Origin: a virus
Direction: 5' to 3' (one strand)
IMG/VR virus record: IMGVR_UViG_3300014827_000174
Coordinates: 1 to 52,779 of that record
Length of the DNA stretch: 52,779 nucleotides
The position numbers and the translations under genes are program-made. The notes below the pieces were generated by a model. It worked only from the letters and a program-made list of their open reading frames with translations, was not told the DNA's origin and ran no database searches. Positions 1-52,779 of the stretch are shown piece by piece. Each line of letters opens with the position of its first letter. The stretch's first letter is position 1.

Positions 1-147
1 GGATTATCACCTAATGAAGCGATTATAAGTGCAGTCTTATTGATACCAATGAGTTTAATAATGGGTTACACAATGATAAAAACTGAAAATATTTTAGCAC
101 CTGGTATATACCATTCAATTCATAATTGGATAAATGTATTATTGTAA
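1..147 (+). CDS. CPBP family intramembrane protease, C-terminal fragment
   Basis: The reading frame is open from base 1 and ends with TAA at 145-147, so only the last 48 residues are in the window. It has a hydrophobic helix followed by the ending GIYHSIHNWIN, the H-x-x-x-N signature of the last motif of CPBP (Abi/CAAX-like) membrane proteases. These glutamate/histidine metalloproteases act inside the membrane on prenylated proteins or leader peptides, and many are tied to bacteriocin immunity. A second CPBP gene follows about 90 bases later on the same strand. The family call rests on one motif plus the neighbour. Confidence 0.6.
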   Translation, partial: GLSPNEAIISAVLLIPMSLIMGYTMIKTENILAPGIYHSIHNWINVLL

Positions 148-238
148 ATGTATTAGATAAGGTTATATCAATTGTTGTCCTGTATTTTCATTGCCCCACA
201 TAATCTATTTATGGGTGACAAGGGGTATGGCACTCTAA

Positions 239-997
239 TTGACGGAGTCTTACAACTTTGGAGAGCTCTTTAGACTCGCCCAAACGTTAAACTCACATTA
301 TTTTAAAAAATATTACTCTGGAGTGGAGCTACATCAACGACATACGCAGAAACAGCTAGGAGGTAAAATATTGATTGTTGATGGACTAGTAAATGCAATT
401 GTTAATCTTATAATGTTTAGCGTTATGATCTTATTTATAAAAAAAATGCAATCAATTAGAAAAAAGAATTATACGCCGGCTGGCTGGATAAGTATAGACA
501 AAAATGGTATTAAGTTATTATTCTTGGGAATGTTTGCAGCATTATTTTATAAGTCAGTGGTAGGGTTAATTGGAATTATAAGTGGAACGATGATTTTCAC
601 TATAAATCAAGCAAGTATAATAGATACATTAATTTTTATGCTTGCTAGTTGTTTTGGCTATTTAGGTGTGGCGTTGTTTGAAGAAGGATTATTCAGAGGA
701 TATATGATGCAAGTGATATTAAGGAGGATGCCTATATTACTTGCGATAATTATACAGGCAGTGGTATTTGGATTGATACATTATAGTAATTATTCAGGCC
801 AGCCACATGCTTTGGTAAAGATTCTTGATGCAATCTTAATAGGTTTAATATTTGGGATTATTGTAGTAAAAATGAAATCAATTATGTTAGTTATAGGGTT
901 TCATTTAATGAACAATGTTGCAGAAGAAATATTGTTTTTGGATAAATTACATGTATTTAACAGAGCTGTTTATTTCCAAAAATCCAATTTTTATTAG
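239..997 (+). CDS. CPBP family intramembrane glutamic endopeptidase
   Basis: A 252-residue membrane protein with several hydrophobic helices and the three CPBP signatures in order: FEEGLFRG (Glu148-Glu149, Arg153), FGLIHY (His181) and HLMNN (His222, Asn226). In the family these residues form the catalytic site inside the membrane. Such proteins process prenylated proteins or peptides or give self-protection against bacteriocins; the substrate here is unknown. The frame opens with TTG at 239 and has no strong ribosome binding site. A GTG at 323 is an alternative start that would remove the polar first 28 residues. It follows a partial CPBP gene, so this is a tandem pair, common in bacteriocin or immunity loci. 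Confidence 0.85.
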   Translation: MTESYNFGELFRLAQTLNSHYFKKYYSGVELHQRHTQKQLGGKILIVDGLVNAIVNLIMFSVMILFIKKMQSIRKKNYTPAGWISIDKNGIKLLFLGMFAALFYKSVVGLIGIISGTMIFTINQASIIDTLIFMLASCFGYLGVALFEEGLFRGYMMQVILRRMPILLAIIIQAVVFGLIHYSNYSGQPHALVKILDAILIGLIFGIIVVKMKSIMLVIGFHLMNNVAEEILFLDKLHVFNRAVYFQKSNFY

Positions 998-1429
998 ATA
1001 TTGGAATTTATAGAATTGATTTTATTAATTATTATATTTATATCTTTAACATTTTTATTTCGCAAGGACATTCTTTACAAGCGTCTGATTCGTGCTACTT
1101 GATAAATATGGCCATATAACACGACATTTATGATTGCAGTGGATAGGACAGAGAACTGAGTAACTCACATTACAGTTAGTTCACTTTTCGTATGTTTTGA
1201 CGCATTAGTACTATATAGCGGGTGCGATCTTTGAGGTGAAACCCAACCTCTGATTATCCATATACCCGTAACCACAGACGTTCAAGTGAACCTCCAGTTA
1301 TCCTACTACTGCGAAGAAATATTCTTTTTATCTGCGCCAGGACGGTGCGGTCAATGCGTACGGTTTCGTATAGCTACGGAATGTTTTACGAAAGAAAATA
1401 TCTCTTTGCTAAATTGGAATTTGTGATGG
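998..1429. other. 430-base stretch without a convincing gene; possible intron-like remnant
   Basis: No reading frame with a ribosome binding site is present on either strand. The first half is AT-rich like the CPBP gene. From about 1222 (starting GTGCG) to about 1396 the composition becomes GC-richer, with short pairable segments such as GAGGT/ACCTC at about 1233-1250. GTGYG is the usual 5' end of group II introns, so a 5' intron fragment is conceivable, but no reverse transcriptase or domain V was found. It could equally be degraded intergenic DNA. Confidence 0.25.
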
Positions 1430-1741
1430 TTAGCTCTCCTTGTACTCTTTTACAATTTTGCTAAGATTCTCAATTAAATATTCGTAAGCACGCATTTGAA
1501 TTATGTCTTCATCTGAAGGGTTGTTGTAGAAATTATTTTCGTAAAGTTCTTTCCTCTTAAGATTGATATTGTGCATAGTGTTAACCAATATATTATCAAG
1601 AGTGGCTTCGACTAGTTCATGATATGTATCAATTTGCCCTTGCTTATATGCTTCTTGCAGTTTTTCCTCTAAAACATCTAGAGTTATTTCTCTCCCTTGA
1701 TTAAGTAGCCAGATAGCAATTTCCTTTATTCTGTTAGTCAT
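1430..1741 (-). CDS. hypothetical helical protein, 103 aa
   Basis: I do not recognise a family. The protein is small, charged and predicted mostly helical, rich in Glu, Lys, Leu and Ile, with no Cys, no signal peptide and no membrane segment. The start ATG at 1741 is preceded by the strong ribosome binding site GGGGGGAG with 4 bases spacing, which supports translation. That site lies immediately after the stop of a 20-codon immunity-like fragment, so this gene may have been joined to a truncated neighbour. It points the same way as the DUF262 gene upstream and could share its transcript. Confidence 0.6.
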   Translation of the reverse strand: MTNRIKEIAIWLLNQGREITLDVLEEKLQEAYKQGQIDTYHELVEATLDNILVNTMHNINLKRKELYENNFYNNPSDEDIIQMRAYEYLIENLSKIVKEYKES

Positions 1742-1752
1742 TGTACTCCCCC

Positions 1753-1815
1753 CTAATATTGCGACTGAATATACGGCGCCTTCCAGTCACTTAACATCTT
1801 TCTTGCTTTTGGCAT
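1753..1815 (-). pseudogene. 20-codon remnant resembling the start of an Imm-5-like immunity protein
   Basis: Behind a good ribosome binding site (GGAGGG, spacing 5) an ATG at 1815 opens a 20-codon frame beginning MPKARKMLSDWKAPYIQS and then stopping at TAG. From memory this closely matches the conserved N-terminus of clostridial 'putative immunity protein' (Imm-5-like) genes, which are normally well over 100 residues. It is best read as a gene truncated by deletion, its end now abutting the ribosome binding site of the 103-residue gene. The family match was not checked by a search. Confidence 0.45.
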
Positions 1816-1893
1816 GCTCACCCTCCTATTTTTCGTAATTAATTTCACCACATCTAGCCTGCTCTATCGCCGGACTATAACTTCAAAAGTGAA

Positions 1894-3585
1894 TCATCCT
1901 AACAACTCACGCATTTTTTCCGCGAGTATTTTTTTTCTTGCTTCATAAAATGTTTCATAGTCTTCTATTTCAAGTGAAACATCCTGCGGAATCATAGCCT
2001 GTTTACAAAATTCAGCCTTTTGCCCATCATTCATATCATTGTAATAATCAACAAGGCGCATATCATTTTTGCTCCCATTACTTCTACCTTCAAGCAGATG
2101 TAAATTAGGAAGGCGATTACGCGTTCCTCGCCATCTTCGCCAATCTTCCATAGAAACAGAAATAGGTTTGCCTTCGTTGAATCTGTTGTCGGGGTGAAGA
2201 TGGTCTTGCTCATATTTAAAGTTTCTATTTATCCAGTCAAGGTTCAAGTAGTAAAGAACTTCTCCAGCAACTCTGCTGCCTTTTTCTGTGTTAAGTACAT
2301 CTTCAATTTTTCCATCTGTGACTCTCAAATCATTCATCTGATCGAGCATTTCAATAGTAATTTCATATTCAAAGCTATTAATATTACTCTTCATCTGTTG
2401 CAGCTTACCTGTAGTACCTGATTGGAAATAAGTAAAGAATATCGCTCTAAGTAAATAAGCACGAACACCCTTAATGTTTTTATCGTAATCAGGATTATAG
2501 TAAATATAGTAGATAATCGGCAAAAGCACGTTCCAACTACTTGAAAAACGGCTTATATCGATTTTCATTTCCTTAAGTAGACTTTCTAAATTTGTCAGTG
2601 CTTTCTTGAACCCATTCCAATCGTTTTTCATATCCTCTGCTATCTTTTTGTTAATGTTTGATTTTACAACATCCCCATACAACATCAGAGCAGAACGGAT
2701 GATAAAGTCCGAACCAAATCCTTCATATGAATCAACGAGAATTTTCCCAAACTCGGTTTTTGCACTTGGCCAGTATGCCTCAAGAATTGACATCGTTATT
2801 TCGAATTTACGCAGTGCTTTACCACCACTATTAAACCTTACAAACATCTCAAGAGCATCATCTTGTTTCATGTCTGTAATTTCCGTATATCTAACCAGCT
2901 TTTCAACAAAAAGCTTTTTATACAGCTTTTGCAGTATGTTTCTAGCGTATTCCTTGCTATCTGTTGGAACATTCACGATGGCTTCTTCAATTGCTTTTTC
3001 TCTTGTGGTTTCATCTTGGAATTTCTTATCAACGATGTTTTTTACCTCAAACTGGGTCGGACTCAATTTCCCAACCTTATCACTAAACTTAATGTCGAAT
3101 TTTTTGGTGTTGTATTCTTCTTCATCGACTGATATCTTATTTTTATTCAGTTCTATTAGTAGCTTTGTTACAATCTTACTTCCATTATTTCTTCTAGCAT
3201 AATTCGGACGCAAGTATGCTTCGCCAAACAATGATAAAAACAGTGAGGTTAGCCTTTGCTGTCCATCCAATATGGCTGTATCGGTATTAGTAACGTTTAT
3301 GCTTGTCAACTCATAATTGACACTGTCAGCCTGTTTTCTGCTATCAAATGTAACATCTGATAAAAAGCTACAAAAATATGTATCCCATGTCACATTGGAG
3401 TCATCAACGTGCCAAAATAGAAATGTAGCAATAGGGTAATCCAGCAAAATGGAATCCCATAGTTTTTCAATTTGCTCCATACCCCAGACAAATTGTCTTT
3501 GAAACGCAGGCATTACATATTTTCCGTCTTTGATGCTTTGCAAAGCCTCATGTATCGTTATGCTGTTATCTATTAATCTGCTCAT
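1894..3585 (-). CDS. DUF262 / HNH (GmrSD-like) domain protein
   Basis: A 563-residue protein. The N-terminal DUF262 (ParB/Srx-fold) domain shows PAFQRQFVW near residue 27 and ILDGQQRLTSL near residue 106, the nucleotide-sensing motifs of GmrS-type proteins. Near the C-terminus, YEQDHLHP and NRLPNLHLLEGRSNGSKN resemble the DUF1524/HNH nuclease end of GmrD-type proteins. In this family the two halves make a nucleotide-dependent nuclease often active on modified phage DNA (type IV restriction, BREX-like defence). Whether this copy restricts modified DNA is inference. I chose ATG 3585 because GAGAGG lies just upstream; the TTG five codons earlier falls inside that site. A small unknown gene sits 110 bases upstream on the same strand. 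Confidence 0.8.
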   Translation of the reverse strand: MSRLIDNSITIHEALQSIKDGKYVMPAFQRQFVWGMEQIEKLWDSILLDYPIATFLFWHVDDSNVTWDTYFCSFLSDVTFDSRKQADSVNYELTSINVTNTDTAILDGQQRLTSLFLSLFGEAYLRPNYARRNNGSKIVTKLLIELNKNKISVDEEEYNTKKFDIKFSDKVGKLSPTQFEVKNIVDKKFQDETTREKAIEEAIVNVPTDSKEYARNILQKLYKKLFVEKLVRYTEITDMKQDDALEMFVRFNSGGKALRKFEITMSILEAYWPSAKTEFGKILVDSYEGFGSDFIIRSALMLYGDVVKSNINKKIAEDMKNDWNGFKKALTNLESLLKEMKIDISRFSSSWNVLLPIIYYIYYNPDYDKNIKGVRAYLLRAIFFTYFQSGTTGKLQQMKSNINSFEYEITIEMLDQMNDLRVTDGKIEDVLNTEKGSRVAGEVLYYLNLDWINRNFKYEQDHLHPDNRFNEGKPISVSMEDWRRWRGTRNRLPNLHLLEGRSNGSKNDMRLVDYYNDMNDGQKAEFCKQAMIPQDVSLEIEDYETFYEARKKILAEKMRELLG

Positions 3586-3695
3586 TCTCTTACCTCTCAA
3601 TCACAAAAATTCGATTTGTATTTCATGAGTATATCTTCTACCTAGTGCCAAATCGTTACTGTTTCACCTTCATCCTCAAATGCCTTTCCAAGGAG

Positions 3696-4037
3696 CTATT
3701 TAATCCTTTTAAGTTCTATTGGTTTAATTCCTTTATGTATTAAATGTTTCTCATTTACCATAATTGCAGCAATTGCAGATGCATGTCTTGGGCTAAAACT
3801 TGTACTTATCTTTGAAACATATTCACCCAATCCACCTCTAATCGGTACAGTCATTGAAGCTCCTAACAGATACCACTTATCAGCATCTATAAAAAACTCA
3901 TTCAAAATTTTATTGTAAAGACTATCATCTATTTTAAAGACAATATTTCCCCATTTGACAGATACGCTTTTCAATTCTCTAAGAAATGAGATATCTTTTC
4001 CTCTACCTGACAAGGGTCTAATTTCAAATTCTTTCAT
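3696..4037 (-). CDS. hypothetical protein, 113 aa, upstream of the DUF262 gene
   Basis: No family recognised. It is a basic, soluble, mixed alpha/beta protein with no Cys and no membrane segment; a notable patch is SFSPRHASAIAAIMV near the C-terminus. The start ATG at 4037 has AAAGGA 9 bases upstream; the TTG six codons earlier overlaps that site and was rejected. It is the first gene of the probable two-gene unit with the DUF262 gene, so it may be a partner, inhibitor or regulator. The same frame stays open for 17 sense codons after its TAG stop, up to another TAG at 3642-3644. Confidence 0.6.
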   Translation of the reverse strand: MKEFEIRPLSGRGKDISFLRELKSVSVKWGNIVFKIDDSLYNKILNEFFIDADKWYLLGASMTVPIRGGLGEYVSKISTSFSPRHASAIAAIMVNEKHLIHKGIKPIELKRIK

Positions 4038-4290
4038 TGTTAATATTCCTTTCAATTAAACTTGGGCATAAAGCCTCGTCGTCGAAATTTTAACAGCAGA
4101 TAGCTCTACATTTACCTAAAACCAAGTCGATTTTGTCTTATTTCACCGAGTTAATCATTTATATCTTTTCTACAGTAATCTACAAGATAATTAAAAGCTT
4201 CTTCGCATCATTATCTTCTATTACAAATTCTTGTCAACTACAAGCTCTATATAATTTCTCTAAAATTCAGCAATATCCTTCCATTTCCAT

Positions 4291-4337
4291 AAATAAAATA
4301 GCCGTCGCTCAAGAAGTTATTCCCATCAAGCGACGGC
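4291..4337 (-). terminator. intrinsic terminator after the recombinase operon
   Basis: On the minus strand a perfect 9-bp stem (GCCGTCGCT / AGCGACGGC, arms 4329-4337 and 4301-4309) with a 19-base loop is followed by the T-rich tail TATTTTATTT. It lies 13 bases past the stop of the last recombinase gene and marks the end of prophage transcription on this side. The attachment site is expected between here and about 4040; the rest of 4038-4290 is AT-rich and shows no gene. Confidence 0.8.
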
Positions 4338-4349
4338 CAGTTTTATTCC

Positions 4350-5921
4350 TTATATTTCTATATCAATTTCAACGCAAGATTTAAACTCAATGGTCAGCTT
4401 ATCATCAAATACCGAAATCTTTTCTATGAGCCTTCTTACCAACTGCTCATCATATTCCTGTAACTCTCCTGACTGCTCCATTAGAAATTCGGTCATTTCC
4501 TCAATCCGCTGCCTTTTCCCTTGACGCTCTGCATTTTGTACAAGAGAATTTTGTTTTAGTTCCCGCAGTCGATAAATCTCATCAGCCAGGTTGTTATAAT
4601 CAGCTTTGGAGTTTGCCAACCTCAGCAGTTCATTTTGCAATTCATTCAATTTGCCATCAATATGGTCTGTACTTTTATCGTTCTCTTCATCTAATACAGT
4701 AGCTATATTATTCTGCAAAGTGGAAAGAAAAGCATCCTTGCTGCATAATATATCGTTTATAGCCTTGACCACTGCTCTTTGTAGAATCTCCTCATTTATA
4801 GTCGGAGAAGAACAATCTGAACCTTTCTCTTCAAGGCGACTTACACACCTCCAAACAATTGACTTATTACCCCTATTGTTCCAATGTATTCTTCTGTAAA
4901 TTTCACCACACTCTCCGCAATATACAATACTGGATAGCGCATATCTGCTGCTGTAGACTCGCTTCTTACCACTTTTACCTGTATGTAAATTTGCCCGACG
5001 CACCATCTCTTCCTGTACCTGCATATAAAGTTCGCGAGGAATAATTGGCTCGTGGCTGTTTTCTACATAATATTGAGGAACAATACCATTGTTAACCACT
5101 CGTTTCTTTGAAAGGAAATCGACAGTGTAGGTCTTTTGCAGCAATGCATCACCAATATACTTTTCATTTTGTAGCATTTTTTTAAGGGTTTCAGGTCTCC
5201 ATTTTGCCTTTTCGGCAGCGGTTAATATCCCATCCGCTTCCAGTCCTCGTGCTATTTGCAACAAACTTGCTCCCTCAAGGTACTCTCGGTAGATACGCTT
5301 AATTATTTCTGCCTCTTCAGGGACAATGACCAGATGCTTATTTTCATCTTTGGTGTATCCCATAAATCGATTGTGGTTTATTTGGATTTCACCTTGCTGG
5401 TAGCGGAACTGAATGCCAAGCTTTACGTTTTGGCTTAAGGACTGGCTTTCCTGCTGAGCCAATGATGCCATGATGGTTAGAAGTACTTCACCCTTAGAGT
5501 CCATGGTATTAATATTTTCCTTTTCAAAAAATACCTGGATGTTTTTATCCTTGAGTTGGCGGATATATTTTAAGCAATCCAGCGTATTCCGGGCGAACCT
5601 GCTGATTGACTTGGTAATCACCATATCAATTTTGCCTTCTAAACATTCTTCTATCATGCGGTTAAACTCATCACGCTTTTTCGTATTTGTACCGCTGATA
5701 CCATCATCCGCAAATATTCCAGCTAGGTCCCATTCAGGATTGCCCTTAATATAACTTGTGTAATGCTCAATCTGGACTTCGTAACTGGATGCCTGCTCCT
5801 CACTGTCTGTTGAAACACGGCAGTATGCAGCAACTCGCAGTTTTGGCCTTTCTTTAGAATTTGTATTATTGCCCATGCGTGAACGCGCCGGTATCACCGT
5901 AACATTTCTGTTATTAGCCAT
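4350..5921 (-). CDS. large serine recombinase (integrase), third gene of the cassette
   Basis: A 523-residue site-specific recombinase. The N-terminal resolvase domain has the catalytic serine in YCRVST (Ser37) and the conserved DDGISGT and SISRFARN segments. The recombinase DNA-binding domain follows at about 180-300, then a zinc ribbon (CGECG near 335 and a downstream Cys pair) and a coiled coil near 400-480. Large serine integrases join attP and attB without host factors and need a directionality factor for excision. Its start overlaps the end of the upstream recombinase-like gene by 8 bases, so the two are co-translated. It probably acts with the other catalytic recombinase in the operon to integrate and excise the prophage. 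Confidence 0.92.
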
Positions 5922-6339
5922 CTGTTATCACCTCGCTTTCAATTAAATTATAGGCATATTCTGCTTGCTTAAAGGGATCATCGTAAAGTTGCTGCGGTGA
6001 AGGCGTGGAAAAGTGCAGTCTTTGGATAGTTGTTTCTTGCATCTCCGCATCATGAATTCTGCCAAGAATCTTCGCCCGTCTTAATCTTTCAGTTTGTACC
6101 TTTTCAAAAGTGTCATTATCAATTATCCGAGGATAGAAGCCATCTTCAACGTATTGCTTATTTGTCAGCATCTTGGTAATGGAAGCATGATAGCGTTTGA
6201 TGCCCACCTCTTTCGCAGAGTCCGATAAAGAAAGTCCTGAAAGATAAGCATGAAACAGCTCTCTTATTTGTGCCGCCGCCCTTTCATCGATAACTGCTTT
6301 TCCGTTTTTAATGACATAACCGTATGGTGTATGCCCCAC
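5914..6339 (-). CDS. catalytic-domain-less recombinase family protein
   Basis: A 141-residue protein that begins directly in the 'recombinase' DNA-binding domain: [17 protein letters not shown], then a helical HTH-like region ending near [19 protein letters not shown]. It has no resolvase domain and no catalytic serine. The GTG start at 6339 follows the TAA of the upstream recombinase without a gap, and its end overlaps the next gene by 8 bases, so all three are translated as a unit. The tight coupling argues for a deliberate accessory DNA-binding subunit rather than a broken gene. A role in synapsis or as directionality factor is inference. Confidence 0.8.
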
Positions 6340-7911
6340 TTATCTCACCAGCCTTTCTTTAAGGGTAATTCCACATTTCATTTTGAAACCTATCTCTTCT
6401 TGTGAAAAAACAATGATTTTTTCTATGAAGCGGTCAAATAACTCTCCGTCAAAGCTTTCTATCTGATTATTAGCCTTGGATGCAAATTTCAAAAGCTGTT
6501 CCACTTTGACCACTGTGGCCATTCCACCGTTTACCGAATGAGAAAGAGCTACTTTTTGCTCTTTTAATATAGTTGCTTCCTTGCGCAGTTCATTGTTCTG
6601 CTTAATAAATAGAGCGGGGTCCAGGTACCCTTTGGTCATAAGACCCATGAGTACCTGACTGTGCTCCTTATTTTCTTCAATCTTCACTTCAAGCTCCTGC
6701 ATCTGAACAATATTGTCTGAATAGTTCACTGCCCTTAAGCTCCGCAGCAACGGTTTTAGGATAGACTTATGTCCGAAGATTAGCTTGTTTGTCATGGTTA
6801 TAAAAGCCTGATGAATGAAGTCCTCACGAATAAAGCGCATAGAGCACTCTGAAACATCATTGATATGTTTGGAACAACACCAGGCAATGTATTTGCTATC
6901 ACCACTACCATGAGTTCTGCGTTTAAAGGTGCCTCCACACTCTGAGCACTTTATCTGTCCAGAGAAAGGATAGCGGTTTTGATATTTACTGTTTCCCTTT
7001 CCTATACCTTTCTCTTTTCCATGCTGCTCTAATATCTCCGCACACGCTTCATAATCCTCATGAGTGACGATTGCTTCATGATGGTTTTGAATAAGGTATC
7101 GATCCTTTTCACCATAGTTATAATGCCTGTTAAAATGCTCATCAGTATAAGTTTTTTGCAGTATTACATCTCCTGTGTACTTCTCATTACCAAGAATGCC
7201 GCGAATAGTGGATGCTGTCCAGTGCGTTCCACGTTTTGCAGGTATGCCCTCTGCATTCAGGTTATCGGCAATCTTCTGTGTCCCTTTACCGGATAAGGCC
7301 TGGGAAAAAATTCTCCTAACAACCTCTGTTTGTTCCTTATTCACAAGCATTTGCCCGTCTGAATAATTATACCCATATGGAGGGTAAGACAGCTTGTATG
7401 TACCGTTTTGAAACCGACGCTGAATTGACCATTTATTGTTTTGAGAAATAGAAACTGATTCACTCTCCGCAAGGCTGCTCAGGATTGTCAGCATCAATTC
7501 ACTTTCCATAGACTGTGTATTGATGTTTTCCTTCTCAAAGTATATAAAAACACCGAGGCATGTCAGCCTTCGTACTATTTCCAGGCAGTCTGTTGTGTTT
7601 CTTGCAAACCTGCTGATAGACTTGGTTACAATGAAATTAATTTTCCTATTTTCACAGTCTGTCAACAGTCTTAACAGTTCTGTGCGCTTTTCTTTATGAG
7701 TGCCGGAAATCCCCTCATCATAATAAAGACCTGCAAATTCCCATCGCTGATTTGCCTTAATGTATGATTCGTAATGGTTTTTTTGTGTTTCCAGACTGAC
7801 TAATTGCTCATCACTATGTGTAGACACTCGGCAGTATGCCGCTACCCGCAGTTTTGGCTGCATAGCAGCCAATGCCCTATTTCCTGATGTTTTTGTTACC
7901 TTTCTCATCAT
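6340..7911 (-). CDS. large serine recombinase (integrase), first gene of the cassette
   Basis: A 523-residue recombinase paralogous to the gene at 4350-5921. The catalytic serine is in YCRVST (about Ser30), followed by DEGISGT and KSISRFARN. The recombinase domain (PPYGYNYSDGQ to GDVILQKTY), a zinc ribbon (CSECGG, later CC and C) and a coiled-coil segment near 410-470 complete the usual layout. The ribosome binding site GGAGGTGAAG precedes two consecutive ATGs; I give the first (7911), though 7908 is equally possible. The frame also opens at a GTG inside the binding site. Its C-terminal half differs enough from its paralogue that the two probably bind different DNA half-sites. Confidence 0.92.
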   Translation of the reverse strand: MMRKVTKTSGNRALAAMQPKLRVAAYCRVSTHSDEQLVSLETQKNHYESYIKANQRWEFAGLYYDEGISGTHKEKRTELLRLLTDCENRKINFIVTKSISRFARNTTDCLEIVRRLTCLGVFIYFEKENINTQSMESELMLTILSSLAESESVSISQNNKWSIQRRFQNGTYKLSYPPYGYNYSDGQMLVNKEQTEVVRRIFSQALSGKGTQKIADNLNAEGIPAKRGTHWTASTIRGILGNEKYTGDVILQKTYTDEHFNRHYNYGEKDRYLIQNHHEAIVTHEDYEACAEILEQHGKEKGIGKGNSKYQNRYPFSGQIKCSECGGTFKRRTHGSGDSKYIAWCCSKHINDVSECSMRFIREDFIHQAFITMTNKLIFGHKSILKPLLRSLRAVNYSDNIVQMQELEVKIEENKEHSQVLMGLMTKGYLDPALFIKQNNELRKEATILKEQKVALSHSVNGGMATVVKVEQLLKFASKANNQIESFDGELFDRFIEKIIVFSQEEIGFKMKCGITLKERLVR

Positions 7912-7960
7912 CTTCACCTCCTTCAGGTATGTGACATGTTACCTCTGAATGCCCAGTATA

Positions 7961-8182
7961 TCAAGCCATAATCTGTACCAACAAAGGTGAGAAAGATTGA
8001 CGATTTAATACGTCAATTTTGTTGAATTCCACCTCTGAAATAAGACCTGCCTTAAGCATCTTTTGAAGGATTTTCTTAGACCGCCAATAGTCGATTTCTC
8101 TTTGAAGCTCATCAGATGTTATTTTTCTGCTTGTTGGTATAGATTGACCATACGGTCTATTGATAATTTTTGTAACCTGCAT
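7961..8182 (-). CDS. SHOCT-like small protein heading the recombinase operon
   Basis: A 73-residue protein whose second half (KILQKMLKAGLISEVEFNKI) has the short SHOCT-type helical pattern: a helix, the turn 'GLIS', then 'EFNKI'. Small SHOCT-like genes are commonly found ahead of triple serine recombinase cassettes in clostridial prophages. The ATG at 8182 has an excellent ribosome binding site (GGAGGTGATC). It is the first gene after the terminator at 8273-8308, so it heads an operon of its own. A role as recombination directionality or regulatory factor is inference from position. Confidence 0.75.
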   Translation of the reverse strand: MQVTKIINRPYGQSIPTSRKITSDELQREIDYWRSKKILQKMLKAGLISEVEFNKIDVLNRQSFSPLLVQIMA

Positions 8183-8272
8183 TCCAGATCACCTCCGCTT
8201 TCAGCCGGAAAAACTCCTGCACCTATATGCGGAAAAACAATGCAATCCGAACCCTTCAAATCAAAAAAGGAC

Positions 8273-8308
8273 AAAAAAATGCCCGCAGAGCTTTTAAACT
8301 CCGCGGGC
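8273..8308 (-). terminator. strong intrinsic terminator between lysis and recombinase operons
   Basis: On the minus strand a 10-bp stem (GCCCGCGGAG / CTCTGCGGGC, one G-U pair) with an 8-base loop is followed by ATTTTTTT. It separates the late/lysis transcript from the recombinase operon, so the recombinases need their own promoter. I see no consensus promoter in the 90 bases that follow. Confidence 0.9.
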
Positions 8309-8325
8309 TGTGATTTAGTAATAAA

Positions 8326-8500
8326 TTATATAGGCATCGCTGAACCCTGCCTTAAGACCTTAACTTCAGTTTTGCTGCCTTTTTCTTGTTTTTTTCTATC
8401 TGGGTTAAGTTCATACCCAATAAAAATACAAATAAAAACTATTTATAATCAGTAATAGGCCTATTTTAATCCTACCTGCTAAACGCCATGATTGTAGCAT
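8326..8500 (-). pseudogene. small single-pass membrane protein gene with an apparent frameshift
   Basis: ATG 8500, behind AGAAGG, starts MLQSWRLAGRIKIGLLLII, a basic N-terminus followed by a hydrophobic helix, but the frame ends at TGA 8411-8413 after 29 residues. The +1 frame at about 8442 continues the helix (IVFICIFIGYELNPDRKK) and ends with a charged tail at TAA 8326-8328, only 18 bases before the terminator. Joined, they make one plausible membrane protein of about 57 residues. The switch falls in a T-rich stretch (TTTTT, TTT, TTTTT). It may be a mutation, a sequencing error or a real +1 shift. Confidence 0.5.
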
Positions 8501-8573
8501 CAAAGCCTTCTAAAATACTGATTCCTTCATTAGATAAGGATACTACTTATTATAGAAGGAAACTGAAAGCCCA

Positions 8574-8735
8574 TTACCCACACTTCGACCAATCACCAGT
8601 TATGCATTCTGTACAGCCTCCAACCCGGATGAGTTTGTTTTGGCAAACTGGGCATTTGTTGTTCTCAATTAACCCTTGTTCACAAGGCTCCATGCAATAA
8701 GCCTTTCGGTTACAGTCAACGCAAACATCGTTCAT
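8574..8735 (-). CDS. small zinc-ribbon protein, 53 aa
   Basis: ATG 8735 with GAGGCGG upstream opens a 53-residue frame containing nine cysteines. The first part has CVDC, and the second has CPVCQNKL, GGCTECITGDW and SKCG. The arrangement C-x2-C ... G-C-x2-C ... C resembles the zinc ribbon at the C-terminus of some ribonucleotide reductases and other small metal-binding proteins, so zinc binding is likely. It lies in the late operon after the holin-like gene and before the frameshifted membrane protein. Function unknown. Confidence 0.7.
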   Translation of the reverse strand: MNDVCVDCNRKAYCMEPCEQGLIENNKCPVCQNKLIRVGGCTECITGDWSKCG

Positions 8736-8808
8736 TTTATCCGCCTCACACATTCATCTGTTTAATGAGGTTAACCCCTCATAGTTCTATACTTGTTTGA
8801 CAATTTGT

Positions 8809-9204
8809 TCACACCATGGTGGGATCTGGAGTTGCAACGGATACAGGTGTGGCTACAACCGGGCTAATAGTAAACGGTTTAATCTTAGCAAGTTCTTGAG
8901 CTATAATTCCTTTAAACAAAGCCAATATCTCTTCCATGGGAAGGTTCTTTCCGAATCCGGTTTTGGCTATTTCTGTTTGAATAATATTGGTCACGGAATT
9001 AGCTAAATCAACCGATGGCAAAATCCCCCCCACTTGCTGCTTAGCATCGACAAAGCCCTGGCCTAAGATATAAGACGATGAGGCAATCACAAGATAGAGC
9101 ACATCTTCCGGCGGCATACCTAGTTTCAATACGAAGTTAAGCAATACGATTAAGACAATTCCAACGAACGCCCATAGTTTACGAGACTTAAGTTTTTCGG
9201 ACAC
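8809..9204 (-). CDS. holin-like phage membrane protein
   Basis: A 131-residue protein with a short basic N-terminus (SEKLKSRKLW), one clear hydrophobic helix at about 11-30 and a second at about 35-50, then a soluble Pro/Val-rich tail. This is the layout of small phage membrane proteins of the lysis cassette, and it follows the endolysin gene directly. Holins form lesions in the cytoplasmic membrane that release or activate the endolysin. I cannot name a family, so 'holin' is inferred from topology and position; the XhlA-like protein upstream is the other lysis membrane protein. A terminator lies between the endolysin and this gene, so its expression relies on readthrough. Confidence 0.55.
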   Translation of the reverse strand: MSEKLKSRKLWAFVGIVLIVLLNFVLKLGMPPEDVLYLVIASSSYILGQGFVDAKQQVGGILPSVDLANSVTNIIQTEIAKTGFGKNLPMEEILALFKGIIAQELAKIKPFTISPVVATPVSVATPDPTMV

Positions 9205-9230
9205 GATTAATTCCTTCTTTCTTTTTTGAG

Positions 9231-9259
9231 CAAAATAAATAGCAGGTCATTTACCTGCT
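9231..9259 (-). terminator. intrinsic terminator between endolysin and holin-like gene
   Basis: On the minus strand AGCAGGT, a 5-base loop and ACCTGCT form a 7-bp stem followed by ATTTATTTTG. Moderate strength. Most endolysin transcripts would stop here, with some readthrough into the holin-like gene. Confidence 0.7.
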
Positions 9260-9297
9260 TAAACCTTCTGAGCTATTCACATTAGGGTTTGAGGGCT

Positions 9298-10344
9298 CTA
9301 AAACTTACTAAATCCACCGTTCCATGCTACATAGCCACTTTTTGTGTTAGCTCCTTTGTTAGTGGCATAAACGACATGCAATTTACCTTTCTTCCTGTAG
9401 AGTGGTGTTGCTGATTCTCTAGGATTCAAAGACCCTAAACTACCACCAATCTCATCGAGAACCGCTTCCATTGTAGAGCCATTCTGCCATTGGCTTTGGT
9501 AGATATACTGGATACAGCTAACTACATTGGCTACGTATCCACTTTTTACGCCTGTCGGTGTGGGATACTCAACTAGGCATAACTGCTTTGAACCGCTGAC
9601 ATCTAGGACAGTTATCCTATCCCCTTTGGAAACATATCTTCCTGGAATTGTATTCCCGTTTGCATCCCTAATATAAAGGTCGTCATTGATAACCTTGGCG
9701 TTGTTGGGATAAGTGTATTTTAGTGTAGCAACGGGAGGAACTGAAACAGGTACAGCGCTGGGAGCAGGACCATCTACATAAGCAATACCAAAGTAGTCAC
9801 AAATGCCTTTTGCGTGGGCTACAGCGATGGTGTCTAAGAATGGCTTTGATTTTAACTTGGAAGCATCAGAAGAAGAGTCAATAAATCCACTTTCAGTTAA
9901 AATGGCAGGCGCATTGGTATTAGGGCCCGTTACATAATCATGCGCAATCTTAACCCCTCTGTTTGCCCACTGGCCTGCATTTACAAGATAAGGGAGAACC
10001 CTTTTGGCTAAAGTTTCTGCCTTGCCACCTGTACCATAAATTAAAATTTCTTGTCCTGTTCCCCCTCCTGCATTAATATGAATTGCCACAAATATATCTG
10101 CATTGACGTTATTAGAAATATCACATTTTGCTTGTAGAGATTGAACTAATGAAAAACCAGACGATAATCCTGTTACAAGGTCCCCATCTCTTGTGAGGAC
10201 AACCTTGAATCCATTTAGTTCAAGCATGGGTTTTAGCTTTCTACAAATATAGAGTGTTAAGTCTTGCTCTAGTAACCCATTACCTTCTGCCCCTGTGTCA
10301 TGACCATATGAGTTATGCCCTGGGTCTAAAACTACAACTGGCAT
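9298..10344 (-). CDS. N-acetylmuramoyl-L-alanine amidase (endolysin)
   Basis: A 348-residue phage endolysin. The Amidase_3 domain fills about residues 1-190 with all zinc and catalytic residues in place: DPGHN (His10), Glu26, VAIHIN (His89) and the catalytic Glu151 in LTESGF. It cleaves the bond between N-acetylmuramic acid and L-alanine in peptidoglycan. After a Pro/Ala/Val linker near 195-205, the C-terminal part (about 210-280) looks like an SH3-type wall-binding domain and the last 70 residues form another small module. There is no signal peptide, so release should need the holin. The ATG overlaps the stop of the XhlA-like gene (TAATG). Confidence 0.92.
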   Translation of the reverse strand: MPVVVLDPGHNSYGHDTGAEGNGLLEQDLTLYICRKLKPMLELNGFKVVLTRDGDLVTGLSSGFSLVQSLQAKCDISNNVNADIFVAIHINAGGGTGQEILIYGTGGKAETLAKRVLPYLVNAGQWANRGVKIAHDYVTGPNTNAPAILTESGFIDSSSDASKLKSKPFLDTIAVAHAKGICDYFGIAYVDGPAPSAVPVSVPPVATLKYTYPNNAKVINDDLYIRDANGNTIPGRYVSKGDRITVLDVSGSKQLCLVEYPTPTGVKSGYVANVVSCIQYIYQSQWQNGSTMEAVLDEIGGSLGSLNPRESATPLYRKKGKLHVVYATNKGANTKSGYVAWNGGFSKF

Positions 10345-10682
10345 TACTTTATCAGTCCTTTCAAAACCATACTATAATAAAAAGTCCAGAGATTAGTTAA
10401 TGCAAAAAATACAAGAGTTACAGTTCCCGCTATAATCGCATTTTTTAGTTTGTTATACGTTTGCAAAGGTCGTTCGTTTATTTCTTTAACCTCGGTCGTT
10501 ACCTTTGCTAAATTAGTCGTAAGGATTTTTGTTGCTTCCAAAACCTTATCGACAGTGCCCTCCATTCTAATATTAGATTTCTCTATATCTACTAGACTTT
10601 TAGAGTGGCCTTTGTCATTATCCTTAAGTTCAGAACAATCATCCTCTACGTGCTTAAATCTTCGGTCAATGTCCTCTTCCAT
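10344..10682 (-). CDS. XhlA-like lysis-associated membrane protein
   Basis: A 112-residue protein: a long N-terminal coiled coil (about 1-80, heptad-rich, charged) and a single C-terminal hydrophobic segment (about 85-105) ending in KGLIK. This matches the shape of XhlA/haemolysin-type phage proteins that work with holins to release endolysin. It precedes and overlaps the amidase gene. The start ATG at 10682 has AGGAGG about 10 bases upstream. The assignment is from architecture and position. Confidence 0.75.
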   Translation of the reverse strand: MEEDIDRRFKHVEDDCSELKDNDKGHSKSLVDIEKSNIRMEGTVDKVLEATKILTTNLAKVTTEVKEINERPLQTYNKLKNAIIAGTVTLVFFALTNLWTFYYSMVLKGLIK

Positions 10683-10729
10683 CCCAATACTTACCTCCTG
10701 TTTTCAGAAAACTTCTGCATCGGAGGGAA

Positions 10730-10784
10730 ATACAATTTATTGTATAACCCACAAGGGTACAGGGTGCGTACTACCTTGTGGGTT
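10730..10784 (-). promoter_or_regulatory. hairpin plus operator-like inverted repeat upstream of the lysis genes
   Basis: A perfect 11-bp stem (AACCCACAAGG at 10746-10756 with CCTTGTGGGTT at 10774-10784) encloses a 17-base loop that itself holds GTAC...GTAC. It is not followed by a U-run on either strand. Right next to it, ATACAAT-TT-ATTGTAT (10730-10745) is an inverted repeat with 7-bp arms, the size of a repressor operator. Both lie between the tiny Trp-rich peptide and the XhlA-like gene, so they probably control lysis gene expression or mRNA stability. Confidence 0.5.
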
Positions 10785-10806
10785 ACCGTCCCGCAAGTGA
10801 TTTAGA

Positions 10807-10854
10807 TTACATGCCTACCACAGATACAACGGATAGCCATAACCACCACCACAT
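10807..10854 (-). CDS. 15-residue Trp-rich hydrophobic peptide with a strong ribosome binding site
   Basis: AGGAGGTGATCTT leads directly into ATG of the frame MWWWLWLSVVSVVGM, then TAA. The near-perfect Shine-Dalgarno match (AGGAGGTGATC) argues strongly for translation. Four of the first six residues are tryptophan. It lies after a terminator-like structure and before an 11-bp hairpin, the arrangement of a leader peptide in an attenuator, although the downstream hairpin lacks a U-run. It may instead be a small membrane-active lysis peptide. Confidence 0.5.
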   Translation of the reverse strand: MWWWLWLSVVSVVGM

Positions 10855-10874
10855 AAGATCACCTCCTAATAAAG

Positions 10875-10918
10875 AAGGGCAAAGAAAAAAGACTATCTCT
10901 AGTCCCTGCTTTACCCTT
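10875..10918 (-). terminator. nested hairpins ending the tail operon
   Basis: On the minus strand GACTA-GAGA-TAGTC (10891-10904, a GNRA-type tetraloop) is followed by TTTTTT (10885-10890), a compact intrinsic terminator. It sits inside the loop of an outer 10-bp stem (AAGGGTAAAG / CTTTGCCCTT; 10909-10918 with 10875-10884, one G-U pair). Separates the tail genes from the lysis genes. Confidence 0.75.
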
Positions 10919-10937
10919 GTTCATTTAATTAGACTAC

Positions 10938-11096
10938 TTACATAGCAATTTGCGCTTCGGTCATTTGAGGAGTCGTTAAAATCATGTCGCATTCTGACTG
11001 GGTAATACGAGCTGGAACTTTACTTTGAAGATAAACTTCGTCTACTTTTCTCATAATCCAAAGATTGAGAATGAACGCATAAGCTGGACTTTGCAT
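10938..11096 (-). CDS. small XkdX-like phage tail-region protein, 52 aa
   Basis: ATG 11096 behind GAGGTGGTGA starts a 52-residue frame beginning MQSPAYAFILNLWIMRKV and ending with a short helical segment (TTPQMTEAQIAM). Small proteins of this size with an N-terminal Trp/Tyr-rich stretch and a C-terminal 'TxxQ' helix are found at this place, between tail fibre and lysis genes, in many Firmicute prophages (XkdX family). The match is by size, position and pattern only. Function unknown. Confidence 0.6.
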   Translation of the reverse strand: MQSPAYAFILNLWIMRKVDEVYLQSKVPARITQSECDMILTTPQMTEAQIAM

Positions 11097-11126
11097 TGAT
11101 ATTCACCACCTCTCATCGCTTCAACT

Positions 11127-11366
11127 CTACAGAAGCGTCATCATAAAATCCTCCAACGCTGATATTCGTTCTCCGTCAGAGGGAGGGGATACAGCTCTTG
11201 TTTGGGCGTTAAGGATAACTTGAAACTCAACGTCGGTTACTTCTTTTGCGTCGAGTTCGTCAGTTGTAAAACCAGCGCTCATAGCATTCGCAAGCTCCAT
11301 TTCCACGGTATTACAAGATGAAGAGGTTAGCACCCTTTTCGTGGCTATTTCGACGACGACGACCAT
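11127..11366 (-). CDS. small phage tail-region protein, 79 aa
   Basis: Not recognised. A small acidic soluble protein with a beta-prone start (MVVVVEIATKRVL), a central acidic segment and a C-terminal helix ending ISALEDFMMTLL. ATG 11366 follows AAGGAGG with good spacing, 13 bases past the stop of the large structural gene upstream, so it is co-transcribed with the fibre genes. Position suggests a fibre-assembly helper or structural accessory; that is inference. Confidence 0.65.
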   Translation of the reverse strand: MVVVVEIATKRVLTSSSCNTVEMELANAMSAGFTTDELDAKEVTDVEFQVILNAQTRAVSPPSDGERISALEDFMMTLL

Positions 11367-11379
11367 TGTAATTTCCTCC

Positions 11380-13938
11380 TTATTGGCCCCATACTTGAAG
11401 AGACATTTGAATCGTATCCGTGGGTATATAATAACTAGGGTTACCCTGTAAGTCCCAGTTTAAGGTGAACCCTGTCGCGTTAAATACAACCCCCGCTTCC
11501 GTAACAGCCATCCCTGAGTGCATTAGTATTATTCGTGCCGTATTTACAGCTGTATGGCTATCTCCAAATCTAAACCAACAGTTGTGCTGAACTCCGTCGA
11601 AAGAACCATCAGAATCATAGTAAGAGTTGGGACCAGCACCCGCCGTCAACGATGCTCTTATTCTTATGAAGGAAGGCGTAAACCCCGTTGTAAAAGCTTG
11701 GGCTCCCGTGGTATTCGTAGCGTGAGTTCCTGAACCACTCCAAACCCTACATAATATCTGAGAAGCCCCGTGAGTAGGGTTAGTCAAGAACATTTGTCCT
11801 GCGGATGAAGTCATCCTTATAGGAGAATCTATACCATCATTCGTTACGTCATGGAAGTCAATATATTTACCAATTTCCATAACACCGTCCGTTTTAACGA
11901 CGGGTATATGTGGCCAAGTACCCCCGTTTGCGCTAGTACCCCCTAGTCTAAATCCACCGAGCATGTCTGAATTTAGATTAGTATTTAGTACCCCATTTGA
12001 TACGGGTATATTTCCCGTTGCGTTCCCTGCCGCATATCCTCCGTGCAAGGCTGAGTTTAAATTAGGAACAACCGTGGTAGAGGTAACGATCAAGGGGGGC
12101 GTACCTATCGCGATATTACTGACTAATTGAGTCGTTGTGATGGTATCCGTGGCGCTAACTTTGCCGCCTACGGTTAACTTTGAAATCCCATCGGGAAGAG
12201 AGTTAATCCCAACGCCGTTACTTCTAAGAGCAAGCATCGGAATATAGGAATTAATGGCTTGGGATAATATCGTCGATAACGCGCCAAGAGTCCCCTCGAT
12301 AGCTATGCTCGCGGTGTCCTTAACCGTTAAAATATACGTTCCAATGGAAGTATCAAGTAACCCAGATAGCGTGGTCGTAAAGGTGAATGTTCCAGCTACC
12401 CAGCCCGAGTTTGTAACCGCCCCGCCATTATATTGATACGTTGGATTGGTTATCGTCAGCCCTGTTGTTATGCTTGTATTAAGCTTAATAAGCCCCGTTA
12501 TGATGGCTGTTGTTTGTGCCCTTTGAACAGGGATGACCAGGGGGGTAATCGTCCCATAAGTAATCGTTGAAGGGTTATAGTAATTCAACATTATCTGGGT
12601 GGCGCTGGCAGCTAAATAGTTCCCATAGGTGGCTTTTGATGTAACCCTGACGACGCAGGTAGACGATAGTGCAACCGCCGTTAGAAAAAAACTAGCCGTC
12701 AAAACCGATAAGTCTGTACAGCCTGTTACGTTGGTAAAAGCCCCGCCCGCTATACTAACCGCTACGTCATACTTGATTGCTGCTGCACCCAATTGGTCTG
12801 TGGCTGCATTCCAAGTTACCGTTATCGCCTTTCTATTCGGAATATAATACAGCGTTCCTCCGACGTTATAAGTTCCCGAGGTCACTAATCCCGGAGTGGT
12901 CCACAGGGGGTTTACCCGAAGATCAACCGCAATCGTTTTTGTAGACGTACCCGAACTCCCGAAGGCGTTTGTTGTGGTAAGGGTGAAACTTAAATTCCCC
13001 ACATAATTTGAACCGCTAAATAGAGCCTTAAGTTCCGTCATGCTAATAGGGATGGTCACTGCTCCCGCCGTAACGGTTATGGGATTAGTAATCGTTATTC
13101 CTAAACAAGCGAGGCTATAAGTAAACGCCGTACTCCCCTGAGTATTTGCCGCTCCGGTTACCGTAAGGGCTAGCGATGTTGCCCCGAAAGTAAGGCTCGC
13201 GGAACTTCCTAAAGTAGCCGGTGTGAATGTATTCTTGGTAATAAACCCAGAAAAGAGAAAGCCCGATTGTGCCGCACTGGTATCGAAACAACTTACGGCG
13301 TACCGCACTTGATGGCCCTGAGCTAGAGAGGAAATATTGTCCGTATAAGTTGGGGTTCCAACGGATATTCCGCTAGCTATTACAGGCCATGATCCGCTTT
13401 GATCCGTTTCTTTCTGGACCGTATAAGTAACCGTTGATTCGTTATCATTAGCGCCCCATCCATTCAGGGTAACGCTTGATAAGTTTTCTGCCACTATACC
13501 TGCAACGGGGTTGAGAGTGATGGAGCCTAACATTTGAGGAGCAGTGTTCCACACTGACACGGTAACCGATCCTCCAACAGTCGCATTAGGAGAAGTGGCA
13601 CCCCCGTTATTACAGTACCATTCTACGCTTGCTGAATAAGTCCCTCCCCCAGAACCCGCGCCAACTGAGGTGTCGATGATGGCGGTTCTAGTTTCATTGA
13701 GTCCCCAAGTATTTCCTCCTCCGAAACCAACCCAACCGGAGGTTGTACCGTTGACTGTAACCCTAGCCAACATATACGTGCCGTAACCAAAACTACCTTC
13801 TGTCATTTTCAAGGTTACTTCAAAATGATGGTTTACAACTGATCCGTTTCTTCCACTTTGCCAGTATCCAATACCATGGTTCCAGTCTGGTGCCCCAGAG
13901 TTTACTGTGTTTACGGAATAATTATTTAAATCACCCAT
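11380..13938 (-). CDS. phage tail fibre / receptor-binding structural protein
   Basis: An 852-residue protein almost free of Cys and Met and very rich in Thr, Ser, Gly, Ala and Val, typical of extended beta-structure. The first 130 residues form one domain (MGDLNNYSVNTVNSG..., several Trp). A run of beta-sandwich-like repeats (fibronectin/Ig-like pattern) follows to about 600. The C-terminal 120 residues (SGSGTHATNTTGAQAF... ending LQVWGQ) resemble a trimeric fibre tip that would bind the host surface. It is the last large gene before the lysis cassette, the usual place for a receptor-binding protein. I cannot assign a named family. Confidence 0.7.
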   Translation of the reverse strand: MGDLNNYSVNTVNSGAPDWNHGIGYWQSGRNGSVVNHHFEVTLKMTEGSFGYGTYMLARVTVNGTTSGWVGFGGGNTWGLNETRTAIIDTSVGAGSGGGTYSASVEWYCNNGGATSPNATVGGSVTVSVWNTAPQMLGSITLNPVAGIVAENLSSVTLNGWGANDNESTVTYTVQKETDQSGSWPVIASGISVGTPTYTDNISSLAQGHQVRYAVSCFDTSAAQSGFLFSGFITKNTFTPATLGSSASLTFGATSLALTVTGAANTQGSTAFTYSLACLGITITNPITVTAGAVTIPISMTELKALFSGSNYVGNLSFTLTTTNAFGSSGTSTKTIAVDLRVNPLWTTPGLVTSGTYNVGGTLYYIPNRKAITVTWNAATDQLGAAAIKYDVAVSIAGGAFTNVTGCTDLSVLTASFFLTAVALSSTCVVRVTSKATYGNYLAASATQIMLNYYNPSTITYGTITPLVIPVQRAQTTAIITGLIKLNTSITTGLTITNPTYQYNGGAVTNSGWVAGTFTFTTTLSGLLDTSIGTYILTVKDTASIAIEGTLGALSTILSQAINSYIPMLALRSNGVGINSLPDGISKLTVGGKVSATDTITTTQLVSNIAIGTPPLIVTSTTVVPNLNSALHGGYAAGNATGNIPVSNGVLNTNLNSDMLGGFRLGGTSANGGTWPHIPVVKTDGVMEIGKYIDFHDVTNDGIDSPIRMTSSAGQMFLTNPTHGASQILCRVWSGSGTHATNTTGAQAFTTGFTPSFIRIRASLTAGAGPNSYYDSDGSFDGVQHNCWFRFGDSHTAVNTARIILMHSGMAVTEAGVVFNATGFTLNWDLQGNPSYYIPTDTIQMSLQVWGQ

Positions 13939-13953
13939 TAAGTTTCACCTCCT

Positions 13954-15375
13954 CTAAAACATAAAATCTACGCCGTCCGCCCTTTTTTGAATAAACATAT
14001 TACCCATGATTATCTTGTCGTTAACTTTCATCTGTCCGTCAATAACGACCGAAACATCGTTTGCCGTTCCTTGTTTAGCAAAAATGAAGTCGTCAGCAAT
14101 GGCGCTGTTTGACTGTAATAACAAGGCGCTTGTTACAGGGTCTTTCTTGACATTGAAGCCGTTATTATACATCTCAATTAGATTCGCGTTGGCGATATCA
14201 TTGGGGAATATTACGTTTGAGTTCGCGTCCTTAGATATTTCCAGCCTTGCCATAATGGTGGCTTTACTAAGGGCGGGGTTGAATACCATCGACGTCCCGA
14301 TGCTTACAGGGTTGTTGAAAGTACAGGCGGCCTCGTCAATACCAACGATAAGCGAAGCGTCATTATTGGAGTTCATATGAATTGAGCCCGAAGTCGTGTT
14401 TGTGTCGACAATATGGATATTTCCAACGTGCAAAGCGCCTGAAAATGTTCCCCCGAAGTTACCCGTGAGAGCCGTCATCGTACCGTCTTGCTGTACCCTG
14501 AACGGAGCGATTTCTTTGTTAGCCTCGATATCTCCCGCCCATATTCTCACGGGATTCAAACCGGTCATATCGGTTGTCATACCCGCGTTGGGTAAGACTA
14601 CTTTACCCCGAACGATCGCGGTATTGATTTCAGCGTTTCCGTTTTGGAGAAGTTGCCAACCCGCTACGCCAGCGGCGTAATTAATTGACTGTACATTGCC
14701 CGCGAGTGTAACTGATCCCTCAGAACCTACTACAAATGTTTGATCGTTATTCGCATTGGTAATGATTAAGCCCTTAGCATTCATCTTATCGGCTGTTACT
14801 GCTCCTACTGCAATACTTTCAGCCAGAATTGATCCGACTAATATCTCTGCGGCGGTGATACTTCCGGCCATTATTTCATTGGCAGTGATACTTTTTGCGG
14901 CGATCTCTCTGGCTGTTATTGCATCAATAACCATTTTGTCCCCGGTGATCGTTCCAGCACAAATAGCGCCTACTCCGATGGCATCCGCTGCGATTGAACC
15001 TGCGGTAATTGATCCAACGGCCATTTGATCCGCAGTAATACAACCCGTTGCCAGAGCATCTGTTGTGATGGCGTTTGCGGCGATTGCATTGGCTACTATT
15101 GAACCGGGAACGATTAGATCCCCATCGATCACCGTTGAGTTGGGAACAGTGATGGCAATTCCTAGCTTATTCAAAAAAACCAAGCAATCTGAATCTGTTA
15201 AAGTTGGGTAGGCATCAGATACCACTAAGATTGTTGGAGTTGCCGCTAACCAATAGACATAATGATAGTCTGTGTGTCCATCAGGAAGGCCATAGGAAAC
15301 TCCCTTATAAACCATCGTTAATCCTGCCCATTGGATTTCTAAGGATGTGGGCATATGATTTGCAATCGTGTACAA
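13954..15375 (-). CDS. phage tail fibre-like protein with beta-helix repeats
   Basis: A 473-residue protein. Residues 1-80 carry a module shared with the next gene upstream: YTIANHMP, a Trp-Ala segment, FVYW-like YVYW, then LTDSDCLVFLN. Residues about 85-200 hold many imperfect 10-residue repeats of the form AITA-x-x-I-A, predicted to form a left-handed beta-helix or trimeric shaft. The C-terminal half has beta-rich segments such as GKVVLPNAGM and MKVNDKIIMGN. The start codon is TTG 15375 behind AAGGAG; the nearby ATG is in another frame. It probably forms part of the baseplate or side fibres. Confidence 0.65.
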   Translation of the reverse strand: MYTIANHMPTSLEIQWAGLTMVYKGVSYGLPDGHTDYHYVYWLAATPTILVVSDAYPTLTDSDCLVFLNKLGIAITVPNSTVIDGDLIVPGSIVANAIAANAITTDALATGCITADQMAVGSITAGSIAADAIGVGAICAGTITGDKMVIDAITAREIAAKSITANEIMAGSITAAEILVGSILAESIAVGAVTADKMNAKGLIITNANNDQTFVVGSEGSVTLAGNVQSINYAAGVAGWQLLQNGNAEINTAIVRGKVVLPNAGMTTDMTGLNPVRIWAGDIEANKEIAPFRVQQDGTMTALTGNFGGTFSGALHVGNIHIVDTNTTSGSIHMNSNNDASLIVGIDEAACTFNNPVSIGTSMVFNPALSKATIMARLEISKDANSNVIFPNDIANANLIEMYNNGFNVKKDPVTSALLLQSNSAIADDFIFAKQGTANDVSVVIDGQMKVNDKIIMGNMFIQKRADGVDFMF

Positions 15376-15416
15376 ATTTAATCATCTCCTTTTGAGAAAG
15401 CAAGAGCGAAACATTT

Positions 15417-16784
15417 CTACATAAGTAGATGTTTCGCCATGTTTAAACGATCCGATGCAACCGATCCTGCTCCGATTTGTGTTCCTGTCACCGTGCCATT
15501 GACTAAGTTTGCCCCGGTAATTGTCGTTCCTGCGATCTTTGCCCCGGTTACGGCATTGGAGGCTATTTCCGTTCCTGTTACTGCGTTTGCCGCAATCGTT
15601 GCCGTTGTGATTTGATTGGCTCCAATGGCAGCGGTTAATACAGCCCCCGCTCCTATTTTAGTAGCGATAACTGCTCCTGCCCCTAAAGCCGTCGCATCAA
15701 CATTTCCTGCTAAAATTTTTGCCGAAGTAACTGCTCCTGCTCCCAAAGCTGTAGCGGTAACTGCCCCTACTCCTAGCCCGGCGGCAACTACTGCCCCGGC
15801 ACCTATCCCTGCGGCGACAATTGCCCCCGCTCCGATAGCACCCGCAAGAACTGCTCCTGTAGCAATTTTAGTTGAAATAACCGCATTTGCCCCTAGTTCA
15901 TTGGCTGTAATGGCCCCGGTATTTATTGCTGCTGTATTGACGACACTTGCCGCAAATTGAGCTGACGCAGAAATGCCTCCTGTGGCAATTTTTCCTGCGA
16001 TAATTGCGCCTGATCCGATAGCGCCTGAATCAACGACGCCTGCCGTGAATTGATTGGCTGCTGAAACCCCCCCGACAGCAATCTTTCCTGCGATAACGGC
16101 CCCTGCTCCAATTTCTAAAGACCCTACTGCCCCAGTCGCAATTAAGGCTGTTGTTATTTGATCGGCCCCAATGGCCGCCGTTAATACGGCGCCTGCTCCT
16201 ATTCCATTTGCGATAACCGCCCCGGTTGAAATATGCGTTGATGTTATGGCATTTCCTGCAATATTTAAGGAACCGATCCCACCCGTTTTGACTTCACTTC
16301 CACTAACCGTTCCGTCAAGTAAAGCAGAGCCTGTACTCATTTGTCCCATAACTGTACTATGTTTTCCACCATCATTAATGAAGACTAAAACATCATCTTC
16401 AGTCAAAGTCGGCTTAATAGCACTTGTTAAGAAGGTTGTTTTATCTGCTTGAAGCAGTGTCCAATAAATAAATTTATTGGCTGAGTTTCCGTCTATGATC
16501 GCATAATTAATCCCTTTAAAAACCACATTACATGCAGCCCAAGCAACTGATCCCACAATTGGCATATTATCTGCGATGGTATAACCGTCTAATTGATGCC
16601 TCGGCAGATTTAAGTCTCTACTTCCAAATTTTCCAGTCTGGCCTGCTTTTGTGTAAAGACAATCCAATCTGTACTCGATGTCATGGAGAATACTTTTGAA
16701 CTTGAAATCCATCGCGTGATTGATTGATTTCGTGACCAACACTTCTAACTGTTTAATTTTTGAGTTTCTTCTCACACGTTTCAT
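15417..16784 (-). CDS. phage tail fibre-like protein dominated by hexapeptide-type repeats
   Basis: A 455-residue protein. Residues about 1-65 are basic and helical. Residues about 65-145 contain the module YTIADNMP ... FKGINYAIIDG ... KFIYW ... LTEDDVLVFIN, also seen in the following gene. Residues 150-440 are an almost uninterrupted array of repeats like GAGAVIA-x-x-I-GAGAV, rich in Gly, Ala, Val and Ile, a classic beta-helix shaft. It ends LNMAKHLLM, almost the same as the end of the Tal protein (LNLAKHILV). ATG 16784 (GAGGG upstream) is preferred to the TTG codons before it. Confidence 0.65.
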   Translation of the reverse strand: MKRVRRNSKIKQLEVLVTKSINHAMDFKFKSILHDIEYRLDCLYTKAGQTGKFGSRDLNLPRHQLDGYTIADNMPIVGSVAWAACNVVFKGINYAIIDGNSANKFIYWTLLQADKTTFLTSAIKPTLTEDDVLVFINDGGKHSTVMGQMSTGSALLDGTVSGSEVKTGGIGSLNIAGNAITSTHISTGAVIANGIGAGAVLTAAIGADQITTALIATGAVGSLEIGAGAVIAGKIAVGGVSAANQFTAGVVDSGAIGSGAIIAGKIATGGISASAQFAASVVNTAAINTGAITANELGANAVISTKIATGAVLAGAIGAGAIVAAGIGAGAVVAAGLGVGAVTATALGAGAVTSAKILAGNVDATALGAGAVIATKIGAGAVLTAAIGANQITTATIAANAVTGTEIASNAVTGAKIAGTTITGANLVNGTVTGTQIGAGSVASDRLNMAKHLLM

Positions 16785-16801
16785 CAACAAATCCCTCTTT
16801 C

Positions 16802-19126
16802 TTAAACCAAGATATGTTTCGCAAGATTTAGCTTATTAGCCGCAATAGCTCCTAAAGCTAATTTATTGTCAGTGACTATGCCATCTTTTAATTGTGTCGC
16901 CGTAATGGCTCCAACAGCAATATTTCCAGTATGAACGGCGCCTGCCGCAAGATTCGCGGTATCAATTTGACCTGCTCCTATTTGAGTCCCGTTAATTGTT
17001 CCAACCGTAATATTCGCAGCATGAAGATTTATGACATCAATCTCACCGCAATCAATCGTTCCTGCTGTAATCTTAGAAGCGGTTAGATCCACGATTTTTC
17101 CGTCAGTAATACTTGAATCGGCAATTTGCACCGTTCCGATGGCTCCGTTTTTGATAAGTGCTGTGGTAATGGCGCCTAACTTAATCTGGGCTGTATCTAC
17201 CGCTAGGAGGGCTATTTGAGCACTATCTACCGCCAGTAAACCGATCTTTGCATTCGTTATACTCGCATTGGCTATATCGGCAGTTCCTACCACGAGTTTG
17301 TCAATCGAGGCGCGGTCAATCTTGCCGTTAGTTATTTGAGCATCGCCAATTTTCGCGGTTGTAATCGTGGCATTGGCGATCTTGGCCGAGTCCACAGCTA
17401 GATTATCGATCTTAGCATTCGTAATAGCAGCACTTGCTATTTGAGCTGAACCAACCGCTAAATTATTAATCTTACCCGTGGTCACCGCAAGGTCGTTAAT
17501 GACAGCACTCGTAACCGCGAGCAATCCGATTTTCGCCGTGGTTATATTTGCATCAGCTATCTTTGCTGTTATGATTGCAGCATCTTGAATATTGGCGCTG
17601 CCTAGAATATCAATTTGATCAGCAGCAATCGTAATGGTTTCAGCCGATAAGTTAATCGCCTTTATGATTTGGGCCGGGTCTACTTTGGAATCAGCGGTTT
17701 GCTTTGCTATATCCGCGAGGGACTTAGCCTTCAATGCTATAGCGTTCAAGAGGTTAGAACGCGCATCGTAATAAGCCGTAAACGCGGCCCTAAGTTCCGT
17801 TCCTACCATATCTGTCGTGATAGTCAGGTCGGTAATTAGCGGCACGATATAGGCGCTTAAGGCAAAGTATGAATTGTCATATGGGGTCTTTTCGGTGATA
17901 CCTATGAAGGTGTCCGCTTGATGGTCATTGATCGCCACCTCGGATACTATGGCATCGAATTCTTTCTTGATCGCCTGTTTTTCTTGGGAGGTTAACTTAT
18001 TATCGTTTGATAAATCGGCTAGTATGGCACTAGAGACTGAGGCATCAATGACTGATTGTTGCCATACCGTTTTATCCGCTACTACGGTATCAGTTAGGAC
18101 CGCGATAGAGTTCTCAATATTCGTCATCGAGCTCATTAAGTTCTTTTGGAAACTACCCAGCTCAATCTTTTCGATTCGCGCGGTTAGGTCGTTTCTAATA
18201 ATAGAGATTACTTTACACTTCAGGTCAAGCATCAACTTCAGGTGTCTTACCATGACGGTATCGCCAATCGCTACGCTTTCAAGTACAGAGTAGTTTTTGT
18301 ACTCCTGAGTCTTAGAAAGTTCCAAGAAGTCTACCGTATAGTTGACCAGAGGAATATCACATAATGTATTAACAAAATAGGCTTGAGCGGCAGTTCTGAG
18401 GTCAACTTCTAAGTCTACAGCAAAGGATACTTCTTTGATCTTGGGATTGGCGAATAGGCCAATGCTAGGACTATCAACATATCTTTCAGGAAGTAGTAAC
18501 CCATTATTTCCAACGGGATATATTCTAGTGACGAGACTACCAAAATCAATGACCTCATCGATTCCAATAATGTTCTTCCCGTAGGATACCAAAACACCTT
18601 GATCAATTCCTCTAGCAACGAGTAGCTTTATCAAGAAGTTATCCCGTACAAGTTCCCCACCCCAGAGTGCTATAATGCCGTCTTTTGCCATGATTGCGTC
18701 AACGGGGTTTCTTTTGGTAAATTGTTTTGTCTGTACCCCTCCCACATCACCTGAACTTATGAAGGGATGGGTGTATTGAGTATGAGTCAGGATCCAACCA
18801 AGAGCGCCAGACCCCGATTGATCCGTCGGCGTGACGTCTTCTAAAAAGTTGTCTGCTAGGTCGTAGAATATATGCCGAGCATTTGTTTGGATACCGGAGA
18901 GCGTTTTGGATTTATGATAGATTCTAAACAACTGTCCGTCTGCGTTTTTGACGATATTTCCTTCGACGATGAACTGCCATTTACCCCTATTATCCAGCGG
19001 ATACTCAAACGCAACTTCGTACAGGTCGTTGAACCGCTCCGTCGTCAGAAAGGACTTGCAGTCAGAAAGAACTGCAAGCCCGTTTGTAGCAAAATTGGTT
19101 TCCGTAGGCAAGTATATGCAAATCAT
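16802..19126 (-). CDS. tail-associated protein Tal (prophage tail endopeptidase family)
   Basis: A 774-residue protein. The first 330 residues match the prophage tail/minor structural protein (siphovirus Tal, gp21-like) fold: TERFNDLYEVAFEYPLD near 30, HIFYDLADN near 85, and the later LVTRIYPVGNNG region. Tal caps the distal end of the tail below Dit. A helical segment (about 340-460) is followed by some 300 residues of ITNAKI/LAVDSAQI-type beta-helix repeats. It ends LNLAKHILV. ATG 19126 sits behind GGAGGTGGC and overlaps the Dit stop by one base; 18 further codons upstream are open but lie inside the Dit gene. Confidence 0.82.
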   Translation of the reverse strand: MICIYLPTETNFATNGLAVLSDCKSFLTTERFNDLYEVAFEYPLDNRGKWQFIVEGNIVKNADGQLFRIYHKSKTLSGIQTNARHIFYDLADNFLEDVTPTDQSGSGALGWILTHTQYTHPFISSGDVGGVQTKQFTKRNPVDAIMAKDGIIALWGGELVRDNFLIKLLVARGIDQGVLVSYGKNIIGIDEVIDFGSLVTRIYPVGNNGLLLPERYVDSPSIGLFANPKIKEVSFAVDLEVDLRTAAQAYFVNTLCDIPLVNYTVDFLELSKTQEYKNYSVLESVAIGDTVMVRHLKLMLDLKCKVISIIRNDLTARIEKIELGSFQKNLMSSMTNIENSIAVLTDTVVADKTVWQQSVIDASVSSAILADLSNDNKLTSQEKQAIKKEFDAIVSEVAINDHQADTFIGITEKTPYDNSYFALSAYIVPLITDLTITTDMVGTELRAAFTAYYDARSNLLNAIALKAKSLADIAKQTADSKVDPAQIIKAINLSAETITIAADQIDILGSANIQDAAIITAKIADANITTAKIGLLAVTSAVINDLAVTTGKINNLAVGSAQIASAAITNAKIDNLAVDSAKIANATITTAKIGDAQITNGKIDRASIDKLVVGTADIANASITNAKIGLLAVDSAQIALLAVDTAQIKLGAITTALIKNGAIGTVQIADSSITDGKIVDLTASKITAGTIDCGEIDVINLHAANITVGTINGTQIGAGQIDTANLAAGAVHTGNIAVGAITATQLKDGIVTDNKLALGAIAANKLNLAKHILV

Positions 19127-19821
19127 TAAAGCCACCTCCAGTTCGGCGTAACCTGAACTGAAGTCACTGTACCCATCCAACTGATCGTATTATTGCCCGG
19201 TACTAATACCGGAAAATCACCCGCCATTTTATTATTTTGTAGTACCGAGTCATTGTACGCATCACGTAGAACGCTATCTATTGTGATAGAACCAACGACG
19301 CTTACCAAATTTACAGCCGTACCGTTTATCATCAATGTGATATTCCCACTACCCGTAACAATTATGACGGGTTCACTTGCAGCCGTTCCGGGGTTGATTA
19401 ATACTCCTGCGTTGGCAAGGGCTAGGGGTGTGTTACTCGTTGAATATTTGAAGGGTTTACATCTGAAGTTAACCGTGAAGCGTCCAAACACTTTCCACTC
19501 TTGAGCAATATCGAATTGATCTGAAACGTGGGCAAGATAATATTTATCCGGCTGATTGCTGAGTATTAAAGGCCCTTCTCCCCCGTCAAGCCAAGCTTTG
19601 ATCACATCCGCCTTGTCAGCAACACCGTCATCCTTGAAGCCGCATTTGAAAGGTATAATAATATCTTTGTAGGTTAAGTCATCCACTCTGAGGCTTCCGT
19701 TTCTACCAGGCACCTCAATGTAATTAATGTTCCTTGCGGGCTTAGGGATAACAGGACGTTTCTCGATTAGAATTCCATAGTCTAGAAAGCTGTCCTTAGA
19801 TATAAAATTAAAACCGTACAC
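19126..19821 (-). CDS. distal tail protein Dit
   Basis: A 231-residue protein of the siphovirus distal tail (Dit/Sipho_tail) family. Typical features are the N-terminal YGFNFISKDSFLDYGILIE, the IEVPGRNGSLRVDD turn, the FKCGF strand near 60 and VFGRFTVNFRCKPF near 112. Dit forms the hexameric hub joining the tail tube to Tal. The GTG start at 19821 comes right after the tape measure stop TAA, behind GGGAGGGG. It lies between tape measure and Tal, the standard order for siphophages. Confidence 0.85.
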   Translation of the reverse strand: MYGFNFISKDSFLDYGILIEKRPVIPKPARNINYIEVPGRNGSLRVDDLTYKDIIIPFKCGFKDDGVADKADVIKAWLDGGEGPLILSNQPDKYYLAHVSDQFDIAQEWKVFGRFTVNFRCKPFKYSTSNTPLALANAGVLINPGTAASEPVIIVTGSGNITLMINGTAVNLVSVVGSITIDSVLRDAYNDSVLQNNKMAGDFPVLVPGNNTISWMGTVTSVQVTPNWRWL

Positions 19822-22410
19822 TTACGCCCCTCCCCTCGCCGAAGCAACCTGCCCTCGGTAGAATTCTAGTTTATACGCCAAATCCTTTATATCCATATCG
19901 TTTGCGATGACAAGTTTATCAACCCGTAATAGGGCACCGATTGTATTGCTTACCGGTGGAGCAATACTTTTATTCGTTCCCAAGATATCGGCAGTTATTG
20001 CTCCGTTACCAGCATAAGGCGTTGCTTTTACGCCTATTTTCATGTCAGTTGACAGGCCTTTTATCGCGCTGTTAACTAAATGCTTTGAGTTCTGAATCCC
20101 CTTGGCTAATCCTCCCATGAAATCAGGCATCCAACTTTCATAGTCTACCAGCGGTCCTTGATCGGGAACACTGAAATGCAAAAAGCTCCTTATGGTATCC
20201 GCGACCCCTGATACCGCTGTGCCTACGCTTCCGATCATGGATTTTATACCTTTTATTAATCCCTGGATCATGTCCCCGCCCCAACTGTACATTTTAGAAG
20301 GTAACGCAGTGATCCAGTCCAGCGCTGATTGAATCCCACTGACGATCGCACTCTTGACTCCCGTCACTGTATTTGCTACGCCGTTTTTCATTGATGTGAA
20401 CATATTGACTGCCGTATTATAAAGCTTTTGAGGAAGTTCTCCGAACCAGGTAATAAGACCGTTCCAGATATCCTTTGCTCCTTGAATGATCTGATTCCAA
20501 AAATTTATGATCCAAGTCTTGAAACTCGTCCACGCGGTTGTTGCGGTGGTCAATATGTTACCCCAGGCAGTCTTCAATAACCCCGCTATTGCTTGAATGG
20601 TACCAGAGAATATTTGTTTAATTCCTTCCCATATCTGGCCAAAGGCTACTTTCAAATTATTGAATATGCCTACCGCATCCGTTTTCAGTTGTGTAAAGTT
20701 CCCGGTGACTAGATCAAGGATTAGAAGAACTGCTCCGAGAACTACGTTTTTTATAACATCCCAAATCCCTGTGAGGTAAAGTTTAAATCCTTCCATGACT
20801 AACTTTATTCCGTCTGCCATAGAATTCCAGAGGGTTAAGATTCCTTGAATAAACGGGGTGACTATTACCATGACGCCTGTGACTATTGCGGCCCAGACGG
20901 TCGATAGGAAATCTTTAATACCGTTCCAGGCAGTTTGGGTTGCCGTTACTATCCCGGTCCAGATGCTGGATAAGAAAACTAAAATTCCGCTCCAAGTAGC
21001 TTCTGTCGATGTCTTAATTCCATTCCAAGTCGTTGTGAGGAAGGCTCCGATGTTTGAGAAGATCAGTTTGAGGGATGTCCACAATTCCTGGGCCTTGGCT
21101 TTGATGGTGTCCCAGTTTTTATAAAGCTCATAGCCTGCAAAGGCTACGAGTGCAATCGCGGCGACGACTCCGAGAACTGGCAATACTAACGATCCCATTG
21201 TAATTCCAGCCGTGCTCATTACTGCGCTCAAAGGACCGAACGCTGCCGCCAGAGTATTGACCACGCTTGCTCCACCGACTAAGGTCCCGAGTAATGCCGT
21301 AATTGTGAGGATTGCTGCTGTGAAATTTGGATTCTGCTTAATAAAATCGGCAATAGGAATGATGATTTTCGCCATGGCTACCGCGAATTGGGCGAGTATT
21401 GGCAGAAGGGCTGACCCAATGGCTGTTTTAGCAGAGTTCATTTGGTTTTCCATTTGTTTCATTTGTCCGGAGTAGCTTCCAAGGTCTGCCTGAGCTGATC
21501 CTGCGAATCGATCATTTAACCGCTCTTGAACGTCAGCCATCGTTATCGTTGCCGTTTCGCTGTTGCCTAATTGCTTTACTTCTTCTTTTGAGAGTATGCC
21601 GAGACTTACAAGAGCCCTTGCTTTGCCGTGGTATGCGTCTGCCACCATATTTGCCGCATCGCTGAGTGATGAGTTCTGGCCTGCTGCAACATTAGCGAGC
21701 GTGCCCTCCATTCCTAATGCTTTTGAAGCGTCAATCCCTTTTTCAGTCAACGTCTGTAATGCGGCCTTAGCATCTCCAGCTGAAAATGAGGACATTTTTG
21801 TGATGGCCGAGGTGAAGCTTTTGATGTCTTTACTCGCGTCGGCAGCGGAGAGTCCTTGATCTTGTAGTAAATTCGTTAATATACTGGTGCTTTGCTGCGC
21901 GTCCGTTGCTGACTTGACTGCACTTGCCAGAAACGCTCCCGCCGCTAAACCGACGGTTCCGAAGGCTGCTTTTAGATTTTGAAGTTTACTGCCTGTCGTT
22001 TCAGTCGACTGTCCCAGCGCTTCTTGGTGAGTGACGCCTTCTTCCAGTAATCGGTTGGTCTGTCCTAGTTCTGTTTCCATTCCCGCTAGAGCTGCTTTGG
22101 CGTTATTTAGTTTTATCTGTAGGTCCTGAGTCGCCTTTGCGTCGAGTCCCTTTTTTTCTGCTGATTCCTGAAATGCTTGCTCAAGTGATGACACTTTTTG
22201 TTTCTGGAGATCGATCTGTTGGTTGAGGCTACTACTTTTAAGTCCTAACTGCTCCGTGCTGGTCCCGAATTCTCCGAGTTGGGCTGATGCCAGTTTAAAT
22301 TCAGATTGAACCACTCTCATTTGGGTATTGATTCCGCTGATCCCATTTTGGAAGCCTGTACTATCCAGGCTGATCTTTACTGCAAGGTTGCCAAGTTCTC
22401 CACTTGCCAT
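19822..22410 (-). CDS. tail tape measure protein
   Basis: An 862-residue protein. The N-terminal 130 residues are coiled coil (SLDSTGFQNGISGINTQMRVVQSEFKLA...), a tape measure signature. Hydrophobic helices follow near 330-420 (TAAILTITALLGTLVGGA, VVAAIALVAFAGYELY), and then Trp-rich repeats of the type TTWNGIKTSTEATWSGI / AWNGIKDFLSTVWAAI near 450-680. The C-terminus ends in a helical region. Tape measure length sets tail length; about 860 residues predicts a tail of very roughly 130 nm. It is the largest gene of the tail cluster and follows the tail chaperone pair, as usual. Confidence 0.9.
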   Translation of the reverse strand: MASGELGNLAVKISLDSTGFQNGISGINTQMRVVQSEFKLASAQLGEFGTSTEQLGLKSSSLNQQIDLQKQKVSSLEQAFQESAEKKGLDAKATQDLQIKLNNAKAALAGMETELGQTNRLLEEGVTHQEALGQSTETTGSKLQNLKAAFGTVGLAAGAFLASAVKSATDAQQSTSILTNLLQDQGLSAADASKDIKSFTSAITKMSSFSAGDAKAALQTLTEKGIDASKALGMEGTLANVAAGQNSSLSDAANMVADAYHGKARALVSLGILSKEEVKQLGNSETATITMADVQERLNDRFAGSAQADLGSYSGQMKQMENQMNSAKTAIGSALLPILAQFAVAMAKIIIPIADFIKQNPNFTAAILTITALLGTLVGGASVVNTLAAAFGPLSAVMSTAGITMGSLVLPVLGVVAAIALVAFAGYELYKNWDTIKAKAQELWTSLKLIFSNIGAFLTTTWNGIKTSTEATWSGILVFLSSIWTGIVTATQTAWNGIKDFLSTVWAAIVTGVMVIVTPFIQGILTLWNSMADGIKLVMEGFKLYLTGIWDVIKNVVLGAVLLILDLVTGNFTQLKTDAVGIFNNLKVAFGQIWEGIKQIFSGTIQAIAGLLKTAWGNILTTATTAWTSFKTWIINFWNQIIQGAKDIWNGLITWFGELPQKLYNTAVNMFTSMKNGVANTVTGVKSAIVSGIQSALDWITALPSKMYSWGGDMIQGLIKGIKSMIGSVGTAVSGVADTIRSFLHFSVPDQGPLVDYESWMPDFMGGLAKGIQNSKHLVNSAIKGLSTDMKIGVKATPYAGNGAITADILGTNKSIAPPVSNTIGALLRVDKLVIANDMDIKDLAYKLEFYRGQVASARGGA

Positions 22411-22425
22411 GGTCTCACCACCTTT

Positions 22426-22892
22426 TTAAAAGACCGTATCGATATAATGTTTTGGTTCCTTTTTATTGGCTTTAAAAATTAAGAGGTCCATGTAATAGAA
22501 AAAATCTATTTCATCAATATCGTTTAGGGCCCATCCTTGGTCGATTAATTGTAAATAGGTTTCTTTTATAAACTCTGCCAGAGTCAAAGGCTCGCTTATG
22601 ACTCCGTCGGTACGTTTGGGAATTGCTCTGCTTTGGCTCCGATCTGTCCGACCACGCTATTGATGCATTCCATAATTGTGGGGATTAATTTGTCAGCATC
22701 AAGGCCATCATAAAGCTCATCAATCGTGAATTGGTCGCCAAATAACTTCGCGACGTAATCCACTAGGTTGTCGAGATCAGCTGATTTGAGATCATTGAAG
22801 TTTGTCTTCTCGGTCATTTCGATGGCCTTACGGACCATTCTGCCTTTCGCTGGTGGAGCGATGTAGGTTCTGTCATTTAGAATAAGTTGCAT
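22426..22892 (-). CDS. tail assembly chaperone gpGT, -1 frameshift product
   Basis: The -1 frame after the slippery heptamer at 22614-22620 continues open to TAA 22426-22428. Read through, the product is about 155 residues: gpG fused to a tail beginning VISEPLTLAEFIKETYLQLI and containing DEIDFFYYMDLLIF. The motif DxxDFFYY-x-DLL is the hallmark of the T part of lambda-type G/GT pairs in Firmicute phages. gpGT binds the tape measure protein and recruits tail tube subunits during assembly. The open frame lies exactly between the gpG stop and the tape measure gene. It has no start of its own, which supports frameshifting over a separate gene. Confidence 0.8.
22596..22892 (-). CDS. tail assembly chaperone gpG
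   Basis: A 98-residue acidic protein (MQLILNDRTYIAPPAKGRMVRKAIEM...) with the usual fold of tail assembly chaperones: a short beta-strand start, then helices rich in Asp, Leu and Ile (DLDNLVDYVAKLF, FTIDELYDGLDADKLIPTIMECI). ATG 22892 lies 5 bases behind GGAGG; the TTG four codons earlier is inside that site. Most ribosomes end at TAA 22596; a fraction shift to give gpGT. It coats the tape measure protein before the tube polymerises. Confidence 0.85.
   Translation of the reverse strand: MQLILNDRTYIAPPAKGRMVRKAIEMTEKTNFNDLKSADLDNLVDYVAKLFGDQFTIDELYDGLDADKLIPTIMECINSVVGQIGAKAEQFPNVPTES
22614..22620 (-). other. -1 ribosomal frameshift site CCCAAAC
   Basis: The minus strand reads C CCA AAC with CCA and AAC as in-frame gpG codons, the canonical X-XXY-YYZ slippery heptamer. 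It is 6 codons before the gpG stop. Slipping back one base gives CCC AAA and continues into the gpT frame. It is the same device as lambda GGGAAAG. Confidence 0.8.
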
Positions 22893-22904
22893 AGGTGCCT
22901 CCAA

Positions 22905-22932
22905 ACTAAAAGAGCCCCCTTAAGGACTCTCT
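22905..22932 (-). terminator. intrinsic terminator between tail tube and chaperone genes
   Basis: On the minus strand AGAGAGTCC, a 6-base loop and GGGCTCTTTT form a stem of about 9 bp (G-U pairs included) that runs into TTTT. It would reduce transcription of the tail chaperone and everything after it relative to the abundant tail tube protein. Confidence 0.6.
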
Positions 22933-22947
22933 CGTTACTCTCACTCA

Positions 22948-23832
22948 TTAAGCTGTCGTGAAATTCGTAATATTGGTCGCTACTAAATAGTTTCCGGCGA
23001 CATCGGATACATTGGTCGTGCAAATTGCGACATACGCAGTGGCAGCCGTTAAGACCGCTGTTGGGTGGAGGGTTAAAATCTTGCTCGTACCGTCAAGTGT
23101 CAACGTGCCAGGGATAATTGTTCCGTCAGTTGCTTTTAATAGGAAGAAGTTCGCAGAAGTTACCTTCGATGGGTCAATGGCTTCATTGAACGTCCAGATC
23201 ATGTTGGCGGTGATTGGCACCGCTGCTGCAGCATCGGCTGGGGTGGTAATAACCGTCGGCGCGGTTGTATCAACCGTCGGGATTGTTACGGCTGAAAACC
23301 AAGTTGAATCGATCCCCACGGGGCAGTTCGTGTCGATTGAATCGACATGGTATTCCCACATTCCGTTGTATTGAGTGGTTTGAAAAAGTGCTTTTACTTT
23401 GGGCGCTTGAAACTTCACTTTCCCTTGCTGTCCTTCCAAGTTGTCATCCGGAAGTTGGAAAGCTCCTTTGTAAAGCACTCCGTAACGTTTGGCACCCCCG
23501 CGCAGAGTTGCCTTATAGAGTAAGGCTACATAAGGGGCAATGTCTGACCCTGAGGCATAAACCCCACCCGTCACTGCGGTGGTTTGACCCAGCAATTCTA
23601 CTCTTTGCGCACTGGTCAGATCAGCAAGATCGACTTCTATGTCGACACTATCGAGCGTGGTTGCCTGATCCCAAAGAATATTCTCTGCAAATAGTTTTTC
23701 GGTGTTTTGCTTAGGCTTGATGCCTAATGTTTGAACTCCGGCATAGTATTTTGGCACGGCATAGGTGAGTCCTGTGATATCGTCTTTTGTTTGTTTTGCC
23801 ACGTACAGTTTTTCTATACCAATAATCGGCAT
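22948..23832 (-). CDS. major tail tube protein (phi13 family) with C-terminal Ig-like domain
   Basis: A 294-residue protein. The first 190 residues follow the phi13-type major tail protein pattern: IGIEKLYVAK at the start, ENILWDQATTLDSVDIEVDLADL near 70, then the GGAKRYGVLYKGAFQ segment and MWEYHVDSIDTN. It polymerises into the tail tube. Residues about 205-294 (TAPTVITTPADAAAAVPI ... ITNFTTA) are a bacterial Ig-like (Big_5/SbsA type) domain, probably displayed on the tail surface for weak binding to cell-surface sugars. ATG 23832 is chosen because it begins the conserved domain and has AAGGAG upstream; a 26-codon extension upstream overlaps the previous gene. Confidence 0.85.
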   Translation of the reverse strand: MPIIGIEKLYVAKQTKDDITGLTYAVPKYYAGVQTLGIKPKQNTEKLFAENILWDQATTLDSVDIEVDLADLTSAQRVELLGQTTAVTGGVYASGSDIAPYVALLYKATLRGGAKRYGVLYKGAFQLPDDNLEGQQGKVKFQAPKVKALFQTTQYNGMWEYHVDSIDTNCPVGIDSTWFSAVTIPTVDTTAPTVITTPADAAAAVPITANMIWTFNEAIDPSKVTSANFFLLKATDGTIIPGTLTLDGTSKILTLHPTAVLTAATAYVAICTTNVSDVAGNYLVATNITNFTTA

Positions 23833-23854
23833 ACCATGCTTCACTCCTTCTCCA

Positions 23855-24175
23855 CTAAATGACATAATAAAAGCGCATGGCCTTGTGATAAATCTGAGTA
23901 TCAGATTCATACAGGTCTAGCGCTGTTGTTCGTTTGAAGCCTACTGCTTCCAAAGTCAATTTAACTTGATCAACCAGCGATGAGTTGTCGCCCTTTGACC
24001 ACACATCCACTTGCATATAATAACCCGTGGCTATTTCGTCGTTCTCTGCCCAAGCCTCACCCTGCTCGTTATAGCAAAAGAAGGTAATGTAAGACGTCGC
24101 CGTCCCTAAATACGTTTGCCAGAATACCGGAACGCCCAGGGGTTTGAGAGCGTTCACTAGGATGCTGTTAATCAT
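23855..24175 (-). CDS. tail completion / terminator protein
   Basis: A 106-residue protein (MINSILVNALKPLGVPVFWQTYLG...) placed between the gp10-like protein and the major tail protein. Size, position and the pattern 'PVFWQTYLGTATSYITFFCYNEQ ... YYMQVDVWSKGDNSSLVDQVKLTLEA' match the tail terminator group (DUF3168/gp17-like) that caps the tail tube and joins it to the head. The ATG overlaps the upstream TGA stop (ATGA). A reading by position and pattern, not a firm family match. Confidence 0.75.
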   Translation of the reverse strand: MINSILVNALKPLGVPVFWQTYLGTATSYITFFCYNEQGEAWAENDEIATGYYMQVDVWSKGDNSSLVDQVKLTLEAVGFKRTTALDLYESDTQIYHKAMRFYYVI

Positions 24176-24558
24176 AATCCCAAGGACTTCACAATCGTGT
24201 GTTTCATCGTTTCTTCAGCCTCTGCTTGCTTGTGTTCATAGGCTGGTTGAACAAAGGGCTGGGCTCTCATCTTGCTTGTCCCCCATTCCAAGAATTTAGC
24301 TCTCCAGTTCGTGGTTTTACCAGGACCGATTTCGAGATATTTGACGCCATCTTTCGTTTTAACGCCGGATATTTGGATGTCATCTCGGATGTGGGGGTGG
24401 CTGATCGAGCTCACCTTGACGAGACTCTTCATTTCATCTGCAATGGGTTGAGCAGCGGCCTTGAGCGCCTGATTCTCGACCCTACTGGCCTTATCACTGA
24501 CTTCCTTAAGCTGGTTTAAGATTTCATCAAGTCCCTGAAGTTCCATCTCAGCCGCCAT
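24172..24558 (-). CDS. HK97 gp10-like head-tail joining protein
   Basis: A 128-residue protein of the HK97-gp10 family: MELQGLDEILNQLKEVSDKAS at the start, a helical central part with AAAQPIADEMKSLV, the loop HIRDDIQI, and the typical WRAKFLEWGTSKMRAQPFVQPAYE near the end. It is a minor protein of the head-tail neck or tail completion. ATG 24558 lies behind GGGAGG; the frame is open for 31 more codons upstream within the head closure gene, and those were rejected. It ends ATGA-coupled to the next gene. Confidence 0.88.
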   Translation of the reverse strand: MAAEMELQGLDEILNQLKEVSDKASRVENQALKAAAQPIADEMKSLVKVSSISHPHIRDDIQISGVKTKDGVKYLEIGPGKTTNWRAKFLEWGTSKMRAQPFVQPAYEHKQAEAEETMKHTIVKSLGL

Positions 24559-24886
24559 TTTGTAACACCTCCCTTGTGTGTATTTCAAGCCAGCGTCTTC
24601 GCCCTGTAGTATCAACCGGGGGCACTTTAACCTCAAACGAATCTGCGCCATGGATTAGTCTCATGCCTGCTTTGATGCCTTCGCGATAACGAATAGTAAA
24701 CAGAATATCCGTCTCGGCTTGTGCTGCTGCAGCCTGATAAAACAATTTCCCTTTAAGCCCGGTTCTTTTTGCATAGGGGGTCATAAGCGTTTGCCAATCT
24801 TCCAGTGGGTTGCCGTTATCGTCCGTCTGGTCAAGGGCCGCGTTATATTGAATCATGATTTTATGTCTTAAATCCCCCGAATTCAT
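24548..24886 (-). CDS. phage head closure protein (head-tail adaptor)
   Basis: A 112-residue protein with the signature start MNSGDLRHKI and the segment DDNGNPLEDWQTLMTPYAKRTGLKGKLFYQA, followed by ILFTIRYREGIKAGMRLIHGADSFEV. This is the SPP1 gp16/head closure family, which seals the DNA exit channel beneath the connector. ATG 24886 follows AAGGAGGGC. Its end overlaps the gp10-like gene by 11 bases. Confidence 0.92.
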   Translation of the reverse strand: MNSGDLRHKIMIQYNAALDQTDDNGNPLEDWQTLMTPYAKRTGLKGKLFYQAAAAQAETDILFTIRYREGIKAGMRLIHGADSFEVKVPPVDTTGRRRWLEIHTREVLQNGG

Positions 24887-24898
24887 AGCAGCCCTCCT

Positions 24899-25492
24899 TT
24901 ACACAGGCGCTATTCTGTCCAACCATAGGAGCGCCGACACTGCAAAAGCTATCTCCCCTGGTGCTTGGCCTGTGTCACTTAAGATCGCTCGATTCTCATA
25001 CCAATGGCTGACGAGTAGTTTCATGGCTTGCTTTACCTTTTGCGGGACAGTCTCTGCGGTATCGCCATAACCACATGTAAACTCAATCACGACCGCATCG
25101 AGTGGGAACGGTACGAACGAAGGCCATGGCTGTGCATAAGGAGGAGTTACCCTACCCAAAACTCCGCACGTGCTGACAACATATTGTTGGGTTTCAGAAA
25201 GTGTTGTCACGATTCCGGCGGAGTTCTTATAAGTGACTCGGTCGACGGTTTGCAGGTTTCCTCTTGGTAGTTCAATCACTCGACTTTGCCAGTCATCAGA
25301 ACTCATTTGCCAAGTTTGAGTGATGTAGGCACGGTTTTGAAACGCTTCACAATACTCCCGAGCGGCTGTAATTATGGCGCTCAGGTAGTCGTCCTCGACA
25401 GTATCAGTCACATCATCCAGTCTAAGATAAGTCTTTATTTCCTGAACCCCCAAGGGCTCAATGGCGGGTGGTGTCTTTAAGACTAAATTCAT
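24899..25492 (-). CDS. head-tail connector protein (gp6-like)
   Basis: A 197-residue protein of the HK97 gp6/phage head-tail connector family. The N-terminal pattern (PPAIEPLGVQEIKTYLRLDDVTDTVEDDYLSAIITAAREYCEAF...) is typical: a beta-strand, then two helices with conserved Leu and Asp. It forms the ring below the portal. ATG 25492 lies behind AAGGAGGG. It follows a terminator, so its transcription needs readthrough. Confidence 0.88.
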   Translation of the reverse strand: MNLVLKTPPAIEPLGVQEIKTYLRLDDVTDTVEDDYLSAIITAAREYCEAFQNRAYITQTWQMSSDDWQSRVIELPRGNLQTVDRVTYKNSAGIVTTLSETQQYVVSTCGVLGRVTPPYAQPWPSFVPFPLDAVVIEFTCGYGDTAETVPQKVKQAMKLLVSHWYENRAILSDTGQAPGEIAFAVSALLWLDRIAPV

Positions 25493-25520
25493 GGCACCCT
25501 CCTTGTTAGTAACACCGGCC

Positions 25521-25552
25521 TAAAAATAAGGAGCAGGTGTTAGCTGCTCCTT
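25521..25552 (-). terminator. strong intrinsic terminator after the putative decoration gene
   Basis: A perfect 9-bp stem on the minus strand (AAGGAGCAG / CTGCTCCTT, arms 25544-25552 and 25528-25536) with a 7-base loop is followed by ATTTTTA. It separates the abundant capsid-region transcripts from the connector and tail genes. Confidence 0.88.
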
Positions 25553-25559
25553 GAATCAA

Positions 25560-26021
25560 TTAAACTAAGACTGTGTCCATTACTTCGTTCTCAAAACGGC
25601 CATCAGTGAGTACTACGACAACCCCGCCAGTTATTGCGCCTACGACTACCTCTGTGGACTTAAGTCTTACATAGCCATAACCTGCCATGGCGAGCATTGA
25701 GTCATCAACCTCGACCTTATATAGTTTGTTGATCGCGGCTACGGTTGTAAAACCTGCAACCGGTGCTTGCTTGATAGGGCCGAATGTATCTCCGGAGATG
25801 CATTCCTGATAAAAGAAACCGATGGGGGTTACTGCCGTTGGAGTAACATCGCTGCATGCCTCAACAGTGATCGTTGCTGTTCCCACTGCTCCAGCTCCAC
25901 ATTGAACAAGGAAACTGGCGTGCTGCCAGTTCTTCATGTTGATAACGGCAGTAGGCGTAACCCCGGCGAAAGCGTTCGCTATCGGTGGTAGAACATTAGC
26001 GACATGATAAAGATCATCCAT
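25560..26021 (-). CDS. possible capsid decoration protein, 153 aa
   Basis: A 153-residue beta-rich protein, high in Val, Thr, Gly and Ala (NMKNWQHASFLVQCGAGAVGTATITVEACSDVTP...). It lies directly after the major capsid gene, in the place usual for head decoration or cement proteins, and is enclosed by terminators, a sign that it is made in large amounts like the capsid. No named family recognised. ATG 26021 follows GAGGAGG. Confidence 0.65.
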   Translation of the reverse strand: MDDLYHVANVLPPIANAFAGVTPTAVINMKNWQHASFLVQCGAGAVGTATITVEACSDVTPTAVTPIGFFYQECISGDTFGPIKQAPVAGFTTVAAINKLYKVEVDDSMLAMAGYGYVRLKSTEVVVGAITGGVVVVLTDGRFENEVMDTVLV

Positions 26022-26050
26022 TTTGATTATTCCTCCTCAATTTTTAATGA

Positions 26051-27340
26051 TTAGCGTGCAGCTAAGGTAACGAATGGGCTGAGGGTGTTACTGCCCTTGA
26101 ATGGCACGAGTGCTGATTTCCAAATTGGCTGACCATCTACGCGATAGATAAAACGGAAGACACTTTCGTCATAGAGAAAACGGACATGGATCGAGGATGC
26201 GGCGTTGATACCGCCTTTGTCGATCAGGAGATACTGCGAAAGGTCAACCAACGAAATGTCCCCTTGTGATCCGATGGTGTTGGCTTGCTCAACTGGGATC
26301 ACAGGACGACCGAACAGGGTGCTATATGGAAGCCCGGATAATCCACTGGCAGGCATATAGACCGGGATACCACCAGTACCTACGTTGAGGGTCAGTTGAC
26401 TTAGTTGCGGCTCTACGTCTTGGTTGATTAACCAAACAGCGTCTTGACGAGACCTTCCCCAGCAACGAGACCACATCTTTAGAATGTTCTGGGTTACGAT
26501 GGTTCCGGCGACCTGGCTTGTTTCCTTTGCGACACTCACGAGTGCCCCACTGTTCATAAATCCAAGCGGCTGCCCAGCGCCGAGGCCGTTCATGATTGCA
26601 TCGTCCATTCGGAAACCAAATTCTTCTGCGAATGCCTGACCAATGATTGCCTCAAGAGCCACGGCATCTTGGAGAAGTTCGTCTGTCGCGTAGCAGAGGC
26701 CCGTTAATTTTTTGAGTTTCAATTCCACTTTATTGAATTTAGGCTTTTTGCCACTCAAAGCGTCAGCTTCGTTTTCCCAGAAGGATTGAATACCGCCCCA
26801 ACGAGAGCCGTTGGCACGACTGCTTTCATCGATGCCGTTTGCTTCAAGGGCGTTTGATGTAGGACTAATGGGAATCTTTCGGCACTTGGACGCTAGAACA
26901 CCCGTCTCATAGGTTTTCTGGAGCAACTCTTTTGCAAAATCTTCTCCAACAAGGAACCCACCATCCGAGGGGACTGATTCGCCCATTCCGGACGCTGCAT
27001 TTTGCATCAGAAGCCTTTGGTCAGGCGTTGCACCTTGTTTGGATGCTGCATAGACAGCAGAGAGAAATTCACTGTTATTTTTCCAGATTACTTTAGAACG
27101 ATCTTTAGGTTGTGCCCAAAGAGGCTCGTTGACCGCCTTTTTGGCTTCAGCTGCAGCCTTTAGTTCCTCGGCTACCATCACGTCAACCTGTTTTTGTACT
27201 TCAATCTTGGCATTTACGGCTTTGATTTCCGCAAGTACGGCGTTTATCTCATCGGTGGTAGCATCTTCCCTCGCTGTGATGCCCTGTGCTTTTGCTTTCA
27301 AACTTGCTTTAAGAGCCAACAATCGTTCCATTTCACTCAT
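26051..27340 (-). CDS. major capsid protein (HK97 fold)
   Basis: A 429-residue HK97-type capsid protein. Residues 1-75 are an acidic helical delta/scaffold domain (MSEMERLLALKASLKAKA...), to be removed by the protease encoded just upstream. The mature part starts around 110-120 and contains the family segments VPSDGGFLVGEDFAKELLQK, KLTGLCYATDELLQDA, EEFGFRMDDAIMNGLGAGQPLGFM and QDVEPQLSQLTLNVG. It assembles the icosahedral head. ATG 27340 follows a GAGG-type site, 31 bases after the terminator that ends the protease transcript. Confidence 0.95.
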   Translation of the reverse strand: MSEMERLLALKASLKAKAQGITAREDATTDEINAVLAEIKAVNAKIEVQKQVDVMVAEELKAAAEAKKAVNEPLWAQPKDRSKVIWKNNSEFLSAVYAASKQGATPDQRLLMQNAASGMGESVPSDGGFLVGEDFAKELLQKTYETGVLASKCRKIPISPTSNALEANGIDESSRANGSRWGGIQSFWENEADALSGKKPKFNKVELKLKKLTGLCYATDELLQDAVALEAIIGQAFAEEFGFRMDDAIMNGLGAGQPLGFMNSGALVSVAKETSQVAGTIVTQNILKMWSRCWGRSRQDAVWLINQDVEPQLSQLTLNVGTGGIPVYMPASGLSGLPYSTLFGRPVIPVEQANTIGSQGDISLVDLSQYLLIDKGGINAASSIHVRFLYDESVFRFIYRVDGQPIWKSALVPFKGSNTLSPFVTLAAR

Positions 27341-27370
27341 TCTTGCTTGCCTCGCTTTCTTTTTTGGGTC

Positions 27371-27402
27371 GTAAAAATAACCTTAGAGTTCGCACTCTAA
27401 GG
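27371..27402 (-). terminator. intrinsic terminator overlapping the protease stop codon
   Basis: On the minus strand CCTTAGAGT-GCGA-ACTCTAAGG is a perfect 9-bp stem with a 4-base loop, followed by TTATTTTTA. The stem includes the last codons and TAA of the protease gene, so ribosomes reaching the stop would disturb it. It lies immediately before the capsid gene, which implies either translation-linked readthrough or use as an mRNA stabilising element. Confidence 0.85.
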
Positions 27403-28147
27403 CTAGGATCGCTTTTGCTTTTGCGTTCTCTCCCGCATCGATTGGATCAGTTTGTTCAACAGGATCGACATGCTTAGATGGATCTTCAGCGATGATCTTG
27501 ATAAATCTAGGCGTGTTTTTATATCCCGCCAGGATTTCAAAGTCTCTAACGCTGGCAGCGATTGCTATCTCTTCGCCCACAACGTCGCACAGGCCAAGGT
27601 CCAAGCACTCCTGCGCAGTCAGCCAAGTCTCAGCATCGAGTAATGCCACAAGATCCTGTGTTTTCATGCCCGAGGCTTTCGCTAGGTATGTTTCCTGGAT
27701 GCTCTCGCTTACTTTGTCTAAAGTGTCGGCCATGCTCCGCATTTCATGGGCGTTTCCATAGACTCCACTCATTGGATGATGAATCATCATCATGGCGTTG
27801 GCTGGCATAGTGATCGTATCGCCCGCCATAGCAATAACCGAGGCGATTGAGGCAGCCAAACCATCGATGTGCATATTTACCATTGCCGGGTGCCTCTTTA
27901 ATTGTGAGTAAATAGTCTGGCCCGCAAAGACGTCGCCGCCTGGGGAATTCATGTACACGTTCAGGGCCGTTATATCGCCGAGGGCATCAAGTTCTGCCTT
28001 GAACGATGTCGGGGTTATTTCATTACCATCGCTAAACCAGCCACCTTGTGAATCCGCAATCTCTCCATAGATTGTTAGCTCGCTTTCGTTATTGGTCAGT
28101 GCCTTGAACGCCCAGTATTTCTTTTTTGCAGTCTTTTTCTTTGCCAC
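27383..28147 (-). CDS. ClpP-like head maturation (prohead) protease
   Basis: A 254-residue protease of the ClpP/crotonase-fold phage prohead type. It shows the strand LTIYGEI, the NSPGGDVFAGQTIYSQL oxyanion-hole segment, the catalytic serine in the GLAASIAS region near 95, the histidine in MIHHPMSG near 120 and a helical C-terminal part. It cuts the capsid delta domain during assembly. The GTG at 28147 is preceded by AAGGAGGTGAGAGA; the TTG upstream is inside that site. Located between portal and capsid, as in HK97-like phages. Confidence 0.92.
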   Translation of the reverse strand: MAKKKTAKKKYWAFKALTNNESELTIYGEIADSQGGWFSDGNEITPTSFKAELDALGDITALNVYMNSPGGDVFAGQTIYSQLKRHPAMVNMHIDGLAASIASVIAMAGDTITMPANAMMMIHHPMSGVYGNAHEMRSMADTLDKVSESIQETYLAKASGMKTQDLVALLDAETWLTAQECLDLGLCDVVGEEIAIAASVRDFEILAGYKNTPRFIKIIAEDPSKHVDPVEQTDPIDAGENAKAKAILALECEL

Positions 28148-28170
28148 TCTCTCACCTCCTTTCAAGGCAT

Positions 28171-28195
28171 AATAAAAAGCACCCTATAGGTGCTT
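28171..28195 (-). terminator. intrinsic terminator after the portal gene
   Basis: On the minus strand AAGCACC, a 5-base loop and GGTGCTT form a 7-bp stem followed by TTTATT. It lies between portal and protease genes and would lower downstream transcription unless antiterminated. Confidence 0.75.
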
Positions 28196-28209
28196 AAAAA
28201 TTGCTTTGT

Positions 28210-29463
28210 CTAATTGGTCATCATTTTATGGATTGCTTCCACCATCGCTTTCGATTGGTCTGCTGGTTGGATTTCACCCGCCTCGCCCATGTTTAAAGGT
28301 TGCATATAAACATCACCATTCGGTAAAGACGGCATGTTTTCAAGCTTGCGGATATCATTCACACTCAACCATCCCCACTGTCTGCCTGTTGCGTATGATG
28401 TCGCCCGGCTTACCGCGTCGCCTCGAAGTAGCGAATCCATTTTGAACTCTACATAATAACCCGCTTTTCTTTCTTGGTCGGAGAGCAACTGCATGTTAAT
28501 ATTTTCTTCAAACCTCTTGAAGATTGGGAGCATGGTATACATAACGAACTCAAGACTCTGCTGCTCAATGTTGTTGTTTGTGGAGCGCCCAAGGAGTTGA
28601 ATCAAGTGCTGCGGGACCCGATAAATACGACATATATCTTCGGCTTGAAAGGACTTACTCTCCAATAGTTGGGCGTCTACTGGGTTGATCGTCATGGGTG
28701 AGAATTTCATCCCGCCCTCTAACAACATCGGTGTGCCAGTACGCTTAAGCCCTGCGTAATTGTGCTTAAGCTCCTTCTTGAGTCGGTTGAACGATTCTTC
28801 GCCGAGTTCTCCAGGGACTTCAAAAGACCCACTTGGATTTGCACCATTTTTGTACAGGTTAACCCCAAACTGTTCATAGGACACACCCAGTCTGATCGCT
28901 GATGCAGCATAGGTGATCGGGGACAATCCAATGATGCCATCAAAACTTAAGTTCGGAACATGAAATACCTCGTTCCTTGTCAGGTTTTTCTGCGAAGTTC
29001 CTTGTTTTATAACATAGATGAGTCCTTTGGTATCAGGATCTCTTTTAATCTCCACCCCTGAATATTGATAAGGATACAACCCGACCAACTGACCTTTGTT
29101 ATTGACTAACCTCTCACAGACTGAATTCCCCCCGAGATTTATTGAAGTCATGCAAGCCTCTTTAAAGTTGAAAGGCGACATCTCTTCATTGGGTTTGTTG
29201 TGCAAAATATCAAAGATGGCAAGATCGTTAACTGCCTCGCGCTCACCGTTGTTGTCTTTCCGATACAATACTACTGGCATACACGCGAAGGTTTCCGCTA
29301 GAACTTTGTTACATGCAAAAACCGCCGTATATTTCATGGCGGTCACTGGATCAATGTTATCCCCGAGGGTTGTGTCATCAAGATCGGCCCCTGACATAAA
29401 CCTTTGGATATATTCCTCCATATTATCTTTGAATAACAGTTTTACCTTTTCAGTGAACCTCAC
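28210..29463 (-). CDS. phage portal protein (HK97 family)
   Basis: A 417-residue portal of the HK97/gp3 family: DPVTAMKYTAVFACNKVLAETFACMPVVLYRK near 40, then HNKPNEEMSPFNFKEACMTSINLGGNSV, the LPYTYAAS-like 'LSPITYAASAIRLG' helix near 175 and the C-terminal VNDIRKLENMPSLPNGDVYMQPLNM. It forms the dodecameric ring through which DNA enters and leaves the head. GTG 29463 has AAGGGGG upstream. Lies between terminase and protease. Confidence 0.94.
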   Translation of the reverse strand: MRFTEKVKLLFKDNMEEYIQRFMSGADLDDTTLGDNIDPVTAMKYTAVFACNKVLAETFACMPVVLYRKDNNGEREAVNDLAIFDILHNKPNEEMSPFNFKEACMTSINLGGNSVCERLVNNKGQLVGLYPYQYSGVEIKRDPDTKGLIYVIKQGTSQKNLTRNEVFHVPNLSFDGIIGLSPITYAASAIRLGVSYEQFGVNLYKNGANPSGSFEVPGELGEESFNRLKKELKHNYAGLKRTGTPMLLEGGMKFSPMTINPVDAQLLESKSFQAEDICRIYRVPQHLIQLLGRSTNNNIEQQSLEFVMYTMLPIFKRFEENINMQLLSDQERKAGYYVEFKMDSLLRGDAVSRATSYATGRQWGWLSVNDIRKLENMPSLPNGDVYMQPLNMGEAGEIQPADQSKAMVEAIHKMMTN

Positions 29464-29478
29464 CCTACCACCCCCTTT

Positions 29479-31167
29479 CTAGAGCAGACTTCTCATACCA
29501 CGTTTTTCATAGATGGATTTTTCCTCTATGAGCACCGCCCGAGCGTGCGCGTTAATTAGGGCCGCGATGGGATCAATCCTGTGCGTAGATTTTGACTTGT
29601 CCAGCATAAAGGTTTCATTGGGAGCCATTTTGGTGATTGAATTACCAATCGCCCACGTTAAGACTGGGTTGTTGTTGTGTACCACGTTTCCCTTGTACAC
29701 TTCTTCTCGGAAGCTCTTTGTTGGCTCCCCCAAAGACTGCATTCCTTGTCTGATATCGACGCATGTATACCCAAGGTTTGTCATTTCCGTACCAAACATA
29801 TTGGCATTCCATTTGTCGTAACAAAGTTCCTTGGGTATAAAACCCAGTTCCTTGGTGGTGGAGTTGATGTACTCCATCACAAAGGCATAGTCCACAACTT
29901 CTCCTGGGGTTAGAGTGATCCAACCTTGCTCCACCCACAAACCATAAGGAACTTTATCTGTCGACATCTTTTCTTTTAACTTTTCTTCAGGCATGAACGA
30001 GTGACATAGCACGTAATATTTATTGTCAATCTTGAACTCATGGGCCACGCTGGTTAGGTCTAAGGTGGCCGATAAGTCCGCGCCGATAATACAATTTTTA
30101 CCCCGCAGCATTTCCAAGTCGAAGTCCTGCCCACATTTAGCCCACTTGCTAAGATCCATATATCCAAACTCCCTCATTTGTACCCACCGGTTAACGGTCT
30201 TTGTGAGGAAATCGCGCATCTTTTCAGGTGCTTCTAACGCTAGATCGAGCCTTCGCCTGATGGACTCGACCCCCTCAGGGTAGGAACACACAATTGGGTT
30301 AGCTTTGGCCCATACTGTTTCGTCCTTTATGTCGTCATCTGCGTCGATCTCGTTCACCATGACGAAATAATTTTCGTTCTCATAAGGGTTGTCGGGGTCG
30401 AGTATGTGTGTGATGAGTTTATATTCAACTGAATAACAAGGATTCGCCAGGTTAAACCCGGCGGTGGTTATGACCATTAGTAAGGGTTGGGGCCTTGCGA
30501 CCATGCCGCTGTCGATGATGTCATACATCTCACTGGTTTTGTGCGCATGATATTCGTCTATAACTCCGCACTGAGGATTTAGTCCGTCTCCGGTTTTCTC
30601 ATCCTCTTTACTTAGTGCGTCCATGATCGATCCAGTTTTGATGTGCTTGATCTGGCCGTAGGCAATTTTGAACTTTCCTTTTAAATCGGGGCATCCCAGA
30701 AGCATGGCTTCTGTTTCTTCCCAAACGATCCGGGCTTGTTTCCTTTTGGTCGCGGTGCAGTAAACCTCGGAGGTTCCTTCCCCGAAGGCCATTAGTTCGT
30801 AACTCCCCACGCACGCCAGGGATTGTGATTTTGCATTTTTTCGGCCTACTTGCCAATATGCTTTACTGAATCTGCGGTATCCGGTATCCTTGTGAACCCA
30901 TCCATATATGTTCCCAAACACAAACTTTTGAATGGCATGCGGTTCAATGTGCTGACCCTTGAGGACTCCTTTGCGGTGCTTGAATATCCGCATCCAATCG
31001 AGAAACTTTTCTGCTTTTTCCTCGACAAAAACAAAAGGAAACCCTACGGTTTCCTGATTGGCTATGTCATTGAGAAATCTTTGACAGGCCCATTTATGTT
31101 TCTGGCAAGAAATTATTTCATCGGATAGAACGGCCTCTGAATACTTGATTAGTTCTTCCGTTAGCAT
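29479..31167 (-). CDS. terminase large subunit
   Basis: A 562-residue terminase. The N-terminal ATPase has Walker A VGRKNAKS (107-114) and Walker B with catalytic Glu in CGVIDE (200-205), then a coupling motif ITTAG near 235. The C-terminal nuclease (RNase H-like) has the aspartate in IIGADLSATLDLTS near 358 and the last one in HRIDPIAALINA near 535. It cuts concatemeric DNA and drives it into the prohead. ATG 31167 shares its A with the TAA of the small subunit. Confidence 0.95.
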   Translation of the reverse strand: MLTEELIKYSEAVLSDEIISCQKHKWACQRFLNDIANQETVGFPFVFVEEKAEKFLDWMRIFKHRKGVLKGQHIEPHAIQKFVFGNIYGWVHKDTGYRRFSKAYWQVGRKNAKSQSLACVGSYELMAFGEGTSEVYCTATKRKQARIVWEETEAMLLGCPDLKGKFKIAYGQIKHIKTGSIMDALSKEDEKTGDGLNPQCGVIDEYHAHKTSEMYDIIDSGMVARPQPLLMVITTAGFNLANPCYSVEYKLITHILDPDNPYENENYFVMVNEIDADDDIKDETVWAKANPIVCSYPEGVESIRRRLDLALEAPEKMRDFLTKTVNRWVQMREFGYMDLSKWAKCGQDFDLEMLRGKNCIIGADLSATLDLTSVAHEFKIDNKYYVLCHSFMPEEKLKEKMSTDKVPYGLWVEQGWITLTPGEVVDYAFVMEYINSTTKELGFIPKELCYDKWNANMFGTEMTNLGYTCVDIRQGMQSLGEPTKSFREEVYKGNVVHNNNPVLTWAIGNSITKMAPNETFMLDKSKSTHRIDPIAALINAHARAVLIEEKSIYEKRGMRSLL

Positions 31168-31664
31168 TACACATCACCGAATTTCCTCTCGAACTCCGTC
31201 GGTGGCTTAATTAGTTCTTTAGGGTTTGCCAGTCTCAACCTTGCCGCAGGAGTCAGTCCGAATTCAGTACAGTATCGTTTATATATCTCACCATATTTAT
31301 TTGATAAGGCCACGTAGGGGTTGGGTACTATGTTTTTATTCCCGCCCTTGTTTGTGTAAGTTACCAGCATCCCATGTTTCTCGATTTCATTATTTGATTT
31401 AATGAACTTAGAAAAAGCATCGCAGCAAATGGCAAGTGCCCCCACGTCTACGTTGGTCAATAAATCCATTTCCTGTAGTTCTCGGCTTAATATTTTCCAG
31501 TGTTTTTTTGAATCGGGGTCGAGCCAAGTTGGGCATCGGACTTTGTCCCTGTTGGGTTGGTATTTTTGTTCAAGTCGTCTTCGGGCTTCGATTTCGGCTT
31601 TAGTTAGATGTTTTCTTCCATCCAATACAACCACATCGATTGGCTTTGGTGGTCTGCCTGCCAT
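31167..31664 (-). CDS. terminase small subunit (P27 family)
   Basis: A 165-residue P27-type small terminase: AGRPPKPIDVVVLDGRKHLTK at the start (the typical 'GRPPKP' basic opening), a helical middle with WKILSRELQEMDLLTNVDVGALAICCDAFSKF, and the C-terminal end ARLRLANP. It recognises phage DNA and starts packaging with the large subunit. ATG 31664 lies behind AGGAGAG. Coupled to the large subunit by a one-base overlap. Confidence 0.92.
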   Translation of the reverse strand: MAGRPPKPIDVVVLDGRKHLTKAEIEARRRLEQKYQPNRDKVRCPTWLDPDSKKHWKILSRELQEMDLLTNVDVGALAICCDAFSKFIKSNNEIEKHGMLVTYTNKGGNKNIVPNPYVALSNKYGEIYKRYCTEFGLTPAARLRLANPKELIKPPTEFERKFGDV

Positions 31665-31782
31665 GATATCTCTCCTTTCTTACCCCCCTTTTGGTTTATA
31701 AAGGGAATTTTTTGCGAGCTGACCTTGGCATCGGTCCCGCTTTGATAGGCTATAAGGAAATGAACCCCCCTACCCCTCGGTG

Positions 31783-32130
31783 TCACTCACCCTTGCCAGT
31801 CCTAACGCTGTGACATGCTTTGCACAAGCACATTAAATTGCTCTTCACCAACCGCAGCGCGGGGTTCTCCCTTACCTTCTTGATGTGGTGTACCTCACTC
31901 GCTGATGTCAACCTCCCGCTACTTAAACAGTCGTGGCACAAGGGGTCTTTCCGAAGAACTAGTTTCCGTAACCTCTCCCAGTTGCGATCGTACCCGCGTT
32001 GCCTCGCCGATCCTCTGTACCTTTCGTACTCATTGACAACGTGCTGATGATCAGCGCATTGCCCATTTGCTTCACCTGTTAGTTGGGTACATCCTATCTG
32101 TTTGCAGGGCCTAAGTGCTCTCTCTGGCAT
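31783..32130 (-). CDS. HNH endonuclease
   Basis: A 115-residue HNH nuclease. The motif runs WERLRKLVLRKDPLCHDCL, SEVHHIKKV (the His-His pair), then NLMCLCKACHSVRTGKGE with two CxxC zinc pairs. HNH genes next to terminase are needed for packaging in HK97-like phages, where they help the terminase cut at cos sites. It starts at 32130, 2 bases after the stop of the methyltransferase. Encoded together with the terminase genes, so it probably works in packaging rather than as a homing enzyme. Confidence 0.9.
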   Translation of the reverse strand: MPERALRPCKQIGCTQLTGEANGQCADHQHVVNEYERYRGSARQRGYDRNWERLRKLVLRKDPLCHDCLSSGRLTSASEVHHIKKVRENPALRLVKSNLMCLCKACHSVRTGKGE

Positions 32131-32132
32131 AC

Positions 32133-33386
32133 TTACTCACCCACATCTTGGTAGGATATCGTTTTCCCACCACGCAATAAAAAAACACCAGCATCGCTGC
32201 CAGCGCTTTCGACGAACCTTTTCACAATAACATCGGCATACTTTTCGTCGAGTTCCATTGAGTGGCACACTCTTTCTGTCTGCTCTGCCGCGAGGATCGT
32301 CGTCCCAGAACCACCAAACAGGTCGAGAACCAAATCGCCTTTATGACTTGAGTTGAGGATGGCCTTTGCCACCAATACAATCGGCTTCATCGTCGGATGC
32401 AGTTCGGATCGCTTCGGCCTTGGTATATCCCAAACGTCGGTCTGCTTTCTATCTTCAAGAGGTACAAGCCTGGCGCTGCCCTCCAACCATCCATACCATA
32501 TCGGTTCGTATTGAGTGTGGTAATCCTTTCGGGATAATACCAGCGAGTCCTTTCTCCAAATGACTGTACTCGACCAGTGGTATCCTGCGTCGGTCAAAAC
32601 ATTCATTAGGCTGCCCCACTCCTGGGCACTCATGACCACATAGGTCATGCAGCCCGGTTCGCACACAGCTTTCATAGCACTGAAGGTTTTCTCCATAAAT
32701 TCCTTGAATTGATCGGTCGGCATACTGTCGTTAAGTATTGTGCGCGACTTCCAGCTTGGGTGATTGGTACTGGAACCATAGTCAACATTCCAAGGCGGGT
32801 CTGTAAAAACGTGCCGGGCCCTTTTGCCGTTCATAAGAACTCCGACATCTTCAGGAGAAGTGCTATCCCCACACATCAATCGGTGCTTCCCGAGGAGCCA
32901 AACGTCGCCGCGCTGACTTATTGGGGTTTTAATATCCGCAAGTGCCTTATCCGCGTCGAAGTCGTCTTCTTCAATGTCCTCACTTGTGGGGTCAGTCTCA
33001 ACAAGTAATTCGCTTAGGTCAAAACCCGTTAGAGAAACATCAAATCCGCTGTCGCTGAGGTCTTTCAACAGGTCCTCTAAAAGTGGGGCATCCCACTCGC
33101 CGGATACCTTATTGAGTGCAATATTCAGGGCCTTTTCCTTTTGCACATCCATATCAACCACAACACAGTCAACTTCCGTTGCACCTTGCTCAGTCAATAT
33201 TTTAAATCGTTGATGGCCTCCCACAATGCTTCCTGTTCGCTTGTTCCAAATAACGGGTTCAACGTATCCAAATTCCTCGATGCTCCTTCGGAGTTTCTCA
33301 TACTCTGGATCACCGGGCTTTAGGTCTTTGCGGGGATTGTATTTTGCTGCCTTTAATTGATTGATGGGTATTTTCTGTATGTCCAT
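32133..33386 (-). CDS. ParB-like domain fused to DNA methyltransferase
   Basis: A 417-residue fusion. Residues 1-110 are a ParB/sulfiredoxin-fold domain (IPINQLKAAKYNPRKDLKPGDP near the start, then GGHQRFKILTEQG). From about 160 comes an N6-adenine/N4-cytosine methyltransferase of the beta group: catalytic DPPW near residue 196 and the SAM-binding FGGSGTT near 358. It methylates phage or host DNA, protecting it from restriction or marking it for packaging. First gene of the late operon; ATG 33386 follows GGGAGG. The ParB-MTase fusion is frequent in Firmicute phages next to terminase genes. Confidence 0.92.
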   Translation of the reverse strand: MDIQKIPINQLKAAKYNPRKDLKPGDPEYEKLRRSIEEFGYVEPVIWNKRTGSIVGGHQRFKILTEQGATEVDCVVVDMDVQKEKALNIALNKVSGEWDAPLLEDLLKDLSDSGFDVSLTGFDLSELLVETDPTSEDIEEDDFDADKALADIKTPISQRGDVWLLGKHRLMCGDSTSPEDVGVLMNGKRARHVFTDPPWNVDYGSSTNHPSWKSRTILNDSMPTDQFKEFMEKTFSAMKAVCEPGCMTYVVMSAQEWGSLMNVLTDAGYHWSSTVIWRKDSLVLSRKDYHTQYEPIWYGWLEGSARLVPLEDRKQTDVWDIPRPKRSELHPTMKPIVLVAKAILNSSHKGDLVLDLFGGSGTTILAAEQTERVCHSMELDEKYADVIVKRFVESAGSDAGVFLLRGGKTISYQDVGE

Positions 33387-33660
33387 GTTTTCCTCCCAAA
33401 CTTAAGAACGTGCTGGTGTAGCGCGTAGTAATAATAAAGCCGTTAAGAAACCTTGTTTCGAAAAAATCGGGCATAAATGTGTTTTTCCATACGGTAGTAT
33501 GAATAGTAGATGCCATACTTGATTTCATTGGAGTAACAACCAGTGCTCAGCATTAGTAGTGATAATGGAGTGACTGATGATTATGAATCCTTAAGATTAA
33601 TTAAGTTAGCTAAATGATACTTTTTCATATAACCATTCCATTTACCTGTTTCCACGCATA
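33387..33660 (-). promoter_or_regulatory. early/late intergenic region, probable late promoter location
   Basis: This stretch, with the terminator at 33661-33693, separates the early regulator gene from the late operon. It contains no convincing gene: a 72-codon frame overlapping it lacks a ribosome binding site. The late promoter must be here if the terminator works. I see no clean -35/-10 pair, which fits activation by the phage's own DUF1492/ArpU-like or sigma-like regulator. Confidence 0.45.
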
Positions 33661-33693
33661 GAAAAAGCCCCTGGAAATCGTGTTTCCAAAGGC
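33661..33693 (-). terminator. terminator ending the early operon
   Basis: On the minus strand GCCTTTGGAAA-CACGA-TTTCCAGGGGC pairs over 11 bp (two G-U pairs) with a 5-base loop and continues with TTTTTC. It lies 28 bases after the stop of the DUF1492-like regulator and separates early from late transcription. Confidence 0.85.
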
Positions 33694-33720
33694 CTCATTG
33701 TTTTCATTTCTTTCATACTA

Positions 33721-34155
33721 CTATTTTATCACATGACGAGCGGACAAAGCGGACAGCTTTTGATTCTTTTTGCAAAACCTGTCATGCGCTTTCCGCACAC
33801 TGCTCTCCGTAGCATAAACGCTGATGCTTGCCGCTACTTGATTCCAAGTGAGTCCATTTACGTATCGAAGAGCAATAATCTGCCGCATTTCACTGTCATC
33901 AATGCTTTGTATATAGCGGTTAATCCTGTTTAGCTCGTAAAAGCACTTCTTAATGTTAAGATCGATAAGTCCCTTGAGGTCAATAATTTCTGCCACATAC
34001 TTACACAACCTCTCCGTGATGCCGGAACTTCCAGGCATACCCGTAATGTGCGAAGTGCATGAGGTAGCAAGACATTCCAACTCATCAAGCCGTCGTTGCT
34101 GTTCTTCAATTTCCCTATTCAGCGAATAAAGCTGTGACAGTTCTTTTTTCGTCAT
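33721..34155 (-). CDS. DUF1492/ArpU-like phage transcriptional regulator
   Basis: A 144-residue protein: an N-terminal coiled coil (KELSQLYSLNREIEEQQRRLDEL), a helical middle, and a C-terminal sigma-region-4-like HTH (MRQIIALRYVNGLTWNQVAASI ... ESSVRKAHDRF). The layout matches the DUF1492 and ArpU/RinA-type activators that turn on late (packaging and structural) genes in Firmicute phages. It is the last early gene, just before the late operon, which fits that role. Its start lies within the end of the helicase gene (41-base overlap), behind AAGGAGG. Confidence 0.8.
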   Translation of the reverse strand: MTKKELSQLYSLNREIEEQQRRLDELECLATSCTSHITGMPGSSGITERLCKYVAEIIDLKGLIDLNIKKCFYELNRINRYIQSIDDSEMRQIIALRYVNGLTWNQVAASISVYATESSVRKAHDRFCKKNQKLSALSARHVIK

Positions 34156-35509
34156 GCAATTCCTCCTTAAGGCATACCTTTACTGCATCAATCAAAGCAG
34201 CCTGGGTTGTATCCTTACATTTTAAAGCTTTCATGATATCTTCATCGATGGTTCCTTTTGCGATAAGGTGGTGAATGACCACTGTATCTGAAGCTTGTCC
34301 TTGCCTCCAAAGACGGGCATTTGTCTGCTGATACAGTTCAAGACTCCAGGTTAACCCGAACCAAATGAGGGTTGACCCTCCCGCCTGAAGGTTGAGACCA
34401 TGTCCTGCAGAAGCAGGATGAATAACTGCTACTGGTATTTCTCCGCTATTCCACCGCTTTATGGAATCCGCGCTGTCAAGCTTCACAACTTCAAATCGCT
34501 TGCATATATGTTCAAGGTCATGCTTAAACCAATACGCCACTAGTACGGGCTTTCCGTTTGCCGCTTCGATTAGATCCTCAAGGGTATCCAGCTTGCGGTC
34601 ATGAATGTGAATGACTTTACCACCCTCGCCGTAGACCGCACCGTTTGCCATTTGTACCAGCTTGTTTGAAAGTCCCACAGCACTGGCGGCATCCACATCA
34701 TCGCCGTTCATTGTTAGTACCAGATCAGTCTTTAAGGTTTTATAGCAAGCCATTTCACTTTCCGACAGCCTTACGGGGTATTCACTGTAGCTGCATTCAG
34801 GCATCTTGAGAAAGTCAGTGCTTTTCATGCTGATGGTGATGTCGGAAACAAGCCTGTATATTGCTTCCTCCGCACCAGGCCTTGGCTTATATGAAAAGAC
34901 TATTTGCTGATTCCGTTTATCCGGCACGAAGTAGTTATTGCGATAGTGAGATATGAACCGTCCAAGTCTTTGTCCCAAATCAAGAATGCGGTACTCTGCC
35001 CATAAATCCATGAGTCCGTTTGAAGAAGGCGTTCCGGTTAATCCGACAACCTTTCTGATCGTAGGTCTTACCGACAGTAGACTGCGGAACCGTTTTGCCT
35101 GGTATGACTTGAATGAACTTAATTCATCAATGACCAGCATCTCGTAATCAAATGGAAGTTCACTTTTTTCTACCAGCCACTCCACATTTTCACGGTTAAT
35201 CATGTAAATGTCAGCTTTCTGCAAAAGCGCTGCTTTCCTTTGTGCTTCGCTACCAATCGCCACTGAGTAATTTAGGCCTTTGAGGTGATCCCATTTTTCG
35301 ATCTCAGCAGGCCAGGTATCTCTTGCCACTCGTAGTGGAGCAACTACCAGCACTTTTCGTATTTCAAAGCTATCAAATAACAAGTTAAATATTGCAGTAA
35401 GCGTTATTACACTTTTACCAAGTCCCATATCCAGGAAAATAGCAGATACGGGATGACGGGTGATGTACTCCGTTGCATAAACTTGATAGTTATGAGCTTC
35501 GTATTTCAT
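34115..35509 (-). CDS. SNF2-type DEAD/DEAH helicase
   Basis: A 464-residue superfamily 2 helicase. Walker A is DMGLGKSV near residue 29; motif II is the DEAH-like DELSSF near 128, then motif III-like LTGTPSSNG. The C-terminal helicase domain has VLVAYWFKHDLEHICKRF and the motif VI-like QTNARLWRQGQ. These genes are part of the standard replication module of clostridial phages, often beside VRR-NUC and VapE-type genes. It probably remodels replication forks or recombination intermediates. ATG 35509 (GGAGGG upstream) is chosen; ten extra upstream codons lie within the VRR-NUC gene. Confidence 0.9.
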   Translation of the reverse strand: MKYEAHNYQVYATEYITRHPVSAIFLDMGLGKSVITLTAIFNLLFDSFEIRKVLVVAPLRVARDTWPAEIEKWDHLKGLNYSVAIGSEAQRKAALLQKADIYMINRENVEWLVEKSELPFDYEMLVIDELSSFKSYQAKRFRSLLSVRPTIRKVVGLTGTPSSNGLMDLWAEYRILDLGQRLGRFISHYRNNYFVPDKRNQQIVFSYKPRPGAEEAIYRLVSDITISMKSTDFLKMPECSYSEYPVRLSESEMACYKTLKTDLVLTMNGDDVDAASAVGLSNKLVQMANGAVYGEGGKVIHIHDRKLDTLEDLIEAANGKPVLVAYWFKHDLEHICKRFEVVKLDSADSIKRWNSGEIPVAVIHPASAGHGLNLQAGGSTLIWFGLTWSLELYQQTNARLWRQGQASDTVVIHHLIAKGTIDEDIMKALKCKDTTQAALIDAVKVCLKEELHDEKRTVTALFAE

Positions 35510-35771
35510 CGAGTATCCCTCCAATCTGTGTGATTTCATCTATGCAGTAAACCGAAAAGCCGAGTGACTCTAACTGGCTTTTTCGCTTTACCTGAAGTGG
35601 CCTTAAGGTTTTGCCCGGTGCCTTCAGTTCAACGAAGGCAAATTTCCTACCGGGTAGAAGAACCAAACGGTCGGGCAATCCATCTAAACTAGGTGATATA
35701 AGCTTGATGGCAAGGCCACCCATTTCTCTTACTACTTTTTTTAGTTTATTTTCAATCATGCTTTCTCTCAT
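35490..35771 (-). CDS. VRR-NUC domain nuclease
   Basis: A 93-residue single-domain VRR-NUC protein: MIENKLKKVVREMGGLAIKL, then the active-site GLPDRLVLLPGRKFAFVELKAPG (Asp, Glu-x-Lys) and KRKSQLESLGFSVYCID. The PD-(D/E)xK fold acts on branched DNA (Holliday junction-like) in this family. ATG 35771 lies behind GAAGGTGA. Overlaps the helicase start, so the two are co-translated and probably act together. Confidence 0.92.
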   Translation of the reverse strand: MRESMIENKLKKVVREMGGLAIKLISPSLDGLPDRLVLLPGRKFAFVELKAPGKTLRPLQVKRKSQLESLGFSVYCIDEITQIGGILDEIRSS

Positions 35772-35786
35772 TGCTTCACCTTCCAT

Positions 35787-36053
35787 GTAATCTGTTCCGA
35801 TGAAACGTCTCGCGCGTGTATATAGGTAAAATGCCTGTATATGATGCTCTTGTTCTATTTATCTTATATTTTCAATTTATATATAAGTTTTGGAACAATG
35901 GTACAGGGTAGCTGTTTTCTCATATATATAAAGGGTTTATTGCTGTTCCGAGAAAAGAATTTATTGGTTCATCTTGTTTCATCGGAACAGCTGTTTTTTG
36001 TTCCATTTATGTGAGTGTTCCAAATGTTCCTACCATTTCAGTCCATTGGAACA
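35787..36053. repeat. AT-rich intergenic region with eight GGAACA/TGTTCC motifs
   Basis: Between the VapE-type gene and VRR-NUC, the hexamer TGTTCC or its complement occurs at 35793, 35892, 35944, 35984, 35999, 36016, 36025 and 36048. Two of them belong to a perfect 15-bp inverted repeat (CTGTTCCGATGAAAC at 35792-35806 and its complement at 35976-35990). The intervening DNA is AT-rich, with TATATATAA-type stretches. This is the pattern of a replication origin (iterons) or a dense operator; which one is inference. Confidence 0.6.
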
Positions 36054-38386
36054 TATAGCCGCTGTGGTCCGTACAGTGGAATGCGGTCTTTCTTTATAAG
36101 CTTGCTCCAGCCGCCGATACGAGCCATTATTGATGAGATGTTGCTGCTTTCAATTCTGTTAAGGTTGGCTCGGTCTTTGCCAAAGCACTCGCACCAGATT
36201 TCAATATTGGACACAGACTCACGACGGTAGATACCTTGCTTATCGACGCCACCAAAATCACTGCCATTTAGGAAATTGCGTCGTTCAAATAAATCCATGC
36301 TTGTCCAATCCTCCGGTAAAAGTGCATCAAGGTATTCACGCACCAGGCCTTCACGCTCATCACTTTCCATTGCTTCTCGCTGCTCAGCTTTTGCGAGATC
36401 TTCCATATCTGCTTCAAGGTAGAGTTTTTCACCCTTATTAACATATATAAGAACCTCTGCCCATATCTGTAGTGCTTCCTGCTGTGTCATCTGCCATGAA
36501 GGTCTACCGCTGCCGCCAGGTGTTTTAACTGGCCAGAATCTACGGTTTCCCGTAGTATCGCGCAGATACCCTTTCTCGGCATTGGTTGTACCAAAGAAAA
36601 TGCACTGTCTAAAGTGAGGAGTGGCTCTCTTACCAAAGCTAGCGCGATAGATGTCGTTTTGTCTTGTCAGAAAGCTACGGAGCGTTTCCACCTCGGCTTT
36701 TTTAAGCCCAGCTAGTTCACAGATCTCCAGTATCCAATAGCCCTGCAGTTTTTCTGCTGCGGTTTTGTCCTTGGTATCACCGAGGTTTAAACTGTCGGAA
36801 AACCAATCACCAGCAAGTTTTGATATTAGGGTACTTTTGCCGACGCCCTGCGGGCCATTTAGCACCAGCATGGAATCAAACTTGCAGCCGGGATGTAGCA
36901 CACGACTGATTGCCGCACAAAGCGTTTTTCTTGTAACGGCACGGACATATTTATTGTCCTCCGCCCCGAGGTAATCAATAAGCAGCGTTTCCACACGTTC
37001 TGTACCATCCCATTTCGGCAATGAGTCAATATACTCGCGGATAGGATGATAGGAACGGTCATCGGTTACAGTCATTACTGCCACATCATAATTTCTTTTG
37101 GAAAATACACCATAACTCGAATCAATATACCGGATTAGCTGCGCATCGTCAGCATCTCTCCAGAACTTCGATGGATGCGCCCACGGTACGGAATCCTTGA
37201 TTTCCATGCCATCAAGCAGTTGATTAAACACAATGCTTTTCAGACTTTCGTCATTTTCCAAAATAAGAGCGAGGTTTTGCAGAGTGTTTTGAATTGTTCC
37301 TGTTTTATCGAGTGATAGCTGACTTTGCCATTCGTCTGTATCCATAAATTCCTGTTTTGCCTGCGCCTTGCGCTCTTCGGCAAACTGCGACTTGACCCTT
37401 TCATCTTTTACTGCAAGTTCGCTCATAGCTTTGAAGGACGGCAGTTTGGAGGGAGGCGTGTTATCAGCTGCCTTATCATCAAGGCCGCTAAACTTGTGCA
37501 GCCTCACAAGGTCAAAAGTGTTCAGCAGCTTGCTACTGGCAGGATCAGTAGCGTGGTGCGAGAAGGCAAATTTGTTGTCATATACAACAAGACCTGCTGA
37601 GGAATCTGCAGGAATGTAGTCATAGCGACCTTCCATTACGCTTGGCTCATATACATCTGTTAGGAAGGTCTCAATGGCATCCTCAATGGGATAAGCCCTG
37701 CAGAAAGCGCCAACTACACCTTCTTTTGATAGGGGATCTGCCTGCTGTGTAATGCTGCGTTTTACCACCTCTGACTGACGAGATGACACCGGCCATGTTG
37801 AGGTATCCCTCCAATCCTTATACATTGCGAGATACTTGTCTGGGTCGAGCGGGGTTCCGTCTTTTTCTTTATAGAAGAATTCACCGTCTAATGGTGTAGA
37901 TGGCCAATACATAAGCCTTACTGGCTCGTAGGTGGTATCATCGAATAGATCTATCCCGATTTCCTTTGCCACCATGCGGCTAACCGCCGGATACTCGTCC
38001 TCCGATATTTCACGGGAGAGTGGAATAATTAGGCGAAGTCTTGGATTTTCATTTGTATGTTTATGTGTGGAATAAGTGCTGCACTTGAAATCATGAAGCA
38101 TGGTGATCCCATCCCAAATACCCGGTGTGGCATAGTCCATGTCGAGTGTCAGCAGGTCACGACAGAGGATATGGCCGTTTTTCCGTTTACCTTCCTTTAA
38201 CGCTCCTCCGACGAAACCTCCGACATCCTTAATTGCATCCTGCTTATTTTTTGTCATTTTCCTGTACTCCGATACAGTTTCTGTGGTGCGGATAGTGGCG
38301 CTCACACGGTTGCAGAAATCCTCCCATGAGATATCCTTGTTCTTCCACTTTTTATCCATACGGCTGTTGCCGACTGCTATTTTCAT
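36038..38386 (-). CDS. VapE-family (virulence-associated E) primase/helicase
   Basis: A 782-residue protein. The first 300 residues resemble the primase-like part (DUF3987/PriCT-like: GVVGAFCRAYPIEDAIETFL, HHATDPASS near 280). The second half is the VapE ATPase, with Walker A GPQGVGKST near 510, a following EICELAG segment and the arginine-finger region FGTTNAEKGYLRDTTGNRRFWPV. This protein would unwind and prime phage DNA. Together with DNA polymerase, DUF2815, DUF2800, VRR-NUC and SNF2 helicase it makes the complete replication set. Its ATG overlaps the stop of the DUF4406 gene (ATGA). Confidence 0.92.
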   Translation of the reverse strand: MKIAVGNSRMDKKWKNKDISWEDFCNRVSATIRTTETVSEYRKMTKNKQDAIKDVGGFVGGALKEGKRKNGHILCRDLLTLDMDYATPGIWDGITMLHDFKCSTYSTHKHTNENPRLRLIIPLSREISEDEYPAVSRMVAKEIGIDLFDDTTYEPVRLMYWPSTPLDGEFFYKEKDGTPLDPDKYLAMYKDWRDTSTWPVSSRQSEVVKRSITQQADPLSKEGVVGAFCRAYPIEDAIETFLTDVYEPSVMEGRYDYIPADSSAGLVVYDNKFAFSHHATDPASSKLLNTFDLVRLHKFSGLDDKAADNTPPSKLPSFKAMSELAVKDERVKSQFAEERKAQAKQEFMDTDEWQSQLSLDKTGTIQNTLQNLALILENDESLKSIVFNQLLDGMEIKDSVPWAHPSKFWRDADDAQLIRYIDSSYGVFSKRNYDVAVMTVTDDRSYHPIREYIDSLPKWDGTERVETLLIDYLGAEDNKYVRAVTRKTLCAAISRVLHPGCKFDSMLVLNGPQGVGKSTLISKLAGDWFSDSLNLGDTKDKTAAEKLQGYWILEICELAGLKKAEVETLRSFLTRQNDIYRASFGKRATPHFRQCIFFGTTNAEKGYLRDTTGNRRFWPVKTPGGSGRPSWQMTQQEALQIWAEVLIYVNKGEKLYLEADMEDLAKAEQREAMESDEREGLVREYLDALLPEDWTSMDLFERRNFLNGSDFGGVDKQGIYRRESVSNIEIWCECFGKDRANLNRIESSNISSIMARIGGWSKLIKKDRIPLYGPQRLYVPMD

Positions 38387-38802
38387 TTAGGCCCTACCTC
38401 CTTGCAGTTTTCGGTGAAGTATCTGGTGGTAATATGATGCTTCGTTGCTTTATCGATTTCTGTTCGCATCCTGCTTGAGATATGACTACCAAACACCCAT
38501 ATCTGATAACATTTTCTAAGCCATACCATGCCACAATAAAGGCCCAATTTTCTCTCATCTGGGTCATGGTCATCCATTACCTGCGGGTATAGCAGATGAG
38601 GAGCAAAGGGTATTGCTCCTTTATCCACCGCGAACCGCAAGTATCTTTTTGCTTTATCGACATTAGTTTTTATATCTCCGGCGTAGGGTGAACAGATGAA
38701 CACGCAAGGTCTATAGCTTTTAGCTTTTTCATCTCGGACCACGTTGGCCAGCGCTTTTACTGCTGTTGGATCTGGGTAACCTTCTGCGTTGTACTTTTCC
38801 AT
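38383..38802 (-). CDS. DUF4406 / nucleoside deoxyribosyltransferase-like protein
   Basis: A 139-residue protein: YRPCVFICSPYAGD, then a helix NVDKAKRYLRFAVDKGAIPFAPHLLYPQVMDDHDP and GLYCGMVWLRKCYQIWVFGSHISSRMRTEI. This matches the DUF4406/DUF7768 phage family, which shares a Rossmann-like fold with nucleoside 2-deoxyribosyltransferases. Many phages carry it among replication genes, suggesting a role in nucleotide metabolism; no reaction is established. ATG 38802 lies between the antirepressor and VapE genes, coupled to the latter. Confidence 0.85.
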   Translation of the reverse strand: MEKYNAEGYPDPTAVKALANVVRDEKAKSYRPCVFICSPYAGDIKTNVDKAKRYLRFAVDKGAIPFAPHLLYPQVMDDHDPDERKLGLYCGMVWLRKCYQIWVFGSHISSRMRTEIDKATKHHITTRYFTENCKEVGPK

Positions 38803-38814
38803 AGCTACAGCACC

Positions 38815-39597
38815 TCAACATTCATATTCTTGTTCAATGAGCGGGAGGATACTATGTGATTTCAGCAGTTCGTAGATGAATAAACGGCCTTTCTGAGTCC
38901 AGTAAGTATGGACCTTTGAGTGCATGGTTCCGTCGCTTGCTGGATAACTATGAGTCCTGGTTGCGGTATATCCTTGCTGAGCGTGTTTCTGATAGATAAG
39001 CCAGATATTTCCCTGACGAAATTGCACACCCTGTTGGTGTAGATACTCATTAAGCCAGCGACCGGATCTCCCGTAATCTTTCGCAATTGATGTAATGGCG
39101 ACAGCATCTTTGCAGTTGAGCACAATATCGTAATAACTTGCTTTAGGCCGCATTTCAGTTATCTGCTGTTCCTGAATGCTGATGGACACTTCAAGAGCAG
39201 CATTTCTTGTCCTCTCTGCTTTGATTTCCTGTAATGCCCTGATCAAAGCGTCTGGATTGTCAAGCAGTTCATCAATCGCATAGAGTCCATGTTTTCGAAT
39301 AGAAGGAAGCACTTCACGGGTTACCCAACGTTTGAACTTCTTAGTTTCGGGTTTATCAGAGCGAAGAATCACATTGTAAAGACCGCTTTCGTTGATACCG
39401 ATCATTTCCTGTGCCCCACCAAGGGTGTCCACCCTGACCGACACCCTTTCGTCTGGGTCAAGTCTTTCCGCAGTGTCTCGGTAGTTAGATATGCCAAGCA
39501 CTGCACAAACATCTTTCAGTACCCACAATGTATCCCCGCTGTTCCGAACGGTACGCACCTCTTTACCTTCGTAGCTGAAAATTGTTAAATTGTTCAT
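38815..39597 (-). CDS. phage antirepressor (BRO N-terminal + KilA C-terminal domain)
   Basis: A 260-residue protein. Residues 1-100 are a BRO-N domain (LWVLKDVCAVLGISNYRDTAERLDPDER, then FKRWVTREVLPSIRKHGLY). Residues about 140-250 form a KilAC/ANT-type domain (MRPKASYYDIVLNCKDAVAITSIAKDYGRSGRWLNEYLHQQG...). Antirepressors of this kind remove the lysogeny repressor and allow induction. Here it is encoded among replication genes rather than beside a repressor, and no CI-like repressor is visible in the window. ATG 39597 lies behind AGGAGG. Confidence 0.92.
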   Translation of the reverse strand: MNNLTIFSYEGKEVRTVRNSGDTLWVLKDVCAVLGISNYRDTAERLDPDERVSVRVDTLGGAQEMIGINESGLYNVILRSDKPETKKFKRWVTREVLPSIRKHGLYAIDELLDNPDALIRALQEIKAERTRNAALEVSISIQEQQITEMRPKASYYDIVLNCKDAVAITSIAKDYGRSGRWLNEYLHQQGVQFRQGNIWLIYQKHAQQGYTATRTHSYPASDGTMHSKVHTYWTQKGRLFIYELLKSHSILPLIEQEYEC

Positions 39598-39638
39598 AGT
39601 GGCCTCCTGCTATAGTTGTAGGGCGCATGATTTGCCCT

Positions 39639-39676
39639 CATCTATTAGCGAAAAATGGGAGGTATTCGAACCCCCC
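39639..39676 (-). repeat. 38-nt repeated hairpin element, copy 1
   Basis: Minus strand GGGGGGTTCGAATACCTCCC (hairpin) followed by ATTTTTCGCTAATAGATG. It lies 6 bases after the stop of the DNA polymerase gene and can act as an intrinsic terminator (stem plus ATTTTT). 34 of 38 bases agree with a second copy at 43931-43968. Confidence 0.7.
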
Positions 39677-39682
39677 AAAAAA

Positions 39683-41617
39683 TTAATCTTTTTTATAAAA
39701 GTTACAGATGTATCCATCCGCGCGGAGCTGCAGTCCTTTAGCCCATGCAGGAGTTTCGCCCATGATGCGGCATATCGTTTCAAGCGATGTGTCTGAGGGT
39801 GCTTCGATTACAACTTCGTCATGGACGTGCATTACGATGCGATATCCACTACTGTTTAAGCGCCGCATGGCATCCGTGAGGATATCCCTTGAGGCTGCCT
39901 GCACGATGTTTTCCACGAATTTAGGACCATAGCTTTCAATCCGCATCCACTTCTTCGATTCTCCAATGCCCTCATATGTGACAGACTCATTACCGTATCG
40001 GTTAAGTTCAATTTTGGGTTTTACATAACAGAGGTTTCTGCCTGACGGCAGCGTGATGAAAAGCATACCGCTTTGGTATGTAAACCGGATACCATGCGTT
40101 TCGGTAGAAGTCCGCTCACGCACGACTTTAATAGCCGCTTTATCGACAGCCCACCAAAATCTTACGATATGGGGATTGGCGTTTCGCCAGGCATTTACCA
40201 ACGGCTGGAGTTCATTTTCGGAAACACCCATACCGAGTGCGCCCATTGCTTTTAACGCTCCGACAGAGCCGCCATAACCGAGAGCCAGTTCAGAGATCTT
40301 ACCTTTCTGACGCAGCGGACTGCCTTTGCTTATTTCCTCTATTGGCACATGGAACATCTGCGATGCTGATGCTTCGTAAATCTTGCCGTGAGAAGCGAAT
40401 ACTTTCATACGCCACTTCTCTCCTGCTAGCCAGGCAATTACTCTTGCTTCAATTGCGGAGAAGTCAGCTACATAAAACCTACAGTCGCGTTTCGGTACAA
40501 ATGCTGTCCTTATAAGCTCTGACAGTACCATCGATACAGAATCGTATAGCATTTCAACAGCGGCAAAATCGCCTTTGTGTATTAGGCTTCGCGCTAAATC
40601 CAAATCGGGTAAATGGTTTTGCGGCAGGTTCTGCACCTGGATGAGCCTTCCGGCAAATCTCCCAGTACGGTTTGCACCATAGAACTGCAATAGTCCTCTC
40701 GTTCTACCGTCCGAGCAGACCGCGTTTTCCATAGCGGTGTATTTCTTAACGCTTGACTTGGCAAGTTCCTGCCTGAGTTCCAGTGCTATTTCAACCTCAC
40801 CAGCGGCTTCTTCAAGCAGTTCAAGCACAGCAGCTTTATTGAGCGATTCTGCTAGGACTCCTTGTTCAGCGAGCCATGTCTTCATCTGCTGCGTTGAATT
40901 TGGGTTTTCAAGCCCTGTGATTTTTCTTGCCTGGTCTATATGTGTATTTCTGAATTGCTCATCACAGCGGGTTGCCTGTTTCACGAGCGTCATATCAAGT
41001 TGTATCCCTCGGTCATTGATTTCCTGATCAAGGCTATAGTTTCTCCACTCGATATCCGGGACCGGAAATTTCAAAAACTTCACCTGCAGAGCCATTTCTG
41101 TTTCCACATCTCTGAGGTTGTATGCTTTATAAATCTCCCATTTTTCCAGATTGTCGGCAGGCATGTTTCGTATACGTCCGCCGTTAATTTTAGTTGGTCT
41201 GCAGGGTATCGAAAAGTAACGGATCAGTTCCTTACCTTCCTTTAACTTCTGCTTTTCAAGACCGACAACAGAGCCAACACCCTCAAGAGATAACGGCAGA
41301 CCGAGCGTTGCCGCCCAGACCATTGTGCATCTCCACGACTGTGGGGATAGCCATAGACCAAGATGGCGTGAAAGGCATATCCTCTCGAACTGAGCATTGA
41401 AAGCCCATTTCATCACCGAAGGGTCAATCAATGCATTTGCTATTTCCGTTGGCAATTTTTCACCGCAGGCAAGATCAGTAACCTTCACTGCACCGCCGTC
41501 GACTGAATATCCGAACAGTAATATTTCAAAATCATCAGCCTCACAGTAACGGTAAACTCCACTTTTGGGCAGGCTTATTGATGAATAAGTTTCAATATCT
41601 ATGGATATGTTTTTCAT
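39683..41617 (-). CDS. phage DNA polymerase, family A
   Basis: A 644-residue polymerase. The N-terminal 3'-5' exonuclease-like part starts ISIDIETYSS (Asp7, Glu9). The polymerase part carries motif A VADFSAIEARVIAWLAG near residue 382, a motif B-like region (GKISELALGYGGSVGALKAMG near 440) and motif C VMHVHDEVVIE near 598. It copies the phage genome. ATG 41617 follows AAAGGAGGT. Located after DUF2815 and before the antirepressor. Confidence 0.94.
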   Translation of the reverse strand: MKNISIDIETYSSISLPKSGVYRYCEADDFEILLFGYSVDGGAVKVTDLACGEKLPTEIANALIDPSVMKWAFNAQFERICLSRHLGLWLSPQSWRCTMVWAATLGLPLSLEGVGSVVGLEKQKLKEGKELIRYFSIPCRPTKINGGRIRNMPADNLEKWEIYKAYNLRDVETEMALQVKFLKFPVPDIEWRNYSLDQEINDRGIQLDMTLVKQATRCDEQFRNTHIDQARKITGLENPNSTQQMKTWLAEQGVLAESLNKAAVLELLEEAAGEVEIALELRQELAKSSVKKYTAMENAVCSDGRTRGLLQFYGANRTGRFAGRLIQVQNLPQNHLPDLDLARSLIHKGDFAAVEMLYDSVSMVLSELIRTAFVPKRDCRFYVADFSAIEARVIAWLAGEKWRMKVFASHGKIYEASASQMFHVPIEEISKGSPLRQKGKISELALGYGGSVGALKAMGALGMGVSENELQPLVNAWRNANPHIVRFWWAVDKAAIKVVRERTSTETHGIRFTYQSGMLFITLPSGRNLCYVKPKIELNRYGNESVTYEGIGESKKWMRIESYGPKFVENIVQAASRDILTDAMRRLNSSGYRIVMHVHDEVVIEAPSDTSLETICRIMGETPAWAKGLQLRADGYICNFYKKD

Positions 41618-41671
41618 TGATAACCTCCTTTAAGGAGGACAGTCGAAACCATCCTCCCCTTGAGTTAATTG

Positions 41672-42217
41672 TTAGGATAAAAAATCATCATCGACTTCAG
41701 TGGTGAAATCATCAGCTGCATTGGATTTGCCACCAAGAGGTTCACCATCACGGATCTTCTGGATATTACTGAGACCGCAGGCAATACCACGATTTCCGTT
41801 GGAGTTGAATGCGTAGAAGTTAATGGACACTCTCGCATAAACTCCGGAATATAACTCGGAGCGGTCTAGTATTGGATTTACTGACCGGTCAACAACTTGA
41901 GGAGCGGTTGAGCTGTTGGCATTAAGGAAATAACAGCCTTTATATGCGTCATCGTCACGCTCCGCATCGCCATCACGAAGTGGTAGTTTCAAAGCGGCTT
42001 TGCTCGGGATCTTACCTCCGAATTTTCCTTTGCCTTCCTCAATTGCGCCATCCACAGCGGCGTTGATAGCACTAAGTGTTTTGGTATCGGACTTGGAAAC
42101 GATAAGGCTGACGCTGTATTTCTCGGTACCTCCGTTAATGGATTTAGGCTCCCACACGTTTGCGTAGGACAGACGAACAACACCTGTAACAACTTTTGTA
42201 GCAACTTGATTTTTCAT
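41672..42217 (-). CDS. DUF2815 protein (ssDNA-binding-like)
   Basis: A 181-residue protein of the DUF2815 family: VVRLSYANVWEPKSINGGTEKYSVSLIVSKSD at the start and YSGVYARVSINFYAFNSNGNRGIACGLSNIQKIRDGEPLGG near the end, with an acidic tail (DDFTTEVDDDFLS). Beta-rich, and comparable in design to T7 gp2.5-like single-stranded DNA-binding proteins, including the acidic tail that recruits polymerase. It sits just before the DNA polymerase gene, which supports a replication role. Confidence 0.88.
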   Translation of the reverse strand: MKNQVATKVVTGVVRLSYANVWEPKSINGGTEKYSVSLIVSKSDTKTLSAINAAVDGAIEEGKGKFGGKIPSKAALKLPLRDGDAERDDDAYKGCYFLNANSSTAPQVVDRSVNPILDRSELYSGVYARVSINFYAFNSNGNRGIACGLSNIQKIRDGEPLGGKSNAADDFTTEVDDDFLS

Positions 42218-42220
42218 ATT

Positions 42221-43357
42221 TTAATCCTCCATAATTTCATTAAATTCATTTTTTGCACTTGATGTATTGATAACTGAACGCTTGTCTCCAGCAGGAACGA
42301 ACGTCGGCTTACCCGGTGGTTTGAAAATTAGGCCGCCGAGAACCTCCTTGAATGTCTTTTTCCCCATCAACTTTTCCATTTTGGTAAGGGGGATGAGACT
42401 TTGTTTGTAGATGTCGCGGTAACCAGCACCCATTGCAGTATCCGCTACAACAACTTCATCTGTGTACTTGCGATTGGATCGTCCCTCAACCACCTTGAAG
42501 CCCGACCACTGTTTGCCATGATTGATTGCTGCATCAGCGGCATAAGCCATGATTCCATTTGCCCACTTTGTCAGGTCATTGATGGAAAAAAGGACATCTT
42601 CGATTTCCACATCGGTTAATAATGGAGGGAGAGCAAACTCAAAACTTGCAAGTTTCAATTTTGCCTCAGCTCTCGCGCGACATTTAACTGAGGCTCGGCA
42701 GAAGGTACACCATTCGCCTGGACAGTAGCTTCCTTCTCCTTTATATGCAAGAGCCGCTTTTGGTTTCAGCACCGTTTCCGCCCACTTTTTAAGATCGTCC
42801 ACGGGGATTGTCCATGTGCTGATATTTTCACGTCGTGGCTGATAGATGGTCATTGAAACCTCTGATATGTCATATAGACTATCGAAAATTTCCAGCGCAC
42901 CTAGCGCGTAAAGCATTATCTGAGGGTTTTTCTCCACATCGACCAGAACACCCAAACCGTACTTAAAATCAATGATATGGAGTCGTTCGTCACCAATAAT
43001 GATGGAGTCACCGGTCCCAAAGCCTTCTGGCACATAACTAGAAAAGTCGAGATGCTGCTCAATCAACACAATCGGGTCGTTGCATTTTAGTTTCGCTTGT
43101 GCCAAGGACTCAAGCACATAATCCACATACTCATCGGTGTATAGGTCCATCTCATCGCAGTCATACTTTGAGATTGGCTTCTTGGAACGCATTTTAAGTG
43201 CCTTACGCAGCTTATGTTCCCCTAGTTCGTGTGCAGCTGTTCCTTCTGCTGCGGCTTCCGTTTCGTTGTTGCTAAATTCCAACTCCAGCCTTGCCGAAGG
43301 TGGGCAGTTCAGCCAACGGTGAGATGCGGAGGCAGAAAGTACTGCGTGATTACCCAT
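42221..43357 (-). CDS. DUF2800 protein (RecB-like nuclease fold)
   Basis: A 378-residue DUF2800 protein. It starts NHAVLSASASHRWLNCPPSARLE, then shows EGTAAHELGEHKL, GTGDSIIIGDERLHIIDFKYG (the Asp and D-x-K of a PD-(D/E)xK nuclease), and a cysteine cluster at CPGEWCTFCRASVKCRARAE (iron-sulfur cluster-like). This is the layout of Cas4/RecB-type exonucleases, probably for recombination or end processing. ATG 43357 lies behind GGAGG and overlaps the end of the previous gene by 8 bases. Confidence 0.88.
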   Translation of the reverse strand: MGNHAVLSASASHRWLNCPPSARLELEFSNNETEAAAEGTAAHELGEHKLRKALKMRSKKPISKYDCDEMDLYTDEYVDYVLESLAQAKLKCNDPIVLIEQHLDFSSYVPEGFGTGDSIIIGDERLHIIDFKYGLGVLVDVEKNPQIMLYALGALEIFDSLYDISEVSMTIYQPRRENISTWTIPVDDLKKWAETVLKPKAALAYKGEGSYCPGEWCTFCRASVKCRARAEAKLKLASFEFALPPLLTDVEIEDVLFSINDLTKWANGIMAYAADAAINHGKQWSGFKVVEGRSNRKYTDEVVVADTAMGAGYRDIYKQSLIPLTKMEKLMGKKTFKEVLGGLIFKPPGKPTFVPAGDKRSVINTSSAKNEFNEIMED

Positions 43358-43688
43358 TACCGAGTCCCTCCGCATCTGTCAGAAGGTCGGCATATTTTAC
43401 TGAGTCAACCTCGCTGAGTTTCTTTGCACCATATTTACCGAGTAATTCTCTGACCTCTGCGGTAAGGTTGTTTCTGCTCTTTTCCGCAAGTACCATTCTG
43501 ACTTGTTCCAGCGTTACTGTTGGCTGCAGCGGATCAGGTTCTGTTTCTGTTTTTGGAGTGGAATCATTAATAGAGGCAGCTACTATGTTTTCTTCGTTCT
43601 GCAGCATTGTCTCTGCTACAGCCTGTACGGTGTCAGCAAGACTGCGCATATCAGACACCACATCGAACAGCTGTTTTATTTTACTCAT
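43350..43688 (-). CDS. small phage replication-operon protein, 112 aa
   Basis: A 112-residue soluble protein: a helical N-terminal half (MSKIKQLFDVVSDMRSLADTVQAV), an acidic linker (DSTPKTETEPDPLQPT) and a C-terminal HTH-like segment (LEQVRMVLAEKSRNNLTAEVRELLGKYGAKKLSEVD). The second half resembles the KOW-like 'xxLAEKSRxGxTAEVRxLLxKYGAxKLSxVD' domain of many phage hypothetical proteins. Function unknown. ATG 43688 is behind AAGAGGTGAG and overlaps the previous stop by 8 bases. Confidence 0.75.
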   Translation of the reverse strand: MSKIKQLFDVVSDMRSLADTVQAVAETMLQNEENIVAASINDSTPKTETEPDPLQPTVTLEQVRMVLAEKSRNNLTAEVRELLGKYGAKKLSEVDSVKYADLLTDAEGLGNG

Positions 43689-43890
43689 TGAACTCACCTC
43701 TTTCCTTGATTTCTTTGATTTCCACCGTTTCGACCGTATTGCCCGGTGTCAAGACAATCACTCCGACTTTCTCGCCGAACAGAAAGTCTAGCAGCCGGCT
43801 TCGAATCTGCATTGTGCCACTTCTGATTACCGGATTCTTGCTGCCATCCTGGTGGGTCACATTGATGTACACTTTGTGCCTTAAGCCCAT
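43681..43890 (-). CDS. small phage protein, 69 aa
   Basis: A 69-residue protein (MGLRHKVYINVTHQDGSKNPVIRSG ... LDFLFGEKVGVIVLTPGNTVETVEIKEI). Basic first half, beta-rich second half. No family recognised; it belongs to the start of the early operon and is coupled to the 112-residue gene. The ATG follows AAGGAGCTG. The same frame is open upstream to just after the sigma-like gene but has no start codon there. Confidence 0.7.
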   Translation of the reverse strand: MGLRHKVYINVTHQDGSKNPVIRSGTMQIRSRLLDFLFGEKVGVIVLTPGNTVETVEIKEIKERGEFNE

Positions 43891-43930
43891 GGCTTTCAGC
43901 TCCTTCCGGAGGTTTTGTTTTCTCGACCTC

Positions 43931-43968
43931 CATCTATAAGCGATAAATCGGGGGTATTCGAACCCCCC
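43931..43968 (-). repeat. 38-nt repeated hairpin element, copy 2
   Basis: Minus strand GGGGGGTTCGAATACCCCCG followed by ATTTATCGCTTATAGATG, 3 bases after the sigma-like stop codon. The stem is GGGGGT / ACCCCC with loop TCGAAT. It matches copy 1 (39639-39676) in 34 of 38 bases. No U-run follows the stem, so it may act as a processing or stabilising element here. Confidence 0.7.
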
Positions 43969-43971
43969 TTT

Positions 43972-44463
43972 TTAGGAGAAATATTTTCGCAGTTTCTCAT
44001 TGATTTTTTTTAGACGATTGCGAATGGCAGCCTCACTCACGCCTTCTTCGGCTGCGATATTGGTGTTGGTACGCCTGTCTACATAAATCTTCTTGAAAAG
44101 CTCTATCTGCTGAGGTAGAAGGCATTGCATAGCAGTTGCCAGCGTATCAAGCTGAGATTGACGAGTTTTAACATTCTCTTGTTCTATGGCAATGATTTCC
44201 GGATTCATGCTGTCATCTGCGAGGTAGGTATTGCGATCATCGGCTTTCTTACCGTTGCCATCATGGTATGCATCAAGGCTTGAGGTCCGGTAATCAGAAC
44301 GACGCTGTTCATCGACTTCGGCATCATCCATTTCATGAAGCAAATCAATATTCGCTTCGGTAACTCCTTTTTCGTCGGGAGTAAGAATAATTCGATCTCC
44401 CTCGGAGGTGTAATAGATATAGCTAGTGCGATTCTTTTGGCTGGTTTTGAATTGTCTTGACAT
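43972..44463 (-). CDS. sigma-70-like phage regulator
   Basis: A 163-residue protein. The C-terminal 70 residues resemble sigma region 4: QSQLDTLATAMQCLLPQQIELFKKIYVDRRTNTNIAAEEGVSEAAIRNRLKKINEKL, a helix-turn-helix. The N-terminal half (YIYYTSEGDRIILTPDEKGVTEANIDLLHEMDDAEVD) is acidic and typical of the phage 'sigma factor-like' family found at the start of clostridial early operons. It may direct transcription of early or late genes, alone or with the DUF1492-like protein at the other end of the operon. ATG 44463 follows AAAGGAG. Confidence 0.85.
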   Translation of the reverse strand: MSRQFKTSQKNRTSYIYYTSEGDRIILTPDEKGVTEANIDLLHEMDDAEVDEQRRSDYRTSSLDAYHDGNGKKADDRNTYLADDSMNPEIIAIEQENVKTRQSQLDTLATAMQCLLPQQIELFKKIYVDRRTNTNIAAEEGVSEAAIRNRLKKINEKLRKYFS

Positions 44464-44531
44464 GATTTGACTCCTTTGTTTTTCAAAATTTGGCTTTTGA
44501 AATCCGCAGGAGCCGAATCAATCCGTAGAAC

Positions 44532-44585
44532 GAAAAACGACGGCCAGGATAGTCCTCTGTTATGAGAACTAATCCTGGCCGTCGT
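44532..44585 (-). terminator. strong intrinsic terminator after the first early gene
   Basis: A perfect 14-bp stem (ACGACGGCCAGGAT / ATCCTGGCCGTCGT, arms 44537-44550 and 44572-44585) with a 21-base loop, followed on the minus strand by TTTTTCG. It isolates the small gene at 44622-44831 from the sigma-like gene. Confidence 0.9.
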
Positions 44586-44621
44586 GCAGCTCTGCGGATT
44601 TGCTATTTACTTGGTTGTATC

Positions 44622-44831
44622 TTATGCTGCGCAGTGGTGGCTTTCGATATGGAAAGCGTTGGTGCTGATGCGACTAACCATTGTTACAGTGCCTTCCCGT
44701 TCGATTGTGAACGTTCCACCAACAGGCAGGTGTGTACTGTTTCTGCAACGCTTATATGCAACTTCTACAAGCCCTGTAGTCGCGTTTCCCTTGCAGGCAA
44801 TGCGACCGTTGCAATCACGAATCTCCTCCAT
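44622..44831 (-). CDS. small phage protein, 69 aa, first early gene
   Basis: MEEIRDCNGRIACKGNATTG LVEVAYKRCRNSTHL, then PVGGTFTIEREGTVTMVSRI and a His-rich end (HIESHHCAA). Small, beta-rich, with four cysteines. No family recognised, but it is a plausible conserved phage protein. ATG 44831 follows AAGGAGGATATC, a strong site; the ATG-like start seven codons earlier overlaps it. It is monocistronic between the presumed early promoter and a strong terminator. Confidence 0.7.
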   Translation of the reverse strand: MEEIRDCNGRIACKGNATTGLVEVAYKRCRNSTHLPVGGTFTIEREGTVTMVSRISTNAFHIESHHCAA

Positions 44832-44897
44832 GAGATATCCTCCTTTCTGCAATTCTTCTCTTTTGCGTCTGTTTCGTTTCCGTTCGTGAATATTGCA

Positions 44898-44926
44898 TCG
44901 ACAAACGCAAATTCAAGTTATATAAT
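44898..44926 (+). promoter_or_regulatory. predicted sigma-70 promoter for the ABC-3C operon
   Basis: TCGACA (5 of 6 matches to TTGACA) at 44898-44903, a 17-base spacer and a perfect TATAAT at 44921-44926. It points at the ABC-3C effector gene 150 bases downstream. It lies in the divergent gap between the prophage's first early gene and the defence operon; a minus-strand promoter for the prophage was not clear. Confidence 0.6.
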
Positions 44927-45080
44927 GTAAAATATTAGTGTATTGTGGCTTTGACAGTGATTCCAACTCGCCCGCCAACTGATCTTTCTGACTTTATTAT
45001 AGAAAAAATCAGCCTTCGCATCGCGGAGGGCAACGGAGAGTTTCGGAGTAAAACGGAGCTTTTATAGAGGAGGAGCCAGC

Positions 45081-46067
45081 GTGTATCTTAATAAGTTTGT
45101 TCAGTTGCTTTATCCGTATTTAGGTGATGGGAAATCGCCATCTGAATACCTAAAGACACTCTTTGATAATTTTATGGAAGAGCCAAACGGCAGTCAGGAC
45201 GTAAACGGCAACTATAATCCTCTTTATGATCTCACGTCGGACTTTCTCAATAGAATCTACAATGGCACGGAGAAGCTCGCAAAAACACGCGCGACCACAA
45301 TACTTGGTCGTCTGGACAAAAGCAAATTCTCCGATTATTTCAATGACACGCTGGCGCTGGATGCGATAACTGCTATTGAGGAGCAATTTGGAAAGCATCA
45401 AATACAGATGACCGTAACCGAAGTGCCGGGAAAGTGCATCGAGATACTTACGGGCATATTGAATGAGATAGCAAGCGGCACAAAAAAGAAAAGCACCAGT
45501 GACGCATCTTCTCTACAAGGAAAAATGATGCTATCACAGGTGCCATCACCAAGTGTCAGTGTTAAAGATGGAAAAATCTATATTGGCGGGCAAAATATAG
45601 AATTACCTAAAAATTTAAAACTGCCAGTGGATATTGCGCCAACGGAACTACCCTATGTGGAAGAGCTGTTTGCCGCTTATGCTCAAGCAGAGCATAAGGG
45701 AAGCGTAACAAAGGACATGTTACCGCAGATGCCTACAAAATATGAGCGCAATTTTACAGAGCAGCGGGAGAATTATTATAACGCCGAAAGTATCCGGCGG
45801 TCGGTTCGTGAAGTATTCAGCGGTGGTGAAGATGATTTTAATCGCTTGAAAGACGACACATATGATGGTGTCAGCGACACCTGCTGGGATGACTATGAAC
45901 ATGGGTACGCCCGTTTGGTGGCTGTACTTAAGCAAGTATCACAGATAACGCTTTCAAAGTCTTACTTGGCGCAAATTTCCAACTGGATTGGAAACAGTGA
46001 AAAGAAAGGCGTTTGCCATATGCTGGTGAACGATGGCAGAATCCATTGGGTGGTTGATGATGAGTGA
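45081..46067 (+). CDS. ABC-three-component (Lamassu-like) effector protein
   Basis: A 328-residue protein, GTG start at 45081 behind GAGGAGG. Residues about 180-328 look like the C-terminal domain shared by ABC-3C effectors (YNAESIRRSVREVFSGGEDDFNRLKDDTYDGVSDTCWDDY ... GVCHMLVNDGRIHWVVD). Residues 1-175 are mainly helical (MYLNKFVQLLYPYLGDGKSPSEYLKTLFDNFM...) and show no nuclease, protease or other toxic-domain motif I can recognise. In Lamassu-type systems this subunit is the effector that the SMC-like ATPase holds and releases on infection. Overlaps the next gene by 11 bases. The role is inferred from the operon and C-terminal domain. Confidence 0.7.
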   Translation: MYLNKFVQLLYPYLGDGKSPSEYLKTLFDNFMEEPNGSQDVNGNYNPLYDLTSDFLNRIYNGTEKLAKTRATTILGRLDKSKFSDYFNDTLALDAITAIEEQFGKHQIQMTVTEVPGKCIEILTGILNEIASGTKKKSTSDASSLQGKMMLSQVPSPSVSVKDGKIYIGGQNIELPKNLKLPVDIAPTELPYVEELFAAYAQAEHKGSVTKDMLPQMPTKYERNFTEQRENYYNAESIRRSVREVFSGGEDDFNRLKDDTYDGVSDTCWDDYEHGYARLVAVLKQVSQITLSKSYLAQISNWIGNSEKKGVCHMLVNDGRIHWVVDDE

Positions 46068-46521
46068 CTTGTTTAATACGCCTTTTGAGATTTCTATGCG
46101 CATTTTATTGACGCTCTTTGTTTGCAGCGGAAAAAGCAGAACAGTCGATATGATTGCTGCGGCGGATTTCTTAACTATTTACAGCCGCAATTTTGGAATC
46201 GTAGATTACAACCTTCACGGAGAGAATTCTTTTAATTTCAGCGAACTTGCTTCACGACGCAAGCTCATGAACGAGGCAATAAAGCAGTTGGTCGTTGATG
46301 GGTTGATTGCTGTTGTCTGGGGAAAACAGGGCTTTCAATATAAGCTGAATTCACCTGGTCGACAGGTATGCGATTGTTTTTCGACGGTCTATGCAGCGGA
46401 GTATATTTGGCTGGCACAGGCCGTCTATGACTTTATTGACGACAAGACGGAGCTTGAAGTAATACGCCTGATTAACAATCGAGCCACTATGACGAGGGAA
46501 AGGAGAACGGACAATGGCTAA
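46057..46521 (+). CDS. ABC-three-component middle component
   Basis: A 154-residue protein starting MMSDLFNTPFEISMRILLTLFVCSGKSRTVDMIAAADFLTIYSRNFGI, the usual opening of the 'middle component' of ABC-3C systems (DLxNTPFE-x-S-x-R-x-LLTL). It has a winged-helix-like middle (LASRRKLMNEAIKQLVVDGLIAV) and a helical end. In Lamassu terms it is LmuC, bridging effector and ATPase. The two start ATGs at 46057 and 46060 lie inside the end of the effector gene, and its end overlaps the ATPase by 8 bases, so the three are co-translated. Confidence 0.8.
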   Translation: MMSDLFNTPFEISMRILLTLFVCSGKSRTVDMIAAADFLTIYSRNFGIVDYNLHGENSFNFSELASRRKLMNEAIKQLVVDGLIAVVWGKQGFQYKLNSPGRQVCDCFSTVYAAEYIWLAQAVYDFIDDKTELEVIRLINNRATMTRERRTDNG

Positions 46522-48313
46522 CTTTTATATTCAGAAGATAACCGCGTCAGGCAACGGAAAAAATAATTCCATTGTTAAGTTCAATCCTGGCCTGAATGTT
46601 ATTTACGGACGCTCCAACACAGGAAAGACCTGCATTGTCAAGTGTATCAATTTTATATTTGGAGGTTCCGTACTTCCTTTTTCTGAAAAGACAGGATACA
46701 CCTGCGTGCAGATGGACGTCAGGACGCTAAGCGGTCATTTGATTCTGGAAAGAAAACTTGACGAGAATAAAATATCCGTTTTCAGCACTGATGAAAATAT
46801 CGAGTCCGGGAAATATAATTCAAAAAAAGGGAAAAATCTAATCAGCTCTGTATTGCTAAAGCTGATGGGAATTGAAGACGACCATCAGATTATTTCAAAT
46901 GAAAACTTTAAAACGAAGCACCTTACATGGCGTACCTTTGTGCATATGTTGATAGTTAATGAGCGCGAAATCGACAGAGAAAGCTCTATCATTCTGCCGA
47001 AAATGCCACAGCACCAAACGGCGTTTCTCTCCTCGCTGCTCTTCCTGTTATATGACAAGGACTTCTCGGGGTTTGATGAGCGTGAAAGCAAAAAGGAAAA
47101 AGCTATTCGCAAGGCCGCCGTGGAAAAATACATCAACGGCGAACTAAGTTCCTTTGCCGAACGTAAGCAAGTCGTAACGGATAACTTGAGCAGATTTGAG
47201 GAAATCAATGTTGAGCGAAAAATTGAAGAACTTGTCGATTCCCTTAGCAAGACGGAAGACCGTATTTCCGAAGCTATGACTCGAAGCAAAACGCTTTTAG
47301 AGGAAATGCTCCAAATGCAAGAAAGTCTAGCAGAGTGCAGTATGCTGTTTTCTCGTTATCAATCGCTGAAAAGCCAATATGCAGCGGACATCAAACGGCT
47401 GACATTCATTGTCGATGGCGAGGCAGCAATGCATAGTGTACCGCATGATGCGAAATGTCCGTTCTGTGACGGGAATTTGCCCTTAAAGGAGCAAGAATCC
47501 TATACAGATGCCGCCAGCGCCGAACTGAGCAGAATCGTCGCGCAGTTGGGAGGCCTGAATGAGTCTGAGCAGGATTTGGTGCAGCGCCGTGCTGACCTTG
47601 AACTGAAGATAGCCAGTCTGACCGATGAAAAATCGAATGTTGAAGCTCTGGTCAATTCGGAACTCAAGCCAAAAGCAAAAGATCTGGCCGAGTCCATCAA
47701 CGGATATCGTGACTACATTCAGTTGCAAAACGAACTGGATATCATTCATCGCCTGTCGGATGGCTGGACTACCGACTTGCGAGGTATGCAGAACGAAGAG
47801 GACTCGCAGATAAAATACAAACCGAAGGATTTCTTTGATGATAACTTTTGGAAAACAATAGATGCATATTTGCAGGAAATTTTATTTGAGTGCAACTACA
47901 CGCCATTGGTTTCGGCTCGACTCTCCAAAGAGAACTTCGATATCGAAGTAAATGGCAACAAGAAAGCCGTAAATTATGGTAAGGGATACTGCGCTTTTTT
48001 AAACACGGTGTTGACGCTTGCATTCAGGAAATATCTTGCGATGAATGCGGTATATAATCCGGGAATATTTGTGATAGATACGCCTTTGCTGGGCTTGGAC
48101 GAAGGCACACACAACGAAGCTCCAGACAGCATTCAAAGGTCTTTATTCCAGTATTTCATCGACCATCAGGTCGAGGGTCAGCTGATTGTTGTGGAAAACA
48201 TAAACACGATACCGAAATTAGACTATGCCGCTTCGGGTGCGCAAGAGATCGTCTTCACCAGAGGCCTATCAGAGGGCAGATATGGATTTCTTGACGGTGT
48301 TAAGGATCTATGA
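46514..48313 (+). CDS. ABC-three-component SMC-like ATPase
   Basis: A 599-residue SMC/Rad50-like ABC ATPase. Walker A is GRSNTGKT (residues 32-39); a long coiled coil runs from about 190 to 430 with a zinc hook at its tip (KCPFCDGNLP near 315). The C-terminal half of the ATPase head has Walker B and D-loop FVIDTPLLGLDE near 518. Rad50-type heads dimerise through the zinc hook and sense DNA ends. In Lamassu/ABC-3C systems it is LmuB, the sensor. ATG 46514 lies behind AAAGGAG and overlaps the middle component gene. Confidence 0.85.
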   Translation: MANFYIQKITASGNGKNNSIVKFNPGLNVIYGRSNTGKTCIVKCINFIFGGSVLPFSEKTGYTCVQMDVRTLSGHLILERKLDENKISVFSTDENIESGKYNSKKGKNLISSVLLKLMGIEDDHQIISNENFKTKHLTWRTFVHMLIVNEREIDRESSIILPKMPQHQTAFLSSLLFLLYDKDFSGFDERESKKEKAIRKAAVEKYINGELSSFAERKQVVTDNLSRFEEINVERKIEELVDSLSKTEDRISEAMTRSKTLLEEMLQMQESLAECSMLFSRYQSLKSQYAADIKRLTFIVDGEAAMHSVPHDAKCPFCDGNLPLKEQESYTDAASAELSRIVAQLGGLNESEQDLVQRRADLELKIASLTDEKSNVEALVNSELKPKAKDLAESINGYRDYIQLQNELDIIHRLSDGWTTDLRGMQNEEDSQIKYKPKDFFDDNFWKTIDAYLQEILFECNYTPLVSARLSKENFDIEVNGNKKAVNYGKGYCAFLNTVLTLAFRKYLAMNAVYNPGIFVIDTPLLGLDEGTHNEAPDSIQRSLFQYFIDHQVEGQLIVVENINTIPKLDYAASGAQEIVFTRGLSEGRYGFLDGVKDL

Positions 48314-48346
48314 TAACGCACACCGCACATAACAAGGAGGCAAAAA

Positions 48347-48565
48347 ATGTATATCAGTTACAATAAGCTGTGGAAATTGTTGATTGACAGGAACATGAAC
48401 AAGCAGGACTTGAAGAAAGCAACCGGCGTCAGCTCCGCCTCCATTGCCAAATTGGGTAAAGGCGAAAACATCACAACAGATGTACTGATGAAGATATGCA
48501 AAGTTCTTGATTGTGATATTGCAGATATAATGGAAATAGTAAATGATGAAGACAAAACCCAATAA
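48347..48565 (+). CDS. XRE/Cro-type HTH regulator, 72 aa
   Basis: A 72-residue single-domain HTH protein: YNKLWKLLIDRNMNKQDLKKATGVSSASIAKLGKGENITTDVLMKICKVLDCDIADIMEI. This is the small Cro/C1 type (YozG-like) commonly placed before type I restriction-modification genes. ATG 48347 is behind AAGGAGG. It may repress its own operon and pace methylase over nuclease expression. It is the only repressor-type HTH protein in the window, but its short length and location make a prophage repressor unlikely. Confidence 0.85.
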   Translation: MYISYNKLWKLLIDRNMNKQDLKKATGVSSASIAKLGKGENITTDVLMKICKVLDCDIADIMEIVNDEDKTQ

Positions 48566-48667
48566 CAGCTGAATCCGTTATAGAAATAGCCAATAGATTT
48601 AGAATTATTGTGCCGAATTAATGACAGATATATAAGAGTGCCACTTGGCACAGAAGCGAGGAACTTT

Positions 48668-51106
48668 ATGGCAGTTAAGAAAAGTGCCTTATACAGCTCT
48701 CTTTGGGCGAGCTGTGATGCATTAAGAGGCGGTATGGATGCCTCACAATACAAGGATTATATATTGACCCTCTTATTCGTGAAGTATGTTTCGGACAAGT
48801 TTAAGGGTGTTGCTTACGGCGACATCGATGTTCCAAAAGGGGGTAGTTTTGACGATATGCTTGCGCTGATTGGCAACAAGAACATCGGCGAAGAGATTGA
48901 CAAAATCATCGCCAAACTCGCCGAAGCAAACAACCTCCGAGGGGTTATTGACAACGCGCACTTCAACGACGAGGACAAACTCGGCAAGGGCAAGGAAATG
49001 GTCGACAAACTGAGTGAGTTGCTCGGCATATTCCGCGACCAAATGCCGGACTTCAGCCGCAATCGCGCCGACGGCGACGACATAATAGGCGACGCATACG
49101 AATACCTTATGCGGAACTTCGCCACCGAGAGCGGTAAGAGCAAGGGGCAATTTTACACGCCCGCCGAAGTGTCACGCATACTCGCAAAAGTCGTTGGAAT
49201 TGAGCATTCCAAAGCGGGCGAAACCACCCTGTACGATCCAGCTTGCGGCTCTGGCTCCCTATTAATCCGCGCGGCCGAAGCCGCTCCGGTCGATGTAGCC
49301 ATATACGGCCAAGAAAAAGAAGGCACCACTGCCGGTCTTGCCCGTATGAACCTTGTTCTGCATAACCGAGCGACTGCCGAAATTAAAGGGGGCTACAGCA
49401 CGTTCTCCGATCCGCAGTATAAGAATCCTAACGATGATGGGGCATTGCGTCAGTTTGACTTTGCAGTGGTTAATCCTCCGTTTTCCGATAAGAATTGGAC
49501 GCACGGCTTGAAAGAATACGGACGTTTTGATGGCTACGGCGACCGCCCACCCCAGAGGAGCGGTGATTTCGCTTGGCTGCTCCATATTATTAAGTCGCTT
49601 AAGCGCAACGGCAAGGCGGCGGTGATACTTCCCCACGGCGTACTCTTTCGCGGTAACGCCGAGGCGACCATACGGCAATCGCTTATAGCCAAAGGCTATA
49701 TTAAAGGCATCATAGGCTTACCCACGAACCTGTTTTACGGGACTAGTATAGCTACCTGCATTATCGTCATCGACAAAGAGAACGCCGACGAGCGGGACGG
49801 CATTTTTATGATTGACGCGAGCCGCGACTTCATCAAGGACGGCAACAAGAACCGTTTGCGCGAGCGCGATGTTTATAAAATCGTTACAACTTTCAACGAG
49901 CAGATCATAACTGATTCAAAATACGCCCGCTTTGTGCTGGATGACGAGATAAAAAACAAAAACGCCTACAACCTTAACTTAACGCGTTACATAAACGGCG
50001 GCGCGGCTGAGGATTTGCAGAGCATTGACGGTCACTTAAACGGCGGCATACCGAGCGCAGATGTTGACAGCCTGTTGCTCTATTGGGATACGTTCCCGAA
50101 CCTGCAATCTGCGTTGTTCAAGCCGATCCGCGATGGGTTTTATTCGCTCGCCGTGGACAAAGATGCTATTCGTGACACCATTTATGGCGACTCAGACTTT
50201 TCCGCATACGCCGATAAGGTAGAGAAAGCCTTTGAGAGTTGGAAAGCCTGCGTTGACAGCAAACTCTGCGGCATAGATAGCAAGACAAAACCCAAGTTGC
50301 TGATTACAGAGATTGCCGAGCAAATCTTGGGGGAATACGAGCCTGTCACGCTTGTGGATAAATACGATGCCTATGAGGTGTTGCTGTCCTACTGGAACAA
50401 CGTAATGGCCGATGATGTTTATATGCTTGTTCAGGATGGTTACAAAGCCGTCCGCGATATTGAGGTATTCACCAAGACGACCACCAAAAAGAAAAAAGAC
50501 AATACGGAAGAAACAAAAACGACAGAAACGGGCTGGGACGGCAAACTTGTGCCGAAAGCCCTTGTTATAGAGATGTTCTTCTCTGCGGAGCAAAAAGTGA
50601 TAGACGACACCGAAATAATCATCGTGTCGGTGCAAGCCGAACTAGACGACTTGATAGAGAACGCCGAAGACGATTCTGTCATTAACGACGTGCTTAAAGA
50701 CAACGGCAATCTTGATAAGCCGGGACTTAAGAAAAAACATAAAGATAAGACGCTCGACGCAGATGACTGGAAAGTGTTGCAGACCCTGTCCAAATTAGTC
50801 GTTAGGGTTGATGAGGGTACGAAGACGCTAAAAGATCTCCGCGCCGCCCTAGACAAGAAAACCCGAGAGCAGTATGTCAAACTCACCGACGAGCAGTGTG
50901 TGGAACTGCTCCTTGAACGCAAGTGGTATCGCTCGCTTGTGAGCGGCGTATATGCACTGTATATGGCGGTGAGCCATCGCATTGCTGAGCGGGTGACGGA
51001 ACTCGCCGAACGCTATGAGCGGACGATACCGGAGCTTGAAACCGAAGTCACCGAACTTGAAAGCAAGGTGAAATTCCATCTGGAAAGGATGGGTTTTGTA
51101 TGGTGA
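48668..51106 (+). CDS. hsdM: type I restriction-modification methyltransferase subunit (HsdM)
   Basis: An 812-residue type I modification subunit. The HsdM N-terminal helical domain (SLWASCDALRGGMDASQYKDYILTLLFVKYVSDKF) is followed by the adenine methyltransferase domain: SAM motif DPACGSGSL near residue 188 and catalytic NPPF near 269. Unlike standard HsdM of about 500 residues, it has some 300 additional C-terminal residues with Lys/Glu-rich coiled coils (EVFTKTTTKKKKDNTEETKTTE, LETEVTELESKVKFHLERMG). ATG 48668 (GAGGAA upstream) is preferred to an earlier ATG at 48608. It overlaps hsdS by 7 bases. The gene methylates and thus protects host DNA at the site read by HsdS. Confidence 0.92.
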   Translation: MAVKKSALYSSLWASCDALRGGMDASQYKDYILTLLFVKYVSDKFKGVAYGDIDVPKGGSFDDMLALIGNKNIGEEIDKIIAKLAEANNLRGVIDNAHFNDEDKLGKGKEMVDKLSELLGIFRDQMPDFSRNRADGDDIIGDAYEYLMRNFATESGKSKGQFYTPAEVSRILAKVVGIEHSKAGETTLYDPACGSGSLLIRAAEAAPVDVAIYGQEKEGTTAGLARMNLVLHNRATAEIKGGYSTFSDPQYKNPNDDGALRQFDFAVVNPPFSDKNWTHGLKEYGRFDGYGDRPPQRSGDFAWLLHIIKSLKRNGKAAVILPHGVLFRGNAEATIRQSLIAKGYIKGIIGLPTNLFYGTSIATCIIVIDKENADERDGIFMIDASRDFIKDGNKNRLRERDVYKIVTTFNEQIITDSKYARFVLDDEIKNKNAYNLNLTRYINGGAAEDLQSIDGHLNGGIPSADVDSLLLYWDTFPNLQSALFKPIRDGFYSLAVDKDAIRDTIYGDSDFSAYADKVEKAFESWKACVDSKLCGIDSKTKPKLLITEIAEQILGEYEPVTLVDKYDAYEVLLSYWNNVMADDVYMLVQDGYKAVRDIEVFTKTTTKKKKDNTEETKTTETGWDGKLVPKALVIEMFFSAEQKVIDDTEIIIVSVQAELDDLIENAEDDSVINDVLKDNGNLDKPGLKKKHKDKTLDADDWKVLQTLSKLVVRVDEGTKTLKDLRAALDKKTREQYVKLTDEQCVELLLERKWYRSLVSGVYALYMAVSHRIAERVTELAERYERTIPELETEVTELESKVKFHLERMGFVW

Positions 51107-52275
51107 ACTGCTGGAGTATTCAAAAGTTATCAGACCTTTCAAACATGAAAAGTGGGTTGGGCATAACAGAGGAAAATATCGAAAAATCTGGGAATTATCC
51201 TTGTTATGGCGGTAATGGGTTGCGTGGCTTTACGTCCGAATATACTCATGATGGGCAATTTGCACTTATTGGTCGTCAGGGTGCGCTTTGCGGCAATGTT
51301 GCATTAGTTTCAGGGAGATTCTTTGCTTCTGAGCATGCTGTTGTTGTCACTCCCAAGTCAAACACGGATATAGTATTTCTGTCCTACGTCTTGATAGATA
51401 TGAGATTAAATCAATATTCTGAGTCATCGGCTCAACCCGGATTGTCAGTTAAAAAAGTTCTTGAAATCGAGTACTATGCTCCCAATGACAATTCTGAACA
51501 ACGCGCCATCGCCGCCGCGTTGTCGGATTCAGACGCATACATCACCGCGCTCGAAAAGCTGATTGCCAAGAAACGCACCGTGAAGCAAGGTGCAATGCAG
51601 GAACTGCTCACGGGCAAGCGTCGCTTGCCGGGATTTAGTGGTGTGTGGGACACTTTGAAACTTGCGGCAAACTCAACACTAAAAGCAAGAATCGGTTGGC
51701 AAGGCCTGACAACAGCAGAGTATCTTGATGAAGGATATTCTTACCTTATCACTGGCACAGATTTCTCAAATGGCAAGATAGCGTGGAGCGGTTGCCATTA
51801 TGTAGACAAAAGTCGCTATGACCAAGACACGAATATTCAAGCGGGCAACGGTGACGTTCTGATAACAAAAGACGGAACTATTGGCAAGGTCGCTATCGTA
51901 AACGGCTTGACAAAAAAAGCAACGCTTAATAGTGGTGTCTTTGTAGTCCGTCCGAAAAACGAAGCGTATGAAAGGACATACATCTATTATGTCTTGCTTT
52001 CGCAAATCTTCGCCGATTTCCTTGCTAAACTGTTGGCGGGTTCTACAATTAACCACTTATATCAAAAGGACTTTGTAAACTTCGAGTTTAAAGCCCCGGT
52101 CGCAATCGCCGAACAAACCGCCATTGCCGCCGTTCTCTCCGATATGGACGCGGAGATTGACGCGCTGATACAAAAGCTCGAAAAGGCGAAGTGCATAAAG
52201 CAAGGTATGATGAGCGAACTACTGATGGGCAGAATACGATTGATACAGGAGGACACGGACAATGGCGAAAATTAA
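51100..52275 (+). CDS. hsdS: type I restriction-modification specificity subunit (HsdS)
   Basis: A 391-residue HsdS with two target recognition domains. TRD1 is about 10-130 (YGGNGLRGFTSEYTHDGQFALIGRQGALCGNV), the first conserved helix EQRAIAAALSDSDAYITALEKLIAKKRTVKQGAMQELLTGK about 135-175, TRD2 about 190-320 (YSYLITGTDFSNGKIAWSG), and the second helix EQTAIAAVLSDMDAEIDALIQKLEKAKCIKQGMMSELL about 335-375. Each TRD reads one half of a bipartite DNA site. The two helices are near-identical in plan, as needed for symmetric assembly with two HsdM. The gene overlaps hsdM and the start of hsdR. Confidence 0.94.
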   Translation: MVNCWSIQKLSDLSNMKSGLGITEENIEKSGNYPCYGGNGLRGFTSEYTHDGQFALIGRQGALCGNVALVSGRFFASEHAVVVTPKSNTDIVFLSYVLIDMRLNQYSESSAQPGLSVKKVLEIEYYAPNDNSEQRAIAAALSDSDAYITALEKLIAKKRTVKQGAMQELLTGKRRLPGFSGVWDTLKLAANSTLKARIGWQGLTTAEYLDEGYSYLITGTDFSNGKIAWSGCHYVDKSRYDQDTNIQAGNGDVLITKDGTIGKVAIVNGLTKKATLNSGVFVVRPKNEAYERTYIYYVLLSQIFADFLAKLLAGSTINHLYQKDFVNFEFKAPVAIAEQTAIAAVLSDMDAEIDALIQKLEKAKCIKQGMMSELLMGRIRLIQEDTDNGEN

Positions 52276-52779
52276 CGAAGCTGAGCGTAAAACACAAGAC
52301 CGTTTACTCGCCTTGTTCCGCGACAGGTCGACTCTTGGATATGAATATTATGGCGATTTACGCCACCAGTTAAACGGCAATGTCATAACTGAAAAGCTGA
52401 TGTCGTTCCTGGTGAGTAAGCAGAAGTACAGCGTAACCCTATCCGCAAAAGCGGTTGATGCTCTTGTCCAGGCGGCGGGCAATCTGCAACAGGGGCTGTA
52501 CAAAGCAAATCAGGACGCGTATTCACTCCTCAAATACGGTGCGAAAGTCAAGGAGAATCCCGGCGAGCCTGAAAAGACCGTTTACTTCATCGACTGGGAA
52601 CACTCCCACAACAACGAGTATGCCATCGCCGAGGAAGTGACGATAAAGTCGGGCAGCGAACGCCGCCCTGACCTTGTCGTGTATATAAACGGAATCGCCA
52701 TCGCGGTAATTGAACTGAAAAAATCCACCGTGTCGGTGTCGCAGGGCATACGGCAGAACATCTCCAACCAGAACGAGCA
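52262..52779 (+). CDS. hsdR: type I restriction enzyme R subunit (HsdR), partial N-terminus
   Basis: ATG 52262 opens a frame that runs off the window end, so only the first 172 residues are present. They contain the N-terminal nuclease domain: KTVYFIDWEHSHNNEYAIAEE, then RPDLVVYINGIAIAVIELKKS with the Asp and Glu-x-Lys of a PD-(D/E)xK active site. HsdR translocates and cuts unmodified DNA using a SF2 helicase motor, which lies beyond the window. It overlaps hsdS by 14 bases, giving the order hsdM-hsdS-hsdR. Confidence 0.9.
   Translation, partial: MAKINEAERKTQDRLLALFRDRSTLGYEYYGDLRHQLNGNVITEKLMSFLVSKQKYSVTLSAKAVDALVQAAGNLQQGLYKANQDAYSLLKYGAKVKENPGEPEKTVYFIDWEHSHNNEYAIAEEVTIKSGSERRPDLVVYINGIAIAVIELKKSTVSVSQGIRQNISNQNE

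Follow-up and report, generated by a model that had tools for sequence, protein, structure and literature searches.

The DNA analyzed here (the window) is a virus record of 52,779 nucleotides whose late genes lie on the minus strand. Read 5' to 3', the tail fiber gene is followed by a gene for a 79-aa protein and by an XkdX-like gene, after which come a nested hairpin, a micro-ORF, an 11-bp hairpin, an inverted repeat, and the genes encoding an XhlA-like protein, an amidase, and a holin (Table 1). Geobacillus and Paenibacillus phages have relatives of the XkdX-like gene at the corresponding position. The PHROG 937 match of the XhlA-like protein, whose hydrophobic segment comprises residues 83–101, is weak; the holin and amidase genes are adjacent, and Pfam gave no XhlA match for this protein or for the XhlA-like types of the relatives described below. 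No sigma-70 promoter was found between the tail hairpin and the micro-ORF, which makes read-through the probable route of transcription into the lysis genes. An Rfam scan of the window gave no match, comparison of the region's DNA with annotated phages found no similarity, and tblastn searches of phages and plasmids with XhlA-like proteins returned no credible relative. Elsewhere in the window, three adjacent serine-recombinase-like frames (523, 141, and 525 aa) occupy positions 4350–7917; the 523-aa frame resembles CcrB/XisF recombinases, and the 141-aa frame is apparently a fragment. The edge of the record (46514–52275, plus strand) carries a type I restriction-modification-like cluster, in which a frame for an SMC-like ATPase precedes an HsdM-like gene (832 aa) and an HsdS-like gene (391 aa).

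Table 1. Features of the tail/lysis border in the window, and micro-ORFs of the related loci.
Feature	Genome	Positions	Strand	Remarks
Tail fiber	window	13938–11380	-	followed by the gene for the 79-aa protein
XkdX-like gene, 52 aa	window	10938–11096	-	closes the tail module; name assigned from its position; unmatched in Pfam
Nested hairpin	window	10875–10918	-	GNRA loop, internal T-run; terminal element of the tail module; L192 and L198 have conserved copies
Extended Shine-Dalgarno sequence of the micro-ORF, AGGAGGTGATC	window	10857–10867	-	fully complementary to the 16S 3' end
Micro-ORF, 15 codons, MWWWLWLSVVSVVGM	window	10807–10854 (ATG 10854, TAA 10807)	-	ORF with relatives in L062, L067, L197, and L279
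11-bp hairpin	window	10746–10784	-	between the micro-ORF and the XhlA-like gene; no U-tract
Inverted repeat ATACAATAAATTGTAT	window	10730–10745		single copy in the window
XhlA-like lysis-cassette protein, 112 aa	window	10344–10682	-	PHROG 937 hemolysin, E = 4.3e-5; C-terminal hydrophobic segment
N-acetylmuramoyl-L-alanine amidase (endolysin)	window	9298–10344	-	Pfam Amidase_3, E = 2.9e-35
Holin	window	8809–9204	-	PHROG 9987 holin, E = 2.3e-8
Micro-ORF, MWWWFWSMLVNL	L062 (also L018)			from scan requiring SD and MWWW
Micro-ORF, MWWWWFFDTQ	L067			from scan requiring SD and MWWW
Micro-ORF, MFWFWWFVSMASF	L197			locus found by holin similarity
Micro-ORF, MFWFYWFYSMVIL	L279 (also L280)			locus found by XhlA similarity

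A preliminary description of this DNA had placed a 48-base gene with a nearly perfect Shine-Dalgarno (SD) sequence upstream of the lysis genes, and the gene is present at that place on the minus strand. Seven bases separate AGGAGG from its ATG, and the duplex of its SD sequence with the 16S 3' end amounts to -20.5 kcal/mol, compared to -11.7 kcal/mol for the next gene. With both strands of the window considered, the micro-ORF is the only short SD-led ORF with four or more aromatic residues at positions 2–6. Such ORFs occurred at a mean of 0.08 in 50 shuffled windows, and shuffling the 255-base gap of the window produced one in 14 of 10,000 cases. The shuffle rate of the window is by itself suggestive only, and it is the relatives that decide.

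At least four further phage lineages from IMG/VR carry an SD-led ORF of 10–13 codons directly upstream of an XhlA-like gene, which in these lineages is a lysis gene of the coiled-coil and C-terminal membrane type. L062 and L067 were ascertained for sequence (an SD sequence and MWWW), but not for position beside lysis genes; L197 and L279 were picked up through neighboring proteins, without use of the micro-ORF. With the window included, the SD-led frame thus recurs at one place in the diverged genomes of five lineages, and its position beside XhlA-like genes in the relatives bears out both the proposed tie to the lysis genes and the reading as a real tiny gene. Conserved copies in related phages had been suggested as a check on both peptide and hairpins; the peptide is conserved in the relatives, and the hairpins are not retained as a conserved unit. 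A chance ORF behind a fortuitous SD sequence would agree with the short length and with the lack of annotation in the collections examined, but we regard it as the least probable explanation of all, as such frames arose in only 1–14 of 10,000 shuffles for each of the five gaps (5 of 10,000 each for L197 and L279) and two of the frames were found without reference to the ORF. Judged from these comparisons, the micro-ORF is very probably a real, conserved coding gene.

The gene order in L279 (amidase, micro-ORF, XhlA-like gene, holin) indicates that the micro-ORF is consistently linked to the XhlA-like gene rather than to the tail end. The XhlA-like proteins themselves fall into three types with approximately 20% identity among them, a level at which homology between the types is not established. 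None of the six loci with other lysis modules (L192, L195, L198, L199, L200, and L201) has the micro-ORF. Beyond the named loci, scans with the MWWW and MFWF ORF patterns gave in-frame coding or unrelated ORFs among the matches listed and inspected, the MWWW pattern applied to 299 genomes of one Bacillota group gave no such micro-ORF among the matches listed, and profile searches of bacterial genomes for XhlA, XkdX, and holin gave no further member. The family may nevertheless be larger than five lineages.

Aromatic residues occupy nearly every one of positions 2–6 in all five peptides, and the codons at these positions vary, with TGG replaced by TTT, TTC, or TAT, such that Trp, Phe, and Tyr interchange. 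In the one pair compared in this way, L197 and L279, the ORF is 77% identical and the flanks are 49–52% identical; the differences include TTT/TTC and TGG/TAT, and the aromatic residues are kept. These exchanges through different codons point to selection on an aromatic peptide rather than on Trp codons. The peptides are conserved at the N-terminus but differ in length and at the C-terminus. Wimley-White interface free energies of the five peptides range from -7.9 to -10.1 kcal/mol, the window peptide ranking second by this measure among 751 ORFs of 10–15 aa, and the net charge is 0 or -1 in every case. In each of the five loci, the micro-ORF has a more stable SD/16S duplex than xhlA; the difference is large or clear in the window, L067, L062, and L197 and small in L279 (-12.3 versus -10.7 kcal/mol). 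If the ORF served to load ribosomes or as a spacer, a strong SD sequence and short translation would matter and the residues would not. This would account for the SD difference, but it leaves unexplained both the aromatic residues at nearly every position from 2 to 6 and their interchange, and we consider it improbable.

The nested hairpin upstream of the micro-ORF, which carries a GAGA tetraloop and has its T-run inside the outer stem, had been described as a terminator. The hairpin is present; the terminator assignment was not reproduced, as a simple terminator scan did not call it (0 found), which we attribute to an inner stem with few G-C pairs. It is also absent from Rfam at the gathering threshold. 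Comparison with the close relative L192 places it outside the lysis module: L192 is 93% identical to the window at the DNA level across the tail genes as far as position 10867, where the micro-ORF SD sequence begins, and the identity returns inside the C-terminal part of the amidase (window position 9711, minus strand). Between these boundaries, L192 has a different lysis module that lacks the micro-ORF. These sharp boundaries indicate that the amidase catalytic domain was exchanged together with the lysis genes upstream of it, in a single piece. Copies of the nested hairpin are found at 4170–4230 in L192 and at 3299–3356 in L198, neither of which has the micro-ORF, indicating that the hairpin ends the tail module, that the micro-ORF starts the lysis module, and that the two are separate units. 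On this sequence comparison, the hairpin is an element separate from the micro-ORF unit and a candidate terminator or RNA-processing element. In Paenibacillus phage Pd_22F (L195), a GC-rich hairpin (3136–3212) likewise separates the lysis genes from the XkdX-like gene; such hairpins may thus be widespread at the border of tail and lysis modules.

Downstream of the micro-ORF, the previously noted 11-bp hairpin was confirmed, with a perfect stem formed by AACCCACAAGG and CCTTGTGGGTT at 10784–10774 and 10756–10746. The 263-base region folds better than its shuffles (z = -3.27). The inverted repeat that had been called operator-like is likewise present, but its reading as an operator was rejected because the window contains no second close copy.

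The main proposal of the preliminary description was that these elements form a leader peptide and attenuator sensing charged tRNA-Trp. Four Trp codons among codons 2–6 of the window ORF would suit such a design, as would the hairpin with a T-run that follows the micro-ORF in L067, the only one of the five loci to have a U-tract after that hairpin. Two features expected of an attenuator are nonetheless not shared across the loci. A conserved series of codons for the amino acid being sensed is lacking, as the Trp count falls to three in L197 and two in L279, with Phe or Tyr instead, and a U-tract terminator downstream of the leader ORF fails as a shared element, given that the window hairpin has no U-tract and L062 has no hairpin. 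As part of the tail module, the hairpin on the upstream side stays when the lysis module is swapped. The Trp codons also come too early, as a ribosome stalled at codons 2–6 would still cover the start site. Pairing of the micro-ORF with downstream sequence (-21.9 kcal/mol) is weaker than the downstream fold (-40.0 kcal/mol) in the window, and some cross-pairing is possible in L279. With Phe/Tyr replacements, unshared hairpins, and early codons all against it, classical attenuation is highly improbable, and the micro-ORF is probably a real, unstudied lysis-cassette component and not a Trp sensor.

A more serious rival, ranking next after a lysis role in trans although in our estimate still unlikely, is that the ORF is a leader acting in cis: its translation, or a pause caused by the aromatic nascent chain, would determine how well the xhlA mRNA is translated or how stable it is, thereby delaying the lysis proteins, and the released peptide would be idle. 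The tiny size, the fixed place upstream of one gene, and the very strong SD sequence are as expected of such a leader. A hairpin separates the micro-ORF from xhlA in four of the five loci, and in L062, the exception, the micro-ORF stop abuts the xhlA SD sequence 12 bases before the xhlA ATG, as for reinitiation. However, no RNA switch is shared, the hairpins differing in sequence and place; the spacing to xhlA ranges from 12 to 124 bases; and in the window the downstream hairpin is predicted to remain the stable form. Known arrest peptides depend on C-terminal residues, whereas here it is the N-terminus that is conserved.

We favor instead an action of the micropeptide in trans in the lysis step, to which we assign a probability of roughly 0.45. 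Relative to attenuation, this reading is preferred for the aromatic, membrane-seeking character of the peptides, the Phe/Tyr exchanges, the position of the run early in the ORF, and the fact that no terminator is shared, and a role in lysis is preferred because five distinct lineages have the micro-ORF in one place. From the frame, its SD sequence, its repeated position, and its aromatic conservation, we infer translation in vivo, membrane binding, and an action on XhlA or the holin. A strongly translated micro-ORF of 10–15 codons would travel with one group of XhlA-like lysis genes, and its peptide would be made in quantity just before or together with the XhlA-like protein. Immediately upon synthesis, the uncharged aromatic product would associate with the membrane interface, and it would serve the adjacent XhlA-like membrane protein and the holin as a small partner or timer. 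A tiny membrane lysis peptide had been offered earlier as an alternative and fits better than an attenuator, but at 10–15 residues the peptides fall short of a transmembrane segment (approximately 18 or more residues) and cannot span a bilayer; they would therefore have to act at the interface or through a partner protein. Against a lysis role in trans, it can be said that the lineages number five (at least), two of them found with a pattern requiring MWWW, that the fixed place upstream of one gene fits a role in cis as well, and that the three XhlA-like types share approximately 20% identity and have no Pfam XhlA call. More tentatively, some cassettes may possess an extra component, an uncharged aromatic interface peptide of 10–15 residues that sets the trigger time of the XhlA-like protein and holin.

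As most gene callers and protein databases skip genes this short, a recurrent lysis gene of 10–15 codons would be missed everywhere. If the peptide acts on the membrane or on XhlA/holin, it would represent a very small new element in the control of phage lysis timing, and an interface peptide of this kind would be among the smallest functional lysis proteins known. A cis-acting leader, if the ORF is one, would also be unusual, in that selection would have favored aromatic residues as a class and not a single amino acid.

A Trp-rich micro-ORF in a lysis cassette was not found described in the literature searched, which covered few subscription papers; studies of small phage genes may list such ORFs as unnamed families. 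Among known systems, amino-acid attenuator leaders (trpL, pheL, and the actinobacterial trp leaders with Trp runs) consist of an SD-led ORF of approximately 15 codons with a run of one residue class, followed by a hairpin. The window micro-ORF is similarly SD-led and of about this length, with a residue run and a hairpin after it, but its residues interchange among Trp, Phe, and Tyr, the run is at codons 2–6, the neighbors are lysis rather than biosynthesis genes, and there is no conserved terminator/antiterminator. Ribosome-mediated attenuation by a small upstream ORF is described for bmrCD of B. subtilis, which resembles the micro-ORF in placing such an ORF near RNA hairpins (PMC4191407). 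Compared with the portion of the bmrCD account available, the micro-ORF loci differ in having no conserved C-terminal arrest residues or shared terminator. Trp-rich antimicrobial peptides are typically cationic, whereas the micropeptides are neutral or carry a charge of -1 and have no export signal. The likeness to that group, as far as the accessible part of a review covers it, is in being short, Trp-rich, and likely to bind the membrane interface (PMC6017362). In PBSX of Bacillus subtilis, the membrane protein XhlA is predicted to function together with the holin XhlB, and xhlA, xhlB, and xlyA are all needed for the production of membrane vesicles, in agreement with an earlier report on lysis, according to the sections of the study available (PMC5589764). 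The window differs in that its XhlA-like protein matches PHROG 937 weakly and no Pfam XhlA model, and no comparable micro-ORF was seen in those sections of the PBSX description; the likeness is in the cassette itself, as xhlA-xhlB-xlyA, like the window, sets a small XhlA-type membrane protein beside an amidase and a holin (PMC5589764).
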